The translations under genes were made by a program, and so were the position numbers. This document shows, piece by piece, positions 1 through 64,000 of a stretch of DNA of 64,000 nt (its first letter is position 1; each line of letters starts with the position of its first letter). This stretch comes from Oxalobacteraceae bacterium AB_14 (GTDB taxonomy: Bacteria > Pseudomonadota > Gammaproteobacteria > Burkholderiales > Burkholderiaceae_D). The stretch is from NCBI GenBank assembly GCA_000381565.1, contig KB906725.1, positions 2,111,818 to 2,175,817 on the forward strand. Direction: 5' to 3'. Under the pieces are notes generated by a model. The model did not search any database, had not been told where the DNA came from, and saw only the letters and a list, made by a program, of their open reading frames with translations.

Positions 1-466
1 GGCGGTCGATGCCAAGATAGAGCAGGTTCGGCAGGAGACTGCGGACAACTTCAGGGCGGTCGATGCCAAGATAGAGCAGGTTCGGCAGGAGACTGCGGAC
101 AACTTCAGGGCGGTCGATGCCAAGATTGAGCAGGTTCGGCAGGAGACCGCGGACAACTTCAGGGCGGTCGATGCCAAGATTGAGCAGGTTCGGCAGGAGA
201 CCGCGGCCCATTTCTTGGCGATGAATACTCAAAATTACGAATTGCAACGAGACACGTCAGGTCGCCTGGACGGTATGCACAGGGAAATCAGTAGCCATAT
301 TGACAATACGCACCGTGAAACCACTATCCGCATCGATACGGTGATACATGAAAGCCAGAAGCGCATGGATCGCAGCGACGCCCAGTTTCGATGGCTGGTC
401 GCGTTGATGGTCTCGGGCTTTCTCGGGATTTTGGGCATGCTGGCCAAGGCTGGACAGCTGCTGTAA
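1..466 (+). CDS. Membrane-anchored coiled-coil protein with 18-residue repeats (5' end outside window)
   Basis: Reading frame open from base 2 to a TAA at 464-466, giving 154 residues in the window; the start lies upstream. The N-terminal part is three exact copies of the 18-residue unit AVDAKIEQVRQETADNFR and a fourth that diverges after 14 residues. The heptad-like, charged composition predicts a long alpha-helical coiled coil. A charged helical stretch follows, then one hydrophobic segment near the end (WLVALMVSGFLGILGML), so the protein is probably tail-anchored in the inner membrane with the coil in the cytoplasm. Architecture resembles DUF1640-like or haemolysin-XhlA-like small coiled-coil proteins, but I cannot assign a family. 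Function unknown. It lies just upstream of tmRNA on the same strand. Confidence 0.75.
   Translation, partial: AVDAKIEQVRQETADNFRAVDAKIEQVRQETADNFRAVDAKIEQVRQETADNFRAVDAKIEQVRQETAAHFLAMNTQNYELQRDTSGRLDGMHREISSHIDNTHRETTIRIDTVIHESQKRMDRSDAQFRWLVALMVSGFLGILGMLAKAGQLL
2..217 (+). repeat. 54-bp in-frame tandem repeat, four copies
   Basis: The period is 54 bp (18 codons), with units starting at 2, 56, 110 and 164. The first three encode the same peptide with only silent changes (for example ATA versus ATT for Ile). The fourth is intact for 14 codons, then diverges. The array probably continues to the left of the window. Near-identical units indicate recent slippage or recombination, and copy number may vary between strains. 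Confidence 0.95.
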
Positions 467-640
467 CGAGCGAAGAGTGTTGGTGCCGGTATATTTCCCG
501 ACCGCCGGCGCCGGTAGTAGCCGCCTCTGGGAGGCGCTAAAAGGTCGTTCTGTGTGAGAACTGCAGCCATCATAGCGGGCAAATATGACGGGCGTTTGAC
601 TTGCTCTGCAGGGGAGGGTGCGAAGCTGGGGAAAGTGCGG

Positions 641-646
641 TAGAAT
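641..646 (+). promoter_or_regulatory. Candidate -10 element of the tmRNA gene
   Basis: TAGAAT lies 11 bases before the mature tmRNA 5' end at 657, a suitable place for a -10 box with a short leader removed by RNase P. No convincing -35 hexamer is seen 16-18 bp upstream; TTGACT at 596-601 is too far away. Confidence 0.35.
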
Positions 647-656
647 GGAGTTCTGT

Positions 657-1017
657 GGGGTCGACCTGGTTTCGACGTGGGTTGCAAAGCAGCGCAGGGC
701 ATACCGAGGGCGGGCTACCTCGTAAATACAACCTGAAAAAACTTAACTGCAAACGATAACTCGTACGCACTGGCAGCTTAATTGCTGTTAGCTCCACAAC
801 ACCTCGTCCCTGGGGTGGGCCGTTAAAAGCTGTGGAGTCATTTACAGGGACTCGCGCTGTGAGGGGTCACTTCAATCCGCGCTAAATCTAAGGTGAATCG
901 CTTGTCCAGAACGTGCACATCCGTGCTGTACAGGTTAAATTAAATGATAGTGCTAAGTATGTAGAACTGTCTGTAGAGTGCTTGCGGACGCGGGTTCGAT
1001 TCCCGCCGACTCCACCA
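657..1017 (+). ncRNA. ssrA: Transfer-messenger RNA (tmRNA)
   Basis: tmRNA rescues stalled ribosomes by trans-translation, tagging the incomplete protein for proteolysis. The 5' end GGGGTCG (657-663) pairs with CGACTCC before the encoded A-CCA end (1014-1017), with one G-U pair, forming the tRNA-like acceptor stem. The T-arm GCGGGTTCGATTCCCGC is intact. The tag frame begins with resume codon GCA at 749 and reads ANDNSYALAA followed by TAA at 779-781; the terminal ALAA matches the usual ClpXP degron. Length of 361 nt is normal for a one-piece betaproteobacterial tmRNA. Confidence 0.96.
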
Positions 1018-1022
1018 CTGGA

Positions 1023-1072
1023 TACAAAACAAAGCCCCGCCAGGCGAAAGCTTGGCGGGGCTTTGTTTTGTA
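1023..1072 (+). terminator. Strong hairpin terminator of ssrA
   Basis: A 20-bp perfect stem (1023-1042 with 1053-1072) extends inwards by further pairs to a GAAA tetraloop at 1046-1049. The outer part is A-rich on the left and T-rich on the right, so the structure could act in both directions. It begins 6 nt after the tmRNA CCA end. Confidence 0.85.
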
Positions 1073-1091
1073 TGCTATTGCTGGCGCTGGT

Positions 1092-1112
1092 CGGGAATCG
1101 AAACCGCGTCCG
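1092..1112 (-). repeat. Inverted copy of the tmRNA T-arm
   Basis: These 21 bases equal the reverse complement of tmRNA positions 985-1005 with one mismatch (20/21). The copy lies on the far side of the ssrA terminator hairpin, so the two arms flank that hairpin symmetrically. It is not a full tRNA gene: no acceptor or anticodon arm accompanies it. It may be a remnant of an element that integrated at the tmRNA 3' end, or of local inverted duplication. Confidence 0.7.
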
Positions 1113-1129
1113 GTACGGACGGCGAAGCG

Positions 1130-1270
1130 GGGACTTCTGGCCGCATGCGGCCAGCCCGCGCAGCGGGTTGCGCATGCAAGCGCAACCCTCTCCGGTGCGC
1201 GGGACTTCTGGCCGCATGCGGCCAGCCCGCGCAGCGGGTTGCGCATGCAAGCGCAACCCTCTCCGGTGCG
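1130..1270. repeat. Tandem duplication of a 70-bp hairpin-rich module
   Basis: Two identical 70-base copies (1130-1199 and 1201-1270) are separated by one base. Each contains a perfect 18-base palindrome, CTGGCCGCATGCGGCCAG (1137-1154 and 1208-1225), then CCCGC/GCGGG, then GGGTTGCG/CGCAACCC around CATGCAAG. No credible coding content; the ORFs here on both strands are by-products of the repeats. Confidence 0.9.
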
Positions 1271-1316
1271 ACCGACTTCAAAATCGCCTTTGGCGATTTT
1301 CGCTGGCGTCATCTAT

Positions 1317-1341
1317 AAAAAAAATCACCGCAGGCGATTTT
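1317..1341 (-). terminator. Rho-independent terminator of the diguanylate cyclase gene
   Basis: Read on the minus strand this is AAAATCGCC-TGC-GGTGATTTT (one G-U pair) followed by a T run. A related perfect hairpin, AAAATCGCC-TTT-GGCGATTTT, lies just beyond at 1280-1300. Both lie after the minus-strand gene that stops at 1433. Confidence 0.6.
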
Positions 1342-1432
1342 TCCTCTCGGCATCAAATTTCAGATTTCCCAGCTCATCGACGGCATCCTTGCCGATGCCG
1401 GTCCAGCCGCGGTTGCCGCGTCCACGGCGACG

Positions 1433-2455
1433 TCAATCCGCTTTCTGCACGCGATTGCGGCCGGCGCGCTTGGCGGCATACAGCGCCGCATCGGCACGCG
1501 ACAGCAGATCGGTCATCGATTCGCCGATCCGATGCTCTGCCACGCCGACGCTGATCGACAGCGTCAACCCGGCCAGCTCGCCGTCCAGCCGCGTGGCGCA
1601 CACCGCCTCGCGGAAGCGCTCACCAAACGCCATGCATTCGCTGTCGCCGACACCGGACTGGAACACGGCAAACTCGTCGCCGCCAAAACGCACGGCGACA
1701 TCGGCCCGGCGCGAGTGCTGCTTGAGCAGCAGCGCGATATGGCGCAGCACCGTATCGCCGCCGAGATGCCCGTGCGCATCGTTGATGTCCTTGAAGCGGT
1801 CGATGTCGAACACCAGCAAGGCCAGGCGCGTGGAGGCGTCGCGCTCATGCAGTTCGATCAGCCGCGCTGCGGCGTCTTCCATGTAGTAGCGGGTGAACAA
1901 GCCGGTCAGTGGATCGCGCACCGCCAGCTGATAGTAGCGGCGCCGGTCCTCTTCCATCGCGGCGTAGCTGATCTGGGCCTGCCGCAGATCGTCATAGGCG
2001 ACCTGAAGCTCCTTGTTGGCGGCCAGCAGATGCTGCGCATGCTGGTGCTCGCGCGTGACATCCTGATAGATGGTGACGAAGCCGATCGCCTGCCCGTCCT
2101 GGTCATGGATCACCCGGCCGGTGATGTCGAGGATGGTGCCGTCGGCGCGGGTGCGGGTGAACTGATGCGGTTGAAACATCCTGCTCAGCCGAATGCGCTC
2201 CATGGCCTGGGAGTCGGGGTCGCCGGGGCCATAATCGCCACGCTTTGCGTTAAACAGGAATAATTCATGCAGCGTCACGCCCTCATGCATGATCTCCGAC
2301 GGGAAATCCAGAAGGCGGCAGAACGCATCATTCCAGAATCGCATATTCAAGCTGCGATCGATAATGGTCACGCCCACCGGCATGCACTGCATCGCTTCGA
2401 CCAACTCGTTGATGCTGAGTTGCGAGATATTGTTGTATGCCGCTCGAGGTGTCAT
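1433..2455 (-). CDS. PAS-GGDEF diguanylate cyclase
   Basis: A 340-residue protein predicted to make cyclic di-GMP from two GTP. An N-terminal PAS-type sensor (about residues 15-135, including the MRFWNDAFCRLLDFP stretch and a PAC-like end) is joined by a short coiled linker (about 140-170) to a GGDEF domain (about 175-335). The catalytic loop FGGDEF is intact, and RRAD lies exactly five residues before GGDEF, matching the RxxD inhibitory I-site, so product inhibition is expected. No transmembrane segment is seen; the protein is probably cytoplasmic. The signal sensed by PAS is unknown. It is transcribed alone and divergently from the broken aminotransferase. Confidence 0.92.
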   Translation of the reverse strand: MTPRAAYNNISQLSINELVEAMQCMPVGVTIIDRSLNMRFWNDAFCRLLDFPSEIMHEGVTLHELFLFNAKRGDYGPGDPDSQAMERIRLSRMFQPHQFTRTRADGTILDITGRVIHDQDGQAIGFVTIYQDVTREHQHAQHLLAANKELQVAYDDLRQAQISYAAMEEDRRRYYQLAVRDPLTGLFTRYYMEDAAARLIELHERDASTRLALLVFDIDRFKDINDAHGHLGGDTVLRHIALLLKQHSRRADVAVRFGGDEFAVFQSGVGDSECMAFGERFREAVCATRLDGELAGLTLSISVGVAEHRIGESMTDLLSRADAALYAAKRAGRNRVQKAD

Positions 2456-2573
2456 GGCTGAGTCACTACAAGTTGAGGACTAAGTTCTGAAATTTGTCGC
2501 AGTTTTATGGTATCACCGGGCGCCGCCGCGCTGGTAGAATCATCGTCCCAGTTGCGTCGCCCAGACCACATCC

Positions 2574-3287
2574 ATGCTCAAATTCGCCCAGCCCCAATTC
2601 GTTTCGGCGCGCGTCCCACGCGGGTAGTGACGTCGGCGACGGGCGCGATGGAGATCGCGCTGCAGGTGTGCGGCATCGGTGCCGGCGACGAGGTGATCAG
2701 CTCGGCCCAGACCTTCTTCTCCGCGATGAACATGATCGTCAAGGCCGGCGCCACGCCGGTGGTCGTCGATTGCGAGTTGCACACCCGCGCCATCGACCTG
2801 GCGCAGGTGGAGGCGGCCATCACGCCGCGCACCAGGGCCATCATGCCGACCCACTTCCCCGGCGCGCTGGGCGACCTCGGCGCCTTGTACGCGCTGGCCA
2901 AACGCCGCCAGCTGCGCGTGATCGAAGTCGCCGCCGGTCGAACGCTACTTCGAAAAATTCCCGCCGGCGCCGGGCGTGGCGCTGCCGCCGCAAGGCCTGC
3001 CGCGCCAGAGCTGGAACATGTTCAACGTGCTGATCCCGTACGCACAGTTCGGCCACACGCGCCAGAGCTTCCGCGCCGCCTTGCAGGCGCAGGGCGTCGG
3101 CACCGGCATGTCGTATGAAGCCTGTCACCTGACCACGGTTGGCCGTGGCTACGTCTACACCGATGGCCAGTTCCCCAACGCCGAACGCATCGCGCGCGAA
3201 ACCATCACCCTGCCGCTGCACGCGGCGATGACGCTGGAAGATGTCAACCACGTCTGCGCCGTGGTCGCACAAGTGCTCAAGCGCTGA
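2574..3287 (+). pseudogene. Decayed DegT/DnrJ/EryC1-family aminotransferase
   Basis: Three pieces of one gene lie in order on the plus strand in different frames. The start (ATG at 2574, MLKFAQPQFVSARVPRG) hits a stop at about 2625. A second frame (about 2625-2935) carries the PLP-aminotransferase core with TSATGAMEIAL and SSAQTFFSAMN. A third (2937-3287) carries the C-terminal part with SWNMFNVLIPY and GTGMSYEACHL. The junctions lack the residues expected between them, and the stretch that should hold the PLP-binding lysine is gone. Full members are about 370-400 residues; roughly 235 codons remain. These enzymes usually aminate nucleotide sugars for surface polysaccharides. Non-functional as it stands. 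Confidence 0.85.
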
Positions 3288-3289
3288 CC

Positions 3290-3754
3290 TTACATGCCGG
3301 GCGCCGGCACCTCCGGGATCTGGTTGCGCAGGCTGGCGTTGATGGTGTTCCAACCCTTGATGACGGCGATGGTGTAGCTGATCTCGGCGATCTCGCCATC
3401 GGTGAAATGCTGCTGGAGCAGGGCGAAATCGTCGTCGCTCGGATGCCGGTGCGGGATCGCGTTGACCGCCTCGGCCCAGTTCAGCGCCGCCCGTTCGCGG
3501 TCGCTGAAGAACGGCGCCTCGCGCCAGCCGGCGATGGCGTTCAGGTGGCGCGGATTGGCTTCCTGCTTGATCAGGTCACGCCAGTGCATGTCGATGCACA
3601 CGCCGCAGCCGTTGACCTGCGACACCCGCAGATTGATCAGCTCCACCAGGCGCGCGCCCAGCGAACTTTTCTTGACGGCGCCGGACAGCGCGATCATCGC
3701 GTGCAGCTGGGCTTGTGCCAGTTGGAAGAAGGGGATGCGTGCGGAATGGTTCAT
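3290..3754 (-). CDS. Carboxymuconolactone decarboxylase / AhpD-like protein
   Basis: A 154-residue AhpD-like alpha-helical protein with the redox-type motif CGVCIDMH (about residue 50), typical of the peroxidase-active CMD branch. The start chosen is MNHSARIPFF at 3754, preceded by an AAGGCGA ribosome site; an upstream in-frame ATG at 3799 lies inside the promoter and is unlikely. The gene lies next to an ECF41 sigma factor, and its promoter has an exact ECF41-type motif. CMD proteins belong to the COE group (carboxymuconolactone decarboxylase, oxidoreductase, epimerase) usually controlled by ECF41. Probable role is reduction of a peroxide or other small oxidised substrate; the true substrate is unknown. 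Confidence 0.88.
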   Translation of the reverse strand: MNHSARIPFFQLAQAQLHAMIALSGAVKKSSLGARLVELINLRVSQVNGCGVCIDMHWRDLIKQEANPRHLNAIAGWREAPFFSDRERAALNWAEAVNAIPHRHPSDDDFALLQQHFTDGEIAEISYTIAVIKGWNTINASLRNQIPEVPAPGM

Positions 3755-3807
3755 GATGTCGCCTTTCAGTCGGTGAGGGCGCACCATTGCGCCCGCCATA
3801 CCTGTAA

Positions 3808-3834
3808 GACGCCCCGGCTTCGCGTTCTGTGACA
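3808..3834 (-). promoter_or_regulatory. ECF41-type promoter of the CMD gene
   Basis: On the minus strand, TGTCACA (3834-3828), then exactly 16 bases, then CGTC (3811-3808). This is the reported ECF41 consensus TGTCACA-N16-CGTC. It lies 54 bases before the CMD start codon. The same motif with the same spacing occurs before the sigma gene. Confidence 0.85.
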
Positions 3835-3851
3835 GCCTTTCTGAAAAAATC

Positions 3852-4739
3852 TCAAATAAATTGCGGCACCCCGGTCAGCTTGTCCGGATTGCGCACGATG
3901 AAGATCGCCGCGATGCGGCCATCCTCCACCTGGAAGGACTGCGCCGATTCCAGCTTGCCGTCCACGTAGCGCACCAGTCCCGGCGCGCCGTTGACGCGCG
4001 CCTGCCGGTAGGCGACCCGGTTCGGATTCTGATGCTCCAGCGACCAGTACACGCCGGCCACGCGGCCCGCGCCGTGCAGGATGTGCAGGAAGGAGTTGAC
4101 CTTGCCGCCGCCGTCGGCCACCAGCTGCACGTCGCCGGCCATCATCGCCTTCATGGCCGCGCGGTCGCCGACCTTGGCCGCCTCCATGAACCTGGCCAGC
4201 AAATCGCGATGCTGCTCCTTCGGCACGTCGAAGCGCGGCTTCTGCTGCTGCACGCGCTCCTGCGCGCGATGCACCATCTGCCGGCAGGCCGATTCGCTCT
4301 TGCCCAGCATGCCCGCGATATCGGCGTAGTCCTGGTCGAACACCTGCCGCATCAGGAACGCCGCGCGCTCCTCCGGCGACAGGCGCTCCAGCACCCACAG
4401 GAAGGCCATCGACACCTCGCTCGCCAGCTCCGCGCTGCTCTCCGGGGTGCGCTCATCGAGTTCGACGATGGGCTCCGGCAGCCACCAGCCGACATACGAT
4501 GCGCGCTCCGCCATGCGCGCGCGCAGGCGGTCGATGGCGAGGCGGGTGGTGATGGTCACCAGCCAGGCCTCGGCCGATCGCAGCGCCTGTTGTTCGCTGC
4601 CGTGCCAGCGCAGCCAGGCATCCTGCACCACGTCCTCGGCGTCGGCGCGGGTGCCGAGCATGCGGTAGGCGATGGCGAACAGCCGCGGGCGCAGCGCGGC
4701 GAAGGTGGCCAGTTCGGCGGGGGAGGTGGTCTCGGTCAT
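3852..4739 (-). CDS. ECF41-family RNA polymerase sigma factor with C-terminal SnoaL-like domain
   Basis: A 295-residue sigma factor. Region 2 (about 10-80) contains RLFAIAYRMLG and DAEDVVQDAWLRW; region 4 (about 115-170) contains the HTH with YADIAGMLGKSESACRQMVHRA. All three ECF41 signatures are visible: the linker WLPEP, then DGGGK and NPDKL in the C-terminal NTF2/SnoaL-like extension (about 185-295). In ECF41 this extension modulates activity in place of a separate anti-sigma factor. Start ATG at 4739 follows its own ECF41-type promoter. The next gene on the same strand, the CMD, carries the same promoter, so the pair forms a small regulon. Confidence 0.95.
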   Translation of the reverse strand: MTETTSPAELATFAALRPRLFAIAYRMLGTRADAEDVVQDAWLRWHGSEQQALRSAEAWLVTITTRLAIDRLRARMAERASYVGWWLPEPIVELDERTPESSAELASEVSMAFLWVLERLSPEERAAFLMRQVFDQDYADIAGMLGKSESACRQMVHRAQERVQQQKPRFDVPKEQHRDLLARFMEAAKVGDRAAMKAMMAGDVQLVADGGGKVNSFLHILHGAGRVAGVYWSLEHQNPNRVAYRQARVNGAPGLVRYVDGKLESAQSFQVEDGRIAAIFIVRNPDKLTGVPQFI

Positions 4740-4769
4740 GGCAAGTAAAATTGGTGGTCTTCAAACCCA

Positions 4770-4796
4770 GACGGGCCAGCCGCCTGTCTTGTGACA
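4770..4796 (-). promoter_or_regulatory. ECF41-type autoregulatory promoter of the sigma gene
   Basis: On the minus strand, TGTCACA (4796-4790), 16 bases, CGTC (4773-4770), ending about 30 bases before the sigma start codon. An identical element and spacing before the CMD gene indicates positive autoregulation. Confidence 0.85.
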
Positions 4797-4844
4797 TTTT
4801 ACTTGGCCGCGCGCGATTGAATTCCTGGCGTGCGTGGCGCCGCC

Positions 4845-5954
4845 TTAAGGCTTGACCTTTTCCTGCACCCGCGTGACGAGCACGTCGCCGTCGACGATGG
4901 TGCAGTCGATGATGTGGCTGTTCGACACCGGCGCGTGCCTGGAAAACAGGTCGTGGTACTTGCCCGGATCGTCCAGCCGCAGGTCGATGCGGAAGATGTC
5001 GAGCTTATTGCTTTCCTTGATCTGGCGCACGCGCTGCTTGCGGATGTCGGCCTCCTTGTCGCTGCGCCCGTGCATCTCCGGGCCTTCGAAGTAGCGTATC
5101 AGCGCGCATTCGATGACGTCGATGCGGTCCTTCATCAGCAAGTCGGCCGCCACCGGGTTGTCGTTGGCGGGCAGCTCGGCCGGGTCGCCGTCGTCGGAGA
5201 TCACTTCCACGTTCATGCGCTGGATCAGCAGCAGCATGTCGTTGTCTTCGCTGTTCTGCTGGTGGATGCGCTGCACCGCCGGCAGGCGCGCGCGCGCCAG
5301 GCGGCCGAGCGGGTCCTTGGTCTGGCCGACGTATTGCACCTTGCTCTGGAAGGTCAGCGAATTCTCGTATTTTTGCAGCACATCGTGGATCGACAGCGCC
5401 TCGATCAGGCCGCCCCAGTTCAGGGTGATGAAGCGGTCGGTGAGCACCACGCTCGGCTTCTTCAGCGTGGCGGCGAACGGCACTTCCAGGTCCAGCGTGA
5501 TGCTGTCGCGCTTTTCCTCGGCGCCCACCAGGATGGGCACCGTCAGCTTGAGCGAGAAGAAGCCCCAGCTGGTGTGGCGGCCGGTGTCGAAGCGCACGCG
5601 CGGACGGTTGATGGCGAAGAAGATCAGCCGCTTTTCCATCGTCGCTTCCAGGTCGAACTGCATGCGGCGCAGATGGCGGCCGACCGGGTCGCGGATGTCG
5701 GGAGTCTCGGGGAAGCCGGCCACCAGGTCGTACCAGTGGAATTTGGCGTCGGCCACAGTCACCGCCCAGGTTTGCGGTGCGCTGGTGCGCTGCGGCATCA
5801 GCGGCAGCAGCTCGTCGATCTGCTCGGCCGGGGCCGCCATCAAGTCATGGAACGGCTCCGGCGCTTCGGCGAACAAGGCCCCCACGCCCAACTCGTCCGG
5901 CGAGGGATCGGGATAGTCGTCATCAGCGATTATGGCTTTGTAATCGCTCGTCAT
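4845..5954 (-). CDS. Uncharacterised protein with GIY-YIG-like core (paralogue 1)
   Basis: A 369-residue protein without signal peptide or membrane segment. It shares most conserved blocks with the protein encoded directly upstream: KFHWYDLVAGF, DIRDP, PRVRFD, WGFFSLKL, VPFAAT, LNWGGLIEALSIHD. In the second half VQYVGQTKDPLGRL resembles the YIG and arginine motifs of GIY-YIG nucleases, and about 85 residues later IECALIRYFEGP resembles their glutamate helix. The expected GIY motif about ten residues before YVG is not recognisable, so activity is uncertain. Start ATG at 5954 has GGAG upstream. I do not recognise a named family; a nuclease-derived or nucleic-acid-linked role is inference only. 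Confidence 0.8.
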   Translation of the reverse strand: MTSDYKAIIADDDYPDPSPDELGVGALFAEAPEPFHDLMAAPAEQIDELLPLMPQRTSAPQTWAVTVADAKFHWYDLVAGFPETPDIRDPVGRHLRRMQFDLEATMEKRLIFFAINRPRVRFDTGRHTSWGFFSLKLTVPILVGAEEKRDSITLDLEVPFAATLKKPSVVLTDRFITLNWGGLIEALSIHDVLQKYENSLTFQSKVQYVGQTKDPLGRLARARLPAVQRIHQQNSEDNDMLLLIQRMNVEVISDDGDPAELPANDNPVAADLLMKDRIDVIECALIRYFEGPEMHGRSDKEADIRKQRVRQIKESNKLDIFRIDLRLDDPGKYHDLFSRHAPVSNSHIIDCTIVDGDVLVTRVQEKVKP

Positions 5955-6104
5955 GGCGTGCGCTCCAGGGTCTCATGTATTGGTTGGCCACAGTATAGTA
6001 CGTCCCTGCTGATATTTCCATACTGCAAGTTAGCACGGCGTGAATTCTCTGCACAATGTAACACCGTGGAGGCCGGCACGCACGCGCGCGCCGGCAAGCG
6101 GACC

Positions 6105-7142
6105 TCAGGACTTGGCTTTTTTTTCCTCCAGCGGCAGCGGCAGGGACGCGGCCATGGCCTGGCCGTTGGCGATGTGGCAGCTCAGCAGGTGGCGCTTGGC
6201 GCTGGCCGCGTGTTCGGAACACAGGTATTTGTAGCGGCCGGTGTCCTCGTACTGCAGGTCGATGGTGATCTGGGCAAGCTTGTGTTCGGCCTGGACCTCG
6301 GTCAGGCGGGCCGCGCGCAGCAGGCGCTGCTCCTGGTTGCGGGTGCGGGCGTTGGGGCCCTCGAAATAGCTAGCCAGCGCCGCTTCGATCGCGTCCATGC
6401 GTTCGGCCAGCAAGGCCTCGGCCGCCAGCGGGTGGGCGTTGTGCGGCGCCTCGGCCGGGTCGCCGTCGGCGCAGCTGACCCGTACGTCCAGCTGCTGCAC
6501 CAGCAGCAGCGTGTCGAAATGCTCGCTGTGCTGCGCGTGCAGCTTTTGCAGCGCCGGCAAGCGCCCTTTGCTGAGGCGGGCGTCATCGTCGCGGGTCTGG
6601 CCGACATACACCACCTTGCCCGGGATCTTCAGCGTGTGGGCGTAGGTCTGCAGGATGTCGTGGATGGACAGCGCTTCGATCAGGCCGCCCCAGTTCAGGG
6701 TGACGAAGTTCGGCGTCAGCGTCACGGTCGGCTTCTTCATGGTGGCCGCGAACGGCACCTTGAGCTCGATGGTGATGCTTTCCCTGGCCTCGTCCGCGCC
6801 CAGCAGCAGCGGCAAGGTCAGCTTGAGCGAGAAGAAGCCCCACTGGATCGCGCCCGCGATGTCGAAGCGCACGCGCGGGCGGACCACGGCGAAGAACAGG
6901 TGGTGCTGGGCCGCCGCCGCCTCCAGTTCGAACTGCATGCGGCGCTGGTAGCGGCCGATCGGGTCGCGGATGTCGGCCGCTTGCTGGAAGCCGGCCACCA
7001 GGTCATACCAGTGGAATTTGGCGTTGGCCACGCTGACCGCCCAGCTTTGCGGCGCGCCCGGCGCGGTTGGGGGAGAGGCTAAGACAGCGAACTGCTCAGA
7101 GTGAGGCTGCGAGGTCGTGGCAGCCAGCTCAGGAAAAGTCAT
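6105..7142 (-). CDS. Uncharacterised protein with GIY-YIG-like core (paralogue 2)
   Basis: A 345-residue paralogue of the next gene downstream, lacking about 30 residues of its N-terminal extension. It keeps the same blocks: KFHWYDLVAGF, DIRDP, PRVRFD, WGFFSLKLT, LNWGGLIEALSIHD. It also has the GIY-YIG-like VVYVGQTRDDDARL and the glutamate segment IEAALASYFEGP. The C-terminal third (IDLQYEDTGRYKYLCSEHA) is also conserved. Start ATG at 7142 follows AGGAG. The pair is on one strand, separated by 150 bp. Divergence is substantial but block order is identical, so this is an old tandem duplication. Function unknown. Confidence 0.8.
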   Translation of the reverse strand: MTFPELAATTSQPHSEQFAVLASPPTAPGAPQSWAVSVANAKFHWYDLVAGFQQAADIRDPIGRYQRRMQFELEAAAAQHHLFFAVVRPRVRFDIAGAIQWGFFSLKLTLPLLLGADEARESITIELKVPFAATMKKPTVTLTPNFVTLNWGGLIEALSIHDILQTYAHTLKIPGKVVYVGQTRDDDARLSKGRLPALQKLHAQHSEHFDTLLLVQQLDVRVSCADGDPAEAPHNAHPLAAEALLAERMDAIEAALASYFEGPNARTRNQEQRLLRAARLTEVQAEHKLAQITIDLQYEDTGRYKYLCSEHAASAKRHLLSCHIANGQAMAASLPLPLEEKKAKS

Positions 7143-7359
7143 AAAACTCCTGATTGGAAAGTTGAGATAGTGGTGACTGTCTCCCTTCCCATTCAGCGAG
7201 GTAGTGGCTTGCAGGAAATAAGTAATACTACGCAGTCGGTGCCGATTATTGCGTAGTTAAACTGCTTGAACAACCGATTAGTGTGCCTGTTCAAATGGCA
7301 GCGTTTTCATTGACTCGTCTATACAACGGTTAGCGGTATCAAATGCAAAATCGCCAATT
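7143..7359. other. Intergenic region with an inverted repeat and an open frame joined to gph
   Basis: ACTACGCA (7227-7234) and TGCGTAGT (7250-7257) form an 8-bp stem with an inner CGG/CCG, a possible operator or transcript hairpin upstream of paralogue 2. On the minus strand a frame different from gph runs into this region and stops at 7278; its last 30 or so codons (for example KIGDFAFDTANRCIDESMK) look protein-like and may be a gene remnant. Base composition is lower in GC than the neighbouring genes. Confidence 0.4.
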
Positions 7360-8052
7360 TTAAGCGGCCAGTTCGGATCTTCCTGATAACGACTCTTGTA
7401 GTAATGCCAATAGTTGTGAAGGACTATCGAACAGATAGTCGGCCTGCCAGCCTTGCGGTTCGACCGGGCCGCAGTAGCCCCAGCCGCAGGCGATGGTCGG
7501 CATCGCGGCGGCCTTGCCGGCCTCGATGTCGCGCAGGTCGTCGCCCACATACCAGCATTGCTCCGGCGCCAGGCCGAGGCGGGCGGCCGCCTCGAACAGC
7601 GGCGCCGGGTGCGGCTTGGCGTGCGCCGTGGTGTCGCCCGAGACCACGCAGGCCGCGTGCGCCAGGCCGATCTGCGGCAGCAGCGGATCGGTGAAGCGGG
7701 CCGGCTTGTTGGTGACGATGCCCCATTGCAGCCCGGCCTGCTCGATGCCGGCCAGCAGCTCGACGATGCCGGGGAACAGCGCGCTGTGCACCGCCATCGC
7801 CGCCTGGTAGTTGGCGAAGAAGCCGTCGCGCAGCGGGATGAAGCCCTCGTCCTCCGGCTTCAGGCCGAAGGCCGCGCCTATCATGCCGCGCGCGCCGGCC
7901 GAGGCGGTCGGGCGCAGCAGTTCGTAGGCGGTCGGTTCGAGGCCGCGCTCGGTGCGCAGCAGGTTGACGGCGGCCGCCAGGTCGGGGGCGGTGTCGGCCA
8001 GCGTGCCGTCGAGGTCGAACAGGATGGCGCGCGGAGGATTGATCTGGGTCAT
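7360..8052 (-). CDS. gph: Phosphoglycolate phosphatase
   Basis: A 230-residue HAD-superfamily hydrolase that removes phosphate from 2-phosphoglycolate, a by-product of repair of oxidised DNA ends. Motif I is FDLDGTLADT near the N-terminus (nucleophile Asp and second Asp), motif II VTNKPAR, motif III the Lys in AKPHP, and motif IV YVGDDLRDIEAGKAA. The helical cap follows motif I. It precedes ubiG's stop by a short gap on the same strand, a pairing common in Burkholderiales. The last ten residues run into lower-GC sequence and may be a recent replacement of the original terminus. The ribosome site is weak. Confidence 0.9.
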   Translation of the reverse strand: MTQINPPRAILFDLDGTLADTAPDLAAAVNLLRTERGLEPTAYELLRPTASAGARGMIGAAFGLKPEDEGFIPLRDGFFANYQAAMAVHSALFPGIVELLAGIEQAGLQWGIVTNKPARFTDPLLPQIGLAHAACVVSGDTTAHAKPHPAPLFEAAARLGLAPEQCWYVGDDLRDIEAGKAAAMPTIACGWGYCGPVEPQGWQADYLFDSPSQLLALLQESLSGRSELAA

Positions 8053-8076
8053 AAATGGGTCTTTGCAGCGGGTACT

Positions 8077-8772
8077 TTACAGCGGACGGGTGGTGGCCAC
8101 CAGGTAGTTGACGCTGGTGTCTTCGTTGAGGGAATAGATCTTGGTCAGCGGATTGTAGCCCATGCCCTTGAAACCCTGCACCTCGAGACCGGCGCTGCGG
8201 ATGAATTGCGACAGCTCGGACGGCGTGATGAACTTGTCGTAGTCGTGGGTGCCCTTGGGCAGCATGCGCAACAGGTATTCGGCGCCCAGGATGGCGAACA
8301 GATAGGCCTTGGGGTTGCGGTTCAGCGTAGAGAAGAACACCTGGCCGCCCGGCTTGACCAGGGTGGCGGCGGCGCGCACGATGGCGCCCGGGTCCGGCAC
8401 GTGCTCGAGCATTTCCATGCAGGTGACGACGTCGTACTGGCCCGCTTCCTGGGTCGCCATCTCCTCGGCGGCGATCAGCTTGTAGCGCACCGCCACGCCC
8501 GATTCCAGGCTGTGCAGGTCGGCCACCTTGAGCGCTTTTTCCGACAGGTCGATGCCGGTCACCCTGGCGCCCTTGCGCGCCATCGATTCGCTCAGGATGC
8601 CGCCGCCGCAGCCGATGTCGATCACGTTCTTGCCGGCCAGCGGCGCGCGCGCGTTGATCCATTCCAGGCGCAGCGGGTTGATCTCGTGCAGCGGACGAAA
8701 CTCGGAGGTCGGGTCCCACCAGCGATGGGCGAGGTCGGAGAATTTCTGCAGTTCTAAGGGATCGGCGTTCAT
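8077..8772 (-). CDS. ubiG: Ubiquinone biosynthesis O-methyltransferase
   Basis: A 231-residue class I SAM-dependent methyltransferase carrying out both O-methylations of ubiquinone synthesis. Visible features are the UbiG N-terminus with [11 protein letters not shown], the SAM-binding loop [13 protein letters not shown] (about residue 50), the [12 protein letters not shown] segment and [12 protein letters not shown]. Length is normal for the family. It lies upstream of gph on the same strand, with 24 bp between them, and after the ompA terminator, so it probably starts its own transcript. Confidence 0.95.
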
Positions 8773-8818
8773 CGGTTCAGCTCATAGGGACTAATGCCGC
8801 TATTCTAAAGCAGCGGGC

Positions 8819-8878
8819 GAAAAAAAACCCCCACCCGCGCTGGACGCGATCTTGAGCGCGTCCAGGCTGGTGGGGGTT
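8819..8878 (-). terminator. Rho-independent terminator of ompA
   Basis: A two-part stem on the minus strand: AACCCCCACC with GGTGGGGGTT outside, and TGGACGCG with CGCGTCCA inside, followed by a run of eight T (the A run at 8820-8827 on the plus strand). It begins 11 bases after the ompA stop codon. Confidence 0.9.
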
Positions 8879-8889
8879 GGTACAAGCAA

Positions 8890-9603
8890 TTACTTGCTGG
8901 TGCCGACTACTTCGATTTCTACGCGACGGTTCTTGGCGCGGCCTTCGGCAGTCTTGTTGTCTGCCACTGGCTGCTTCTCGCCTTTGCCTTCGGTGTACAC
9001 GCGGTTCGCTTCAACGCCTTTGGAGATGATGTAGGCTTTGACGGCTTCAGCGCGGCGGATCGACAGCTTCTGGTTGTATTCATCGCTACCAACGGAGTCG
9101 GTGTGGCCGACGGCGATGATCACTTCCAGGTTGATCGAACCCAGTTTCGAGGTCACGTCGTCCAGTTTCGCCTTGCCTTCTGGTTTCAGAACGGCTTTGT
9201 CGAAGTCGAAGAACGCGTCGGCCGCGAAGCTGACTTTCTGTGCGGTAGGCACAGCGACGGCTGGCTTAGGTGCTGGCGCCGGAGCTGGTGCTGCCGGTGC
9301 TGGAGCCATAGGAGCCGCTGGAGCGACGCACTTGCCGTCGACCAGTTTCTCTGGCTCGGTGCACAGTGGCAGATCGCAACCTGGAACGGCGTCAGCCGGG
9401 GTCCAGTAGCCGGTGCGCCAGCACAGGCCGAACGGGTCGCGGGCGATGACGCCGCGTGCGTCTTGAACGTAGGCGCTCTTAGGGGTTGCTGCCTTGATGT
9501 CCTGGGTCACTGGAGCATACGGAGGAGCGGTTGGGGCGGTTTGGGCGATAGCCGAACCAGCGAATGCAGCCGATACGGCCAACATCGAAATCAGTTTTTT
9601 CAT
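8890..9603 (-). CDS. ompA: OmpA-family outer membrane protein
   Basis: A 237-residue precursor. Start MKKLISMLAV at 9603 is preceded by GGAAGAAAAAT; the longer frame from 9678 lies in the leader. A signal peptide with cleavage after GSAIA is clear. The mature N-terminal part is short and has paired cysteines (FGLCWRTGYW, GCDLPLC, KCVAP). A proline-alanine linker follows (about residues 95-120), then an OmpA-like peptidoglycan-binding domain with FDFDKAVLKPEG and GHTDSVGSDEYNQKLSIRRA. There is no eight-stranded barrel, so this is the short betaproteobacterial type that ties the outer membrane to peptidoglycan. Probably highly expressed. Confidence 0.93.
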   Translation of the reverse strand: MKKLISMLAVSAAFAGSAIAQTAPTAPPYAPVTQDIKAATPKSAYVQDARGVIARDPFGLCWRTGYWTPADAVPGCDLPLCTEPEKLVDGKCVAPAAPMAPAPAAPAPAPAPKPAVAVPTAQKVSFAADAFFDFDKAVLKPEGKAKLDDVTSKLGSINLEVIIAVGHTDSVGSDEYNQKLSIRRAEAVKAYIISKGVEANRVYTEGKGEKQPVADNKTAEGRAKNRRVEIEVVGTSK

Positions 9604-10041
9604 ATTTTTCTTCCTTTCGGGGGTGATATCCGCAGAAAAACTGCGCGACGTAGTAATACGTGGGGCGAATTCTACCACGCAGGGGTGTCGCGCCTGTCTC
9701 CCGATTGCGAAACGAGCAATTAACTTCTAAACCATTTTGCCACAAGCTATCTTTGGGTGTGAAAAGGGTCCAACACGACTCCTTTTTGATTCCGACCAAA
9801 ATGTTGTTTTGTTGCAACGTGATTATCGATAATAATTGAGTAATGTGTCATGAATATTACAACGCGTTACAAGGTGTGCGCGCCCTGTAGCGGCGGGGCA
9901 TGCGCCGGAATTGTGCTGGGTGCTGTGCGCGCATGCTAAAATCGCACGCTTGCCTGTCCGTAGTGAGGGGCGAGGCCAGAATGCAGTAAGTGCGGCATAC
10001 ATTGCTTAATAAACCACAGTCAAAGATCAGTCGACCCGCCA
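9604..10041. promoter_or_regulatory. Divergent ompA-gyrA control region
   Basis: This is 438 bp without coding sequence, AT-rich in its centre (about 9740-9870), between divergent ompA and gyrA. It must hold both promoters. The best gyrA candidate is an extended -10, TG-C-TAAAAT at 9934-9942, about 100 bp before the gyrA ATG; the -35 region is poor. The long AT-rich half probably serves ompA. No riboswitch is recognised. Confidence 0.5.
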
Positions 10042-12702
10042 ATGGATCAATTCGCAAAAGAAACAATCCCTATTTCCCTCGAAGAAGAGATGCGCAAGAG
10101 CTACCTCGATTACGCCATGAGCGTGATCGTCGGCCGCGCCTTGCCGGACGTGCGCGACGGCCTCAAGCCGGTGCACCGCCGCGTCCTTTTCGCGATGCAC
10201 GAAATGAACAACGTGTGGAATCGCCCTTACGTCAAATGCGCCCGTGTGGTGGGCGAGACGATGGGTAAGTACCACCCGCACGGCGACGCGTCGATTTACG
10301 ACACGCTGGTCCGCATGGCGCAGGACTTCTCGCTGCGCTACATGCTGGTCGACGGCCAGGGCAACTTCGGCTCGGTCGACGGCGACGGCGCCGCGGCGAT
10401 GCGTTACACCGAGTGCCGCCTGGACAAGATCTCCGCCGAGCTGCTGGCCGACATCGACAAGGAAACCGTCGACTTCCAGCCCAACTACGACGGCAAGGAA
10501 AAAGAACCGACGGTGCTGCCGACCCGCATCCCGAACCTGCTGATTAACGGCTCGTCCGGCATCGCGGTCGGCATGGCGACTAACATCCCGCCGCACAACC
10601 TGCACGAAGTGATCGCCGGCGCGCTGCATGTGCTGCGCAATCCGCAGTGCACGATCGACGAGCTGATCGAGCTGATCCCGGCGCCGGACTTCCCGACCGG
10701 CGGCACCATCTACGGCGTCTCCGGCGTGCGCGACGGTTACCGCACCGGCCGCGGCCGCGTGGTGATGCGCGCCAAGACCCACTACGAAGAGTACGGCAAG
10801 GATGGCGGCCGCACGGCCATCATCGTTGACGAACTGCCCTACCAGGTCAACAAGAAATCGCTGCTCGAGCGCATCGCCGAAAACGTGCGCGACAAGAAGC
10901 TCGAAGGCATTTCCGACATCCGCGACGAGTCCGACAAGTCGGGCATGCGCGTGGTCATCGAACTGAAGCGCGGCGAAGTGCCGGAAGTGGTGCTCAACAA
11001 CCTGTACAAGCAAACCCAGTTGCAGGACACCTTCGGCATGAACATGGTGGCGCTGGTCGACGGCCAGCCGCGCCTGCTGAACCTGAAGGAAATGCTGAGC
11101 TGCTTCCTGTCGCACCGCCGCGAAGTGGTCACGCGCCGCACCGTGTTCGAGCTGCGCAAGGCGCGCGAGCGCGGCCACGTGCTCGAAGGCCTGGCCGTGG
11201 CGCTGGCCAATATCGACGACTTCATCGCCATCATCAAGGCCGCGCCGACCCCGCCGGTCGCGAAAACCGGCCTGATGGACCGCTCCTGGGATTCGTCGCT
11301 GGTGCGCGAGATGCTGGCCCGCACCGGCGACGGCACCACCGTCGGCGGCATCGACGCCTTCCGTCCCGAGCACCTGCCGAAGCACTACGGCATGCAGCAG
11401 GACGGCATGTACAAGCTGTCGGACGACCAGGCGCAAGAGATTCTGCAGATGCGCCTGCAGCGCCTGACCGGCCTGGAGCAGGACAAGATCGTCAACGAAT
11501 ACAAGGACGTGATGGCCGAGATCGCCGACCTGCTGGACATCCTGTCTAAGCCGGAACGCGTGACCACCATCATCACCGACGAGATGACCCACGTGGTCAA
11601 CGAATTCGGCGACCCGCAGAAGGACCCGCGCCGCTCCAACATCGAGCACAACGCGACCGACCTCGGCACCGAAGACCTGATCACGCCGCAGGACATGGTG
11701 GTGACCCTGTCGCACACCGGCTACATGAAGGCGCAGCCGATTTCCGAGTACCGCGCGCAGAAGCGCGGCGGACGCGGCAAGCAGGCCATGGCGACCAAAG
11801 AGGAAGACTGGATCGACCAGCTGTTCATCGCCAACACGCACGACTACATCCTGTGCTTCTCCAACCGCGGCCGCATGTACTGGCTCAAGGTGTGGGAAGT
11901 GCCGCAAGGTTCGCGCAACTCGCGCGGCAAGCCTATCGTCAACATGTTCCCGCTGGCCGACAACGAGAAGATCACCGTTATCCTGCCGCTGTCGGGCGAT
12001 AACCGGGTCTTCCCCGAAGACCACTACGTGTTCATGTCGACCAGCCTGGGCACCGTGAAGAAGACGCCGCTGAAGGACTTCAGCAATCCACGCAAGGCCG
12101 GCATCATCGCGGTCGACCTGGACGAGGGCGACTTCCTGATCGGCGCCGCGCTGACCGACGGCCAGCACGACGTGATGCTGTTCTCCGACGCCGGCAAGGC
12201 GGTGCGCTTCGACGAGAACGACGTGCGTCCGATGGGCCGCAACGCCCGCGGCGTGCGCGGCATGAACCTGGACGAAGGCCAGCGCGTGATCGCGCTGCTG
12301 GTGGCGGAAAACGAACAGCAGTCGGTGCTGACGGCAACCGAGAACGGCTTCGGCAAGCGTACGCCGATCACCGAGTACACCCGCCACGGCCGCGGCACCA
12401 AGGGCATGATCGCGATCCAGACCTCGGAGCGCAACGGCCGGGTCGTGGCGGCGACGCTGGTCGATTCGACCGACGAAATCATGCTGATCACCACCGGCGG
12501 CGTGCTGATCCGCACCCGCGTGTCCGAGATCCGCGAGATGGGCCGCGCCACGCAAGGCGTGACCCTGATCGCGGTCGAAGACGGCACCAAGCTGTCCGGC
12601 CTGCAGCGCGTGGTGGAGACCGACATCGACGAAGTCGAGCTGGAGCCGGGTCCTGACGCCAAGCCGGACCAAGCTCAGCCAGACGAAGCTCAACCTGAGT
12701 AA
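10042..12702 (+). CDS. gyrA: DNA gyrase subunit A
   Basis: An 886-residue protein that cuts and rejoins DNA in type II topoisomerase A2B2. The winged-helix/tower part has catalytic Tyr122 in AAMRYTE. The quinolone region reads [10 protein letters not shown], so positions 81-87 align one-to-one with E. coli but residue 83 is Ala instead of Ser, with Asp87 retained. The C-terminal beta-pinwheel carries the GyrA box QKRGGRGKQ (about residue 570) needed for wrapping DNA. Length is normal. No clear Shine-Dalgarno is present before ATG 10042. The long antisense frame is a shadow of its GC-rich codons. Confidence 0.98.
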
Positions 12703-12740
12703 GTCCTAGCACACAGCGCCCCGGACCCAGGTCCGGGGAG

Positions 12741-12803
12741 AGCGGGGTCAGGTTTATTGCGCGGATAAATGCGACAATAAGACTGATCCCGCTTTTTCTT
12801 TTT
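12741..12803 (+). terminator. Candidate terminator after gyrA
   Basis: AGCGGGGTCAG (12741-12751) pairs with CTGATCCCGCT (12783-12793, one G-U pair), followed by TTTTCTTTTTG. Just before it, CCCCGGACC/GGTCCGGGG (12719-12738) forms a second hairpin without a T run. Confidence 0.65.
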
Positions 12804-12823
12804 GCACGACCTTTGAGACGACC

Positions 12824-13402
12824 ATGAAAAAAATAGTAGCAAGCATCGTTACCGCCTTCGCCCTGATCAGCGCCCCAGCCTTCGCGCAAGCCGACGCCGC
12901 CTCCACCGCCGCCGCCCATGAGCTGTTCGACGCGATGAACCTGCGCTCGCTGATGACCGGCGTGATGCAGCAGATGGCGCAGAACATCGGCACGTCGATG
13001 CGCGCCGGCGCCGAGGCGTCGATCAAGGGCAACCCGGCGACCACGCCGGAACAGAAGAAGCAGGCGCTGGCCAAGATGGAAGCCGAACTGCCGCCCGCCA
13101 TCAGCACCCTGCAGGGCGCCATCAACGATCCGGCCATGATCGACGAGATCCTTGCCGAATCGATTCCGCTGTACGCCCGCACCTACAGCGCCGATGAACT
13201 GAAGCAGATCGCCGCCTTCTACCGCACCCCGGTGGGCGCCAAGATGCTGGCCACCATGCCCAAGCTGACCGCCGAGAGCATGCAGATCGGCCAGGCGATC
13301 GCGATGCGGCGCCTCGGCCCGCTGATGCAGAAGCAGCAGGCACAGGCGCAGGCGCAGGCGCAGGAACAAAAGCAGAAGCCGAAACAACCCGCCAAAAAAT
13401 AA
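12824..13402 (+). CDS. DUF2059 periplasmic protein
   Basis: A 192-residue precursor with signal peptide [21 protein letters not shown]. The mature part is largely helical. The DUF2059 block is visible with [26 protein letters not shown] (about 115-140, shown only in part by its core [15 protein letters not shown]). The C-terminus is a low-complexity QA run followed by [11 protein letters not shown]2059 proteins are periplasmic and of unknown function. It sits between gyrA and serC on the same strand, 10 bp before serC, so it may be cotranscribed with the serC-pheA run; the hairpin upstream separates it from gyrA. Confidence 0.85.
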
Positions 13403-13412
13403 GGATCGCAAC

Positions 13413-14507
13413 GTGACTCATATCTATAATTTTTCCGCCGGCCCCGCCGTACTGCCGAAGGAAGTGCTGGCGCAAGCCGCTGCCGAAATGCTGGACTGGC
13501 ATGGCAGCGGCATGTCCGTCATGGAGATGAGCCACCGCGGACCGGAGTTTATTTCGATTTACAAGGCGGCCGAGCGCGATCTGCGCGAGCTGCTGGCAGT
13601 GCCGGACAACTACAAGATCTTGTTCATGCAGGGCGGCGGACTATCGCAAAACGCCCTGGTGCCGCTGAACCTCGTCGGCCACAAGCCGCAGCCAGCGACC
13701 ATCGATTTCATCCACACCGGTTCGTGGTCGGGCAAATCCATCAAGGAAGCCGCCAAATACGCCAACGTCAACGTCGCCGCCTCGTCGACGACGTCGGTGC
13801 CGCCGCAGTCGGAGTGGCAGCTCACGCCCGGCGCGGCCTACCTGCACCTGTGCACCAACGAGACCATCGACGGCATCGAGTTCGACTTCGACGCCGGCGT
13901 GCCGGCGCCGCAAGAGGGCGTGCTGCTGGTGGCCGACATGTCCTCGCACATCCTGTCGCGCCGCATCGACGTCTCGAAGTACGGCCTGATTTTCGCCGGC
14001 GCCCAGAAGAACATCGGCCCGGCCGGCGTCACCATCGTCATCGTGCGCGAAGACCTGCTGGGCAAGGCGCTGCCGGCCTGCCCGTCGGCGTTCGACTTCA
14101 AGCTGGTGGCCGACAACGAGTCGATGTACAACACCCCGCCCACCTACGGCATCTACATCGCCGGCCTGGTGTTCCAGTGGCTGAAGCGGCAGGGTGGCGT
14201 GGCCGAGATGGAGCAGCGCGCCATCGCCAAGGCCAGGCTGCTGTACGACGCGCTCGACGCCAGCGATTTTTACCAGACCCGCGTGGCGAAAACCAGCCGC
14301 TCGCGCATGAACGTTCCTTTCTACCTGAAGGACGAAAGTCGGAATGAAGCATTCCTGGCCGGCGCCAAAGCGCGCGGCCTGCTGCAACTGAAGGGCCACA
14401 AGTCCGTCGGCGGTATGCGCGCATCGATCTACAACGCGATGCCTATCGAGGGCGTGCAAGCGCTCGTAGACTACTTGAACGAATTCGCCGCCAGCAACGG
14501 AAAGTAA
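13413..14507 (+). CDS. serC: Phosphoserine aminotransferase
   Basis: A 364-residue class V PLP aminotransferase converting 3-phosphohydroxypyruvate to phosphoserine, and acting in pyridoxal phosphate synthesis. The start is GTG at 13413 after [17 protein letters not shown] opens the protein; the PLP lysine lies in [10 protein letters not shown] (about residue 198); SRMNVPFYL and the [17 protein letters not shown] motif close the active site. It is followed after 4 bp by pheA, beginning the serC-pheA-hisC-tyrA-aroA-cmk-rpsA run that is standard in Burkholderiales. Confidence 0.97.
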
Positions 14508-14511
14508 ACCC

Positions 14512-15585
14512 ATGAACGACAAACTGACACCCTTGCGCGAGCAGATCGACGCCATCGATGCGCAGATCCTCGACCTGCTGAACCAGCGCGCCAAGGTGGC
14601 GCAGCAGGTCGGCCACGTCAAGGCCGAGACCAACGCGCCGGTATTCCGTCCCGAGCGCGAGGCGCAGGTGCTGCGTGGCGTGGCCGAGCGCAATCCCGGC
14701 CCGATGGGCGACACCGAGCTGCAAACCATCTGGCGCGAGATCATGTCCGCCTGCCGCTCGCTGGAGAAGCGCGTCACCATCGCCTTCCTCGGCCCGGCCG
14801 GCACCTACACCGAGCAGGCCGCTTACCAGCAGTTCGGCACCGCCGTCGACGTGCTGCCTTGCTCGTCGATCGACGAGGTGTTCCGCGCCACCGAGGCCGG
14901 CACCGCCGAATTCGGCGTGGTGCCGGTCGAGAACTCGACCGAAGGCGCCATCGGCCGCACGCTGGACCTGCTGCTGCATACCTCGCTGTCGATCAGCGGC
15001 GAAGTGTCGCTGGCGGTGCGCCACAGCCTGCTGTCCGGCAGCGGCAATATGGACGGCGTCACCGCCATCTGCGCCCACGCGCAGGCGCTGGCGCAATGCC
15101 AGATCTGGTTGAACAACAACTACCCGGACATCGAGCGCCGCGCCGTCTCGTCCAACGCCGAGGCGGCCCGCATGGCGCGTGACGACCACGGCATCGCCGC
15201 CATCGCCGGCGAGCGCGCGGGCGTGCGCTACGGCCTGGGCACGGTCAAGGCCAACATCCAGGACGATCCGCACAACCGCACCCGCTTCGCCGTGATCGGC
15301 CAGCTGCAGGCCGGCCCGTCGGGCCAGGACCGCACCTCGCTGGCGCTGGCCGCGCCGCACAAGGCCGGTTCGATCTACCGCCTGCTTGGTTCGCTGGCCC
15401 GCCACAACGTGTCGATGACGCGCTTCGAATCCCGCCCGGCCCGCACCGGCACGTGGGAATACTATTTCTACGTCGACGTCGAAGGCCATGTGCAGGATGA
15501 AGGCGTGGCCAAGGCGCTGGAGGAATTGCAAGGCAATGCAGCCTTCTTCAAGGTACTGGGTTCCTACCCGGTCAGCCTGACCTGA
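14512..15585 (+). CDS. pheA: Bifunctional chorismate mutase / prephenate dehydratase (P-protein)
   Basis: A 357-residue enzyme taking chorismate through prephenate to phenylpyruvate. The N-terminal AroQ-type mutase spans about 1-90 (LREQIDAIDAQILDLLNQRA). The dehydratase domain follows (about 92-270, with FLGPAGTYTEQAA, VPVENSTEGAIGRTLDLL and NRTRFAVIG). The C-terminal ACT domain (about 280-355) contains the ESRP motif in MTRFESRPA, where phenylalanine usually binds as feedback inhibitor. ATG at 14512 is 4 bp after serC. Confidence 0.97.
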   Translation: MNDKLTPLREQIDAIDAQILDLLNQRAKVAQQVGHVKAETNAPVFRPEREAQVLRGVAERNPGPMGDTELQTIWREIMSACRSLEKRVTIAFLGPAGTYTEQAAYQQFGTAVDVLPCSSIDEVFRATEAGTAEFGVVPVENSTEGAIGRTLDLLLHTSLSISGEVSLAVRHSLLSGSGNMDGVTAICAHAQALAQCQIWLNNNYPDIERRAVSSNAEAARMARDDHGIAAIAGERAGVRYGLGTVKANIQDDPHNRTRFAVIGQLQAGPSGQDRTSLALAAPHKAGSIYRLLGSLARHNVSMTRFESRPARTGTWEYYFYVDVEGHVQDEGVAKALEELQGNAAFFKVLGSYPVSLT

Positions 15586-15612
15586 TTTTTAACGATAATT
15601 TTGAGAGAGACC

Positions 15613-16722
15613 ATGCCCAAGAACTACGGCCCCGAATACGTCCGCGCCATCGCTCCCTACCAGGCCGGCAAACCGATCGCGGAAGTCGCGCGCGAATTTG
15701 GCCTCGATGAAGCGGCCATCGTCAAACTGGCGTCGAACGAGAACCCGTTCGGCGTGCCGCCGTCGGCGGTGCAGGCGATGACCGCCGCCGCCGCCGACCT
15801 GGGCCGCTACCCGGACGCCAACGGTTTCGATTTGAAGGGCGCGCTGTCCAAGCGCTACGACGTGCCGGCCGAGTGGATCACGCTGGGCAACGGCAGCAAC
15901 GACATCCTGGAAATCGCCGCCCACGCCTTCGTCGAGCGCGGCCAGTCGGTGGTGTATTCGCAGTACTCGTTCGCCGTGTACGCGCTGGCGACCCAGGGCG
16001 TGGGCGCGCGCCACATCGTGGTGCCGGCCAAGGAGCATGGCCACGACCTGCCGGCCATGCTGGCCGCGATCGAGGACGACACCCGCCTGGTCTTCATCGC
16101 CAACCCGAACAACCCGACCGGCACCTTCATTCCGGCCGCCGAGATCCAGGCCTTCCTGGACAAGGTGCCGGCCAATGTGGTGGTGGTGCTGGACGAGGCT
16201 TACAACGAATTCCTGGCTGAGGAAAACCAGTTCGAATCGGCTTCCTGGGTCAAGCGGTATCCCAACCTGCTGGTCTCGCGCACCTTCTCCAAGGCTTACG
16301 GCCTGGCCGGTTTGCGCGTCGGTTTCGGCATCGCCCAGCCGGCGCTGACGGATTTGATGAACCGCATCCGCCAGCCGTTCAACGTCAACTCGATGGCGCA
16401 GGCGGCGGCCATCGCCGCGCTCAACGACAAGGCCTTCCTGGCGCAGAGCGCGGCCAACAACGCCGCCGGCTACCAGCAGTTCACCGAGGCGTTCGACCAG
16501 CTTGGCCTGCAATACGTACCGTCCTACGGCAACTTCGTGCTGGTCAAGGTCGGCAGCGACGCGGGCGCCGGCGCGCGCGTCAACCTGGCGTTGCTCAAGC
16601 AGGGCGTGATCGTGCGTCCGGTCGGTAACTACGGCCTGCCGGAGTGGCTGCGCATTTCCATCGGCCTGCCGCAGGAAAACGCCGTGCTGATCGCGGCGCT
16701 GACCAAGGCACTGGCGGAGTAA
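15613..16722 (+). CDS. hisC: Histidinol-phosphate aminotransferase
   Basis: A 369-residue class I/II PLP aminotransferase. ATG 15613 (MPKNYGPEYVRAI) is preferred over TTG 15601, because GAGAGA lies just upstream of the ATG. The motifs SNENPFG, NPNNPTGTF, DEAYNEF and the PLP lysine in RTFSKAYGLAGLRVG are present. Placed between pheA and tyrA, this is the copy that in Burkholderiales probably also or mainly transaminates phenylpyruvate and 4-hydroxyphenylpyruvate (or prephenate). The family call is firm; the physiological amino acceptor is inference. Confidence 0.93.
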   Translation: MPKNYGPEYVRAIAPYQAGKPIAEVAREFGLDEAAIVKLASNENPFGVPPSAVQAMTAAAADLGRYPDANGFDLKGALSKRYDVPAEWITLGNGSNDILEIAAHAFVERGQSVVYSQYSFAVYALATQGVGARHIVVPAKEHGHDLPAMLAAIEDDTRLVFIANPNNPTGTFIPAAEIQAFLDKVPANVVVVLDEAYNEFLAEENQFESASWVKRYPNLLVSRTFSKAYGLAGLRVGFGIAQPALTDLMNRIRQPFNVNSMAQAAAIAALNDKAFLAQSAANNAAGYQQFTEAFDQLGLQYVPSYGNFVLVKVGSDAGAGARVNLALLKQGVIVRPVGNYGLPEWLRISIGLPQENAVLIAALTKALAE

Positions 16723-16724
16723 GA

Positions 16725-17651
16725 ATGCTGAACAAGGTCGTCATCTTTGGCGTGGGCCTGATCGGCGGATCGTTTGCGCGCTCGCTGAAAAAGGCCGGCG
16801 CCGTCGGCAGCGTGGTCGGCATGGGACGCTCCGCCGCCTCGCTCAAGCGCGCGCAGGAACTGGGCATCATCGACGTCATCGGCGTCGCCGATGCGGGCGG
16901 TGGCGGTTGCACCATGGCCGAGGCGCTGGACGGCGCCGACCTGGTGCTGCTGGCCGCGCCGGTGGCGCAGACCGAGGCGATCCTGGCGGCGCTGGCGCCG
17001 CATTTGCAGCCGGGTACCGTGGTCACCGACGCCGGCAGCACCAAGTGCGACGTGGTGGCCTCGGCGCGGCGCGCATTGGGCGGCAAGCTCGCCCAGTTCG
17101 TGCCGGGCCATCCGATCGCCGGCCGCGAGACCAATGGTCCCGAGGCGGCGATCGACGACCTGTACGTCGGCAAGAAGGTGGTGCTGACGGCATTGGAGGA
17201 AAACGCGGCGGTCGATGTCGAGCGTGTGGCCGCCGCGTGGCGCGCCTGCGATGCGATCATCCATCGTTTGACGCCGCTAGAACATGACAAGGTGTTTGCC
17301 GCCGTAAGCCATTTGCCGCACTTGCTGGCGTATGCGCTGGTGGACGACATCGCCAACAAACCGCATGCAGATTTACTGTTCCAGTATGCGGCCAGCGGCT
17401 TCCGCGATTTCACAAGGATCGCCGGATCGTCGCCCGAAATGTGGCGCGACATTAGCCTGGCCAACCGGTCGGCGTTGTTGACGGAGCTGGATGCTTATCT
17501 GGCACAATTGACGGGCCTGCGCGCCCGTCTGGCCGCCGGTGACGGGGCAGGGCTGGAGCGCGTGTACAGCAACGCCCAGCACGCCCGCCACCAGTGGATT
17601 ACAGCGATCGAGGCGGCCGAGGCGCCGCCGTCGCAAGACAAGGCAGATTAA
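16725..17651 (+). CDS. tyrA: Prephenate (arogenate) dehydrogenase
   Basis: A 308-residue NAD(P)-dependent enzyme for tyrosine synthesis. The Rossmann motif GVGLIGGSFA is at the N-terminus, with TDAGSTK and the active-site region PGHPIAGRETNGPEAA (about 125-140). A helical dimerisation domain follows, with LEHDKVFAAVSHLPHLLAYAL. ATG 16725 is 2 bp after hisC, so translation is probably coupled. There is no fused mutase or ACT domain. Confidence 0.95.
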   Translation: MLNKVVIFGVGLIGGSFARSLKKAGAVGSVVGMGRSAASLKRAQELGIIDVIGVADAGGGGCTMAEALDGADLVLLAAPVAQTEAILAALAPHLQPGTVVTDAGSTKCDVVASARRALGGKLAQFVPGHPIAGRETNGPEAAIDDLYVGKKVVLTALEENAAVDVERVAAAWRACDAIIHRLTPLEHDKVFAAVSHLPHLLAYALVDDIANKPHADLLFQYAASGFRDFTRIAGSSPEMWRDISLANRSALLTELDAYLAQLTGLRARLAAGDGAGLERVYSNAQHARHQWITAIEAAEAPPSQDKAD

Positions 17652-17670
17652 CAGGAGGCCGCAAAGCCGT

Positions 17671-17765
17671 CGTCATTCCCGCGCAGGCGGGAATCCATAC
17701 TGAGCTAGCGTTCTATGGGGGAAGTCCAGGCAGTGCCTGGACTTCCGCTTTCGCTTGGATGACGG
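17671..17765. repeat. REPIN-like pair of inverted REP hairpins
   Basis: Between tyrA and aroA. The left arm GTCATTCCCGCGCAGGCGGGAAT (17673-17695) forms a short hairpin. The right arm, TTCCGCTTTCGCTTGGATGACGG, is a degenerate inverted version ending at 17765. Between them GGAAGTCCAGGC/GCCTGGACTTCC (17720-17746) forms a 12-bp stem with loop AGT. The same family occurs in cleaner form at 47912-47994. Confidence 0.8.
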
Positions 17766-17793
17766 TTTTGGGGCAGCCGCATAAGGAAACAGC

Positions 17794-19107
17794 ATGACCC
17801 ACGAATATATCGACCTGCAAACGGTCGCGCAGGTGCAGGGCGCGGTGCGCCTGCCCGGCTCCAAATCCATCTCCAACCGCATCCTGCTGTTGTCGGCGCT
17901 GTCGCAGGGCGACGTCGCCATCGTCGACCTGCTGGCCTCGGACGACACCGCCGTCATGCTGGCCGCGCTGCGCTCGCTGGGCGTGCAATGGACCGAAGAG
18001 CAAACCGCCACCGGCACCATCCACCACGTCAAGGGCGTGGCCGGCGTGCTGCCGAACAAATCGGCCGACCTCTTCATGGGCAACGCCGGCACCGCGATCC
18101 GTCCGCTGACCGCCGCGCTGGCCGTGATCGGCGGCGACTACACGCTGCACGGCGTGCCGCGCATGCACGAGCGCCCGATCGGCGACCTGGTCGACGCCCT
18201 CAACGCCGCCGGCACCGACGTCGAATACACCGGCAATCCCGGCTTCCCGCCGCTGCACATCAAGCAGGGCAAGATCCACGCGCGGCGCCTGTCGGTGCGC
18301 GGCGACGTGTCGAGCCAGTTCCTGACCGCGCTGCTGATGGTGGCGCCGCTGATGGCGCGCGAGCACGCGATCAGCATCGACGTGGTCGGCGAACTGATCT
18401 CCAAGCCCTACATCGAAATCACGCTCAACCTGATCCGCCGCTTCGGCGTGACGGTCGAGCAGAACGGCTGGCAGTCGTTCACCATCCAGCCCGGCCAGGT
18501 CTACCAGTCGCCGGGCACCATCCACGTCGAAGGCGACGCCTCGTCGGCCTCCTACTTCCTGGCGGCCGGCGCGATCGCCGGCGGCCCGGTGCGGGTCGAA
18601 GGCGTGGGCAAGGACAGCATCCAGGGCGACGTGCGCTTCGCCGCCGCGCTGGAGCAGATGGGCGTGCAGATCACCATGGGCGACAACTGGATCGAAGCCA
18701 GATCGAACGGCGTGCTGAAAGCCATCGACGCCGACTTCAACCACATCCCCGACGCCGCGATGACCATCGCCATCGCCGCGCTGTACGCCGACGGCACCAG
18801 CACGCTGCGCAACATCGCCAGCTGGCGCGTCAAGGAAACCGACCGCATCGCCGCCATGGCCACCGAGTTGCGCAAGGTCGGCGCGATCGTCGAGGAGGGC
18901 GCCGACTACATCAAGGTCACGCCGCCGGCCGTCATCACGCCTGCTACCATCGACACCTACGACGACCACCGCATGGCGATGTGCTTCTCGCTGGTGTCGC
19001 TGGACGGCGCCGCGCGCAAGGGCAATGTCATGCGCATCAACGATCCCAAGTGCGTGGGCAAGACCTTCCCCGAGTATTTCGCCGCCTTCGCAGCGATAGC
19101 AAAATGA
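17794..19107 (+). CDS. aroA: 3-phosphoshikimate 1-carboxyvinyltransferase (EPSP synthase)
   Basis: A 437-residue enzyme joining phosphoenolpyruvate to shikimate-3-phosphate, the sixth step of the shikimate pathway. [10 protein letters not shown] (about 24-33) carries the substrate-binding Lys and Ser. [12 protein letters not shown] (about 93-104) has Ala in the class I position. [15 protein letters not shown] and [11 protein letters not shown] are in the C-terminal half. AGGAAACAGC precedes the ATG. It is monofunctional here, with cmk as a separate gene after 13 bp; in some relatives the two are fused. Confidence 0.97.
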
Positions 19108-19120
19108 ATAAGTGAACTAA

Positions 19121-19789
19121 ATGGCAACTTCCCCAATTCCAGTCATCGCCATCGACGGCCCTACCGCATCCGGCAAGGGCACTGTCGCGCACCGCGTCGC
19201 CGATAAGCTCGGCTTCCACTACCTGGATTCGGGCGCCCTGTACCGCCTGACGGCGCTGTCGGCCCTGCGCCGCGGCACCGACCTGAGCGACGAACACGCC
19301 CTGGCCAAGCTGGCCGAGCACCTGCAGTGCAGCTTCCAGGGCGGCGACATCATCCTGTCGCACGAAAACGTCACCGAGGCCATCCGTGCCGAAGAGGTCG
19401 GCAACACCGCTTCAAAAATAGCAACATTCCACGCCGTGCGCCACGCGCTGCTGGGGCTGCAGCTGGGCTTCCGCAAGGCGCCGGGCGTGGTGGCCGACGG
19501 CCGCGACATGGGTTCGGTGATCTTCCCGAACGCCGTGCTGAAGGTATTTTTGACCGCCAGCGTGGCGGCGCGCGCGGAACGTCGCTATAAGCAATTGATT
19601 GACAAAGGAATTTCTGCTAGTATGGAAGACCTACTGATGGATTTGCAGGCGCGTGACGACCGGGATACAAACCGGGCCATCGCGCCGCTGGTCCCCGCAG
19701 AGGGGGCGCATGTGCTCGACACCTCGAATTTGACCGCTGACGAAGCGGTCGCCCAGGTGTTGCAGTGGTATGCGGCCATCGGTAAATAG
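19121..19789 (+). CDS. cmk: Cytidylate kinase
   Basis: A 222-residue P-loop nucleoside monophosphate kinase making CDP and dCDP from CMP and dCMP. The Walker A motif GPTASGKGT is at residues 12-20, with LDSGALYR (substrate binding), [13 protein letters not shown] and the lid arginines near [13 protein letters not shown]. It lies upstream of rpsA, a conserved pairing in many Proteobacteria. Confidence 0.97.
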
Positions 19790-19884
19790 CTGGTGTTGCG
19801 GTCGCTCTGATGTCCGCAACGTTTATCAACCCTAACCCAACTGAAGTCGCATTCGCGAGCCTTGTTGGTAACCTGGAAGTTACA

Positions 19885-21573
19885 ATGTCTAATATGGAAA
19901 GTTTTGCAGCCCTCTTCGAAGAATCCCTGTCGCGTCAAGACATGCGTTCGGGCGAAGTGATCTCGGCTGAAGTCGTTCGTCTGGATCACAACTTCGTGAT
20001 CGTCAACGCCGGCCTGAAATCGGAAGCATTCATCCCAGTTGAAGAATTCAAGAACGACCACGGCGAACTGGAAGTCAAAGTAGGCGACTTCGTTTCCGTG
20101 GCGATCGAATCGCTCGAAAACGGTTTCGGCGATACCATCCTGTCGCGCGACAAGGCCAAGCGTCTGGCTTCGTGGCTGGCACTGGAAAAAGCCATGGAAT
20201 CGGGCGAAATCGTCGTCGGTACCGTCAATGGTAAAGTCAAGGGCGGCCTGACCGTTCTGACCAACGGCATCCGCGCGTTCCTGCCAGGCTCCCTGGTTGA
20301 CACCCGTCCAGTGAAAGACACCACCCCATTCGAAGGCAAGACCCTCGAATTCAAAGTGATCAAGCTGGATCGCAAGCGTAACAACGTGGTTCTGTCCCGC
20401 CGCGCCGTCATCGAAGCTTCGATGGGCGAAGAGCGTCAGAAACTGATGGAAACCCTGAAAGAAGGCACCGTGGTTACCGGCGTCGTCAAAAATATCACCG
20501 ACTACGGCGCGTTCGTGGATCTGGGCGGTATCGACGGCCTGCTGCACATCACCGACCTGGCATGGCGTCGTGTGCGTCACCCATCGGAAGTGCTGACCGT
20601 TGGCCAGGAAATCACCGCGAAAGTACTGAAGTACGATCAAGAGAAGAACCGTGTGTCCCTGGGCGTCAAGCAACTGGGCGACGATCCTTGGACCGGTCTG
20701 TCCCGTCGTTACCCACAGAGCACCCGTCTGTTCGGTAAAGTCACCAACCTGACCGACTACGGCGCGTTCGTTGAAGTCGAGCAGGGCATCGAAGGCCTGG
20801 TACACGTTTCCGAAATGGACTGGACCAACAAAAACGTCGCGCCAAACAAAGTTGTCCAGCTGGGCGACGAAGTTGAAGTGATGGTACTGGAAATCGACGA
20901 AGAGCGTCGCCGTATTTCGCTGGGCATGAAGCAGTGCAAAGCGAATCCATGGGATGACTTCGGCGTGACCCACAAGAAGGGCGATAAAGTCCGTGGCGCG
21001 ATCAAATCGATCACCGACTTCGGCGTGTTCATCGGCCTGGCCGGCAACATCGACGGCCTGGTGCACCTGTCCGACCTGTCCTGGACCGAAACCGGCGAAG
21101 AAGCCGTGCGTCGCTTCAAGAAAGGTGACGAACTGGAAGCCATCGTTCTGGCCATCGACGTTGAGCGCGAGCGCGTTTCCCTGGGCGTCAAGCAACTGGA
21201 AGGCGATCCATTCAACAACTTCGCAGCCATGAACGACAAGGGCGCGCTGGTCACCGGCACCGTTAAATCGGTTGAGCCTAAAGGCGCCGTGATCCAACTG
21301 TCCGAAGAAGTTGAAGGCTACCTGCGTGCCTCCGAAATCTCCCGCGACCGCGTGGAAGATGCCGGTACCCACCTGAAGGTTGGCGATTCCGTTGAAGCCC
21401 TGGTCATCAACATCGATCGCAAAGCGCGCAGCATCCAGCTGTCGATCAAAGCGAAAGACAACGTCGAGACCCAGGAAGCCATGCAGAAGATGGCAGCGAC
21501 CGACAACAACGCAGCTTCGGGCACCACCAGCCTGGGCGCGCTGTTGAAAGCCAAGTTCGATAACAAGAACTAA
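19885..21573 (+). CDS. rpsA: 30S ribosomal protein S1
   Basis: A 562-residue protein of six S1 RNA-binding repeats (about 25-90, 110-175, 195-265, 280-350, 367-437 and 454-525) that brings mRNA to the 30S subunit. ATG 19885 ([17 protein letters not shown]) follows GGAAG and fits the usual S1 start; the in-frame ATG at 19810 would add 25 unlikely residues. The codons are strongly biased towards highly expressed usage. A 7-bp hairpin, GTTGCGG/CCGCAAC (19795-19820), lies in the leader, where E. coli rpsA has structures for autogenous control. Confidence 0.97.
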
Positions 21574-21583
21574 GAACTAGTCG

Positions 21584-21889
21584 ATGACTAAGTCCGAATT
21601 GATCAACCGCCTGGCTGAGCGTTATTCTCAGCTGGTGGCCAAAGATGCGGAGTATGCCGTCAAGACCATACTGGATGCGATGACCAACGCCCTGGCGACC
21701 GGTCAGCGCATCGAGATCCGCGGTTTTGGCAGTTTTGCCCTGAACAGCCGGCCACCGCGTATCGGACGTAATCCGAAGTCGGGCGATAAGGTGATGGTGC
21801 CCGAAAAACGGGTGCCTCACTTCAAGCCGGGCAAGCAATTGCGCGAGCGGGTTGATGCGATGGTTGGGCAACCGATCATTGAGGACTGA
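21584..21889 (+). CDS. ihfB: Integration host factor subunit beta
   Basis: A 101-residue HU/IHF-family DNA-bending protein that pairs with IhfA. It begins [11 protein letters not shown], has [12 protein letters not shown] in the beta-arm base and [14 protein letters not shown] at the arm tip with the intercalating proline region, and ends with a slightly extended tail after RERVD. It lies 10 bp after rpsA, as in E. coli and most betaproteobacteria, and is followed by a terminator. Confidence 0.97.
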
Positions 21890-21910
21890 AGCGTCTGATA
21901 GTTTGGAACA

Positions 21911-21943
21911 AAAAGCGGCGTCCCCTGGATGCCGCTTTTTTTT
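21911..21943 (+). terminator. Rho-independent terminator of rpsA-ihfB
   Basis: AAAAGCGGC (21911-21919) pairs with GCCGCTTTT (21931-21939), followed by more T. It lies 21 bases after the ihfB stop codon. Confidence 0.85.
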
Positions 21944-21961
21944 ACCCCAAACCGATGGGGG

Positions 21962-21981
21962 CGGACCCCGTACGGGGTCCG
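21962..21981. repeat. Perfect 20-base palindrome
   Basis: CGGACCCCGTACGGGGTCCG lies between the ihfB terminator and lapA. A shorter hairpin of similar composition (CCCCGGACC/GGTCCGGGG) follows gyrA at 12719-12738, suggesting a dispersed intergenic element. It has no T run, so it is not an ordinary terminator. Confidence 0.7.
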
Positions 21982-22063
21982 ACTCCGCGCTGCAGCGGTT
22001 TGCGGGTTTTGGCATCTATGCGATACTTGCGCTCTTAGAACTACTGAACAGGAAACCCGGCTA

Positions 22064-22366
22064 ATGAAATTTATATCCACGATTATTGGATTCGTTCTTT
22101 TCGTCCTGTTTTTTGGCTTTGCCTTGAAGAATACGCAGGAAGTCGATCTGCATTTCTTCCTTCACTATGATCTGCACGGACCACTGGTCCTGATGCTGCT
22201 GGGCTTCTTTGTGGCCGGCGCCTTCCTGGGCGTGTTGGCGCTGACGCCCACCGTGTTCCGCCACCGCCGCGAAACGAACAAGCACAAGACCACGATCACC
22301 ACGCTGCAATCGAGCGCGCTGCAGGCCAACGCCCAGCCGCAGCCGGACAGCATCAACACACAATAA
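22064..22366 (+). CDS. lapA: LapA-family (DUF1049) inner membrane protein
   Basis: A 100-residue protein with two membrane segments (about 4-22 and 40-62) and a charged cytoplasmic tail with RHRRETNKHK. LapA works with LapB in controlling lipopolysaccharide synthesis through FtsH and LpxC. ATG 22064 (MKFISTIIGF) follows AGGAAACCC; a longer frame upstream runs through the terminator and palindrome and is rejected. lapB follows after 23 bp. Confidence 0.9.
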   Translation: MKFISTIIGFVLFVLFFGFALKNTQEVDLHFFLHYDLHGPLVLMLLGFFVAGAFLGVLALTPTVFRHRRETNKHKTTITTLQSSALQANAQPQPDSINTQ

Positions 22367-22389
22367 ACGCACAATAAAAAATACCAAGC

Positions 22390-23565
22390 ATGGAATTCGA
22401 ACTCTGGTGGTTATTGGGGATCCCGGTCTTTTTCGGACTGGGCTGGGTCGCCGCGCGCGTCGACATACGTCAACTGGTGTCGGAATCGCGCACCTTGCCG
22501 CGCGCTTACTTCAAGGGCTTGAACTTCCTGCTCAACGAGCAGCCGGACAAGGCCATCGACGCCTTCATCGAGATCGTCCGCATGGACCCGGAGACGGCCG
22601 ACATGCACTTCGCGCTGGGCAATCTGTTCCGCCGCCGCGGCGAGACCGAGCGCGCCATCCGCGTGCACCAGAACCTGCTGTCGCGTCCCGACCTGCCGCA
22701 GGAGCAGAAGGAACACGCGCAGTACGAGCTGGGCATGGACTACCTGAAGGCCGGCCTGCTGGACCGCGCCGAGGAAACCTTCAACGCCATGGTCAGCGGC
22801 CAGTACGCGGTGCAGGCGCGGCGCGCGCTGCTGGAGATCTTCCAGCGCGAGAAGGAGTGGCCGCGCGCCATCGAGGCGGCGCTGGGCCTGCAGGAATCGG
22901 GCGCCGGTTCGCGCCAGAAGGAAATCGCGCAGTTCTATTGTGAACTGGCGCAGGACGCGCTGGTGCACATGCATCCGGAAGCAGCCTTGCCGTTGCTGGA
23001 TAAATCGTTGCAGGCTGACCGCGTCAACGTGCGCGCCACCATGCTGAGCGGCGACGCCCACCTGGCGCAGGGCGACGTCGAAGGCGCGTTGCTGATCTGG
23101 CGCCGCGTCGAGCAGATCAGCGTGCCGCATACGGCGCTGGTGGCGCAGCGCATGATGGACGCCTACCGCAAGGTCGGCCGTCCGCAAGAGGGCGTCAATC
23201 TGCTCAAATCTTATCTGGAACAGGCTTCGTCGATCGACTTGATCGAGGTAGTCTACAAAGCGGTGCTGGAGTTGGACGGCGTAGATGCCGCCAAGCAACT
23301 GGTCAGCAATGAGCTGCGCCGCACGCCGACGCTGCTGGGCCTGGACAAATTGCTGGAGGCGCGTCTGATGGACGCGCCGGCCAACCTGGTGCCGGAACTG
23401 TCGATGGTGAAGAACCTGGTGCACGGCTATACCCAAAAGCTGGCGCGCTATCAGTGCAGCCACTGCGGTTTCAAGGCGCGCCAGTTCTACTGGCAATGCC
23501 CGGGGTGCAGCCGTTGGGAGACCTATCCGCCGCGCCGCACAGAAGAACTCAACGTCATGAACTAA
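22390..23565 (+). CDS. lapB: Lipopolysaccharide assembly protein B
   Basis: A 391-residue protein: one N-terminal membrane anchor (about 4-20), a run of TPR repeats (about 35-330) and a C-terminal rubredoxin-like knuckle with CSHCGF and CPGC (about 355-375) that should bind iron or zinc. In E. coli LapB (YciM) presents LpxC to the FtsH protease, balancing LPS and phospholipid. Order and length match the family. It is cotranscribed with lapA. Confidence 0.95.
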
Positions 23566-23578
23566 AAAGGGCACCATT

Positions 23579-24946
23579 ATGAAAATTACCATCATCGGCA
23601 CCGGCTATGTGGGCCTCGTCACCGGTGCTTGCCTCGCCGAACTGGGTAACGACGTTTTCTGCCTCGACGTCGACCAGAAGAAAATCGACCTGTTGAATAA
23701 CGGCGCCATCCCCATCCATGAGCCGGGCCTGGAAGAAGTGGTCGCGCGCAACCGCGCCGCCGGCCGCCTGCAATTCTCCACCGACGTCGCCGCCTCGGTG
23801 GCCCACGGCTGCCTGCAGTTCATCGCGGTCGGCACGCCGCCGGACGAAGACGGCTCGGCCGACCTGCAATACGTGCTGGCCGCCGCCAGGAACATCGGCA
23901 AGTACATGACCGAGTTCAAGGTCATCGTCGACAAGTCGACCGTGCCGGTCGGCACCGCCGACCGCGTCAAGGCGGCGGTGCAGGCCGAGCTGGCCACGCG
24001 CGGCAAGGCCTCCAAGTTCTCGGTGGTGTCGAACCCCGAGTTCCTGAAAGAGGGGGCGGCGGTGGAAGACTTCATGCGGCCCGACCGCATCGTCATCGGC
24101 TACGATGGCACACCGGAAGGCGAGAAGGCCTACGGCCTGATGAAAAAACTATACACGCCGTTCAACCGCAACCACGAACGCACCTTCTGGATGGACGTGC
24201 GCTCGGCCGAGTTCACCAAGTACGCGGCCAACGCCATGCTGGCCACCCGCATCTCGTTCATGAACGAACTGGCCAACCTGGCCGACCAGGTGGGCGTCGA
24301 CATCGAAGCGGTGCGCCACGGCATCGGTTCCGATCCGCGCATCGGCCACAGCTTCCTGTACGCCGGCGCCGGCTACGGCGGCTCCTGCTTCCCGAAAGAC
24401 GTGCAGGCGCTGGAACGCACCGCGCGCCAGTACGACCAGGACCTGCTGATCCTGCGCGCGGTGGAGGCGGTCAACGACAAGCAGAAGCTGGTGCTGGGCC
24501 AGAAAGTGGTCAAGCGCTTCGGCGCCGATTTGAGCGGCAAGCACTTCGCCGTCTGGGGCCTGGCCTTCAAGCCGAACACCGACGACATGCGCGAAGCCCC
24601 GGCCCGCGTGCTGATCAAGCAGCTGCTGGACGGCGGTGCGACGGTGGCGGTCTACGACCCGGTCGCGATGACCGAAGCGAAACGCGTGCTGGAGCTGGAC
24701 CTGAGCGCCGGGGAAATGGCGCGCATCCGCTTCGCCAGCACGCCGATGGACACGCTGGCCGCCGCCGAGGCGCTGGTGATCGTCACCGAGTGGAAGGCCT
24801 TCCGCAGCCCGGACTTCGACCGCATCAAGTCGTCGCTGAAGCAGGCCATCATCTTCGACGGCCGCAACCTGTTCGAGCCGCAAGTGATGGCCGAAGCAGG
24901 CTTTGAATACCACGGCATCGGCCGTTCCATCCTGACCCGAGTTTAA
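23579..24946 (+). CDS. ugd: UDP-glucose 6-dehydrogenase
   Basis: A 455-residue enzyme oxidising UDP-glucose to UDP-glucuronate with two NAD. The N-terminal Rossmann motif [15 protein letters not shown] is followed by [12 protein letters not shown]-like substrate contacts (here [13 protein letters not shown]), STVPVGT, the [13 protein letters not shown] helix and catalytic Cys in [10 protein letters not shown] (about 263). The C-terminal UDP-binding domain includes [16 protein letters not shown]. It lies 13 bp after lapB. The product feeds capsule, exopolysaccharide or lipid A modification. Confidence 0.97.
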
Positions 24947-24955
24947 GAGGTTTTT

Positions 24956-25903
24956 GTGAGCACCAACGTCACGACGTATCTAGCACCGGCACTGGATAAA
25001 GTGCGCATCCTGGTAGTGGGCGACATCATGCTGGACCGTTACTGGTTCGGCGATGTCAGCCGCATTTCGCCGGAAGCGCCGGTGCCCATCGTCCGTATCG
25101 AGAAGCGCGAAGCGCGCCTGGGCGGCGCCGCCAATGTGGCGCGCAACGCCGCGGCGCTGGGCGCGTACGCCGGCCTGCTGGGCGTGGTCGGCGCCGACGA
25201 GGCCGGCAATGAAGTGGAGCAGATGCTGCACAGTGGCGGCATCCAGAGCTATTTGAAGCGCGACGACGCCATCTCCACCATCATCAAGCTGCGCGTGATC
25301 GGCCGCCAGCAGCAGATGGTGCGCATCGACTTCGAGGAGGCGCCGACCGACACCGTGCTGCGCGACAAGCTGCTGCAATACAAGGCGCTGCTGCCTGACT
25401 ACGACGTGATCGTGCTGTCGGACTACGCCAAGGGTTCGCTGGTCAACGTGGCCGACATGATCGCCTCGGCGCGCGCCGCCGGCAAGGTGGTGATGGTCGA
25501 CCCCAAAGGCGACGACTTCAGCCGCTACGCCGGCGCCACCGTGCTGACCCCGAACAAATCGGAAATGAAGCGCATCGTCGGCAGCTGGAACAGCGAAGAG
25601 CAACTGAGCGCCAAGGCGCAGCAATTGCGCACCGAGCTGAAACTCGATGCGCTGCTGCTGACCCGCTCGGAAGAGGGCATGACCCTGTACACCGACGGCG
25701 CGCAATTCCACATGCCGGCGCAGGCGCGCGAGGTGTTCGACGTTTCCGGCGCCGGCGACACGGTGATCGCCACCATGGCCGCCATGCTGGGCGCCGGTGT
25801 CGGCTGGAACGAAGCGGTGCAGACCGCCAATCGCGCCGGCGGCATCGTGGTCGGCAAGCTGGGCACGGCGACGGTCACGCGCGAGGAGCTGTTCAACGCC
25901 TGA
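24956..25903 (+). CDS. rfaE1: D-glycero-beta-D-manno-heptose-7-phosphate kinase
   Basis: A 315-residue PfkB-family kinase (the N-terminal domain of HldE) that makes heptose 1,7-bisphosphate for LPS core. GTG start at 24956 after AAGAGG. Motifs are LGGAANVARN, the DFEEAP substrate loop, VDPKGDDFSRY and the catalytic DVSGAGDT (about 262). The adenylyltransferase half (rfaE2) is not fused, as in most betaproteobacteria. The gene is 9 bp after ugd. The epimerase gene hldD, which often follows, is absent here. Confidence 0.94.
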   Translation: MSTNVTTYLAPALDKVRILVVGDIMLDRYWFGDVSRISPEAPVPIVRIEKREARLGGAANVARNAAALGAYAGLLGVVGADEAGNEVEQMLHSGGIQSYLKRDDAISTIIKLRVIGRQQQMVRIDFEEAPTDTVLRDKLLQYKALLPDYDVIVLSDYAKGSLVNVADMIASARAAGKVVMVDPKGDDFSRYAGATVLTPNKSEMKRIVGSWNSEEQLSAKAQQLRTELKLDALLLTRSEEGMTLYTDGAQFHMPAQAREVFDVSGAGDTVIATMAAMLGAGVGWNEAVQTANRAGGIVVGKLGTATVTREELFNA

Positions 25904-26044
25904 TGGCCAATGAGGGCCGGGCTTTGATACTTGTCACAAAAGCTTAGTGAATTATCTGTCAACCGTCGCCGAGGCTGGCCGTTAAGGGTGTTCAAGGCGC
26001 GGCTGTCGCCCTTGCTTATCACCCACCTTCATGGAGATTGAGAC

Positions 26045-26440
26045 ATGTTCAAGAAAATTTTGCTGGCCGTTGCGACCCTGATCGCAACCATGGGCTTCGC
26101 TTTCGCGCAGGTCGACGTCAACAAGGCTGACGCCGCCGCGCTGGACTCGGTCAAGGGCATCGGTCCGGCCAAGTCGAAGGCCATCCTGGAAGAGCGCAAA
26201 AAAGGCGATTTCAAGGATTGGGCGGACTTCGAGAAGCGTGTGAAAGGCATCGGCGAGAAAAGCGCCGTCAAGCTGTCGCAAGCCGGCCTGGTCGTGAACG
26301 GCAAGCCACTGGATGGCGCGCCAGCCGCAGCGGCTCCTGCCGCCAAGGCCACCGCCAAAGCCGACAAGGCCGCAGCGAAAGCCGCCAAGGCCGATAAAGC
26401 CGCCGCCGCGTCCACGCCAGCCGCTGCGCCCGCCAAGTAA
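26045..26440 (+). CDS. ComEA-like helix-hairpin-helix protein
   Basis: A 131-residue precursor. A signal peptide (MFKKILLAVATLIATMGFAFA) is followed by the double HhH DNA-binding domain typical of ComEA (about 22-88), with VDVNKADAAALDSVKGIGPAKS and VKGIGEKSAVKLSQ forming the two hairpins (each shown by its core). A low-complexity Ala/Lys tail (about 95-131) may also contact DNA. ComEA draws incoming DNA into the periplasm during natural transformation; many betaproteobacteria carry such single-domain versions near cysM. Role in competence is inferred. Confidence 0.9.
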   Translation: MFKKILLAVATLIATMGFAFAQVDVNKADAAALDSVKGIGPAKSKAILEERKKGDFKDWADFEKRVKGIGEKSAVKLSQAGLVVNGKPLDGAPAAAAPAAKATAKADKAAAKAAKADKAAAASTPAAAPAK

Positions 26441-26455
26441 TGTATCCCCCTTAAG

Positions 26456-26493
26456 AACGCCGGTCCTGGACATGTGCAGGCCGGCGTTTTTTT
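26456..26493 (+). terminator. Rho-independent terminator of the comEA-like gene
   Basis: AACGCCGG (26456-26463) pairs with CCGGCGTT (26481-26488), with additional CCTG/CAGG pairing inside, followed by seven T. Confidence 0.9.
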
Positions 26494-26571
26494 GTTGATG
26501 ATTTGTTTCCGGGTATAAATCACTCGCAGTTACGTGAGAAGATATTGCGACCATTTCACCGGAGACAGCCA

Positions 26572-27936
26572 ATGCATAAAAATTCGCTCATCTTGTCCGC
26601 CCTGACCGTGCTGGCCGCCGTGCCCGCCGTCGCGGCCACGCCCGACACCACCCGCCACCAGGCCCAGATCGACCAGATCGTGCAGCAGATCTCGCCGGCC
26701 CGCATCGAAGGCTACATCAACAAGCTGGCTGGCTTCCGCACGCGCCACACGATGTCGGATACGGTTTCCGAGACCGAAGGCATCGGCGCTGCGCGGCGCT
26801 GGATCAAGAGCGAGCTGGAACGCTGCGGCGCGGCCCAGGGCGGCCGCCTGCAAGTGGCGTTCGACAGCCACATCGCGCCGGTCTCGGCGCGCATCAGCCG
26901 CCCGACCGAGATCGTCAACGTGGTGGCGACCTTGCCGGGCGCGCAGTCCGCCTCGGTGGACCGGATGTACGTGGTCAGCGGCCACTACGATTCGCGCAAC
27001 ACCGACATCATGGACGCCAAGGGCGACGCGCCCGGCGCCAACGACGACGCCTCCGGCACCGCCGCCGTGATGGAGATGGCCTGCGTGATGGCCAGGTATA
27101 AATTCGACGCCACCCTGGTCTTCATGACGGTGGCGGCGGAAGAGCAGGGCTTGCTGGGCGCGGCGCACTGGGCCGAGCAGGCCAAACAGAAAAACCTGAA
27201 CATCGCCGGCATGTTCACCAACGACATCATCGGCAGCTCGCATGACGAGCACGGCAAGGTCGACAACACGCAAGTGCGCTTGTTCGCCGAAGGCCTGCCG
27301 GTGCAAAAGGAAAACAGCGACGCCGTGCGCAGCTTGATCCAGACCGGCGGCGAGAACGATTCGCTGTCGCGCCAGCTGGCGCGGGCGGTGAAGGAGGCGG
27401 GCGAGCGTTACGTGCCGAAGTTCAAGGTCAGCGTCATCCAGCGCCGCGACCGTTACCTGCGCGGCGGCGACCACATGCCGTTCCTGGAGCGCGGCTACGC
27501 GGCGCTGCGCTTCACCGAGCCGGCCGAGGACTTCAAGCACCAGCACCAGAACATCCGCACCGAGAAGGGCGTGCTGATCGGCGACCTGCCGCAGTACGAC
27601 GACTTCAACTACATCGCCCAGGTGGCGCGGGTCAACGCGGCGGCCCTCTCCTCGCTGTCGCTGGCGCCGGCCGCGCCGGCCAGGGTGCAGGTGCGCACCG
27701 CCAAGCTGCAGAACGATACCGAGCTGTTATGGCAAGCCAACGCCGAGCCGGACCTGGCGGGCTACCGCATCGTCTGGCGCGACACTACGTCGGCCGAATG
27801 GCAGGGCAGCCAGTTCGTCGGCAAGGCCACCGAGTTCACCGTGCCGCTGTCGAAGGACAACTACTACTTCGGCGTGCAAGCGATCGACAACGACGGCAAC
27901 GCCAGCCCGGCCAGCTACCCGACGCCGTTGCGGTGA
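26572..27936 (+). CDS. Secreted M28-family metallopeptidase with C-terminal FN3-like domain
   Basis: A 454-residue precursor beginning MHKNSLILSALTVLAA at ATG 26572 (GGAGAC upstream; a longer frame from 26503 is less likely). A signal peptide ends near AVAA. The M28 core shows the expected two-zinc ligands: GHYDS (His), GANDDASG (bridging Asp), AAEEQGLLG (catalytic and ligand Glu), TNDIIG (Asp) and KHQHQN (His). Residues about 370-454 look like a fibronectin type III fold (LLWQANAEPDLAGYRI, YYFGVQAIDNDGN). Probably a periplasmic or secreted aminopeptidase; substrate unknown. Confidence 0.9.
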   Translation: MHKNSLILSALTVLAAVPAVAATPDTTRHQAQIDQIVQQISPARIEGYINKLAGFRTRHTMSDTVSETEGIGAARRWIKSELERCGAAQGGRLQVAFDSHIAPVSARISRPTEIVNVVATLPGAQSASVDRMYVVSGHYDSRNTDIMDAKGDAPGANDDASGTAAVMEMACVMARYKFDATLVFMTVAAEEQGLLGAAHWAEQAKQKNLNIAGMFTNDIIGSSHDEHGKVDNTQVRLFAEGLPVQKENSDAVRSLIQTGGENDSLSRQLARAVKEAGERYVPKFKVSVIQRRDRYLRGGDHMPFLERGYAALRFTEPAEDFKHQHQNIRTEKGVLIGDLPQYDDFNYIAQVARVNAAALSSLSLAPAAPARVQVRTAKLQNDTELLWQANAEPDLAGYRIVWRDTTSAEWQGSQFVGKATEFTVPLSKDNYYFGVQAIDNDGNASPASYPTPLR

Positions 27937-27948
27937 TACCATGGCGGG

Positions 27949-29271
27949 ATGACGCTAAAAATCTCCCGCATCCTGCACGCAGGCTATGTCTTCGAATGCG
28001 ATGGCACGCTGATCGCATTCGATCCCATATTTGAAAACCCGTTCAGCAGGAATTGCCACGCCTTTCCCGACGTGCGCTTCGACCTCGCGCAGATACGCGG
28101 GATGAAGCCGGACGCGGTGTTCATCTCGCATTTCCATGACGACCATTGTTCGCTGGAGAGCCTGGATCTGCTCGACCGCGATACGCCGATCTACCTGTAC
28201 TGCCTGTTCGACGAACTGTTCGCGATGATACGGGAGCTGGGCTTCGTCAACGTGCTGCCGCTGAAGGTGGATGCGCCGGTACAGGTCGGCGCGATCGAAG
28301 TCATTCCGCGCAAGGCCCTGGACTCCGATGTCGATTCGATGTTCCACATCCGCGCCGCCGGCCTGAATGTGCTCAACGTGGTCGATGCGTGGGTGGACCC
28401 GGAGACGCTGGAGCAGCTCAAGCCGTACGCGCCGTGGGACATGGTGCTGTGGCCTTTCCAGACCATGCGCGAGATCGACGTCATCGCGCCGTCGCGCGCG
28501 CAGGGCGGCGCACCCGTGCTGCCGGAGGAATGGCCGGAGCAGTTGCAGGCGCTGGCGCCGCGCTACGTGGTGCCGAGCTCCTGCCAGTTCGTGCAGGAGC
28601 CGTGGTCCTGGTACAACCACGCGCTGTTCCCGATCACTTACCGCCAGTTCGCCGACCAGGTCGGCGCGTGGCTGCCCGGCGCCGCTGTCGTGCGCTTGAA
28701 TCCTTCGGTGTCGGTGGCGCTGACGCCGCAGGGATTGACGCCATCCGCGCCGCTGCCATGGGTGCAGCCGGTCGGCGAGCAGGATGTCGACTATCAGTAC
28801 GACGCCGACATCAGGCCGCCGCCCACCTCCGACATCGCCCGCCACTTCGCGCCGCTGAGCGCCGAACACGCGGCGCTGGCGCTGGACTACTGCCGCACCG
28901 GCCTGCTGGAAAAATACCGCGACATGGAGCTGACGCCGGACAGCTACTTCGAAACGCCCTGCGTCTGGCAGCTGTCGGTCTATGATCACGACGGCGTGGC
29001 GCGGCAGTTCCGCTACCGCATCCACGGCGACCACATCGCGCTGACCGGCGACGAGGAAGCGCCGACGTGGATGACCGAAATCCCGATCGCCAAGCTGTAC
29101 GCGGGCCTGGCGCTGGGCGAGTCGCTGACGTCGATGTACATGCGCATCGACGGCGCGCCGCCCGACGCCGACATCGTCGATGATCCCTTGATACGCTGCC
29201 TGTTCAACGACGCCTTCGGCGCCTACCAGTCGGCGCAACTGAAACGCATCAGGGAGCGCACTGCGGAATAA
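27949..29271 (+). CDS. MBL-fold metallo-hydrolase with large C-terminal extension
   Basis: A 440-residue cytoplasmic protein (no signal peptide). The first half is a metallo-beta-lactamase fold with HFHDDHC at about residue 62, the LKVDAPVQVGAIEVIP strand and later metal-ligand candidates. The second half has no recognised family; conserved-looking stretches include FVQEPWSWYNHALFPITYRQ and the C-terminal RIHGDHIALTGDEEAPTW (only cores given). Domain order resembles UlaG or CMP-Neu5Ac-hydroxylase-like MBL proteins. Starts 12 bp after the peptidase stop, so cotranscription is likely. Substrate unknown. Confidence 0.82.
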   Translation: MTLKISRILHAGYVFECDGTLIAFDPIFENPFSRNCHAFPDVRFDLAQIRGMKPDAVFISHFHDDHCSLESLDLLDRDTPIYLYCLFDELFAMIRELGFVNVLPLKVDAPVQVGAIEVIPRKALDSDVDSMFHIRAAGLNVLNVVDAWVDPETLEQLKPYAPWDMVLWPFQTMREIDVIAPSRAQGGAPVLPEEWPEQLQALAPRYVVPSSCQFVQEPWSWYNHALFPITYRQFADQVGAWLPGAAVVRLNPSVSVALTPQGLTPSAPLPWVQPVGEQDVDYQYDADIRPPPTSDIARHFAPLSAEHAALALDYCRTGLLEKYRDMELTPDSYFETPCVWQLSVYDHDGVARQFRYRIHGDHIALTGDEEAPTWMTEIPIAKLYAGLALGESLTSMYMRIDGAPPDADIVDDPLIRCLFNDAFGAYQSAQLKRIRERTAE

Positions 29272-29405
29272 CATCATTCGACATAGCGCTCGTTAGTCAA
29301 TCAACATCACCTGGAAGCAACAGTATTGCCTATCGTTTCGTGCAACGCGCCAGATTGGTGCGCTTGGGTCTACAATCGTCGGAGAACCGATCATTGGGGG
29401 CCTCC

Positions 29406-31154
29406 ATGAAAAGCAAATTCTCGATCAAGAATATTTTCATCGTGTTCTTTCTGGTCAGCCTCGCGCTGTCCAGTCTGACCTTGTGGGCGCTGGTGCGCAT
29501 CTCGACCAAGGAGGGGGAGCTGAACCGCGCCAACGAGGCGCGCTACCAATCCTACCTGCTGGCCGATGAATTGCGGCAGAGTTCGGATGACCTGACCCGG
29601 CTGGCCCGCACCTACGTCGTCACCGGCGACCCCAGGTACGAAAAAGAATACCTGGACATCCTCGATATCCGCAACGGCAGGAAAGCGCGGCCGCAGCATT
29701 ACGAGCGCATCTACTGGGACTTCGTCGCGGCCGGCATCGACAAGCCCACGCCCGACGGCGCCACCATCGCATTGGCCGAGCTGATGCACCAGGCCGGCTT
29801 CACCGATGAGGAATTCGGCAAGCTCAAGGAGGCGCAGGCCAATTCGGACGGGCTGGTGAAAACCGAGGTCATCGCCATGAACGCCGTCAAAGGCCTGTTC
29901 GACGACGGCAGCGGCAAGTTCAGCAAGACCGGCCCGCCCGATCCGGAAATGGCGCGCAAGATCATGCACGACGAGCAGTATCACAAGAACAAAGCCAAGA
30001 TCATGCAGCCGGTGAACGAGTTCCTGGCGCTGCTGGACCAGCGCACCGGCTCCGCCGTGGCGGCCTCGACCCACAGCACCAAGATGGCGTTCTGGACCGC
30101 GATCGCCCTGCTGGCGCTGCTGGTCGGCGTGTCGCTGTTCTGCCTGTTCATGATTTACCGCCATATCAAGCTCAGCTTCGACCACGCGATCGACACCGCG
30201 CGCAATATCGCGGCGGGCGACCTGGACCATGACATCCGCATCGAGCGCGACGACGAGGTCGGCCACCTGATGGACGCGATGAACACCATCAACACCAACC
30301 TGACCGGCATGATAGGCCGCATCCGCTCCAGCACCGACGAGATGCTGGTGGCCACCGACGAGATCGCGCGCGGCAACGCCGACCTGTCGTCGCGCACCGA
30401 GGCCCAGGCCAGTTCGCTGGAGCAGACCGCCAGTTCGATGGAACAATTGACCGACACCGTCAGGCAGAACGCCGACAGCGCGCGCTCGGCCAATCAGTTC
30501 GCGGCCGACGCCTCCACCGTGGCGGTGCAGGGTGGCGCGATGGTGGCGCAGGTGGTCGACACGATGGGCTCGATCAAGGCCAGTTCCAGCCGCATCGTCG
30601 ACATCATCGGCGTGATCGACGGCATCGCCTTCCAGACCAACATCCTGGCCCTGAACGCCGCCGTGGAAGCGGCGCGCGCCGGCGAGCAGGGACGCGGCTT
30701 CGCGGTGGTGGCGTCGGAGGTGCGCAACCTGGCGCAGCGCAGCGCGGCGGCCGCCAAGGAGATCAAGCAACTGATCGGCGCCTCGGTGGAAACGGTCGAT
30801 GCCGGCAGCAAGCTGGTCAACGACGCCGGCAGCACCATGACCTTGCTGGTGGCCTCGGTGCAGAAAGTGGCCGACATCATGGCGCACATCACCGCCGCCA
30901 GCCAGGAGCAAAGCACCGGCATCGGCGAGGTCAACCGGGCGGTGACGCAGATGGACGACATCACGCAGCAAAACGCCGCGCTGGTGGAGCAGGCGGCGGC
31001 GGCGGCGGAGAGCTTGCAGGAACATGCGCAGGCATTGGCGCAGTCCGTCAAGGTATTCCATTTGAAGGGGGAGGCGGCGGCCCATACGCAACGGCCGCCG
31101 CCAGCCGGGCGGGCGGCTGCGCCTGCCCGGCTGGCGTTGCCACGCCGGGCCTAG
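29406..31154 (+). CDS. Methyl-accepting chemotaxis protein
   Basis: A 582-residue transmembrane chemoreceptor. ATG 29406 (MKSKFSIKNIFIVFF) gives an N-terminal TM helix (about 8-30). A periplasmic sensor (about 31-235) of helical type follows, then TM2 (about 237-260), a HAMP domain (about 262-315) and the cytoplasmic signalling rod with the hairpin tip DGIAFQTNILALNAAVEAAR (about 415-435) that contacts CheA and CheW. Methylation helices flank the tip. There is no CheR-tethering pentapeptide: the tail ends in Ala/Arg/Pro-rich sequence. Ligand unknown. Confidence 0.94.
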   Translation: MKSKFSIKNIFIVFFLVSLALSSLTLWALVRISTKEGELNRANEARYQSYLLADELRQSSDDLTRLARTYVVTGDPRYEKEYLDILDIRNGRKARPQHYERIYWDFVAAGIDKPTPDGATIALAELMHQAGFTDEEFGKLKEAQANSDGLVKTEVIAMNAVKGLFDDGSGKFSKTGPPDPEMARKIMHDEQYHKNKAKIMQPVNEFLALLDQRTGSAVAASTHSTKMAFWTAIALLALLVGVSLFCLFMIYRHIKLSFDHAIDTARNIAAGDLDHDIRIERDDEVGHLMDAMNTINTNLTGMIGRIRSSTDEMLVATDEIARGNADLSSRTEAQASSLEQTASSMEQLTDTVRQNADSARSANQFAADASTVAVQGGAMVAQVVDTMGSIKASSSRIVDIIGVIDGIAFQTNILALNAAVEAARAGEQGRGFAVVASEVRNLAQRSAAAAKEIKQLIGASVETVDAGSKLVNDAGSTMTLLVASVQKVADIMAHITAASQEQSTGIGEVNRAVTQMDDITQQNAALVEQAAAAAESLQEHAQALAQSVKVFHLKGEAAAHTQRPPPAGRAAAPARLALPRRA

Positions 31155-31163
31155 GGACGGACT

Positions 31164-32933
31164 CTAGCCGAACACCTTGTCGGCCGGCAGGTTGGCCAGG
31201 AAGGCGTGGATCTGCGAGACCACGGCCGCGCCTTCGCCCACCGCCGCGGCGACCCGCTTGGTCGAGCCGGCGCGCACGTCGCCGATGGCGAACACGCCGG
31301 GCACGCTGGTCTCCAAGGCCGCGCGCGACGGCAGCTCGCGCGGGTAGACGCCGTGGGAGAAGTTGGCCTTGCACTGCGCCTTGGTGACGTCGAAACCGGT
31401 GCGGATGAAGCCATGGGCGTCGACGTCGACGCCGCAGTCGCCCAGCCAGTCGGTGTTCGGATCGGCGCCGATGAACAGGAACACGCGGCACACGTCGTAG
31501 TCGCATTCCTCGCCGCTTTTCATGCCGCGGATGCGCACTTGCTTCAGGCCGTCGTCATCGCCTTCCAGCGCGACGATTTCGGTCTGCGTGTGCAGCGCGA
31601 TGTTGGGCGTGGCCTGGATGCGCTCGATCAGGTAGCTCGACATGGTCGAGGCCAGGCTGTCCTTGCGGATCAGCATGTGCACCTTGGCCGCGTGGCCGGC
31701 CAGGAACACCGCCGCCTGGCCGGCCGAGTTGCCGCCGCCGACCAGCACGATCTCTTCCGTCTTGCACAGCTTGGCCTCGATCGGCGAGGCCCAGTAGTAC
31801 ACGCCCTTGCCCTCGAACTGGCGCAGGTTGGCCAGCGACGGCCGGCGGTAGCGCGCGCCGCACGACAGCACCACGGTGCGCGCCTTCAGCCGTTGCAGGC
31901 TGCCGCACATTTCCACCTGCAGCGGATAGGTGTCGCAGACCAGGCGGCCGGCCGGGGCCGGGATCGCCACCTCGACGCCGAACTTTTGCGCCTGCACGTA
32001 GGCGCGGCCGGCCAGCGCGCGGCCGGAGACGCCGGTGGGGAAGCCCAGGTAGTTCTCGATGCGGGCGCTGGCGGCGGCCTGGCCGCCATAGGCGCGGGTT
32101 TCCAGCGCCAGCACCGACAAGCCTTCGGACGCGGCGTACACCGCCGTCGCCAGGCCGGCGGGACCGGCGCCGACCACGATCACGTCCCAGATCTTTTCGC
32201 TGTCGATCTCGGGCAGCATGCCCAGGCAGCGGCCGATCTCGACCACCGTCGGATTCTTTTTCACCACGCCGTCCGGGCACACCACCAGCGGCAGCTCGTC
32301 CGGCTTGGGCTGGTAGTGCGCCATCAGGTCGGCGGCCTGCTGGTCCAGTTCCGGATCGAGCACGCTGTGCGGGTGGCCGTTGGCCGACAGGAAGCTTTGC
32401 AGCGTGTGGATGCGGCCGTGGCCGCGCGGGCCGACGATCACCGGGCCGCCGGAGTTCTGCTCGATCAGGCCGACGCGGCGCAGGATCAGCGCGCGCACGA
32501 TGCGCTCGCCCAGGTCGGCGTGCGCCACCAGCAGTGCGCGCAGCGATTCGGACGGCAGCTCCAGCACCTCGACCGCGCCGACCGCCACGCCATTGCCCAG
32601 CGACGGCCGGCCCGACAGTTGTGAGACTTCGCCGCTGAACTGCCCCGGCGTGTGGGTGGTGATGTAGGATGTGTTGCCCAGGCCGTCGTAGCGGCTGACT
32701 TCGATGCCGCCCTGGAGCACCAGCATCAGGCCGAAGCTGGTCTTGCCGGCTTCGAAGATCAGCTCGCCGTCGTTGAAATGGCGCACGCGGCCGAAGCGGT
32801 GCATATGCTTGATGTCGGCCGCGCTGAGCGTGGGGAAGATCTGGTGGCGGCGCTGTTCCAGGTCGAGGCCGGTGAGCGGCGTCGGCTCGTCCGGCGTGTC
32901 TTCGGGGAGCAGTTCCATAGGGGTTGTGGCCAT
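31164..32933 (-). CDS. cNMP-binding domain fused to thioredoxin-reductase-like flavoprotein
   Basis: A 589-residue protein starting MATTPMELLPEDTP at 32933; the upstream extension to 33038 is unlikely. About 30-150 is a CRP-type cyclic-nucleotide-binding fold (GELIFEAGKTSFGLMLVLQG, GEVSQLSGRPSLGNG). About 175-255 is a thioredoxin-like segment lacking CxxC. About 265-580 is an FAD/NAD(P)H reductase with IVVGAGPAGLATAVYAASEG, LVGGGNSAGQAAVFLA and VFAIGDVRAG. Where thioredoxin reductases have CATC, this protein reads YYWASP, so the redox disulphide is absent. It may use FAD and NADPH on a different partner, gated by a nucleotide. Stop is 9 bp from the convergent chemoreceptor stop. Confidence 0.88.
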   Translation of the reverse strand: MATTPMELLPEDTPDEPTPLTGLDLEQRRHQIFPTLSAADIKHMHRFGRVRHFNDGELIFEAGKTSFGLMLVLQGGIEVSRYDGLGNTSYITTHTPGQFSGEVSQLSGRPSLGNGVAVGAVEVLELPSESLRALLVAHADLGERIVRALILRRVGLIEQNSGGPVIVGPRGHGRIHTLQSFLSANGHPHSVLDPELDQQAADLMAHYQPKPDELPLVVCPDGVVKKNPTVVEIGRCLGMLPEIDSEKIWDVIVVGAGPAGLATAVYAASEGLSVLALETRAYGGQAAASARIENYLGFPTGVSGRALAGRAYVQAQKFGVEVAIPAPAGRLVCDTYPLQVEMCGSLQRLKARTVVLSCGARYRRPSLANLRQFEGKGVYYWASPIEAKLCKTEEIVLVGGGNSAGQAAVFLAGHAAKVHMLIRKDSLASTMSSYLIERIQATPNIALHTQTEIVALEGDDDGLKQVRIRGMKSGEECDYDVCRVFLFIGADPNTDWLGDCGVDVDAHGFIRTGFDVTKAQCKANFSHGVYPRELPSRAALETSVPGVFAIGDVRAGSTKRVAAAVGEGAAVVSQIHAFLANLPADKVFG

Positions 32934-33092
32934 GACGATTCCGGAAAATGAAGGTGGTGACAGTAGTGTTGCAAGTCTAGCGCATGGCGGGCGCCGGGTG
33001 CAAAATCTTCGGCCTCGGGCGGCTGGCCATACGCGCAATCCGAACTCGGATTAAAATGCCTCTTTTGGCGAAATCACTGACGATAGAACACG

Positions 33093-33995
33093 ATGGCTTA
33101 CAAGACTCTGGAAGATACGATAGGCAATACGCCGCTGGTGCAGCTGACGCGCCTGCCTGGCGCGGACGCGCTGGCCCGTAACAACGTGATACTCGGCAAG
33201 CTCGAAGGCAATAATCCGGCCGGTTCCGTCAAGGACCGCGCCGCCATGTCCATGCTCAAGCGCGCCGAGGAACGGGGCGACGTCAAGCCCGGCGATACGC
33301 TGATCGAGGCGACCAGCGGCAACACCGGCATCGCGCTGGCGATGGCGGCGGCGCTGCGCGGCTACAAGATGCTGCTGCTGATGCCGGAGAACCTGAGCGT
33401 GGAACGGCGCCAGAGCATGGCCGCCTACGGCGCCCAGATCATGTTGACGCCCAAGACCGGCGGCATGGAATACGCGCGCGACATGGCCGAGCAATTGCAG
33501 AAGGACGGCAAGGGCATCATCCTCGACCAGTTCGGCAACTTCGACAATTCGCGCGCGCACTACGAGGGCACGGGTCCGGAAATCTGGCGCGACACCGACG
33601 GCCGCGTGACGCACTTCGTCAGCGCCATGGGCACCACCGGCACCATCATGGGCGTGTCGCGCTATTTGAAGGAGCAGAATCCGGCGGTGCAGGTCATCGG
33701 CGCCGAGCCGGAAGAGGGCTCGTCGATACCGGGCATCCGCAAATGGCCGGAAGCGTATCTGCCGAAGATCTACGAGCGTGCGCGGGTCGACCAGGTGGAG
33801 CCGGTGTCGCAGGCGGCGGCAGAGCGCATGGCGCGCCGCATGGCCGCCGAGGAAGGCATCTTCTGTGGAATTTCGGCGGCGGGCGCCTGCGAAATCGCGC
33901 TGCGCATCTCGCAAACGGTGGAGAACGCAACCATCGTGTTCATCGTTTGCGACCGCGGCGATCGCTACTTGTCGACCGGGGTATTCCCGGCGTAA
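33093..33995 (+). CDS. cysM: Cysteine synthase B
   Basis: A 300-residue PLP-dependent O-acetylserine sulphhydrylase, able to use sulphide or thiosulphate. TIGNTPLVQL opens the protein; the PLP lysine lies in PAGSVKDRAA (about residue 47); EATSGNTGIALAMAAA and MGTTGTIMGVSRYLKE complete the cofactor site. EEGSSIPGIRKWP and FCGISAAGA are typical of CysM. Length and motifs match CysM rather than CysK. Divergent from the flavoprotein. Confidence 0.96.
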   Translation: MAYKTLEDTIGNTPLVQLTRLPGADALARNNVILGKLEGNNPAGSVKDRAAMSMLKRAEERGDVKPGDTLIEATSGNTGIALAMAAALRGYKMLLLMPENLSVERRQSMAAYGAQIMLTPKTGGMEYARDMAEQLQKDGKGIILDQFGNFDNSRAHYEGTGPEIWRDTDGRVTHFVSAMGTTGTIMGVSRYLKEQNPAVQVIGAEPEEGSSIPGIRKWPEAYLPKIYERARVDQVEPVSQAAAERMARRMAAEEGIFCGISAAGACEIALRISQTVENATIVFIVCDRGDRYLSTGVFPA

Positions 33996-34055
33996 GGTGT
34001 TGCTTCCCTCGCCCCTGGGTAAGGGGGAGGGGGCGCTGCAGGACGACGGCTGGTA

Positions 34056-34391
34056 TCAGCCCTGGCCGCCTGGTTCGCCTTCTTTAGGCTTGAACTGCTT
34101 GTCGCTGATGCGGAACTTGTTGCGGCGATCGCCCATCAAGTAACGCAGGTCGCGGATGCTCAGATCGCTCACTTCGTGCATGCGGATCAGCAGCGAAGCG
34201 CCAACCGGCAGGCGGTGGTGGCGGATTTTGCTGATGACCGGCGGCGCCACTTCCAGTGCGCGCGACAGGGCTGCATCGTTTTTCAGACGCAGGTTCTCGA
34301 TCAGGGTATCGAGCAGGCGGTTGGGATTGTATTGCAGCAGATCATCGCCATCCGCATCGTTGTTCATATCTATGCCGACTTGGTTTGTCAT
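34056..34391 (-). CDS. Small helix-turn-helix-like protein
   Basis: A 111-residue protein. ATG 34391 (MTNQVGIDMN) is chosen because AGAAGGAAAAG precedes it; the frame also opens at 34427. The middle (about 28-80) has an XRE/phage-repressor-like pattern: LKNDAALSRALEVAPPVISK resembles the HTH, followed by a helical pair (GASLLIRMHEVSDLSIRDLR). The C-terminus is basic then proline/glutamate-rich. It probably binds DNA; targets unknown. It follows a long AT-rich leader. Confidence 0.75.
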   Translation of the reverse strand: MTNQVGIDMNNDADGDDLLQYNPNRLLDTLIENLRLKNDAALSRALEVAPPVISKIRHHRLPVGASLLIRMHEVSDLSIRDLRYLMGDRRNKFRISDKQFKPKEGEPGGQG

Positions 34392-34819
34392 GATTTCGTC
34401 TTTTCCTTCTGTAAAGTTGTCCTGCAAAGTACAACACTCGGAGCTCGCTTTGCTGCGTTAATGTTCATCCTTACCAAGGAACGAATTCACACACGGACGG
34501 ATTCCGGGATAACAAGTTTCATAATATATACACAATTGTACAACAACACGCCTTCTAATACTCATAAGCAATAAAAAAACCTGATTGCCGTGAGTTATTG
34601 TTGTCCGGTTGCAACATTGTGTGAGAATTATACACCCACTGATATGCTAAGCTGACTGTGCACACTTTTAATGAACACGCAAAGTTAATTATAAATTAAT
34701 TTTGTTGTGAAACGGCTTAGATTTGCCGCGCCGCGACTGTAAGTTTGTACAAATAATTGCCAAGTGTCAACTAAACAATACAGTTTGCAAGTCCGCGCGG
34801 CAACTTACTTTACGCTTCC
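34392..34819. other. AT-rich intergenic island
   Basis: About 430 bp without credible coding sequence, clearly lower in GC than everything around it (runs such as TAATTATAAATTAATT near 34690). It lies upstream of the HTH-like gene and downstream of mltB. TTGCCGCGC (34723-34731) and GCGCGGCAA (34795-34803) form a 9-bp inverted repeat around 63 bases, a possible transcript end for mltB. Likely a promoter and protein-binding region; nothing else is recognised. Confidence 0.6.
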
Positions 34820-35950
34820 TTACAAACCGCCGCGCGCCAGACGCACGGCGCGTCCCAGCTCCACCACCGACATCGCATAGAAATAACTGCGGTTGTATTG
34901 AGTGATCGCAAAGAAATTATTATTCGCCAGCCAGTACTCGGTCGGCTCGGCGCCGTTCTGCAGGTCCACCAGACCATAGGTCTGCTGTTCCGGCACCGGC
35001 ACCGCGGTGGTGACGCCGGCCGCCGCCAGTTCCTGCGGGCGGTACTTGGCGCTCAGGCCCTGGTTGATCATGCTTTCCCAGGCGCGGCTGGGCGACACGG
35101 CGGCAGAATAGACCAGCGGGCCGCCGACGTCGCGCTGCCAACCGTGCGCCACCAGGAAGGCCGCCACGCTGCCGATGGCGTCGGTGCCGGAGTTGAGCAG
35201 GTCGACCTTGCCGCTGCCGTCGAAATCGACCGCGTATTTCATCACGCTGCTGGGCATGAATTGCGGCATGCCGAGGGCGCCGGCAAACGAGCCGCGCAGC
35301 GACAGCGGATCGAGCTCGTTCTGGCGCGCGAACAGCAGCGTCGCTTCCAGTTCGCCGCGGAAGAAGGCCATGCGTTCGCTGCGCTGCGGCGCCTCGGGAT
35401 AGGAGAAGGCCAGCGTGGTGAGCGCGTCGACCACGCGGAAGCGGCCGGTGTTGCGGCCGTACACGGTTTCCACGCCGATGATGCCGACCAGGATTTCCGC
35501 CGGCACGCCGTACAGGGCTTCGGCCCGTTCCAGCGCCTCGCGGTTCTCGTTCCAGAACTTGACGCCGTTGTCGATGCGCACCGGGTCGACGATCAGCCGG
35601 CGGTAGGCTTGCCAGTTCTTCGGCTTGCCCGGCGGCGCCGGCTTGACCAGCTGCACCGCCGCATCGACGTAGCGCACCTGGCCCATCAGCGTGTTCAGGG
35701 CGGCGCGGTCGAAGCCGTCGCGGCTGGCGACGTCGTCGAGGAAGGCGCGCACTTCCTTCCATTCGCCGAAGTTGACGAACTCGCCGACGTAGTCGACTGG
35801 CGGCGGGCCCTTCTTGACGGCCGGTTTTTTCTTTTTCTTCGGCTGCATGCTGGGCGGCAGCTTGTAGCCGTAGGGGTCGACGGCGGCGGCCTGGCCGGTT
35901 TGGCCGAGGGTGGCGGCGCCCAGCAGCAGGGCGGTAATCAGAGTCTTCAT
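34820..35950 (-). CDS. mltB: Lytic murein transglycosylase B
   Basis: A 376-residue soluble lytic transglycosylase that cleaves peptidoglycan with formation of 1,6-anhydro ends. The catalytic Glu lies in IGVETVYGRNTG, followed by the family motifs ALTTLAFSYP, FAGALGMPQFMPSS (about 230-245) and NNNFFAITQYNRS. Signal peptide MKTLITALLLGAATLG. Start 35950 is chosen because its ATG overlaps the tgpA stop as ATGA; an in-frame ATG lies two codons upstream. A lysine-rich patch (PKKKKKPAVKK) follows the signal. Last gene of the moxR-DUF58-tgpA-mltB set. Confidence 0.92.
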   Translation of the reverse strand: MKTLITALLLGAATLGQTGQAAAVDPYGYKLPPSMQPKKKKKPAVKKGPPPVDYVGEFVNFGEWKEVRAFLDDVASRDGFDRAALNTLMGQVRYVDAAVQLVKPAPPGKPKNWQAYRRLIVDPVRIDNGVKFWNENREALERAEALYGVPAEILVGIIGVETVYGRNTGRFRVVDALTTLAFSYPEAPQRSERMAFFRGELEATLLFARQNELDPLSLRGSFAGALGMPQFMPSSVMKYAVDFDGSGKVDLLNSGTDAIGSVAAFLVAHGWQRDVGGPLVYSAAVSPSRAWESMINQGLSAKYRPQELAAAGVTTAVPVPEQQTYGLVDLQNGAEPTEYWLANNNFFAITQYNRSYFYAMSVVELGRAVRLARGGL

Positions 35951-37977
35951 CGGCATAAGGGTAGCAGTGTTTTCAGCGTCGTCAGCGACGCTGAACGTGG
36001 TTCGGATGCGGCGACGCCATACTTCAGCGCGCCGTACTGTGTTAAAAATTTCTCCATCGCGGCATGCTTGGCCGGGCTGGCCTGCATGGTGCGCAGGCGG
36101 ACGGCGTAGCCGAGCGGGCCCTCGTCCGGGCGGCGCGCGTAACCGTGGCGCGCCTGCTGCCGGCAAAAGCGCTGGTACAGCCGGTCCAGCGGCGCCAGCG
36201 GCCGCCGCTGCCGCCGCCAATACAGCCCATACAGCAGGGCGCACACCAGCGCCGCACCGAGTGCGCTGCGCCAGTTGGCGAAGGCCGAGCTTAGTTCTTC
36301 AAGGAAACCTCGCTGCCTCTCTGGATTGTAATCCAGGACCCATTGATTCCAAGCATTATTCAACGCGGCGTAGTTGAATCTCAACTTGCCCAGCCACGAA
36401 TCGGGGTCGTTGCGCAGGTTCAGCAAGGGGCCGAAGCCGAAGCCGGACGGCTGCGGCAGCGCCTGCGCCAGGTTGTGGGCGATGCGTTCCGGGGCGACGG
36501 CGGCGGTCGGGTCGATGCGGCGCCAGCCGGCGCCGGGCGCCCAGTACTCGGCCCAGGCGTGGGCGTCGGACTGGCGCACGGTCAGGTAGCCGTCCACCGG
36601 GTTCAGTTCGCCGCCCTGGTAGCCGGTCACCACCCGCGCCGGCACGTTCATGGCGCGCATCAGCACCACGAAGGCGCCGGCGTAGTGTTCGCAGAAGCCG
36701 GCCTTGCTGCCGAACAGGAAATCATCGACCGCGTCGCGGCCCAGCAGCGGCGGCTGCAGGGTGTAGACGTAGCCGCCGTCGTGGAAGCGCTGCATCACTT
36801 GCAGCGCGGCGCCGGCGGCCTCGCGCGCGGACAGCGGGGCGCCGGCGGCGGCGCCGGGGGCGGCGCCCTGGCGCAGCGCGCGCGCCAGGGCCAAGGTGCG
36901 CGGGTTGAAGCCGGACGGCAGTTCGGTCCAGCGCAGCATGCGTTGCGGCTGTTCGTCGGCCTGCAGCCGGAAATCGGTCCAGGCGGTGGCGTCGTAGCGA
37001 ACCCGTTGCGTGACCGGCTCGCTGGTGAAGAATTCCAGTTCGTCGGAGTCGCGCACGCGGTAGCCGGGCAGCGACAGCGTCGGCCCGCTCAGTTCCAGCG
37101 CCGCCAGCCAGCGGGTGTTGGTCGCTTCCATCGTGATCTCGTGGCGCAGCGGCTGGCCGCGCGTGGCGATGCCCACGTCCAGGCGCTGCAGGCCGCGCCG
37201 GCGCGGCACGCGGGTCCAGGTGCGGCCGTCGTAGTCGCCCAGCACGATGCTGCGCCAGTACAGCTGGCCCTGGGGCGGCATGGTGTCGAGGAAGCGCGCG
37301 CGGAAGGCCACGGCGTCCGACTGCGCCAGCGACGACAAGGTGCCCGGCGCCATGCTGTCGGAGATGCCGGTGTGGCCGCTGTGGGCGTCGCCCGGCAGGC
37401 CCCACAGCGGTCCCTGGATGCGCGGGAAGCCGACGAACATCAACAGCGCCAGCGGCGCCGCCAGCAGCGCGGTGCTGGCGGCGGTGCGCAGGCGCCGGCG
37501 CAGCGGCGGCACGGCGCCGGTGTACTGGAACGATTGCTGCGCCGTCAGCAGCACGATCAGGGTGGCGCCCATGCACAGCGCGGTGAGCATGGTTTGCGCG
37601 TAGAAGAAATTGGTCAGCAGCACGAAGAAGCTGAGGAAGATCACCACGAACAGGTCGCGTTTGGCGCGCATCTCCAGCAGCTTGAAGGCCAGCAGCAGCG
37701 CCAGCATGGCGACGCCGGCGTCGCGCCCCAGCAGCGTGTGGAAGCTGCGGTAGACGCCGGCCATCGCCGCCAGCGAGACCGGCAGCAGCAGCCACAGCGG
37801 CGGCATGCGCTTGCCGCGCCAGGTGAGCGCGGCGCGCCACAGCAGGGTGCCGCACACCACGGCGCTGATCCACGGCGGCAGGTGCCCGAAGTGCGGCGCC
37901 AGCACCATCAGCGCGGCGGCCAGCAGCAGCAGGGTGTCGGACTTGTCGCGCGTCAGGCGCGGCGCCAGCGCGTTCAT
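35947..37977 (-). CDS. tgpA: TgpA-like membrane transglutaminase (DUF3488/DUF4129)
   Basis: A 676-residue protein. The N-terminal third has several membrane helices (DUF3488 region, about 15-205). A periplasmic transglutaminase core (about 390-500) has Cys in KAGFCEHYAG, His in SDAHAWAEYW and Asp in RRIDPTAA, the complete triad. Another membrane helix (about 590) is followed by a cytoplasmic DUF4129-like tail. Pseudomonas TgpA is an essential member of this family. ATG 37977 overlaps the DUF58 stop as ATGA; the frame continues open upstream only as a shadow of DUF58. Confidence 0.93.
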   Translation of the reverse strand: MNALAPRLTRDKSDTLLLLAAALMVLAPHFGHLPPWISAVVCGTLLWRAALTWRGKRMPPLWLLLPVSLAAMAGVYRSFHTLLGRDAGVAMLALLLAFKLLEMRAKRDLFVVIFLSFFVLLTNFFYAQTMLTALCMGATLIVLLTAQQSFQYTGAVPPLRRRLRTAASTALLAAPLALLMFVGFPRIQGPLWGLPGDAHSGHTGISDSMAPGTLSSLAQSDAVAFRARFLDTMPPQGQLYWRSIVLGDYDGRTWTRVPRRRGLQRLDVGIATRGQPLRHEITMEATNTRWLAALELSGPTLSLPGYRVRDSDELEFFTSEPVTQRVRYDATAWTDFRLQADEQPQRMLRWTELPSGFNPRTLALARALRQGAAPGAAAGAPLSAREAAGAALQVMQRFHDGGYVYTLQPPLLGRDAVDDFLFGSKAGFCEHYAGAFVVLMRAMNVPARVVTGYQGGELNPVDGYLTVRQSDAHAWAEYWAPGAGWRRIDPTAAVAPERIAHNLAQALPQPSGFGFGPLLNLRNDPDSWLGKLRFNYAALNNAWNQWVLDYNPERQRGFLEELSSAFANWRSALGAALVCALLYGLYWRRQRRPLAPLDRLYQRFCRQQARHGYARRPDEGPLGYAVRLRTMQASPAKHAAMEKFLTQYGALKYGVAASEPRSASLTTLKTLLPLCR

Positions 37978-38978
37978 GCCTGGTCCTCGCGGCCGAACAG
38001 CGCCAGCGCGCGCAGGCAGGCGGCCTGGTGGGCGTGGCCCAGCGCCGGGCCGTAGTCGTGCTGCGCCAGGCGGAAGGTGTAGGGCAGGGCGCGCCGCTCG
38101 GCCTCCAGCACCCAGCGCGCCATGCGCGACAGCTTCTGTTCCAGCGCCATCTGCAAGGGCAGCTGGGCGAAGTCCAGGCACAGCTCGGCCACGGCGCCGC
38201 CGTCGAAATGCTTGGTGACCAGCTGCCCGCCCAGCGCCGGATCGTGGCGGGCGATCTGGCGCCAGGCCAGGTGGCGCATCGGGTCGCCCGGCCGGTAGCT
38301 GCGGATGCCGGCGAAATTGTCCAGCCCCACGGTGCCGTGGCCGTCCGCGCTGGCGGCGCCGCTGGACGGCAGCGGCTGGGCCGGGTACTCGGGCGCCGGA
38401 TACACCAGCGCCTTGAGCTGCGGGCGCCAGTAGCTCCAGGCGCGGAACAGGCCCAGCGGGAAGCGCGTGACGAGGCGGATGCGCGGCGCCTCCAGCCAGC
38501 CGCGTTCGGCGGTGGCGGCCGCCAGCCGCACCGCGCTGGCGCCGCCGGCCGGGATGTCGGTGACTTGGCGCGGCTCGCCGTCGGCCTGGAAGCCCAGCCA
38601 GACGGCGTAGCGGTCGCGCTTGCCGCGGTTGTGCAGCTGCAGTTCGAACTGCGCCTCCTCGCCGGCAAACACCGGCTGCGCGCGGCCGGGCGACAGCTGC
38701 AGGCGGGCCAGGTTGTTGGCGGTCTGGTACATGTCGGCCACGGCGCAGGCGCCGGCAAAGAAGGTCAGCGCGAAGCCCAGGCCGAGGTTGTAGTTGAGCG
38801 AGCCGATCAGCATCAGCAGCAGCAGGCCGGCGAAGGCCAGGCCCGGCCGGGTCGGCACGATGAACACGCGGCGCATCGTCAGCGTGACCTCGCCCGGCTC
38901 GCTGGGGCCGAGCTGGAACAGCCACTTGTCGCGCGCCTGGCGATACAGCGTATGCAGCGCTTGCAGCGGGCCGTTCAT
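37974..38978 (-). CDS. DUF58 domain protein
   Basis: A 334-residue membrane protein with two helices (about 40-80), an immunoglobulin-like or CARDB-like periplasmic part, and the DUF58 block with NFAGIRSYRPGDPMRHLAWR (about 225-245), a von Willebrand-A-related fold. DUF58 proteins accompany MoxR ATPases and transglutaminases in a wide range of bacteria, probably as adaptors or chaperone partners. It overlaps tgpA by 4 bp and follows moxR after 6 bp. Confidence 0.9.
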   Translation of the reverse strand: MNGPLQALHTLYRQARDKWLFQLGPSEPGEVTLTMRRVFIVPTRPGLAFAGLLLLMLIGSLNYNLGLGFALTFFAGACAVADMYQTANNLARLQLSPGRAQPVFAGEEAQFELQLHNRGKRDRYAVWLGFQADGEPRQVTDIPAGGASAVRLAAATAERGWLEAPRIRLVTRFPLGLFRAWSYWRPQLKALVYPAPEYPAQPLPSSGAASADGHGTVGLDNFAGIRSYRPGDPMRHLAWRQIARHDPALGGQLVTKHFDGGAVAELCLDFAQLPLQMALEQKLSRMARWVLEAERRALPYTFRLAQHDYGPALGHAHQAACLRALALFGREDQA

Positions 38979-38984
38979 GGCGGC

Positions 38985-39905
<921 letters not shown>

Positions 39906-39992
39906 GGTATCGATGGGAGTTGAGCGCTGTACAGATTCTATGCGAGAAACTGCCCGGGCGATACCATGCGGCGATGTTGCGGCTTGCGCCGT

Positions 39993-42005
39993 CTACTCGG
40001 CGTGCTTCAGGTGTTGCTCGAGGAAGGTCTCGACCTGCATCCAGAAGGCGATGCTGTTTTCCGGGTGGCGCCAGCCATGGCCTTCATCGTCGTACACGAT
40101 GGAGCTCACGTTCGGGTTGTGGGCCTTGACGGCGGCGGCGAAGCTGTTGGCGTGCTCGATCGGCACGCGGCGGTCCTTCAGGCCGTGCGCCATCAGCAGC
40201 GGTTGCTTGAGCTCGGCGGCGCGCAGCAGCGGCGAATTCTGGCGCAGCATGTCGGCGTCGGCCGCATTGTCGGGGTCGCCGATCAGCAGGCGCATGCTGT
40301 AGCCCAGGTTTTCCTTCGAGGCATCCGACATGCTGGAGGTGAACATCAGCTTGATGTCGGTGACGCCGGCCCATTCAACGCCGCAGCGGAACACGGCCGG
40401 GTCCTTGATCAGGCCCATCAGCGTGGCGTAGCCGCCATAGCTGGCGCCCATGATGGCGACCCGCTTGGGGTCGGCCCAACCCTGCTTGGCGGCCCAGCGC
40501 GCGGCGTCGGCCAGGTCGTCCTGCATGGTGCCGCCCCATTGCTTCCAGCCGGCGCGGAAGTGATCGGCGCCGAAGCCGGTGCCGCCGCGGAATTCCGGCT
40601 GGATCACGACATAGCCGCGCGAGGCCAGGAAGGCCGCCTCGGGGTCCCATTCCCACGAGCCGCCGCGCACCATCGGGCCGCCGTGCACCAGCACCACGGC
40701 AGGCTGCGGTCCGCCGGCCTTGGCGGCCGGCAAGGTCACGTAGACCGGTATCGAACGGCCGTCGCGCGCCGCGTAGTGGTGGAAGCTGCGCGGACCCATC
40801 TGGGCAGGCTTGAGCTCGGGATGGGTGCCGCCCAGGCCGATCAGGGCGCCGCTGGCGCGGGTGTACAGGATGAATTGCAGCGGCTGGCGGTCGGAGTTGG
40901 AGGCGATCAGCAGCACCGGGCTGGCGGCGCAATCCTGCGCGCAATGCACGGTGTTGATGGTGCCGGGCAGGGCGGCGTCGATCCTGGTTTGCTCGGCCTT
41001 CAGCGCCGGATCGAGCCAGGCGGTGGTGCCGGCGTCGGTGCGCAGGTGGATGCCGAGCAACTTCCTGGTGACGCGGTCCACTTCGGGGCCGCCGATGAAG
41101 TCGTAGCCCGGCGTCTCGACGAAGGGTTCGGCGTCCATCTTCATGGTCTTCAGATTGTAGCGGAACAGCGCGGCGTAGCCCTTGTAGTTGGCGCGCACAT
41201 ACAGCGTGTCGGCGCCGTCGAAGAACAGTGGCACGAAGCGCTGGTCCTGGTAGCAGACACCGTTGCTGAGCTCGGTCCAGCTGGTGTCGTCGACGTTGCG
41301 GTAGGAGGCGATGCAGTGGCCCTTGACTTGCGAGGTGACCACGCGCGGCACGTCGTTGCCATCGGTGAGCCAGGACTTGACCGCTGCCGGCTGGGCGCCT
41401 TCGAAGGCGCTGCGCAGCGACTGGGTGCGGGTGTTCAGGCGCATCAGGCGCGAATGGTCGGGCGCGAGGTCGGTATTGTTCCACATGTAGCGCTCGACCA
41501 GGATGTCGTCCGAGCCGTCGTGGGTGACGCCGTGGTAGGCGTATTCGGCGGTCAGGGTGCGGTTGACCATATTGCTGCCGAGCTGCTTTTGCTGGTGGCC
41601 CCAGTTGCCGGCGATCAGGTGCACGCGGTTGTCGCCGTTGCGGTCGATGGCGAACTCGTCGAGGTTGCCCTCGAATTCGTTGTCCAGGTTCTTGACCGTG
41701 AAGCCGATGCGGTTTTCGTTGATCCAGTGGATGCTGGTGATGGCGGCGCGCGCGATGGCGGTCTTGGCCACGACGCTCACCTTGGTCAGGTTGCTGGTGT
41801 CGCGCACGGCCAGCGCCTGGATGCCGTCGGGCAGCATGACGGTGATGGCCACAAAGCCGCCCTTGGGCGACAGCGCCGCCTGGCTGACCTGGGGCGTATC
41901 GAAGAAGCTGGCGACGGCCGGGGCGGCGTCGGCGGCATGGCCGTCAACGCTGATCAGCGCGGCCGTCGCCAGCGCCAGGGAACGAAAGAAAGAAGAAGCT
42001 GCCAT
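39993..42005 (-). CDS. Secreted S9-family prolyl oligopeptidase-like peptidase
   Basis: A 670-residue precursor. A signal peptide ends near GHAADA. The N-terminal half is a beta-propeller (about 30-400). The alpha/beta hydrolase domain has catalytic Ser in GASYGGY (about 520), Asp in LKDRRVP (about 610) and His in DEGHGW (about 640). LVHGGPMVRGGSWEWDP and QPEFRGGTGFG are typical of the S9 acylaminoacyl/dipeptidyl class. Expected to cut short peptides in the periplasm or outside the cell. Divergent from the deacetylase-like gene, with 135 bp between. Confidence 0.92.
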   Translation of the reverse strand: MAASSFFRSLALATAALISVDGHAADAAPAVASFFDTPQVSQAALSPKGGFVAITVMLPDGIQALAVRDTSNLTKVSVVAKTAIARAAITSIHWINENRIGFTVKNLDNEFEGNLDEFAIDRNGDNRVHLIAGNWGHQQKQLGSNMVNRTLTAEYAYHGVTHDGSDDILVERYMWNNTDLAPDHSRLMRLNTRTQSLRSAFEGAQPAAVKSWLTDGNDVPRVVTSQVKGHCIASYRNVDDTSWTELSNGVCYQDQRFVPLFFDGADTLYVRANYKGYAALFRYNLKTMKMDAEPFVETPGYDFIGGPEVDRVTRKLLGIHLRTDAGTTAWLDPALKAEQTRIDAALPGTINTVHCAQDCAASPVLLIASNSDRQPLQFILYTRASGALIGLGGTHPELKPAQMGPRSFHHYAARDGRSIPVYVTLPAAKAGGPQPAVVLVHGGPMVRGGSWEWDPEAAFLASRGYVVIQPEFRGGTGFGADHFRAGWKQWGGTMQDDLADAARWAAKQGWADPKRVAIMGASYGGYATLMGLIKDPAVFRCGVEWAGVTDIKLMFTSSMSDASKENLGYSMRLLIGDPDNAADADMLRQNSPLLRAAELKQPLLMAHGLKDRRVPIEHANSFAAAVKAHNPNVSSIVYDDEGHGWRHPENSIAFWMQVETFLEQHLKHAE

Positions 42006-42140
42006 GCGACACCCTTATTGTTAAACAATCGGCAATGATATGCGGCAATTGTTATTTTGTCCATCCGAGCGCGGCGGGCCATTCGGCCGGCGCGGATATC
42101 TATGGTAGATTAGCGCCTACAAGCAGCAGATACCCGCCCC

Positions 42141-43067
42141 ATGACCACAGCCATTTACAGCCATCCCGATTGCGCCCGCCACGACATGGGCGACTGGCAC
42201 CCCGAATCCCCCGCGCGCCTGCAAGCGATTGCCGACCAGCTGATCGGCTCGCACATCCACGACCTGCTGGAGCACCGCGAGGCGCCGCTGGTGGCGCTCG
42301 CCGACCTGGAACGCAACCACAGCCGCAACGCCATCGCCATCGTGCGCGACAACGTGCCGGCGCCGGGCGAGCGCTATCCGATCGACGGCGACACCTCGCT
42401 CAACCACTACAGCTGGCGCGCCGCCCAGCGCGCCGCCGGCGCCGCCGTGGCCGCGACCGACGCCGTGATCGACGGCGAGATCGCCAACGCCTTCTGCGCG
42501 GTGCGTCCGCCCGGCCACCATGCGCGGCCGGTCGAGCCGATGGGCTTCTGCCTGTTCAACAACGTCGCCGTGGCCGCCAGGCACGCGCTCGACGCGCGCG
42601 GCCTGGCGCGGGTGGCGGTGGTCGATTTCGACGTCCACCACGGCAACGGCACCGAGGAGGCGCTGCTGGACGAACCGCGCGCCCTGATGGTGAGCTTCTA
42701 CCAGCACCCGTTTTATCCCTACACCGAGCCCGAGCCGATCAGCGCCCACATGGTCAACGTGCCGGTGCCGGCCCACACCAGGGGCGACGCCGTGCGCAAG
42801 ATCGTGCTGGAGCAATGGCTGCCGGCGCTGCACGCGTTCCGGCCGGAGATGATCTTCATCTCGGCCGGCTTCGACGCCCACCGCGAGGACGACATCGGCG
42901 GCATGGGCCTGGTCGAGGCGGACTACGCCTGGATGACGCAGCAGGTGATGGAGGTGGCCAGGCTGTACGCCAGGGGCCGCATCGTCAGCTGCCTCGAGGG
43001 CGGCTACAACCTGTCGGCGCTGGGCCGCAGCGTGGTGGCGCATGTGAAGGCGCTGGCCGATTTGTGA
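42141..43067 (+). CDS. Histone-deacetylase-superfamily hydrolase
   Basis: A 308-residue arginase/deacetylase-fold enzyme. It has the paired histidines of RPPGHHARP (about 123), the zinc-binding VDFDVHHGNGTEE (about 162), SAGFDAHRED (zinc ligand and substrate side) and EGGYN near the C-terminus. Bacterial members act on acetylated polyamines or other small amides, more often than on proteins. No signal peptide. Substrate cannot be decided from sequence. Confidence 0.93.
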   Translation: MTTAIYSHPDCARHDMGDWHPESPARLQAIADQLIGSHIHDLLEHREAPLVALADLERNHSRNAIAIVRDNVPAPGERYPIDGDTSLNHYSWRAAQRAAGAAVAATDAVIDGEIANAFCAVRPPGHHARPVEPMGFCLFNNVAVAARHALDARGLARVAVVDFDVHHGNGTEEALLDEPRALMVSFYQHPFYPYTEPEPISAHMVNVPVPAHTRGDAVRKIVLEQWLPALHAFRPEMIFISAGFDAHREDDIGGMGLVEADYAWMTQQVMEVARLYARGRIVSCLEGGYNLSALGRSVVAHVKALADL

Positions 43068-43087
43068 TCGCCGATGTTGGTGTGGGG

Positions 43088-43675
43088 TCAGTGATCGTCG
43101 CTGAGTTGATCGTATTGGCGGCGATAGCGGGGCAGGCGGCGTTCCAGGGTGTTTTGCGATTGATGGTTGGCATGCTCGACCAGCGCCAGGGCGGTGGTCA
43201 GGGCGTCGCTCATCGACTTCGCGGCGACGGTCATGGCGTCGGCGGCGGACAGCGGCTGCTTGGCGGCGCGCTGTTGCAGCCGGTCGCGCAGGCGGGCGGC
43301 GTTGGCCCAGTTTTTTTCGCCGGGCAGCAGTATCCACAAATCGCGCCAGGCGTTGCGGCCATCGCCGGCAATCTCCATGGTCATCTGGCGCGGCGACACG
43401 GCTTCGTCGCGGAATAGGATTTCTTCGCCGACGACTTCGGCGTAGTACGCCATGCCATCGTAGCTCATGCGCAAGCGGCTCTGTTCGGGAATGAACAGCT
43501 GCTTCCATTGATAGCCGCGCATCGGCGCCGCCGCAGCGCGGCGCTTTTCGATCCATTCGCGGATGGCGATGATGGTCGCCTCGACCGGCGACAGGGTGCT
43601 GCCGCTTTTGCGCAAAAAATCTTCCAGTTCGGAGTAGGCGGCGGGTGGCAGTTCGCAGGTCCTTGTGGCGTTCAT
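43088..43675 (-). CDS. Uncharacterised 195-residue protein
   Basis: Starts MNATRTCELPPAAYSEL at 43675 after an AAGGAGAACGAGC ribosome site; the frame reaches 43804 but that part lies in the inverted repeat. An N-terminal helix (SELEDFLRKSGS, SPVEATIIAIREWIEKRRA) resembles a small DNA-binding or dimerisation helix. The centre has beta-rich sequence (MSYDGMAYYAEVVGEEILF). The C-terminal third is helical with QQRAAKQPLSAADAMTVAAK. No signal peptide. I do not recognise the family. Convergent with the deacetylase-like gene, 20 bp apart. Confidence 0.7.
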   Translation of the reverse strand: MNATRTCELPPAAYSELEDFLRKSGSTLSPVEATIIAIREWIEKRRAAAAPMRGYQWKQLFIPEQSRLRMSYDGMAYYAEVVGEEILFRDEAVSPRQMTMEIAGDGRNAWRDLWILLPGEKNWANAARLRDRLQQRAAKQPLSAADAMTVAAKSMSDALTTALALVEHANHQSQNTLERRLPRYRRQYDQLSDDH

Positions 43676-43806
43676 GCTCGTTCTCCTTGTGCGTTTGGTC
43701 TTGTTTTGTCTCGTTCTGTCTCGTTGGACCTTGTGCGTTGCACAAAGTTCAAACGCGTCAAAACGAGACAGAACGAGACAAGCAAACGAGCACGAATGCC
43801 GCAAGG
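43661..43806. repeat. Large inverted repeat with internal GTCTCGTT tandem motif
   Basis: The perfect core arms are TTGTCTCGTTCTGTCTCGTT (43706-43725) and its exact complement at 43762-43781. Each holds two copies of GTCTCGTT two bases apart. Between them TTGTGC-GTT-GCACAA (43731-43745) is a small hairpin. The outer parts CCTTGTGGCGTTCATGCTCGTT and CGAGCACGAATGCCGCAAGG are also complementary (about 19 of 22), and the left one contains the start codon of the 195-residue gene. Confidence 0.9.
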
Positions 43807-43856
43807 GTCGAATTTCGGACCCACCGCCTATACTGGCGGCAAGAAATCCGCTGGGG

Positions 43857-44450
43857 CTACGGTGCGGGAGCGAGTCGCAAATTGGCTAGGATGGCGGCGT
43901 AAAGTTCCGGCGTGAGTGCGCCCGAGAGGCTGTAAACATCGGGCGCGTTATCGACGACCAGGTAGGTGTATTGGGAATTCGGCGGCGTGGATCGAATCCA
44001 ATACGCGTGCGCCTTGTCGCGCGCGGTATGCGTGTGACGGATCGCGTTGTCCAGGCCTTCTACCCTTCTGATTTTTGCCCATGGGTCGGCGCTACTCGCC
44101 GGGTGGCCCAGTTGCTCAAGGAACTGGTTCGCAGAGAGTTTTCGCCCGTACTTGTCCACCAGTTCCTGTGCCGACGTGCAGGATAGGACGACGTCATGTC
44201 TGGGGTCTCCGTCGGGAGGAATCAGATGCACAGACGAGGCCATGCTGGTGGCGATATAGATCTTGCCGACAAGTGCGGGCGGCAGTTGTATTTCCAGCAT
44301 ACCGAACTGGAGCACCGCGCAGCCGCCGCAGCTTGTGTTCCGCGGCCATTCGACCTGTTCCAGAGCGACAGGGTTTGCTCCCTGCGCAGGAGTAAGCCAA
44401 CTGACCGCCGTCAGCAGCAATAGCGCGGAAGTAGGGCGTGTCAGGCGCAT
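43857..44450 (-). CDS. Uncharacterised secreted protein with Cys-rich start
   Basis: A 197-residue precursor with signal peptide MRLTRPTSALLLLTAVSW and probable cleavage after AQG. The mature protein begins with TSCGGCAVLQF and has one more Cys in VVLSCTSAQ, so a disulphide is possible. Helix-rich middle (KLSANQFLEQLG). No membrane segment after the signal. Start 44450 follows AAGGTCGTCACG. The small gene just upstream ends 22 bp before it, so the two are probably one operon. Family not recognised. Confidence 0.72.
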   Translation of the reverse strand: MRLTRPTSALLLLTAVSWLTPAQGANPVALEQVEWPRNTSCGGCAVLQFGMLEIQLPPALVGKIYIATSMASSVHLIPPDGDPRHDVVLSCTSAQELVDKYGRKLSANQFLEQLGHPASSADPWAKIRRVEGLDNAIRHTHTARDKAHAYWIRSTPPNSQYTYLVVDNAPDVYSLSGALTPELYAAILANLRLAPAP

Positions 44451-44472
44451 CGTGACGACCTTGATAATAACC

Positions 44473-44667
44473 TCATGCTTGGCCGCCGGGTGGCGAGGGG
44501 ATCCAGCCGAACGCAGATGAACACTTTTGTGTCTCTGTCAGCATCATGTCAAATACTTTCGCGACGTCTTCGTTGACGTCGCCGTCCCAGACCGGCAGAA
44601 CATACGCATACCGGTAAAGCGATTGAATCATTCCCTTGATCTCAGCCTTCTCAGCGTCGGTTGCCAT
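44473..44667 (-). CDS. Small uncharacterised 64-residue protein
   Basis: MATDAEKAEIKGMIQSLYRY at ATG 44667 follows a good GGAGAG. It is cytoplasmic, mildly acidic and mostly helical, ending in a proline/glycine tail (IPSPPGGQA), with one Cys. It precedes the secreted protein by 22 bp. Family and function are not recognised; a role linked to its secreted neighbour is only inferred from spacing. Confidence 0.6.
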   Translation of the reverse strand: MATDAEKAEIKGMIQSLYRYAYVLPVWDGDVNEDVAKVFDMMLTETQKCSSAFGWIPSPPGGQA

Positions 44668-44783
44668 TTCAACTCTCCATTTTGTCGCTCAATTCAAGCG
44701 GAATCTCCACTGTAGGTAGGTGCTTGGCGAGGATGTTGAGTGGAGTTAAAGACGCTGATAGTTGCGCACGGCGGATCGCCAAA

Positions 44784-44813
44784 TGAAAACGCCCTGCCGG
44801 GCGGCAGGGCGTT
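44784..44813 (-). terminator. Rho-independent terminator of the OPT transporter gene
   Basis: AACGCCCTGCC (44788-44798) and GGCAGGGCGTT (44803-44813) form an 11-bp stem with loop GGGC. Read on the minus strand it ends in a short T run. It lies 22 bases after the transporter stop. Confidence 0.8.
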
Positions 44814-44835
44814 GGGCTTGACGCGGCTTGCACCA

Positions 44836-46821
44836 TCAGGCGGCGACGTTGCGCCCGCTCCTGGCCGACCAGCGGTACAGTCCCCACACCATCGCCACGC
44901 CGAGGACCAGCGCGACGATCATGGCTTGCGCTTCGCTCAGCGAGTTGGCGATGGCCAGCGGCTCGCCCTTGCCGGAGACCACGATCAGGCCGGCCAGCGC
45001 GACGTTGAACAGGCTCTCGCCGACGATGAAGCCGGACATCACCAGCACGCCCAGGCGCTTGGCGGTGTCGCCGCCGACCTTGTGCTCCATCGCGCGGTCG
45101 AACAGGTAGCCGGTCACGGCGCCGATGCAGACCGGCGTGATCACCGCGCTCGGCAGGTAGATCGCCAGGCCCACGCCCAGCGGCGGCAGCGAGTACTTGC
45201 CGTTGCTGGACTTCTTCAAGGCGAAGTTGATCGCCACCAGCAGCAGGCCGACCAGCGCGCCGTAGCCCAGCAGGTCCCAGCGCAGCTGGCCGCCGATGAC
45301 GCCCTTGGCCAGCGTCGAGATCAGCAGCGCCTGCGGCGCGGCCAGCGGCTGGTCCGAGATCGAATTGAGGTTGGGCGCGCCGACGAAGCCGTTCGCATGG
45401 TTGAGCAGCTCCAGCACCGGCGGCACCACGCAGGAACCGGCGATCACGCCGATCAGCAGGCCGACCTGCTGCTTCCAGGGCGTGGCGTCGACCAGCTGGC
45501 CGGTCTTCAAGTCCTGCAGGTTGTCGTTGCCGATCACGGCCACGGCCAGCACCACGGTGGTGACGAACAGCGCATAGGCGATCAGCGCCTGCGCCACTTC
45601 GGGACCCATGATGCTGCGGCCGACCATGCCCACGCTCAGCGCGGCGCCGAGGATGGTCAGGATGGCGATGCCGGACACCGGCGAATTCGAGGAGCCGATC
45701 AGGCCGGCCATGTAGCCGCAGACGGCGGCGGCGAACATGCCGGCGATCAGGATGTAGCCGATGCCAACCGCCACCAGCGGGAACGCCAGCGACGCCAGCG
45801 GGCCGCCTTGCAGGAAGCTGGCCAGCAGCCAGCCGGCCGGCACCATCGACAGCAGCGTGACCAGTCCGACCACGAAGATCGGCAAGTCCTGCTCGGTGCG
45901 ATCGAGCACGCCGCCATTGAGCTTGGCCTTGCGCGCCGAGTCCATCGCCGACTTCAGGCCGCCGAAGATGGGCTTGGCCAGGCCGGCCAGGGTGATGATC
46001 GCGGCCATGCCGATCACGCCGGCGCCCATCATGCGCACTTCCCTGGACCAGATGCCCAGCGCGTGGGCGGAGGCGTCGACGCCGGCGGCGGCCGGGGACA
46101 GCGACGTCATCAACGGCACCATGATGCCCCAGGCGATGACCAGGCCGGCCAGCATCGCGATGCCGACCGTGATGCCCATCAGGTGGCCGGCGCCGATCAG
46201 CGCCAGCGAGCTCGATGCGCCGATGCCGGTGGCGCCGGCGCCGGTGCGGAAGTAGATCGACACTTCGCCGGCCATCAGCTTGACGGCGGCGAAGGCGGCG
46301 AAGGCGGCGGAAGCGACGCTGCCCCAGATCACGGCCCACAGGCCGGCCTTGCCTTCGGCGGCGCCGGCGCGCGACGCCATGCCGACTTTCAGCACTTCAG
46401 CGGCGGCCACGCCCTCCGGATACGGCAGGTCGGACTGCGACACCAGCGCGCGGCGCAGCGGCATGGTGTACATCACGCCCAGCACGCCGCCGATGGCGCA
46501 GGCGCCGAAGGTCGGCCAGAACGGCACCTTGGCCCACCAGCCTATCATCAGCAGGCCGGGCAGCACGAAGATCACCGACGCCAGCGTGCCGGCGGCCGAG
46601 GCGATGGTCTGGACGATGTTGTTTTCCTGGATGGTGGCGTCCTTGAAGGCGCTCAGCAGGGCCATCGAGATGACGGCGGCCGGGATCGAGGTGGCGAAGG
46701 TCAGACCCACTTTCAGCCCGAGGTAGACCTGGGCCGCCGTGAAGACCAGCGTGATCAGTATGCCCAGGATGATGCCGCGAACGGTGATTTCCTTGGGGTT
46801 GGACGGTGCAGCTATGCTCAT
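44836..46821 (-). CDS. OPT-family oligopeptide transporter
   Basis: A 661-residue protein with about 14-16 membrane helices, expected to import short peptides or metal-peptide complexes with protons. Family features are the early GLKVGLTFATSIPAAVI segment, DLPYPEGVAAAEVLK, AGLIGSSNSPVSG and NDNLQDLKTGQLVDATPW (core only). ATG 46821 is preferred, with CCGGAG eight bases upstream; GTG 46830 would add three residues. Transcribed alone. Confidence 0.93.
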   Translation of the reverse strand: MSIAAPSNPKEITVRGIILGILITLVFTAAQVYLGLKVGLTFATSIPAAVISMALLSAFKDATIQENNIVQTIASAAGTLASVIFVLPGLLMIGWWAKVPFWPTFGACAIGGVLGVMYTMPLRRALVSQSDLPYPEGVAAAEVLKVGMASRAGAAEGKAGLWAVIWGSVASAAFAAFAAVKLMAGEVSIYFRTGAGATGIGASSSLALIGAGHLMGITVGIAMLAGLVIAWGIMVPLMTSLSPAAAGVDASAHALGIWSREVRMMGAGVIGMAAIITLAGLAKPIFGGLKSAMDSARKAKLNGGVLDRTEQDLPIFVVGLVTLLSMVPAGWLLASFLQGGPLASLAFPLVAVGIGYILIAGMFAAAVCGYMAGLIGSSNSPVSGIAILTILGAALSVGMVGRSIMGPEVAQALIAYALFVTTVVLAVAVIGNDNLQDLKTGQLVDATPWKQQVGLLIGVIAGSCVVPPVLELLNHANGFVGAPNLNSISDQPLAAPQALLISTLAKGVIGGQLRWDLLGYGALVGLLLVAINFALKKSSNGKYSLPPLGVGLAIYLPSAVITPVCIGAVTGYLFDRAMEHKVGGDTAKRLGVLVMSGFIVGESLFNVALAGLIVVSGKGEPLAIANSLSEAQAMIVALVLGVAMVWGLYRWSARSGRNVAA

Positions 46822-46953
46822 CTTCAGCACTCCGGTGGAGAATAATATTGTTTATATAATCAGAAAAAGGGAAAAGCGCCTCATGATATCCGAAGTCTGG
46901 ACGAGCCAGCAGGTAAAATAGCGGATTGTCAGAACGATTTTGAAGGTCAGAGC

Positions 46954-47904
46954 ATGTCGATACAATGGTACCCGGGGCACATGAACGCCGCCAAGAAAAA
47001 AGCGGCCGAGCAGATGGAGAACACCGATCTGGTGATCGAGGTGGTCGACGCGCGCCTGCCCGAGGCCAGCACCAATCCGATGGTGGAGGAGCTGCGCAAG
47101 TTCCGCCAGCGTCCGTGCCTGAAGATCCTCAACAAGATCGACCTGGCCGATCCGGCCGCCACGGCGGCCTGGGTGGCGTATTACAACGCGCAGGAAGGCG
47201 TGACCGCGTTCGCGATGACCACCAAGAAGCCGGCCGACGTCACCCGCGTGCCGGAACTGGCCAAGCAGCTGGCGCCGCACCGCGGCGTGCCGACCAAGCC
47301 GCTGCGCATCATGATCATGGGCATACCCAACGTCGGCAAGTCGACGCTGATGAACGCGCTGCTCAAGCGCAAGGTGGCCAAGGTCGGCGACGAGCCGGCG
47401 GTGACCAAGCAGCAGCAGAAGCTTTACCTGGACAAGAACACCATCCTGGTCGACACGCCGGGCATGTTGTGGCCGAAGATCGCGCTGCCGAGCGACGGCC
47501 TGATGCTGGCCGCCAGCCACGCGATCGGCTCGAACGCGCTGATCGAAGAGGAAGTGGCGGTGTTCCTGGCCGACCAGATGCTCAAGTACTACCCGCAGCT
47601 GCTGGTGGCGCGCTACGGCTTCAAGGATATCGACAGCTTCGACGGCATCGCGGTGGTGGAGGGCGTGGCGGCCAAGCGCGGCTTCCGCCAGAAGGGGGGC
47701 GACCTCGATTTCGAGAAGGCCTCGCACACTTTCCTGGGCGACTACCGCAGCGGCATCCTGGGCCGCATCTCGCTGGAGACGCCGGCCAGCCGCAAGGGCC
47801 GGCTGGAAGTCCACGACGCCGAGATGGCGGTCAAGAACGCCGAGAAAGCCGCCATCGCCGCCGCCAAGGCCGAAGCCTACGCCAACGGCAAGCGCGGCAC
47901 CTGA
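46954..47904 (+). CDS. ylqF: Ribosome biogenesis GTPase YlqF/RbgA
   Basis: A 316-residue circularly permuted GTPase: G4 (LNKIDLAD, about 50) comes before G1 (GIPNVGKST, about 128) and G3 (DTPG, about 165). The N-terminal WYPGHM motif is diagnostic of YlqF. In Bacillus RbgA helps late assembly of the 50S subunit. The C-terminal tail is Ala/Lys-rich. Starts 130 bp from the divergent OPT gene. Confidence 0.95.
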   Translation: MSIQWYPGHMNAAKKKAAEQMENTDLVIEVVDARLPEASTNPMVEELRKFRQRPCLKILNKIDLADPAATAAWVAYYNAQEGVTAFAMTTKKPADVTRVPELAKQLAPHRGVPTKPLRIMIMGIPNVGKSTLMNALLKRKVAKVGDEPAVTKQQQKLYLDKNTILVDTPGMLWPKIALPSDGLMLAASHAIGSNALIEEEVAVFLADQMLKYYPQLLVARYGFKDIDSFDGIAVVEGVAAKRGFRQKGGDLDFEKASHTFLGDYRSGILGRISLETPASRKGRLEVHDAEMAVKNAEKAAIAAAKAEAYANGKRGT

Positions 47905-47911
47905 GCCCCCA

Positions 47912-47994
47912 CCGTCGTTCCCGCGAAAGCGGGAACCCATACACCGCCTGCGTAGCCAACTCAGCATGGATTCCCGCTTTCGCGGGAATGACGG
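47912..47994. repeat. REPIN: two inverted REP hairpins
   Basis: CCGTCGTTCCCGCGAAAGCGGGAA (from 47912) and TTCCCGCTTTCGCGGGAATGACGG (ending 47994) are near-perfect inverted partners 34 bases apart; each also folds on itself (TTCCCGC/GCGGGAA). It fills the gap between the convergent ylqF and DODA-like genes. Same family as 17671-17765. Confidence 0.88.
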
Positions 47995-47997
47995 TAT

Positions 47998-48795
47998 CTA
48001 GCCGAAGCGGAAGCTGCTCACGGCCAGCGCTCCCATGAACGCCTCCTCATGGTAGGGAACGGCCGCCGCGCCGTACTCCGCCGCTCCCAGCGCCACCATC
48101 AGCGGCAGCAGATGCTCCTCGCGCGGATGCGCCATGCGCGCGGCCGGCGCCTGTTCCCATTCCAATAAGCGCGCCGTGCGCTCCCGCGGCGGCAGCGCCA
48201 TGGTCGCGCGCAGCCAGCCGTCGAAGGCGTGCGAGGCCGCCGCCCCCTGCGCGTTGAAGGCGCGCAGGTTGTGGTAACTCAGCCCGCTGCCGACGATCAG
48301 CACGCCCTGCTCGCGCAAGGGCGCCAGCAAACGGCCCACTTCCAGATGCGTCAAGGGATCGAGGCCGCGCTTGAGCGACATCTGCACGATCGGCACGTCC
48401 GCATCCGGATAGATCGGATACATGGCGCTGAAGGTGCCGTGATCGAAGCCGCGCTGCGCGTCCAGCTGCGCCGGGAAGCCGCCCGCATCGAGCAGCTGCT
48501 TGACCTGCGCCGCCAGCTGCGGCGAACCCGGTGCGTTGTATTGCACCTCGTAGGTGTGCGGCGGGAAGCCGCCGTAGTCGTAGATCATCGGTGGCCGGGC
48601 CGACGACGACAGCGTGAAATCCCGCTCCTCCCAATGCGCCGTGATCACCAGCACCGCCTTCGGCGTCACGCCGAGCTGGCGCGGCATGTCGCGCAGCGCG
48701 GCGTCCAGCTGGCCGTACAGATGGCCCACCTGGTCCATCATGAACGGCCACGGACCGCCGCCGTGGGAGAGGAAATAGCTGGGCAATGCATGCAT
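47998..48795 (-). CDS. ygiD: 4,5-DOPA dioxygenase extradiol-like protein
   Basis: A 265-residue class III extradiol ring-cleavage dioxygenase (LigB fold). Metal-ligand candidates are His in FLSHGGGPW (about 10), TAHWEERD (about 50) and the C-terminal HPREEHLLPL (about 225), which matches the YgiD/DODA family. Start ATG 48795 (MHALPSYFLS) follows GGAGCTTTTC. True substrate in bacteria is uncertain; plant homologues open the DOPA ring in betalain synthesis. Divergent from the cobalamin operon. Confidence 0.9.
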   Translation of the reverse strand: MHALPSYFLSHGGGPWPFMMDQVGHLYGQLDAALRDMPRQLGVTPKAVLVITAHWEERDFTLSSSARPPMIYDYGGFPPHTYEVQYNAPGSPQLAAQVKQLLDAGGFPAQLDAQRGFDHGTFSAMYPIYPDADVPIVQMSLKRGLDPLTHLEVGRLLAPLREQGVLIVGSGLSYHNLRAFNAQGAAASHAFDGWLRATMALPPRERTARLLEWEQAPAARMAHPREEHLLPLMVALGAAEYGAAAVPYHEEAFMGALAVSSFRFG

Positions 48796-48862
48796 GAAAA
48801 GCTCCGGTTTGCGTATCACCCCACTATAAGCACCGTAGCCCTTGCGATCAATGCACGAAATA

Positions 48863-48879
48863 TAGATAGGTCCTATCTA
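48863..48879. promoter_or_regulatory. Palindrome upstream of the DODA-like gene
   Basis: TAGATAGG-T-CCTATCTA is an 8-bp inverted repeat with a one-base centre, 68 bp before the DODA-like start and about 28 bp before the -10 of the riboswitch transcript. It has the form of a dimeric repressor operator (TetR/MarR/HxlR type). No regulator gene lies next to it. Confidence 0.45.
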
Positions 48880-48906
48880 AAATGTTAATGATCCGGGGCG
48901 CCCGCG

Positions 48907-48912
48907 TATAAT
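48907..48912 (+). promoter_or_regulatory. -10 element of the cobalamin-riboswitch transcript
   Basis: A perfect TATAAT placed so that transcription would start at about 48918-48920, exactly at the 5' side of the riboswitch. The -35 (GTTAAT or nearby) is weak. Confidence 0.65.
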
Positions 48913-48916
48913 GCCG

Positions 48917-49070
48917 GGGTTCTGGTGCTTGCCCATGTGCTCACATGGGCGGTTAAACGGGAAACACAAGGCCGCCCGCGCCCACGGCGCGACGGCCAAG
49001 GTGTGCTGCCCCCGCAACGGTAACGCAAGGCTGCCTTCAGTCTTGCCAGCCCGGATATCGGCCAGACTGG
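48917..49070 (+). promoter_or_regulatory. Cobalamin (adenosylcobalamin) riboswitch
   Basis: Conserved landmarks occur in order: GGTGC at 48924, AAACGGGAAACAC at about 48956, the B12-box-type GTGCTGCCCCCGCAACGGTAA (about 49003-49023, core GCCCCCGCAACGG), and the closing GCCAGCCCGGATATCGGCC at about 49045-49063. Cobalamin binding should lower expression of btuB. Downstream GCCTGCG/CGCAGGC (49117-49134) and a GC-rich hairpin (about 49071-49105) can form the expression platform. No strong Shine-Dalgarno is visible, so control is probably on translation. Confidence 0.95.
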
Positions 49071-49161
49071 GGGAAGCGCGCAGCGACAACGTCCGCGCGG
49101 CTTCCGTACACTTCCAGCCTGCGGGGACGCAGGCGGATGTCTCTTTTGAAAATGACCTGAC

Positions 49162-51141
49162 ATGCAATCCTCCGCCTTCCAACCGCGCCTGCTGGGCGCC
49201 GCCGTCTCCCTGTGCTTTGCCGCCGCCGTTCCCGCCGCCGCCCAGATCTCCGAGGTGCTGGCACCGGTCGTCGTCACCGGCGCGCGCTTCGACGCCAACG
49301 CCGCGCTGGCGCCGATCGGCGCCGTCGTCATCACGGCGGAGGACATCCAGCGCGCCGGCGCCAACGACGTCAACACCGCCATCCGCAAGGTGGGCGGCGT
49401 GTACGGCCGCCAAAGCCTGGACGGCAGCCCGGACTTCAGCCTGGACCTGCGCGGCTTCGGCACCAACAGCAGCCAGAACATGGTGATCGTGCTCGATGGC
49501 GTGCGCCTGTCGGAAAATGAACTGAGCAACGCCATCCTGTCGACCATCCCGATCGACACCGTGGACCACATCGAAATCACCCGCGGAGGCGCCAGCGTGT
49601 TGTACGGCGACGGCGCCACCGGCGGCGTGATCAACATCGTCACCAGGCGCCCGGTCAGGAACACCCGCCGCGCCAGCGTGTACGTCGAAGGCGGCCAGTT
49701 CCGCGCCGGCGAAGCGCGCGTGTCCGGCTTCCAGGCCTGGGACGGCTTTGCCGCCGACGCCACCCTCGACACCCAGCGCACCGACAACTACCGCGACAAC
49801 AACGAATTCAAGCAGACCCACTTCAGCGGCGGCGCCCAATGGTTCGACAACGCCGGCCGCGCAGGCTTCCGCTACGAGGGGGCGCGCCAGGACATGCGCT
49901 TCGCCGGCGCGCTGGCGGAAGATCAGTTCAAGGCCAATCCGCGCCAGTCCACCTCGCCGAACGACAGCGGCAAGCTCGATAGCGACCGCTTCACCGCCTT
50001 CGGCCAGCGCCGCGTCGGCGCCTACGAGCTGGCGGCGGACCTGTCGTTCCGGAAGAAGACGGCCGGTGCGACCTACGTCGGCGAAAAGGGCCCGTCGACC
50101 TACACCCTCGACAGCAAGCAGACCCAGTTCTCGCCGCGCGTGCGCCGCCTGGGCGAGATCGGCGGCCTGCTGAACGAGATGGTGGCCGGCTTCGACTGGA
50201 CCGTATGGAACCGCGCCGCCAGCGACACCAGGCGGTCCTCGGCGGCCGACGCCACCCAGCATTCGAAGGCGCTGTACGTCCGCGACGAACTGCGCTTCGA
50301 CGCCGCCCATGAAGGCCGCGTATCGGCCGGCGTGCGCCGCGAAATCTTCAACAAGGACTTCAACGATCGGCTCAACACCTATGGCGCCAACGCCTATCAA
50401 TTGGCGCAAGGCCTGAACGCATGGGAACTGCAAGCGAGCTACATGCCGGTTGCCCACCTGACCGTGTACGGCAAGGCGGGCCAAAGCTACCGAGTCGCCA
50501 ACGCCGATGAAAACGGCTACACCGTCGACACCAACAAGGTGCTGCTGGTCCCGCAGCAGTCGCACGACCTGGAACTGGGCGTCAGCTACGGCAGCGCCGC
50601 GCAGAAAATTACCGGCCGCCTGTTCCGCCACAAGCTGAGCAACGAGATCTTCTACGATCCGACGGCTAACTCCTACAGCGGCGCCAACACCAACCTGGCG
50701 CCAACCCGCCGCCAGGGTTTCGAGCTCGATGCCCAGCAGCGCATCGACGCCGCCTGGAACCTGACGGCGCACTACCAGCACGTGGACGCCAAGTTCACCG
50801 AAGGCGCCAACAACGGCAAGCAGATGGTGCTGGTGCCGAAGAACACCTTGAGCGCGCGCCTGAGCTGGACCCCGGCCAGCGGCCACAGCGCCGATGTTGG
50901 CGCGCAGTGGGTGGACAGCCAGCGTTACGGCGGCGACTTCAACAACGACTGCCCGGCCCGGATCCCGTCCTACACCACGCTGGATGCGCGCTATGCCCGC
51001 AAGCTGGGACAGTGGGAGTTCGCCGTGTCGGGCCAGAACCTGGCCGACAAACGCTACTTCTCGGAAGCTTACGGCTGCAAGTACGGCATCTACACCGCCG
51101 ACGGCCGCCAGCTGAAACTCTCGGCCCGCTACGAGTTCTGA
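49162..51141 (+). CDS. btuB: TonB-dependent vitamin B12 receptor
   Basis: A 659-residue outer-membrane receptor importing cobalamin or corrinoid with TonB energy. A signal peptide ends near AAAQ; a TonB-box-like VLAPVVVTGAR follows. The plug (about 45-155) has VIVLDGVRLSENELSNA and the RGGASVLYGDGATGGVINIVT motif. The rest is a 22-stranded barrel ending in a terminal Phe (KLSARYEF). It lies behind the cobalamin riboswitch, which supports the substrate. btuF overlaps its stop by one base. Confidence 0.94.
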   Translation: MQSSAFQPRLLGAAVSLCFAAAVPAAAQISEVLAPVVVTGARFDANAALAPIGAVVITAEDIQRAGANDVNTAIRKVGGVYGRQSLDGSPDFSLDLRGFGTNSSQNMVIVLDGVRLSENELSNAILSTIPIDTVDHIEITRGGASVLYGDGATGGVINIVTRRPVRNTRRASVYVEGGQFRAGEARVSGFQAWDGFAADATLDTQRTDNYRDNNEFKQTHFSGGAQWFDNAGRAGFRYEGARQDMRFAGALAEDQFKANPRQSTSPNDSGKLDSDRFTAFGQRRVGAYELAADLSFRKKTAGATYVGEKGPSTYTLDSKQTQFSPRVRRLGEIGGLLNEMVAGFDWTVWNRAASDTRRSSAADATQHSKALYVRDELRFDAAHEGRVSAGVRREIFNKDFNDRLNTYGANAYQLAQGLNAWELQASYMPVAHLTVYGKAGQSYRVANADENGYTVDTNKVLLVPQQSHDLELGVSYGSAAQKITGRLFRHKLSNEIFYDPTANSYSGANTNLAPTRRQGFELDAQQRIDAAWNLTAHYQHVDAKFTEGANNGKQMVLVPKNTLSARLSWTPASGHSADVGAQWVDSQRYGGDFNNDCPARIPSYTTLDARYARKLGQWEFAVSGQNLADKRYFSEAYGCKYGIYTADGRQLKLSARYEF

Positions 51142-52031
51142 TGCGCGCCGTGACCATGAGCATCCGCTACGCCGTGCTGGCGCTGGCCTGCGCGCCGCTG
51201 TGCGCGCAGGCCGCCATCACCGTGCAGGACGACGCCGGCAACAGCGTCGCCGTCGCCAAGCCGGCGCAGCGCATCATCTCGATGGCGCCGCACATCACCG
51301 AGCTGCTGTTCGCGGCCGGCGGCGGCGAGCGCGTGGTCGGCGTGATGAACTACAGCGACTACCCGGAAGCGGCCAGGCGCATCCCGCAGGTCGGCAGCAA
51401 CGCCACCATCGACATTGAGCACGTGCTGGCGCTGCGCCCGGACCTGCTGGTGGTGTGGAAGAGCGGCAACACCGCGCGCCAGCTGGAGCAGCTGAAAAGC
51501 CTGGGCATCCCGATCTTCTACAGCGATCCGCATAAGCTGGACGAAGTGGCCACCAGCCTGACCCGCCTGGGCCAGCTGATGGGCACCGAGGCCGCCGCCC
51601 AAAAGGCGGCGCAGGACTACCGCCAGCGGATCGCCAAGCTGTCGGCCAGCTACGCGCAACGGCCGGCGGTGCGGGTGTTCTATCAAATCTGGGAAAAGCC
51701 GATCTTCACCCTCAGCGGGGAGCACATCGTCAGCGACGCGATCCGCGTCTGCGGCGGGCAGAACGTGTTCGCCGCGCTCAAGGTGCCGGCACCCACCGTC
51801 AGCACCGAGGCGGTGTTGCAGGAAAACCCGGAAGCGATCTTCGGCGGCGACCAGCACGACGCCGAATCCGGCATCAATATCTGGAAGCGGTACAAGGGCA
51901 TGCTGGCGGTCCAGCGCGGCAACCTGTTCATGCTCGACGGCGAACAGCTGGTGCGCGCCACGCCGCGTATCGCCGACGGCGTCGCCGCGCTGTGCGAACG
52001 GCTGGAAACGGCGCGCCGGCGCCGCCCCTGA
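51141..52031 (+). CDS. btuF: Periplasmic cobalamin-binding protein
   Basis: A 296-residue class III periplasmic binding protein with a signal peptide (cleavage near AQA). RIISMAPHITELLFAAG and GVMNYSDYPEAARRIPQVG are typical of the BtuF/FhuD fold, with NVFAALKVPAPTVSTEA in the second lobe. ATG 51141 shares its A with the btuB TGA, so translation is coupled; ATG 51156 is a possible alternative. No btuC or btuD follows, so the permease must be encoded elsewhere. Confidence 0.93.
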   Translation: MRAVTMSIRYAVLALACAPLCAQAAITVQDDAGNSVAVAKPAQRIISMAPHITELLFAAGGGERVVGVMNYSDYPEAARRIPQVGSNATIDIEHVLALRPDLLVVWKSGNTARQLEQLKSLGIPIFYSDPHKLDEVATSLTRLGQLMGTEAAAQKAAQDYRQRIAKLSASYAQRPAVRVFYQIWEKPIFTLSGEHIVSDAIRVCGGQNVFAALKVPAPTVSTEAVLQENPEAIFGGDQHDAESGINIWKRYKGMLAVQRGNLFMLDGEQLVRATPRIADGVAALCERLETARRRRP

Positions 52032-52114
52032 GGCTTAATGCCGCCTTAATTCGCACATCGTGGAAAAAGTGGTAATCTCGCGGCGTTTGCCACTCACCTC
52101 GATGAAGGACTGTT

Positions 52115-52780
52115 ATGCGTTTCCTCAGCTTGCTGCGCCCCCTGATTGCCACCGCCGCCTTCATGGCCGCCGCCGCCGGCGCCCATGCCGCCGATTTCAA
52201 GAACGGCGTCGACTTCACCACGCTGGACGGGACCAACCGGCCGGAGACCGGCAAGAAGGTCGAAGTGCTGGAAGTGTTCATGTACCACTGCCCGCATTGC
52301 AACGCGCTCGAGGCGCCGCTGGCGGCCTGGGTCAAGAAGCAGGGCGACAAGATCGTGTTCCGCCGCATGCACCTGGGCGAGGACGCGCAAGCGAAGGCCT
52401 TCTTCACGCTGGAGGCGATGAACGCGCTGGGCAACGGCCTGCACGAGAAGTTCTTCCATGCCATCCACGTCGAGCACAACCGCCTCAACACCGACCAGTC
52501 CATCCTGGATTTCGTCGTCAAGAATGGCGTCGACAAGGCCAAATATCTGGAATTTTTCAACTCGTTCGCGGTCCAAACGAAGATGAAACGTGGCGTGCAG
52601 GTGGCAAACCAGTATAAACTCGACAGTGCGCCGGCGCTGGTGATCGACGGTCACTACACGACCTCGCCAGCGGTGGCCGGCCACGGCCTGGCGACGGTTC
52701 CCGAGGCGCACGCGGCCATGTTTGCGGTGATGGATAGCCTGGTTGCCAAGTCGGCCCAGGAGCGCGCCACTAAGAAGTAA
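52115..52780 (+). CDS. dsbA: Thiol:disulphide interchange protein DsbA
   Basis: A 221-residue periplasmic oxidase that makes disulphide bonds in exported proteins. Signal peptide ends near AHAA. The active site is CPHC in EVFMYHCPHCNALEA (about 60). The helical insertion and the cis-proline loop DSAPALVIDG follow. Ends with a lysine-rich tail. Its partner DsbB is not in this window. Starts 83 bp after btuF; followed after 9 bp by a small membrane protein. Confidence 0.94.
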   Translation: MRFLSLLRPLIATAAFMAAAAGAHAADFKNGVDFTTLDGTNRPETGKKVEVLEVFMYHCPHCNALEAPLAAWVKKQGDKIVFRRMHLGEDAQAKAFFTLEAMNALGNGLHEKFFHAIHVEHNRLNTDQSILDFVVKNGVDKAKYLEFFNSFAVQTKMKRGVQVANQYKLDSAPALVIDGHYTTSPAVAGHGLATVPEAHAAMFAVMDSLVAKSAQERATKK

Positions 52781-52789
52781 GGAAAAATC

Positions 52790-53122
52790 ATGAAAGAGAT
52801 CAGCGATGAACGCAAGGCGGCCGAGGGTGAGGTCATGAAGATCTACAAGGAATCCTCTCCGGTCATCGAAACCCTGTTCGAATGGGCCTATATCAACCAC
52901 GTCGCCTGGACCGTGGCGGTGCTGGCGCTGGGCTTCATCGTCTGGCTGCTGATCGCCCTCACCAACGCGGAAAACCAGCGCAACGCGCTGATGACCAGGC
53001 AGTGCGCCGATCCCGTGTTCAAGGGGGAGCTCGACAAGAAGTGCCTGCGCACCGTGCACTCGCGCGAGCACTGGTGGGAGCATGTAGGCTACGCGCTGAC
53101 CCACGTCAGCCCGGAAAAATAA
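52790..53122 (+). CDS. Small single-pass membrane protein
   Basis: A 110-residue protein with an N-terminal charged helix, one membrane segment (about 37-57, AWTVAVLALGFIVWLLIALT) and a C-terminal part with two Cys (RQCADP, KKCLRT) and two Trp (HSREHWWEHVGYAL). Starts 9 bp after dsbA, so it is probably cotranscribed. If the C-terminal part faces the periplasm, its Cys pair could be a DsbA substrate; this is inference only. Family not recognised. Confidence 0.7.
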   Translation: MKEISDERKAAEGEVMKIYKESSPVIETLFEWAYINHVAWTVAVLALGFIVWLLIALTNAENQRNALMTRQCADPVFKGELDKKCLRTVHSREHWWEHVGYALTHVSPEK

Positions 53123-53146
53123 GCATGAAAAAATAAGCATGACCCC

Positions 53147-53170
53147 AGCCCGCAGCAGCGGGCTTTTTTC
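53147..53170 (+). terminator. Rho-independent terminator of the dsbA operon
   Basis: AGCCCGC (53147-53153), loop AGCA, GCGGGCT (53158-53164), then a T run. Just before it the 15-base unit around AAAATAAGCATGA is duplicated in tandem (about 53113-53142). Confidence 0.85.
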
Positions 53171-53198
53171 TGTGGCATTTACCTTGACTGGGCGTCCG

Positions 53199-53945
53199 AT
53201 GAAACAAGTGATACTGGTGACCGGCAGCAGCCGGGGCATAGGCGCGGCGACCGCGCTGATGGCGAGCCGCCGCGGCTACGCGGTGTGCATCAACTACCTG
53301 CGCGATGCGCAGGCGGCCGCGCAGCTGCGCGCGCAGATCGTCGCCGAGGGCGGCGAGGCGATCGCCGTGCAGGCCGACGTCAGCGTGGAGGCCGACGTGC
53401 AGCGCCTGTTCGCGGCCATCGACGAGGAACTGGGGCCGCTGACGGCGCTGGTCAACAACGTCGGCATCCTGGAGCAGCAGTGCCGCCTGACGGAGATGTC
53501 GGTGGAGCGCCTGCAGCGCGTGTTCACCACCAATGTGATCAGCTACTTCCTGTGCTGCAAAGAGGCGGTCAAGCGCATGTCGACCGCCGACGGCGGGCAG
53601 GGCGGCGGCATCGTCAACCTGTCGTCCGGCGCGGCCCGGCATGGCGCGCCGAACGTCTACATCGACTACGCCTCGTCCAAGGGCGCGATCGACGTGATGA
53701 CGCTGGGCCTGTCGAAGGAAGTGGCGGCCGAAGGCATCCGCGTGAACTGCGTCCGGCCGGGCATGATTTATACCGACATCCACGCCAGCGGCGGCGACCC
53801 TGGCCGCGTGGCGCGGCTGGAATCGAACGTGCCGATGCTGCGCGGCGGCCAGCCGGAGGAAATCGCCGAGACGATCCTGTGGCTGCTCAGCCCACAATCG
53901 TCCTACGTCAGCGGCGCCATCATCGACGCCGCCGGCGCGCGCTAG
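53199..53945 (+). CDS. Short-chain dehydrogenase/reductase
   Basis: A 248-residue NAD(P)-dependent oxidoreductase. ATG 53199 (MKQVILVTGSSRGIGAATAL) gives the usual glycine-rich start; NNVGI and the catalytic Tyr/Lys in DYASSKGA follow, with Ser in NLSSGAA. Ends with SSYVSGAIIDAAGAR. It belongs to the FabG/classical group. Substrate cannot be decided. The start lies 35 bp after the dsbA-operon terminator; the frame from 53139 overlaps that terminator and is rejected. Confidence 0.92.
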   Translation: MKQVILVTGSSRGIGAATALMASRRGYAVCINYLRDAQAAAQLRAQIVAEGGEAIAVQADVSVEADVQRLFAAIDEELGPLTALVNNVGILEQQCRLTEMSVERLQRVFTTNVISYFLCCKEAVKRMSTADGGQGGGIVNLSSGAARHGAPNVYIDYASSKGAIDVMTLGLSKEVAAEGIRVNCVRPGMIYTDIHASGGDPGRVARLESNVPMLRGGQPEEIAETILWLLSPQSSYVSGAIIDAAGAR

Positions 53946-54058
53946 CCGGCGCGGCGATTTTCAAACGCCGCAAGCAGGTGCTTCAACGGCCAGGCCAATT
54001 CTCGCGGAGCGGCGGGCGGCGCACAATCCGGGCATCTCCACTACCTAAGGACCTGCCC

Positions 54059-54526
54059 ATGAAACGCACCTTCCTGCTCACCGCCTTGCTGCTGACCGGC
54101 GCCGCCGGCGCCAACGACCTCACCGCCGAAGCAGCGCGCCGCTACGCCGCCTTCTGGAACACCGGCGATCCGGCGCTGGCCCAACAGGCGCTGTCGCCCG
54201 ACTTCATCGACCGCACCTTGCCGGCGGGCCGCGAGCAGGGCGTCAACGGCGCGCTGCAAGCGTCGAAAGGCTTCCGCACCGCCGTCCCCGACCTGAAGGC
54301 GGAAATCGCCGACATGGTGGTCGACGGCGACCGCGTCGCCGTGCACCTGCATTTCAGCGGCCACTTCACCGGCAGCTTCGGCGCCACGCAAGGCAAGGGC
54401 CAGTCCATCGCCTTCCAGGCCTTCGACCTGTACCGCGTGGCCGACGGCCGCATCGCCGAGAACTGGCACCTGGAAGACAACCTGACGCTGTTGCAGCAGA
54501 TGGGCATCGTGCCAGCCTCGCATTGA
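54059..54526 (+). CDS. Exported SnoaL-like (ester cyclase type) protein
   Basis: A 155-residue precursor with signal peptide MKRTFLLTALLLTGAAGA. The rest is an NTF2/SnoaL fold: RYAAFWNTGDPALAQQALSPDF and the ending DLYRVADGRIAENWHLEDNL are typical of the ester-cyclase/YybH group. Could be an enzyme or a binding domain; family function is diverse. ATG 54059 follows CTAAGGACC. Confidence 0.85.
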   Translation: MKRTFLLTALLLTGAAGANDLTAEAARRYAAFWNTGDPALAQQALSPDFIDRTLPAGREQGVNGALQASKGFRTAVPDLKAEIADMVVDGDRVAVHLHFSGHFTGSFGATQGKGQSIAFQAFDLYRVADGRIAENWHLEDNLTLLQQMGIVPASH

Positions 54527-54531
54527 TCCGC

Positions 54532-55392
54532 CTAGCTGTGGATCACCACCGTGCAGGTGGTGCCGGCCACCAGTTCGAGCCCTTTCGGCTGCCGGTCGAT
54601 ATGGATACGCACCGGCACCCGCTGCGCCAGCCGCACCCAATTGAACGTCGGATTGACGTCGGCCAGCAATTCGCGGCCGGTGTTGGCGTCGCGGTCGGTG
54701 ATGCCGTGGGCGATGCTCTCGATATGGCCCTGCAGCTGGGCCGCGCCGCTCATCAGGTGTACCTCGACGGCGTCGTTCACCTTCAGCAGCGGCAGCTTGG
54801 TCTCCTCGAAATAGCCGACCACGTAGAACGAGGCGCTGTTGATCATCGCCAGCTTGGCCGCGCCGACGGCGGCGAAGTCGCCCGCGTGCACGTTCAGGTT
54901 GGTGACGTAGCCGGTGACGGGCGCGCGCACCACCGTGCGCTCCAGGTTCAGCTGCGCCAGATTGCGCGCCGCCAGCGCGGCCTGGTACTGCGCCGCCGCC
55001 GTGCCGACCGCGAATTCCGCCGTCTCCTTGCTCTCGGCCGAAATGATGGAATTGTCCAGCCCCGCGCGGCGACTGGCTTCCTTGCTGCGCCGGCCTTTCT
55101 CCACCTGCTGCGACGCCAGCACGGCGCTGGCCTGCGCCAGCGCGCTCTGGTAGCGCGCCTGGTCGACCACGAACAGCACCTCGCCCTGCTTGACCAGCTG
55201 GTTGTCGCGCACCATCACCTCGGTGACGGTGCCGGCGACATCGGCGCTGATGGTGACCACGTCGGCCTTGATGCGGCCGTCGCGGGTCCAGGCCGATTCC
55301 ATGTAGTGGTCCCAGGCCGAACGTCCCATCCACAGGGCGGCCGCCAGCAGCAGCATGGTCAGGAAAAAGCGGAAGATTTTGGATGCACTCAC
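54532..55392 (-). CDS. aaeA: HlyD-family efflux adaptor (AaeA-like)
   Basis: A 286-residue periplasmic adaptor with an N-terminal membrane anchor (about 5-25). Lipoyl half-motifs are at about 40-75 (ISADVAGTVTEVMVRDNQLV) and about 150-175 (VVRAPVTGYVTNLNVHAGDF), flanking a coiled hairpin with VLASQQVEKG. Together with the FUSC pump and the outer membrane factor it should form a tripartite exporter of aromatic acids or similar small molecules. Last gene of the operon. Confidence 0.9.
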   Translation of the reverse strand: MSASKIFRFFLTMLLLAAALWMGRSAWDHYMESAWTRDGRIKADVVTISADVAGTVTEVMVRDNQLVKQGEVLFVVDQARYQSALAQASAVLASQQVEKGRRSKEASRRAGLDNSIISAESKETAEFAVGTAAAQYQAALAARNLAQLNLERTVVRAPVTGYVTNLNVHAGDFAAVGAAKLAMINSASFYVVGYFEETKLPLLKVNDAVEVHLMSGAAQLQGHIESIAHGITDRDANTGRELLADVNPTFNWVRLAQRVPVRIHIDRQPKGLELVAGTTCTVVIHS

Positions 55393-55417
55393 GGCGGGCT
55401 TTCTGATTGAATTGGGT

Positions 55418-55618
55418 TTATTTGTACAGCGTGACCAGCAGGGCGCTGAAGATGCAGACGAACAGGCATAGGCGCACCAGCGCCGGATGCCAGCTGCGGC
55501 GGTAGGCGCCCAGGTGGCTCAGGGCGCTGTCGAGCGCCACTTGCAGCAGCAGGCTGACGAGGAACAGCGGCAGCACGCCGGGCAGCAGTACGCCGAAAAA
55601 ATCGATCTCACGCGGCAT
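55418..55618 (-). CDS. aaeX: DUF1656 (AaeX-like) membrane protein
   Basis: A 66-residue protein with two membrane segments (about 7-27 and 45-64). MPREIDFFGVLLPGVLPLF is the family start. DUF1656 genes consistently accompany AaeB-type FUSC pumps. Overlaps the FUSC gene by 11 bp, indicating coupled translation. Confidence 0.9.
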   Translation of the reverse strand: MPREIDFFGVLLPGVLPLFLVSLLLQVALDSALSHLGAYRRSWHPALVRLCLFVCIFSALLVTLYK

Positions 55619-57767
55619 GGCCGGTTTCTCCTGTAGTGATCTGGTCCAGCAGGGACGTGTAAATGGAATGCAGGTCGGTCAACGCGGTGTGCAGGCGCAG
55701 CCGGCGTTCCGGCGTGGCGGCGGGCAGGGCGGCGCGCACGCTGGCGCCGGCGTCGAGTATCGTTTGCAGCGCCGCCTCGCCGCTGGCGCGCGCCGGCGCC
55801 CGCAGGTAGGCGGCCAGCTGGCGCACCACCAGCTTGAGCGCCACCGGCGCCGGGCCAGGCTGCGAGCTGGCGATCAGCTGGCGCAGCTCGATCACGGCGT
55901 GGCCCAGTTCCAGCAAGGTCAGGCCCTGGCGCACCACGGCGCGCGCGGCGTCGCTGGGCGCCGGGCCGGCGGCGGCGTTCAGTTGGCTGAGCAGGTCGCG
56001 CACACGGTTGTCGAAGCGCCGCTTCAGCCGGTACATCGACGCAGTGCAAGCGCCCTGCGCCTCGCGCCACAGGGCCGCGGCCACGTGGTCCTTCTGGCCC
56101 ATGGTGTGCTCCGGCAGCACCAGCTTGAACATCAGGTAGGCCACCGCCACGCCCATCGTCAGCGACAGTTCGCTGCTGATGAAGCTCTCGACGTCGTAGT
56201 GCATCAGGTTGGTCGGCACCACCAGCGTGGCGCAGAACATGCAGATGCCGATGCCCACGCCGGCCCAGCGCGGGCTGGTCATCAGATAGCTGCCCAGCAC
56301 GAAGATCGGCAGGGCCGCGATGATCAGCGTCGGGAAGTCGTTGGCGCGCGCCACCAGGAAGAATTCGGTGGCGAAGGCCAGCGGCGTGGCGACCAGGAAG
56401 CCGATCAGCACCTGCTGCACCATGGCCGTCGGCCGCGGCGAGGACGAGGCCAGCGCGCAGAAGATGGTCGCCATCAAAATGGCGTTGCCGAGAAAAGGCC
56501 AGGCCAGCCAGTACCACACGCAGGCCGTCAGCAGCAGCGTGACGCCGGCGCGGAAGCCGCTGGCGGCGATGATGGCCGGCGGCGTCTTCGGGGTGTAGGC
56601 GCCGGGATCGCTGACCTGCTGCCGCTTCTCCTGCGCCAGGCCGAGATACAGGCCGGCGAAGGCTTCCATGTCGCGCACATAGCGCTCCAGCAGTTCCACC
56701 GCCGTGTCGAAGGCGATCTGCTGCGCGCGTTCGACCGGCGCCGCGCTTGTCCCGGCGCCTGCCGCCAGCTGGGCGCGGGCGGCGGCGATGTCGCTGGCCA
56801 GGCCGGCGCGCATCCGCGCCATGCGCTGCGGCGTCAGTTCGTCGCCCATGGCCTGCGCCAGGTGCGCGTGCATCGGCTCGACCAGCTCCAGCACCGGCCG
56901 CGCCTGCGCCGGCGCCGCGCCGCGCAGGCGGTGGATCAGGCGGTGCAAGGTGTAGAAGGTGGTCAGCACCGTCATGAAGGCGGCGTTGAAGGCATGCAGC
57001 TGGTGCGTGTGCGAGCGCGGATGGTCGGCCTCGAAGAAGGCGGCGGCGCGGCCCGATTCCAGCGCGGCGATATCGGCGGCGAACTTCAGGTGACTGAGTT
57101 CCGTTTCGGCCGGCGTCAAGCGCTGTTCCAGCACCTGGGTGCAGAAGGTGATGAAGCTGGCGTAGCGCGCCTGCACGGTGCGCATCACGGCGCGCGAATG
57201 GCGGCGCGGGAAGACCACGTCGTGCACCACGGCGGCGCAGATGATGCCCAGTCCGACCTCGGTCACGCGGGTGACGGCCAGCGTGAACACGCGGTCCGGC
57301 GCGTCGATGGCGGGGACGGCGATCATGCAGGCGGTGTAGCCCGCCAGGACGAAGCTGTACGACTGCTGGTTGCGGTGCATGGCGGCGCCGCCGGTGCACA
57401 GGGCGATCCACAGCGCCACGCCGAGGAACAGCAGCGGGGGCGATTGCGGAAACAGCGCCACCAGCAGCAGCGCGGCCGAGCAGCCGACCAGCGTGCCGAG
57501 GAAACGGTAGAAAGCCTTTTCCAGCACCATGCCGCTGCTGGGCAGGGCCAGGATGACGGTGGTGGCGAGCGCGGTGTAGGGGGCGTCGAGACCGAGGCGG
57601 AACGCCAGCCACAGCGCGGAGAAGGACGCCAGCATGGTCTTGGCGACGAACACCCAGCGCTCGCCCTCGGTGTTGAACCAGCCGGCGGTTTGCGCCGCCA
57701 GCCAGCGCAAAACTCCCCTCGCCGCGCTGGGGTCCTGGTGGGGAGTGGCGGCTAGGGGAGGGTTCAT
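55608..57767 (-). CDS. aaeB: FUSC-family inner membrane pump (AaeB-like)
   Basis: A 719-residue protein with two bundles of membrane helices (about 40-180 and 400-550), each followed by a helical cytoplasmic domain. It has FUSC features such as APYTALATTVILALPSSGMV and FRAGVTLLLTACVWYWLAWP. AaeB in E. coli exports p-hydroxybenzoate and related aromatic acids. The GC-rich antisense frame is a shadow. Preceded by marR after 14 bp. Confidence 0.93.
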   Translation of the reverse strand: MNPPLAATPHQDPSAARGVLRWLAAQTAGWFNTEGERWVFVAKTMLASFSALWLAFRLGLDAPYTALATTVILALPSSGMVLEKAFYRFLGTLVGCSAALLLVALFPQSPPLLFLGVALWIALCTGGAAMHRNQQSYSFVLAGYTACMIAVPAIDAPDRVFTLAVTRVTEVGLGIICAAVVHDVVFPRRHSRAVMRTVQARYASFITFCTQVLEQRLTPAETELSHLKFAADIAALESGRAAAFFEADHPRSHTHQLHAFNAAFMTVLTTFYTLHRLIHRLRGAAPAQARPVLELVEPMHAHLAQAMGDELTPQRMARMRAGLASDIAAARAQLAAGAGTSAAPVERAQQIAFDTAVELLERYVRDMEAFAGLYLGLAQEKRQQVSDPGAYTPKTPPAIIAASGFRAGVTLLLTACVWYWLAWPFLGNAILMATIFCALASSSPRPTAMVQQVLIGFLVATPLAFATEFFLVARANDFPTLIIAALPIFVLGSYLMTSPRWAGVGIGICMFCATLVVPTNLMHYDVESFISSELSLTMGVAVAYLMFKLVLPEHTMGQKDHVAAALWREAQGACTASMYRLKRRFDNRVRDLLSQLNAAAGPAPSDAARAVVRQGLTLLELGHAVIELRQLIASSQPGPAPVALKLVVRQLAAYLRAPARASGEAALQTILDAGASVRAALPAATPERRLRLHTALTDLHSIYTSLLDQITTGETGHAA

Positions 57768-57781
57768 GGCGTCAGTTCAGG

Positions 57782-58279
57782 CTATGTGAGTGCTTCGAGA
57801 TTATCCAGCTGCCGTTTGAGCAGCGCTTCAAGTACTTTAACTTCTTCAGGGCTGTAGCCGTCGTAGGCGCGGGTGGTGGTGGCCCAGACTTCCGGCAGCA
57901 CCTTGGCGGCCAGCTCGCGGCCGGCGTCGGTCAGCGTGATCATCACGCAGCGGCGGTCGCCGGGGCGGTTGCCGCGCGAGATCAGGCCTTGCGATTCCAG
58001 GTCGTTGCATACCCGCGTCAGGTTGGCCGGCTTTTCCATGCAGGCCTCGCCCAGCGTGGATGCCGTCGATGTCTCGTCGTCCGAGCCGTACAGCACGGCC
58101 AGCACCATGTAGCTGGCGTCAACCAGCTCATATTTGCGCAGTGCCGCGTTGCTCAGGTCTTTCATCCTTTTCTGGATGTGGTAAGTCATACGCAGCACGC
58201 GCATCAAATCCTCGGGGAACTCCGGCATTCGGGCATGGATGTTTTTAAGGCGTTTTTTAGTCGCTTCAAAACTGCTCAT
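57782..58279 (-). CDS. MarR-family transcriptional regulator
   Basis: A 165-residue winged-helix dimer. The HTH (about 70-110) includes STLGEACMEKPANLTRVCND, the wing RGNRPGDRRCVMITLT, and helical dimer ends. It is cotranscribed with the pump, so probably represses the operon and is released by an aromatic ligand. A TCAAAG-G-CTTTGA palindrome lies just upstream of its start. Confidence 0.93.
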   Translation of the reverse strand: MSSFEATKKRLKNIHARMPEFPEDLMRVLRMTYHIQKRMKDLSNAALRKYELVDASYMVLAVLYGSDDETSTASTLGEACMEKPANLTRVCNDLESQGLISRGNRPGDRRCVMITLTDAGRELAAKVLPEVWATTTRAYDGYSPEEVKVLEALLKRQLDNLEALT

Positions 58280-58300
58280 TGCCTGCTCCTCATACGTTTT

Positions 58301-58313
58301 TCAAAGGCTTTGA
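58301..58313. promoter_or_regulatory. Candidate operator upstream of marR
   Basis: TCAAAGGCTTTGA is a 6-bp inverted repeat with a one-base centre, in the 50 bp between the outer membrane factor and marR. Its place suggests a MarR site or an internal promoter. Short, so could be chance. Confidence 0.35.
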
Positions 58314-58329
58314 TTGTACTATCTAAGCA

Positions 58330-59778
58330 TCATGGCAATTCCAGTTTTATGCCGCCACCCAGCGCGGTCATCAACAATGTGTAGTTATCTAGTTGTTTGC
58401 TAGCCACTTGCGCCATCTGCTGCTCCTCGTTCAATAAGGTCAGCTGGGCGTTGATCACGTTCAGCGCGTCGGTCATGCCGGCGCGGTAGGCGCGTTCCGC
58501 CAGTTCCTGCTGGCGGCGGGCCGAGGCCAGCGCGCGCCGCGCCAGCTGGTCCTGCTGCCTGACCGAAGCGATGCGCACCACCGCGTTGGCCACGTCGGCC
58601 ATCGCCTGCACCACGCTGGCGTTGTACTGCTCGACCGCGCCGTCGTAGAGCGCGCTCTGGTTGCCGAGTTGACTGCGCAGGCGGCCGCCTTCGAAGATCG
58701 GCAGGCTGATGGCCGGCGTCACGCCGCGCATCGCCGAATTGCTGTCCAAAAAATGCGTGAACCCCAGCGACTGGAAACCGACAAACGCCGCCAGGTTGAT
58801 GTTCGGGTAAAAATCGGCCTTGGCGCCGGCGATGCGGGCCGTCGCCGCTTCCATCCGCCAGCGCTGGGCCGCGATGTCGGGCCGGTGGCCGACCAGTTCC
58901 GCCGGCAGCGAGGCGGGCACCGCTTCGCCATGGCCGGCATCGAGGGCCAGCATCGGCCGGGCGATCGCGTCGCCGTCGCCCGGTCCTTTGCCGATCAGTG
59001 CCGCCAGCTGGTTGCGCAGCAGGGCGATCGATTCTCCGATCTGCTCATGCTCGCGCCGTCCGGCCGGCAGCGTGGTTTCTATGCTCGCGACTTCGATCTC
59101 GCTGGCCAGCCCCGCCGCCTGGCGCTTGCGCGTGATCTCCAGGATGCGCTGGCGCTGCGCCAGGTTCTGCGCCACGCTGTCTTGCAGCGTGTATTCCAGC
59201 GACAGCTGGATGTAGCTGCGCACGATGGCCGATTCCAGCGTCAGCCGCGCCATCTGCGCTTCGGCCGACGCCATGTGCGCCTCGTCCAGCGCGGCGGCCA
59301 GCGCGTCGCGGTTGCGGCCCCACAGATCGAGGTCGTAGGAGCCGGACAGCGCGGCCGTGTTCTTCCACGCGTAGTTGCCGGCCAAGGGAGCGGGCACGGT
59401 GCTGTGCGCGGAATACAGCTCGCGGTCGGCGCTGGCGGCGGCGCCCAGCTGCGGCAGCGTGCCGGCCCTGGCGACGCCGGCCAGCGACTCGGCCTGGCGC
59501 ACCCGCGCCTGGGTGGCGCGCAGCGTCGGGTTGTCGGCCAGCGCGGCGGCCACCAGCTGGTTCAGCTGCTGGTCATGCAGCGCTTCCCACCATTGCTGCT
59601 CGGGCCATGCCGTGGCGGCATCGGCGCTGGCGGCGGCGATGGCTTTGCCGGGATTCAGTTCGGCCGGTTTCAGCGCGACTGCCTGCGGCTTGATCTTGCC
59701 CATGTCGGCGCAACCGGCCAGCAGCGCCAGCACGCATGCTGCGAGGGCGAAGGACTGGACGGTGCGTGGCGATTTCAT
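58330..59778 (-). CDS. Outer membrane efflux lipoprotein (NodT/OprM type)
   Basis: A 482-residue outer membrane factor. Signal peptide and lipobox LLAGC (about 20-25) give an N-terminal lipid. The rest is two OEP repeats (about 55-260 and 270-470) with RQAESLAGVARAGTLPQL and RMEAATARIAGAKADFYPNIN. Start ATG 59778 (MKSPRTV) is preferred to TTG 59793. It completes the tripartite system with the adaptor and FUSC pump encoded downstream. Confidence 0.93.
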   Translation of the reverse strand: MKSPRTVQSFALAACVLALLAGCADMGKIKPQAVALKPAELNPGKAIAAASADAATAWPEQQWWEALHDQQLNQLVAAALADNPTLRATQARVRQAESLAGVARAGTLPQLGAAASADRELYSAHSTVPAPLAGNYAWKNTAALSGSYDLDLWGRNRDALAAALDEAHMASAEAQMARLTLESAIVRSYIQLSLEYTLQDSVAQNLAQRQRILEITRKRQAAGLASEIEVASIETTLPAGRREHEQIGESIALLRNQLAALIGKGPGDGDAIARPMLALDAGHGEAVPASLPAELVGHRPDIAAQRWRMEAATARIAGAKADFYPNINLAAFVGFQSLGFTHFLDSNSAMRGVTPAISLPIFEGGRLRSQLGNQSALYDGAVEQYNASVVQAMADVANAVVRIASVRQQDQLARRALASARRQQELAERAYRAGMTDALNVINAQLTLLNEEQQMAQVASKQLDNYTLLMTALGGGIKLELP

Positions 59779-59802
59779 GGCGTTTGGTTCCAACGGTTCC
59801 GA

Positions 59803-60126
59803 TTACTTGACGAAGTGCTTCTTGGTCTGGGCGACATCCATGTCGGCCTCGGTCTCGATCAGCGTGCCGTTCTTGCGCGCTTCGAGGAACTCGGCCTGTA
59901 CCTGGGCGCGGGTCAGGCCGGCCGGTTGGGCTTTGGCGGCCGTCGCCAGCGCGCCGTTGGCGACCGCGGTTTGCGCGGCGGTGGTGGCGGCGGCGGTGTT
60001 GGCCGTGGTGGCCGCAGCCGGCGCGGTGGTCTGCGCAAACGCACTGGTGACGGTGGTGGCCGTGGCGGCGATAGCAAAGGCCACGGTGGCGGCGGCGGTG
60101 ATCAGGTTTTTGGTCGTGATGCTCAT
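59803..60126 (-). CDS. DUF4148-like secreted small protein
   Basis: A 107-residue precursor; ATG 60126 (MSITTKNLITAAATVAFA) follows AAGGAG. A signal peptide ends near AFA, followed by an Ala/Thr-rich low-complexity stretch, then LTRAQVQAEFLEARKNG, which is the DUF4148 core. DUF4148 proteins are common in Burkholderiales, of unknown function. It is 24 bp before the outer membrane factor, so it could be the first gene of the efflux operon. Confidence 0.85.
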   Translation of the reverse strand: MSITTKNLITAAATVAFAIAATATTVTSAFAQTTAPAAATTANTAAATTAAQTAVANGALATAAKAQPAGLTRAQVQAEFLEARKNGTLIETEADMDVAQTKKHFVK

Positions 60127-60292
60127 GGTGCTACTCCTTGGGGTTGGTTGCGGCATGAGTTAACTATAGAGATGAACAGTACATTTGTAAAGTAAAAAAT
60201 TCCTATCGGCACGATAGCCTTTATGCGTGGTCGCGCACGGAACGGCCGCGACGGCGGTGGTCAAATAGGGGCTTTCATAGGGAGGGCAGATC

Positions 60293-60616
60293 ATGTCTGA
60301 CAGTACCTTGGACCCGGACAACATACCGGTAGGCACCGACCGCACACTGGGGCGCGGCCATGGAACGCGGGCGCTGGGCCCCAGCGACAATTCCGACAGC
60401 GGCAGCGACGTCCCCGGCGAGCCGGACATCGGCCTCGATAGCGACACCGACGCCGAAGGCACCGGCGAGCGCGCCAGCGTGGAGATTGAAACGCTGCCGG
60501 CCGATACCGACATCGGCTTCGATCACATCGAGACCATACCGGTGGTGGACGGCGCCTTCGACGACGCCGGGCCGGACCAGCGGCCCGAGCGGCGCGACTG
60601 GTCGCGGACTAACTAG
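60293..60616 (+). CDS. Acidic low-complexity protein
   Basis: A 107-residue protein very rich in Asp, Gly, Ser and Pro, with almost no hydrophobic core (DIPVGTDRTLGRGHGTRALG, DNSDSGSDVPGEPDIGLD). GGGAGGGCAGATC precedes ATG 60293. Likely intrinsically disordered. I do not recognise a function. It diverges from the DUF4148 gene. The antisense frame (60160-60513, minus) is a shadow. Confidence 0.7.
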   Translation: MSDSTLDPDNIPVGTDRTLGRGHGTRALGPSDNSDSGSDVPGEPDIGLDSDTDAEGTGERASVEIETLPADTDIGFDHIETIPVVDGAFDDAGPDQRPERRDWSRTN

Positions 60617-60622
60617 CCGGCC

Positions 60623-61156
60623 TTATTTATGGCTGGACGAGTCGGCCCACAGATTGATGGCGCCTTCCTTGGCCAGCGCATCGATGTCGGCCAGCTTGCT
60701 GGCGCTGAAGGCCAGGTTCTGCAAGGCCGCCACATTCTCGCGGATTTGCGCGCTGCTGCTGGCGCCGATCAGCGTGGACGTGACGCGCGCATCGCGCAGC
60801 ACCCAGGCCAGCGCCATCTGCGCCAGCGTCTGGCCGCGCGCCTTGGCGATCTCGTTCAGGCCGCGCACGCGCTCGAGGTTTTCCTCGCTCAGGTGCGCCA
60901 TCTGCAAGGAGCCGCCGCCGGGACGATTGACGCGTGAGTCTTGCGGAATGCCGTTCAGGTATTTGTCGCTCAGGATGCCCTGCGCCAGCGCGGTGAAGAT
61001 GATGCAGCCCATGCCCTGCGCGGCCAGCGTGTCGAGCAGGTCTTCCTCGATCCAGCGGTTCAGCATATTGTAGGACGGAGATGATCAGCTCATCGCGGTA
61101 GGGCTTGAAGTCTTCCTTGGACAGGCGGCCGAAATTGGTTTCGGCGGAACCGTAAC
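60623..61156 (-). pseudogene. Aldo/keto reductase, C-terminal and middle fragments
   Basis: The stretch 60623-61066 keeps about 147 residues of the C-terminal part of a YghZ/Gpr-like aldo/keto reductase (GMGCIIFTALAQGILSDKYL, TSTLIGASSSAQIREN). Just upstream, in a different frame, YGSAETNFGRLSKEDFKPYR (to about 61156) is from the N-terminal third. About 110-130 residues between them, including much of the barrel, are deleted. The beginning of the gene is found at 63799-64000. Non-functional. Confidence 0.88.
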
Positions 61157-61230
61157 ATGCAAGAACTGGTGTTAAAGGCGTGACAATACCTGGCCACTGA
61201 AGGCCACTGCTGTTTGGCTGCTGGATCAAG

Positions 61231-61680
61231 TCAGAGAGAAGCGGGCGTCATCCCGAACTTCGCCATGGCCTTGATCCAGCGGGGCATGTTGCGTTTTACC
61301 GATAGCGCTTCGTAGTCGACGGAACTATCCCGGTAGTACTCGTTCCGTTTGAGCATGACGAAGATGGTGCGCAGCATTTTGTGCGCGATGGCGATGATGG
61401 ACCGTTTGTGTCCGCGCCGGATCACCAGGGCCTGAAACTTGAGTTTGAAGACGGAAGTGCTGCGACTGGCGGCCTGGGCGAACTCACAAAACAAGCGGCG
61501 CACGTAAGGGTTGCCGCGCCGGATTTTTCCCGATTTGCGTTTGCCTGCTGATTCGTTATTGCCCGGACAAAGTCAGGTCCACGAGGCGAGTCGTTCGGCG
61601 CTGCCGAAGGCATCCATATCGGTGCCGATTTCCACCAGCAGCATGGCGGCGCCGATGCCGAAATCACATCCAGCCACCCA
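61231..61680 (-). mobile_element. IS110-family transposase remnant with nonsense codon
   Basis: The C-terminal Transposase_20 part is present: FGIGAAMLLVEIGTDMDAFG, then SWT-stop-LCPGNNESAGKRKSGK, then RRGNPYVRRLFCEFAQAASR and RRGHKRSIIAIAHKMLRTIF, ending GMTPASL. The in-frame TGA replaces a Gly codon (GGA expected) at about 61571. The catalytic DEDD N-terminal half is missing. It lies exactly where the aldo/keto reductase gene is interrupted. Confidence 0.85.
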
Positions 61681-61690
61681 TGCTGAGCGC

Positions 61691-61718
61691 AAAAAAAAGC
61701 CCGCTACCGGGGCGGGCT
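61691..61718 (-). terminator. Rho-independent terminator reading left
   Basis: AGCCCGC (61698-61704) and GCGGGCT (61712-61718); the A run 61691-61698 gives a T run on the minus strand. No minus-strand gene ends just upstream, so it may end an unseen transcript from 61719-62039. Confidence 0.7.
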
Positions 61719-62039
61719 AAATCTATTCCTTGGAGGAGATAGAGGAGACAGGTGCATGATGCCGCAGTACCCAACATATAGCCAATTTATAGTCATGATG
61801 ATGAAGATCACCGTTTTATATAACTGAGCACGGGGGGCGCCGTATTGCACGTGAGACAGGCGAGCTGGCGAGCTGCAGGGATCGTACAAGCAAGCGTCGC
61901 GGGCATTCACCTAACGACGGGGGCAGGAACATGGAGGAGATGCGGAAAATTCGCCGCATCTGGTTTTTTTGACACAGGCGGCCTTCTATTGCCCGATTCC
62001 AAATTTTGTCACAGCAAAACGTACAACATACGATAACTA
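61719..62039. other. Non-coding stretch with a second terminator
   Basis: About 320 bp with no gene I can support. GATGCGG (61939-61945) and CCGCATC (61954-61960) followed by a T run (61963-61970) form a plus-strand terminator. Together with the minus-strand terminator at 61691 this leaves a 220-bp block flanked by two outward-facing terminators. A small RNA is possible but not shown. Confidence 0.45.
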
Positions 62040-62564
62040 TTAATTCAGCAAGAGCGGAAGAATGGTAGAAGTTAATGCGCCCGTTCCGACCTTTACTACA
62101 AAGTTTGCAGTAGTGCTATTTGTGAAAGTATCCTCGTCATGTGTGACTGTGTAGGCATACTGCCCCACGGCACTTTTTGCTGGTATGGTCACCTTAACAA
62201 CCGGGTTTTCGCATCCATAATACGTAATACCATTTGACAGCCATTGGCTTACGGTGACGCATGTTACAGGGCCGGAAAAATACGGCGTAGTTAATTGACT
62301 TCCAGCATAAAGCTTGACTGGGAAATACAACACGTAGCATTTCACTGGCGCGCAAACCTGATAAAAATCATATTTCACGAGTACCCTTCCGACAAATTTC
62401 ACATCGACGGTGGTGCTCGCATTCGGTTTCGCGACAGGAGAACTTGGTACCACAGTCATCGACGCAGCATATACCGATCCGGTCGCCAATATGCCAAGCA
62501 AAATGCTAAGCGCCTTGATCGCCGATCGACGGGCGTTAATATTAAAAATTTCCAAAATTCGCAT
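62040..62564 (-). CDS. Uncharacterised secreted beta-rich protein
   Basis: A 174-residue precursor. ATG 62564 (MRILEIFNINARRSAIKALS) with AGGAAGCATCTT upstream; the frame is open to 62708 but has no ribosome site there. Signal peptide ends near VYAA. The mature part is beta-rich, with Cys pairs in QVCAPVKCYVLYF and in PVTCVTVSQ and YYGCENPVV, so two disulphides are likely; the ending has a surface-protein look (TTANFVVKVG). Lower GC than the core genes. Family not recognised; possibly a pilin-like or adhesin-like subunit. Confidence 0.68.
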   Translation of the reverse strand: MRILEIFNINARRSAIKALSILLGILATGSVYAASMTVVPSSPVAKPNASTTVDVKFVGRVLVKYDFYQVCAPVKCYVLYFPVKLYAGSQLTTPYFSGPVTCVTVSQWLSNGITYYGCENPVVKVTIPAKSAVGQYAYTVTHDEDTFTNSTTANFVVKVGTGALTSTILPLLLN

Positions 62565-62819
62565 AAGATGCTTCCTAATGTTCTTTAAAAAGTGCTTTAG
62601 GCGGCCATTAAATTTCGCGCGCCACTTGTCACCGCAAGCCATACCACAGATCGCAGTCACCAATGACTGAAATTCACATTGATATTTGCTTTTGCGCAAA
62701 AATCCCAAGGCAACCGCGCCATTCCCTTTAAGGATAAAGAATCAAATGGCGCGATTGTTTAGCAGCGATTTAGCTAATCGAAACCGAATTAGCTTACGCT
62801 ACAAAAATACGAAATGCGA

Positions 62820-63170
62820 TCAGATAGGGAACGAGAACGAAACGCCAGCGGCACTTTCGCGGTCGCCCCAAACGTCGCAGTTGCCCGTCCCGGCTACATT
62901 GACGATCAAGCCTTGCGCTTGTGCGGCAAGGATCGACGCGATCATTGCTTTGCCCGCTGCGCTGTTATTGTCGATGGCGAATTCATTGCTTGTTGCGCAT
63001 GCCGGACGGCCCGAGATCGTGCCAACGTTAAACGCCCACAGCGCGGCGCGGGTAGCGTTGACTGCGACGACCTTTCCGGCGGCGGAGCCGGCATATGCAT
63101 TGAAAGAGAACAGGGATAAGGCGGCCGCAGTAGTCAAGAGGGCGGCGCGGAATTTGGATGTGGTGGTCAT
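62820..63170 (-). CDS. Uncharacterised secreted protein with two Cys
   Basis: A 116-residue precursor with signal peptide MTTTSKFRAALLTTAAALS and cleavage near AYA. The mature protein has GRPACATSNEFAID and GTGNCDVWGDRES, so one disulphide is likely, and helix SAAGKAMIASILAAQAQG between. The pattern is that of small secreted proteins seen in several Oxalobacteraceae and pseudomonads, but I know no function. The ribosome site is weak. Confidence 0.65.
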   Translation of the reverse strand: MTTTSKFRAALLTTAAALSLFSFNAYAGSAAGKVVAVNATRAALWAFNVGTISGRPACATSNEFAIDNNSAAGKAMIASILAAQAQGLIVNVAGTGNCDVWGDRESAAGVSFSFPI

Positions 63171-63557
63171 AGATAAGGGGTCTAAAGTTGTTCCATGGTT
63201 ATCAAATCAAGGCCTCCGTCATAATCAGCGTCCGGAGGATTCGAAGTGCAAGCAAGAATGGAGGGGACATCAACAAAGGATGAATGCCAGCCGCACGTTC
63301 ACGCTTATCGCAGCCAGTAACTTCAGCAGCAATGGTTAGTATATTAGACAACATTGTATTTTTTGAAAAGAGAAACTTTTATTTTTTTTTGCAAGAAATA
63401 TGGATCACGGCGAAGCGCTTCGTGGACCCTTTCCCTCTCCGCTGGCAAGGGCTGCCAGAAATCGATATTTCTTGTATTGTTCTTTGCGAATATGGGCCGG
63501 AGTCATGCTCGGCATGGAGCGCGTGGCGCGGGCCAACAAGCGATGGGGGGCGACGCG
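63171..63557. other. Non-coding stretch before the broken SDR
   Basis: About 390 bp. The left part (to about 63420) is AT-rich with a T/A run near 63385 and probably holds the promoter of the secreted protein. The right part is GC-rich with no supported gene; short frames on the plus strand have no ribosome site or family features. Confidence 0.5.
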
Positions 63558-63800
63558 CTATTCGTGGTACCGTTGCGAGCGGCCGCCGTCGATCAGGAGG
63601 GTACTCCAGCCCGAGTGCGCGCGTGAGGCCGATCAGCGCTTGCTTGGCGATCGAGTAGGGAAGCAGCCGGGGATGACTTGTGGCTGTGGACCGACGGTGC
63701 GCGTGGCCAGGGTTTCCATCGCGGCGCGGTCGGAGACGTCCGCTTCGATGAAGATGGCGCGTTCCGGGCCCAGTTCGTCGGCGATGGCGCGGGCGTTGTT
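63558..63800 (-). pseudogene. Short-chain dehydrogenase fragments
   Basis: Three SDR pieces lie in order: NARAIADELGPERAIFIEAD with VSDRAAMETLATRTV (63800 downwards), then in another frame PYSIAKQALIGLTRALGLEY carrying the catalytic Tyr/Lys, then LLIDGGRSQRYHE and a TAG stop at 63558-63560. The glycine-rich start and most of the middle are deleted. It joins directly to the truncated aldo/keto reductase at about 63800. Confidence 0.85.
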
Positions 63801-64000
63801 AGGGCGGGCCATAGTTGTTGGCCAGGTCGAAGTGCATGATACCCAGGTCGAAGGCGGTGCGCAGCATGTCGCGCTGCGAGGCGAGCGGATTGGCGTCGCC
63901 GAAGTTGTGCCACAGGCCGAGGGACATCAGCGGCAGTTTCAGGCCGCTGCGGCCGCAGCTGCGGTATTGCATGGCGTCGTAGCGTTGCGGCGATGCGAGG
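63799..64000 (-). pseudogene. Aldo/keto reductase, N-terminal fragment (continues beyond window)
   Basis: SCGRSGLKLPLMSLGLWHNF, GDANPLASQRDMLRTAFDLG and FDLANNYGPP match the N-terminus of YghZ-like reductases. The frame ends in TAA at 63799-63801 exactly at GPP, where the family continues with YGSAE. That continuation is found at about 61156, so the gene is split by about 2.6 kb. The start lies beyond the window end. Confidence 0.88.

What the first reader, a model, noticed from the sequence alone, without database searches (positions are those of the whole stretch)
4845..7142. Tandem paralogues with a GIY-YIG-like core in a large unknown fold
Both proteins share long blocks with no family I recognise, plus YVGQT-(K/R)D...RL and an IE.AL..YFEGP segment matching the YIG, arginine and glutamate motifs of GIY-YIG nucleases. 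The GIY motif itself is missing. A duplicated, possibly catalytic or degenerate nuclease pair with an extra conserved N-terminal half could be part of an undescribed system.
Basis: partly seen in the sequence, partly recalled or inferred. Interest (0 to 1): 0.6.

Follow-up and report, generated by a model that had tools for sequence, protein, structure and literature searches.

The report
Split GIY-YIG nuclease-like gene pair
Two neighbouring duplicated bacterial genes look like altered versions of a DNA-cutting enzyme whose core is split by an inserted domain; distant relatives sit on viruses and plasmids, one in a place that holds anti-virus genes, so an undescribed defence-type nuclease is likely but untested.

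Summary
Two tandem minus-strand genes (4845-5954, 369 aa; 6105-7142, 345 aa) are 53% identical over 310 aa and share YVGQT(K/R)D..RL and IE.AL..YFEGP. No Pfam, NCBIfam or PADLOC family matches; both match phrog_7779 (function unknown). Profile comparison joins them, over 235 columns, to phrog_15714, a family with a full Eco29kI-like GIY-YIG residue set (HIY, YVG, R, H, E, N). By that alignment the GIY motif is not missing: it lies about 95 residues before YVGQT, beyond an inserted beta domain, with Phe for Tyr in both window proteins. Fold searches returned no GIY-YIG structure, so fold and residue clustering stay inferred.

The genes follow ubiG-gph in 60 of 60 Duganella-group loci read; 69 of 74 same-genus genomes carry the family, 0 of 397 others in a phylum sample. 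P0001-type sequences keep Tyr-Tyr-Arg-Glu in 33 of 38 cases, P0002-type in 0 of 30. A distant relative sits in an E. coli prophage slot where 4 of 8 other prophages inspected carry known defence genes. Best reading: a split GIY-YIG nuclease family, probably anti-phage in origin, fixed in Duganella as a tandem pair with a decaying catalytic centre.

The parts
4845..5954 (-). P0001, 369 aa, copy B (second gene of the pair)
   Evidence: phrog_7779 E 3.2e-20
6105..7142 (-). P0002, 345 aa, copy A (first gene, next to gph)
   Evidence: phrog_7779 E 6.1e-10
5601..5627 (-). P0001 residues 110-118, candidate GIY strand (LIFFAINRP; Tyr replaced by Phe112)
   Evidence: hhalign to HIYLI of phrog_15714 proteins; strand 111-118 in model; Tyr in 36 of 38 P0001-type sequences
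5346..5600 (-). P0001 residues 119-203, beta-rich insert between the GIY-like and YIG-like strands
   Evidence: model secondary structure; the VIA rows with Z 2 or more all fall here, best Z 3.8
5298..5339 (-). P0001 residues 206-219, YIG-like half with Tyr208, Gly210, Arg218
5085..5117 (-). P0001 residues 280-290, helix with Glu282 (VIECALIRYFE)
   Evidence: helix 267-290 in model
6876..6902 (-). P0002 residues 81-89, candidate GIY strand (HLFFAVVRP, Phe83)
   Evidence: ungapped alignment to P0001; Phe in 30 of 30 P0002-type sequences
6573..6614 (-). P0002 residues 177-190, YIG-like half (Tyr179, Arg189)
6360..6392 (-). P0002 residues 251-261, Glu253 segment
5992..6020 (-). promoter-like site of copy B: TGGAAA, 17 bp, TATACT
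   Evidence: T(G/A)GAAA-17-TATA(A/C)T in 22 of 22 upstream regions compared, 21 of the 25 two-copy loci plus the window; consensus match only

Best explanation
The pair belong to a GIY-YIG-derived nuclease family in which a beta domain is inserted between the GIY-like strand (residues 110-118 in P0001) and the YIG-like strand (204-211), followed by the usual Arg and the helix with Glu. The ancestral job, kept by relatives on prophages and plasmids, is most likely to cut invading DNA as a single-gene anti-phage function. In the Duganella group the gene became fixed behind ubiG-gph and was duplicated; P0001-type copies usually keep Tyr-Tyr-Arg-Glu and may still cut or nick nucleic acid, P0002-type copies have lost the GIY tyrosine in all sequences seen and probably bind DNA or partner the other copy. 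In this genome P0001 too has Phe at that place, so both copies are predicted to be weak or inactive as nucleases. Shown: the pair, its fixed locus, residue drift, homology to phrog_15714, the E. coli defence slot. Inferred: GIY-YIG fold, the split, DNA as substrate, anti-phage role, partnership.
For: hhalign to phrog_15714 proteins 98.2%, E 4.8e-14; a profile of 25 such proteins finds P0001-type genes at 2.6e-4, 3.8e-4 and 9.9e-4 in three genus genomes. Their Y65, Y162-G164, R177, H181, E251, N263 have the same Arg-to-His (4) and Glu-to-Asn (12) spacing as R.Eco29kI Y49, Y76, R104, H108, E142, N154 (PMC1952068, abstract and passages). UvrC profile against the phrog_15714 core: 77.6%, E 1.9e-5 over 24 columns; against the A3 core: 14.4%, E 0.0019 over YVG..R; reversed controls 0.039 and 0.17. 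Profile against PDB sequences: UvrC GIY-YIG domain E 0.0032 with 8 sequences, 0.1 with 25. Secondary-structure order agrees in the two models by my comparison. Defence context: E. coli slot with BovA, dGTPase, Dsr1, dCTPase in 4 of 8 other prophages inspected; one phrog_15714 gene near HamA, one near an E1-like gene (PADLOC E1-E2, 6.3e-6).
Against: No significant structural match for either full model and no GIY-YIG chain among the 50 Foldseek rows listed per search or the VIA rows with Z 2 or more. Direct UvrC against full A3 is only 5.4% probability. The 25-row phrog_15714 profile finds nothing in the window's own genome and reaches the family in only 3 of 74 genus genomes. Pfam RE_Eco29kI and GIY_YIG_2 stay below cut-off in phrog_15714 members (best 0.041 and 0.014), where unrelated families reach similar values (DUF6441 0.0059); NCBIfam is alike (uvrC-type models 0.045-0.063, unrelated ones from 0.015). 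Across 98 distinct sequences 13 positions never change (W74, Y75, D76, R117, R121, K166, P167, H190, G210, T212, D239, F289, H347), and the catalytic Arg and Glu are not among them, so the conserved function may not be cleavage. The Duganella-group genes lack the His and Asn of the GIY-YIG set. A fixed, near-universal locus is unusual for a defence gene. Neighbours of only two phrog_15714 loci were tested with PADLOC, chosen by eye.
Confidence: 0.5

Rival explanations
1. A GIY-YIG-derived scaffold whose nuclease centre is no longer the point in this family: the invariant set (W74-Y75-D76, R117, R121, K166, H190, D239, H347) forms a different binding or catalytic site, for example for RNA, a nucleotide or a partner protein, and Tyr/Arg/Glu are remnants.
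For: Thirteen positions never vary in 98 distinct sequences, while Y112/Y208/R218/E282 are complete in only 10 of 23 single-copy and 0 of 30 P0002-type sequences.
Against: All 7 distinct gammaproteobacterial relatives (phage, plasmid, viral contigs, one Dryocola contig) and 33 of 38 P0001-type sequences keep the four residues; R117, R121 and K166 could simply bind DNA phosphate.
Confidence: 0.25
2. A housekeeping DNA repair or recombination nuclease of the Duganella group, unrelated to defence, co-inherited with ubiG-gph; mobile elements picked up relatives independently.
For: Fixed position in 60 of 60 loci read, 67 of 71 good-quality genus genomes, own conserved promoter-like site.
Against: Only 1 of 44 genera positive in the taxonomic family sample and 0 of 397 other genomes in a phylum sample; less conserved than its neighbours, e.g. 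Duganella sacchari against the window: gyrA 95%, ubiG 92%, gph 85%, copy B 80%, copy A 62%; copy A shortened or split in 2 of 25 two-copy loci.
Confidence: 0.15
3. Not GIY-YIG at all: short motif resemblance in an unrelated alpha/beta fold.
For: No structural match found; direct profile match to UvrC is weak; family-library hits are at chance level.
Against: The phrog_15714 family, homologous by profile, has the six-residue set with Eco29kI spacing, and UvrC is the best PDB sequence match of its profile.
Confidence: 0.1

Closest known systems
phrog_7779 (PHROGs, unknown function)
   Same: Both window proteins match over most of their length (3.2e-20, 6.1e-10).
   Different: No function is recorded; window members are chromosomal, duplicated and partly degenerate.
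phrog_15714 (PHROGs, unknown function; proteins from viral contigs, plasmids and genomes)
   Same: Homologous over P0001 residues 104-353; same order of secondary structure by my comparison.
   Different: Keeps HIY, R..H and E..N, which the window proteins have partly lost; no WYD motif in its N-terminal part by eye.
R.Eco29kI (type II restriction GIY-YIG nuclease; PMC1952068, abstract and passages)
   Same: phrog_15714 shares residue set and R-to-H and E-to-N spacing; sub-threshold Pfam match in 6 of 25 members.
   Different: 27 residues between its two tyrosines against 96 here; no DNA methyltransferase among the adjacent frames as I read them.
UvrC N-terminal GIY-YIG domain
   Same: Similar YVG..R and E..LI..P.YN segments.
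   Different: Short hairpin without insert; repair enzyme with other domains (recalled).
SNIPE (GIY-YIG plus DUF4041 defence nuclease; PMC13190303, passages)
   Same: Single-gene defence nuclease of GIY-YIG type.
   Different: No DUF4041 hit in the window proteins; membrane helix not tested.

Membership tests
GIY-YIG nuclease superfamily | GIY half-motif with Tyr on the first strand | tested here: inconclusive
   Aligned strand at 110-118; Phe112 in P0001, Phe83 in P0002; Tyr in 36 of 38 P0001-type and 7 of 7 gammaproteobacterial sequences
GIY-YIG nuclease superfamily | YIG half-motif (Tyr, Gly) | tested here: met
   Y208-V-G210; Gly in 98 of 98, Tyr in 91 of 98
GIY-YIG nuclease superfamily | Arg about 10 residues after the YIG Tyr | tested here: met
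   R218 in P0001, R189 in P0002; in the family Arg 83 of 98, Lys 9, Gln 4, Leu 2
GIY-YIG nuclease superfamily | His or Tyr shortly after the Arg | tested here: not met
   Position 222 is Ala or Gly in all 91 Duganella-group sequences; the gammaproteobacterial rows shown have His at 224
GIY-YIG nuclease superfamily | Glu on the helix after the third strand | tested here: met
   E282, helix 267-290; Glu in 94 of 98
GIY-YIG nuclease superfamily | C-terminal Asn | tested here: not met
   Met294 in P0001; Gln in 8 of 8 gammaproteobacterial rows. The Slx1 group also lacks it (PMC1564403, passages)
GIY-YIG nuclease superfamily | GIY-YIG fold with the residues clustered | tested here: inconclusive
   No GIY-YIG chain among rows listed, which the beta insert fills; coordinates not available
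GIY-YIG nuclease superfamily | Metal-dependent nuclease activity | not testable with these tools
   needs protein
phrog_7779 | Profile match over most of the length | tested here: met
Known anti-phage system (PADLOC-DB 2.0.0) | Match to a defence protein model | tested here: not met
   0 families for both proteins; 0 of 25 phrog_15714 members at E 0.01
Known anti-phage system (PADLOC-DB 2.0.0) | Location in a defence slot | tested here: inconclusive
   True for the E. coli prophage relative; the window genes sit at a fixed locus
SNIPE | DUF4041 domain | tested here: not met
   no such Pfam hit up to E 10

The most novel reading that the evidence does not exclude
phrog_7779 and phrog_15714 form one undescribed superfamily of anti-phage GIY-YIG nucleases in which a beta domain is inserted inside the GIY-YIG hairpin; in Duganella it was captured from mobile elements, fixed behind ubiG-gph and split into a nuclease-type copy and a pseudo-nuclease copy that work together, with a second invariant residue set doing recognition.
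Probability: 0.3. Interest if true: 0.72.

Novelty: new variant of a known kind. Interest (0 to 1): 0.55.

Why it matters
If right, two PHROG families without any recorded function become testable as anti-phage nucleases, and the GIY-YIG superfamily gains a layout that none of the Pfam models recognises above cut-off: a domain inserted between its two name-giving strands. It would also explain why motif reading and fold search miss these proteins. The Duganella pair would be an example of a mobile defence-type gene turned into a near-core chromosomal pair with one decayed copy.

Tried and rejected
Fold search with the whole P0001 model (PDB, viral, VIA) and the whole phrog_15714 model (PDB, VIA) gave no significant match; only 50 Foldseek rows per search are printed, and the VIA rows cover the beta insert. 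By the tool's own notes this is inconclusive. The C-terminal core was not folded alone, because the two structure jobs went to full-length proteins. Another candidate for the GIY strand, S188-I189-H190 (His190 is invariant), was set aside because the profile alignment places residues 110-118 on HIY.

Viral-contig scan with P0001 alone found nothing. One phrog_15714 gene (L174) found nothing in E. coli genomes. PDB sequence search with A3 gave two hits at E 0.6-0.7 to a sulfotransferase fusion, taken as chance. phrog_15714-type L116 found nothing in the phage collection. A first count of catalytic residues used 150 rows not fully dereplicated; the report uses the 98-row recount, from which rows under 250 residues had been dropped. 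The labels P0001-type, P0002-type and single-copy in those counts come from nearest identity to reference sequences, not from position; a few first genes of pairs (e.g. L062) count as P0001-type, and in the tree the P0002 type branches inside the P0001 type. The 25-row phrog_15714 set leaves out 8 of the 33 proteins collected (near duplicates or fragments).

Print: searches for phrog_7779/phrog_15714 (0 papers) and GIY-YIG with Duganella (0 papers). Searches were read as capped listings and gave no title on such a family; only open-licence PMC papers are held, so this is no proof of absence.

Full report
What is there. Window 4845-5954 (minus, 369 aa, P0001) and 6105-7142 (minus, 345 aa, P0002) are two open frames 150 bases apart, 53% identical over 310 aa without a gap. 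Pfam, NCBIfam and PADLOC give nothing above cut-off. Both match phrog_7779, unknown function, and P0001 weakly matches phrog_15714 (E 0.017). The neighbour names gph, ubiG, ompA, gyrA and CMD are my reading of the sequences, from no family search.

Where it occurs. In the own genus 69 of 74 genomes carry the family (67 of 71 of good quality); in a sample of 97 genomes of the taxonomic family 4, all in the own genus; in a phylum sample 1 of 398, the own genome. A genome-collection scan gave 41 loci: 40 from Duganella, Rugamonas, Pseudoduganella, Massilia and allied records and one from Dryocola. The closest is Duganella sp. BJB476, 95% identical to P0001. I read 60 Duganella-group loci (20, 40; some are the same genome in two collections; the Dryocola locus was left out). 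In all 60 the gene comes next after ubiG-gph among the genes I searched for, about 70-530 bases on, mostly with gyrA and ompA before them. Of the 40 loci, 25 have two copies and 15 one. Copy A is shortened or split in 2 of the 25 (L074, L082), copy B in none. Of the five genus genomes without the gene, four have a close gph; in the two I inspected (L185, L187) no family frame follows it within 1.5 kb.

Distant relatives, about 20-25% identical, are mostly on mobile DNA: E. coli phage PhiR63_1 next to its integrase, the only credible match in 50,697 phage records; a conjugative Serratia plasmid; four A. baumannii records, one inspected, about 1 kb from transposition genes; seven viral contigs. 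In E. coli 60 of 5426 genomes hold at least 80% of a 2001-base query. In the one E. coli genome I opened the gene lies in a prophage next to yjjG, between integrase and a DUF551 gene. I looked at eight other prophages in that place, picked from the listed rows, not at random: L113, L115, L190-L195. Four carry PADLOC-recognised defence proteins: BovA, dGTPase, Dsr1 and dCTPase; L113, L190 and L192 carry proteins without a match, L115 one with a weak restriction-enzyme match (E 0.0012). In two of the eight (L192, L195) no DUF551 gene is annotated. So this looks like a defence-cargo slot. That prophages carry such slots is known (PMC9519451 and PMC10121019, passages).

The link to GIY-YIG. Following phrog_15714 (2 of 398 phylum genomes; 34 plasmid records; 24 viral loci) gave 33 proteins, of which 25 were aligned (A5); all 25 match phrog_15714. 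hhalign of the window family (A3, 42 rows) with eight of them (A4): 98.2%, E 4.8e-14, 235 columns, P0001 residues 104-353. In A5 ten columns are invariant, and most are GIY-YIG residues or their neighbours: Y65 in HIY, Y162 and G164 in YVG, L178, E251, L254, I255, F258, P260, N263, with R177 and H181 at 90% or more. The spacing R-to-H (4) and E-to-N (12) equals that of R.Eco29kI (PMC1952068). Y65 is the only invariant residue before Y162. A profile of eight finds the UvrC GIY-YIG domain in PDB at 0.0032; with 25 members the same hit is 0.1. Pfam RE_Eco29kI is a sub-threshold match in 6 of 25 and GIY_YIG_2 in 2 of 25, but unrelated families reach similar values (NCBIfam alike). UvrC against the A5 core: 77.6%, E 1.9e-5, over the Glu-to-Asn segment; against full A5 59.4%, E 9e-5; against the A3 core 14.4%, E 0.0019, over YVG..R; against full A3 5.4%, E 0.0072; reversed controls 0.039 and 0.17. 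The A5 profile reaches P0001-type genes in three genus genomes (2.6e-4 to 9.9e-4) but finds nothing in the window's own genome. The direct link is thus weak and the indirect one good.

The split. hhalign sets EKRLIFFAINRPRVRFD of P0001 on NNCHIYLIGKTPIVSYS. In phage and Acinetobacter relatives the same place reads FIYF. So the GIY-like strand is 110-118 and the YIG-like strand 204-211, with beta strands between them (pLDDT 84.4, pTM 0.81; phrog_15714 model: pLDDT 86.3, pTM 0.85, same element order by my comparison). That these two strands pair is inferred; I had no coordinates. Fold searches gave nothing significant: P0001 best E 0.073 in PDB and 0.0052 (probability 0.33) in the viral library, VIA Z at most 3.8; phrog_15714 model best E 0.012, Z at most 3.2.

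Catalytic state. In 98 distinct sequences the set Tyr112-Tyr208-Arg218-Glu282 is complete in 33 of 38 P0001-type, 0 of 30 P0002-type, 10 of 23 single-copy and 7 of 7 gammaproteobacterial sequences. P0001 of this window is one of two P0001-type sequences with Phe112. The gammaproteobacterial relatives also have His224 and Gln294, reminiscent of Gln169 in the R.Hpy188I model (PMC2630997, abstract and passages); the Duganella-group genes do not. Against this reading, thirteen positions are invariant in the 98; of the YIG half only Gly210 and Thr212 are among them, so a second site may carry the conserved function. Copy A has the higher dN/dS in 65 of 78 non-independent genome pairs.

Regulation. 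Copy B has a T(G/A)GAAA-17-TATA(A/C)T site in 22 of 22 upstream regions compared, with a palindrome-like TT(T/G)CC-N4-GGAAA over the -35 in 16 of 22, not in the window itself.

Verdict. Observation confirmed. GIY-YIG origin likely (my estimate about 0.75), defence as ancestral role about 0.5, present activity of the window copies doubtful. Class: new variant of a known kind.

Noticed in passing
L190:3234-4229, L192:3056-4297, L113:3012-3731, L115:2879-3694: Four proteins without a clear family in the same E. coli prophage slot that elsewhere carries Dsr1, dCTPase, dGTPase and BovA; candidates for undescribed defence genes.
   Followed up: partly
L155-L178, L116, L117, L148-L154: phrog_15714 proteins with a near-complete GIY-YIG residue set on viral contigs, plasmids and genomes, one near HamA and one near an E1-like gene; no Pfam or PADLOC family covers the 25 scanned.
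   Followed up: partly
window 5992-6020: Conserved promoter-like site of copy B; in 16 of 22 regions compared a palindrome-like TT(T/G)CC-N4-GGAAA overlaps its -35, as if for a repressor. The window itself lacks it.
   Followed up: partly
window 7206-7236 and 6054-6064: A stretch CTGCGTAG..TTACTTA upstream of copy A recurs in 14 of 16 regions by eye, and GTGTTACATTG upstream of copy B in 17 of 22, while the rest of the spacers varies.
   Followed up: no
window 3290-4739: ECF-type sigma factor (sigma regions by Pfam) and a gene I read as carboxymuconolactone-decarboxylase-like lie downstream of the pair; the sigma gene was found in 18 of 60 related loci within the stretch fetched.
   Followed up: partly
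window 4830-7082 (+): A 750-aa antisense frame is open across both genes; a long antisense frame also covers gyrA, so it looks like a high-GC artefact.
   Followed up: no
L110:1500-2523: One viral contig carries a frame-broken copy of the phage relative.
   Followed up: no
L179, L180: Two genomes of the same genus carry a phrog_15714 protein besides the fixed family gene.
   Followed up: no
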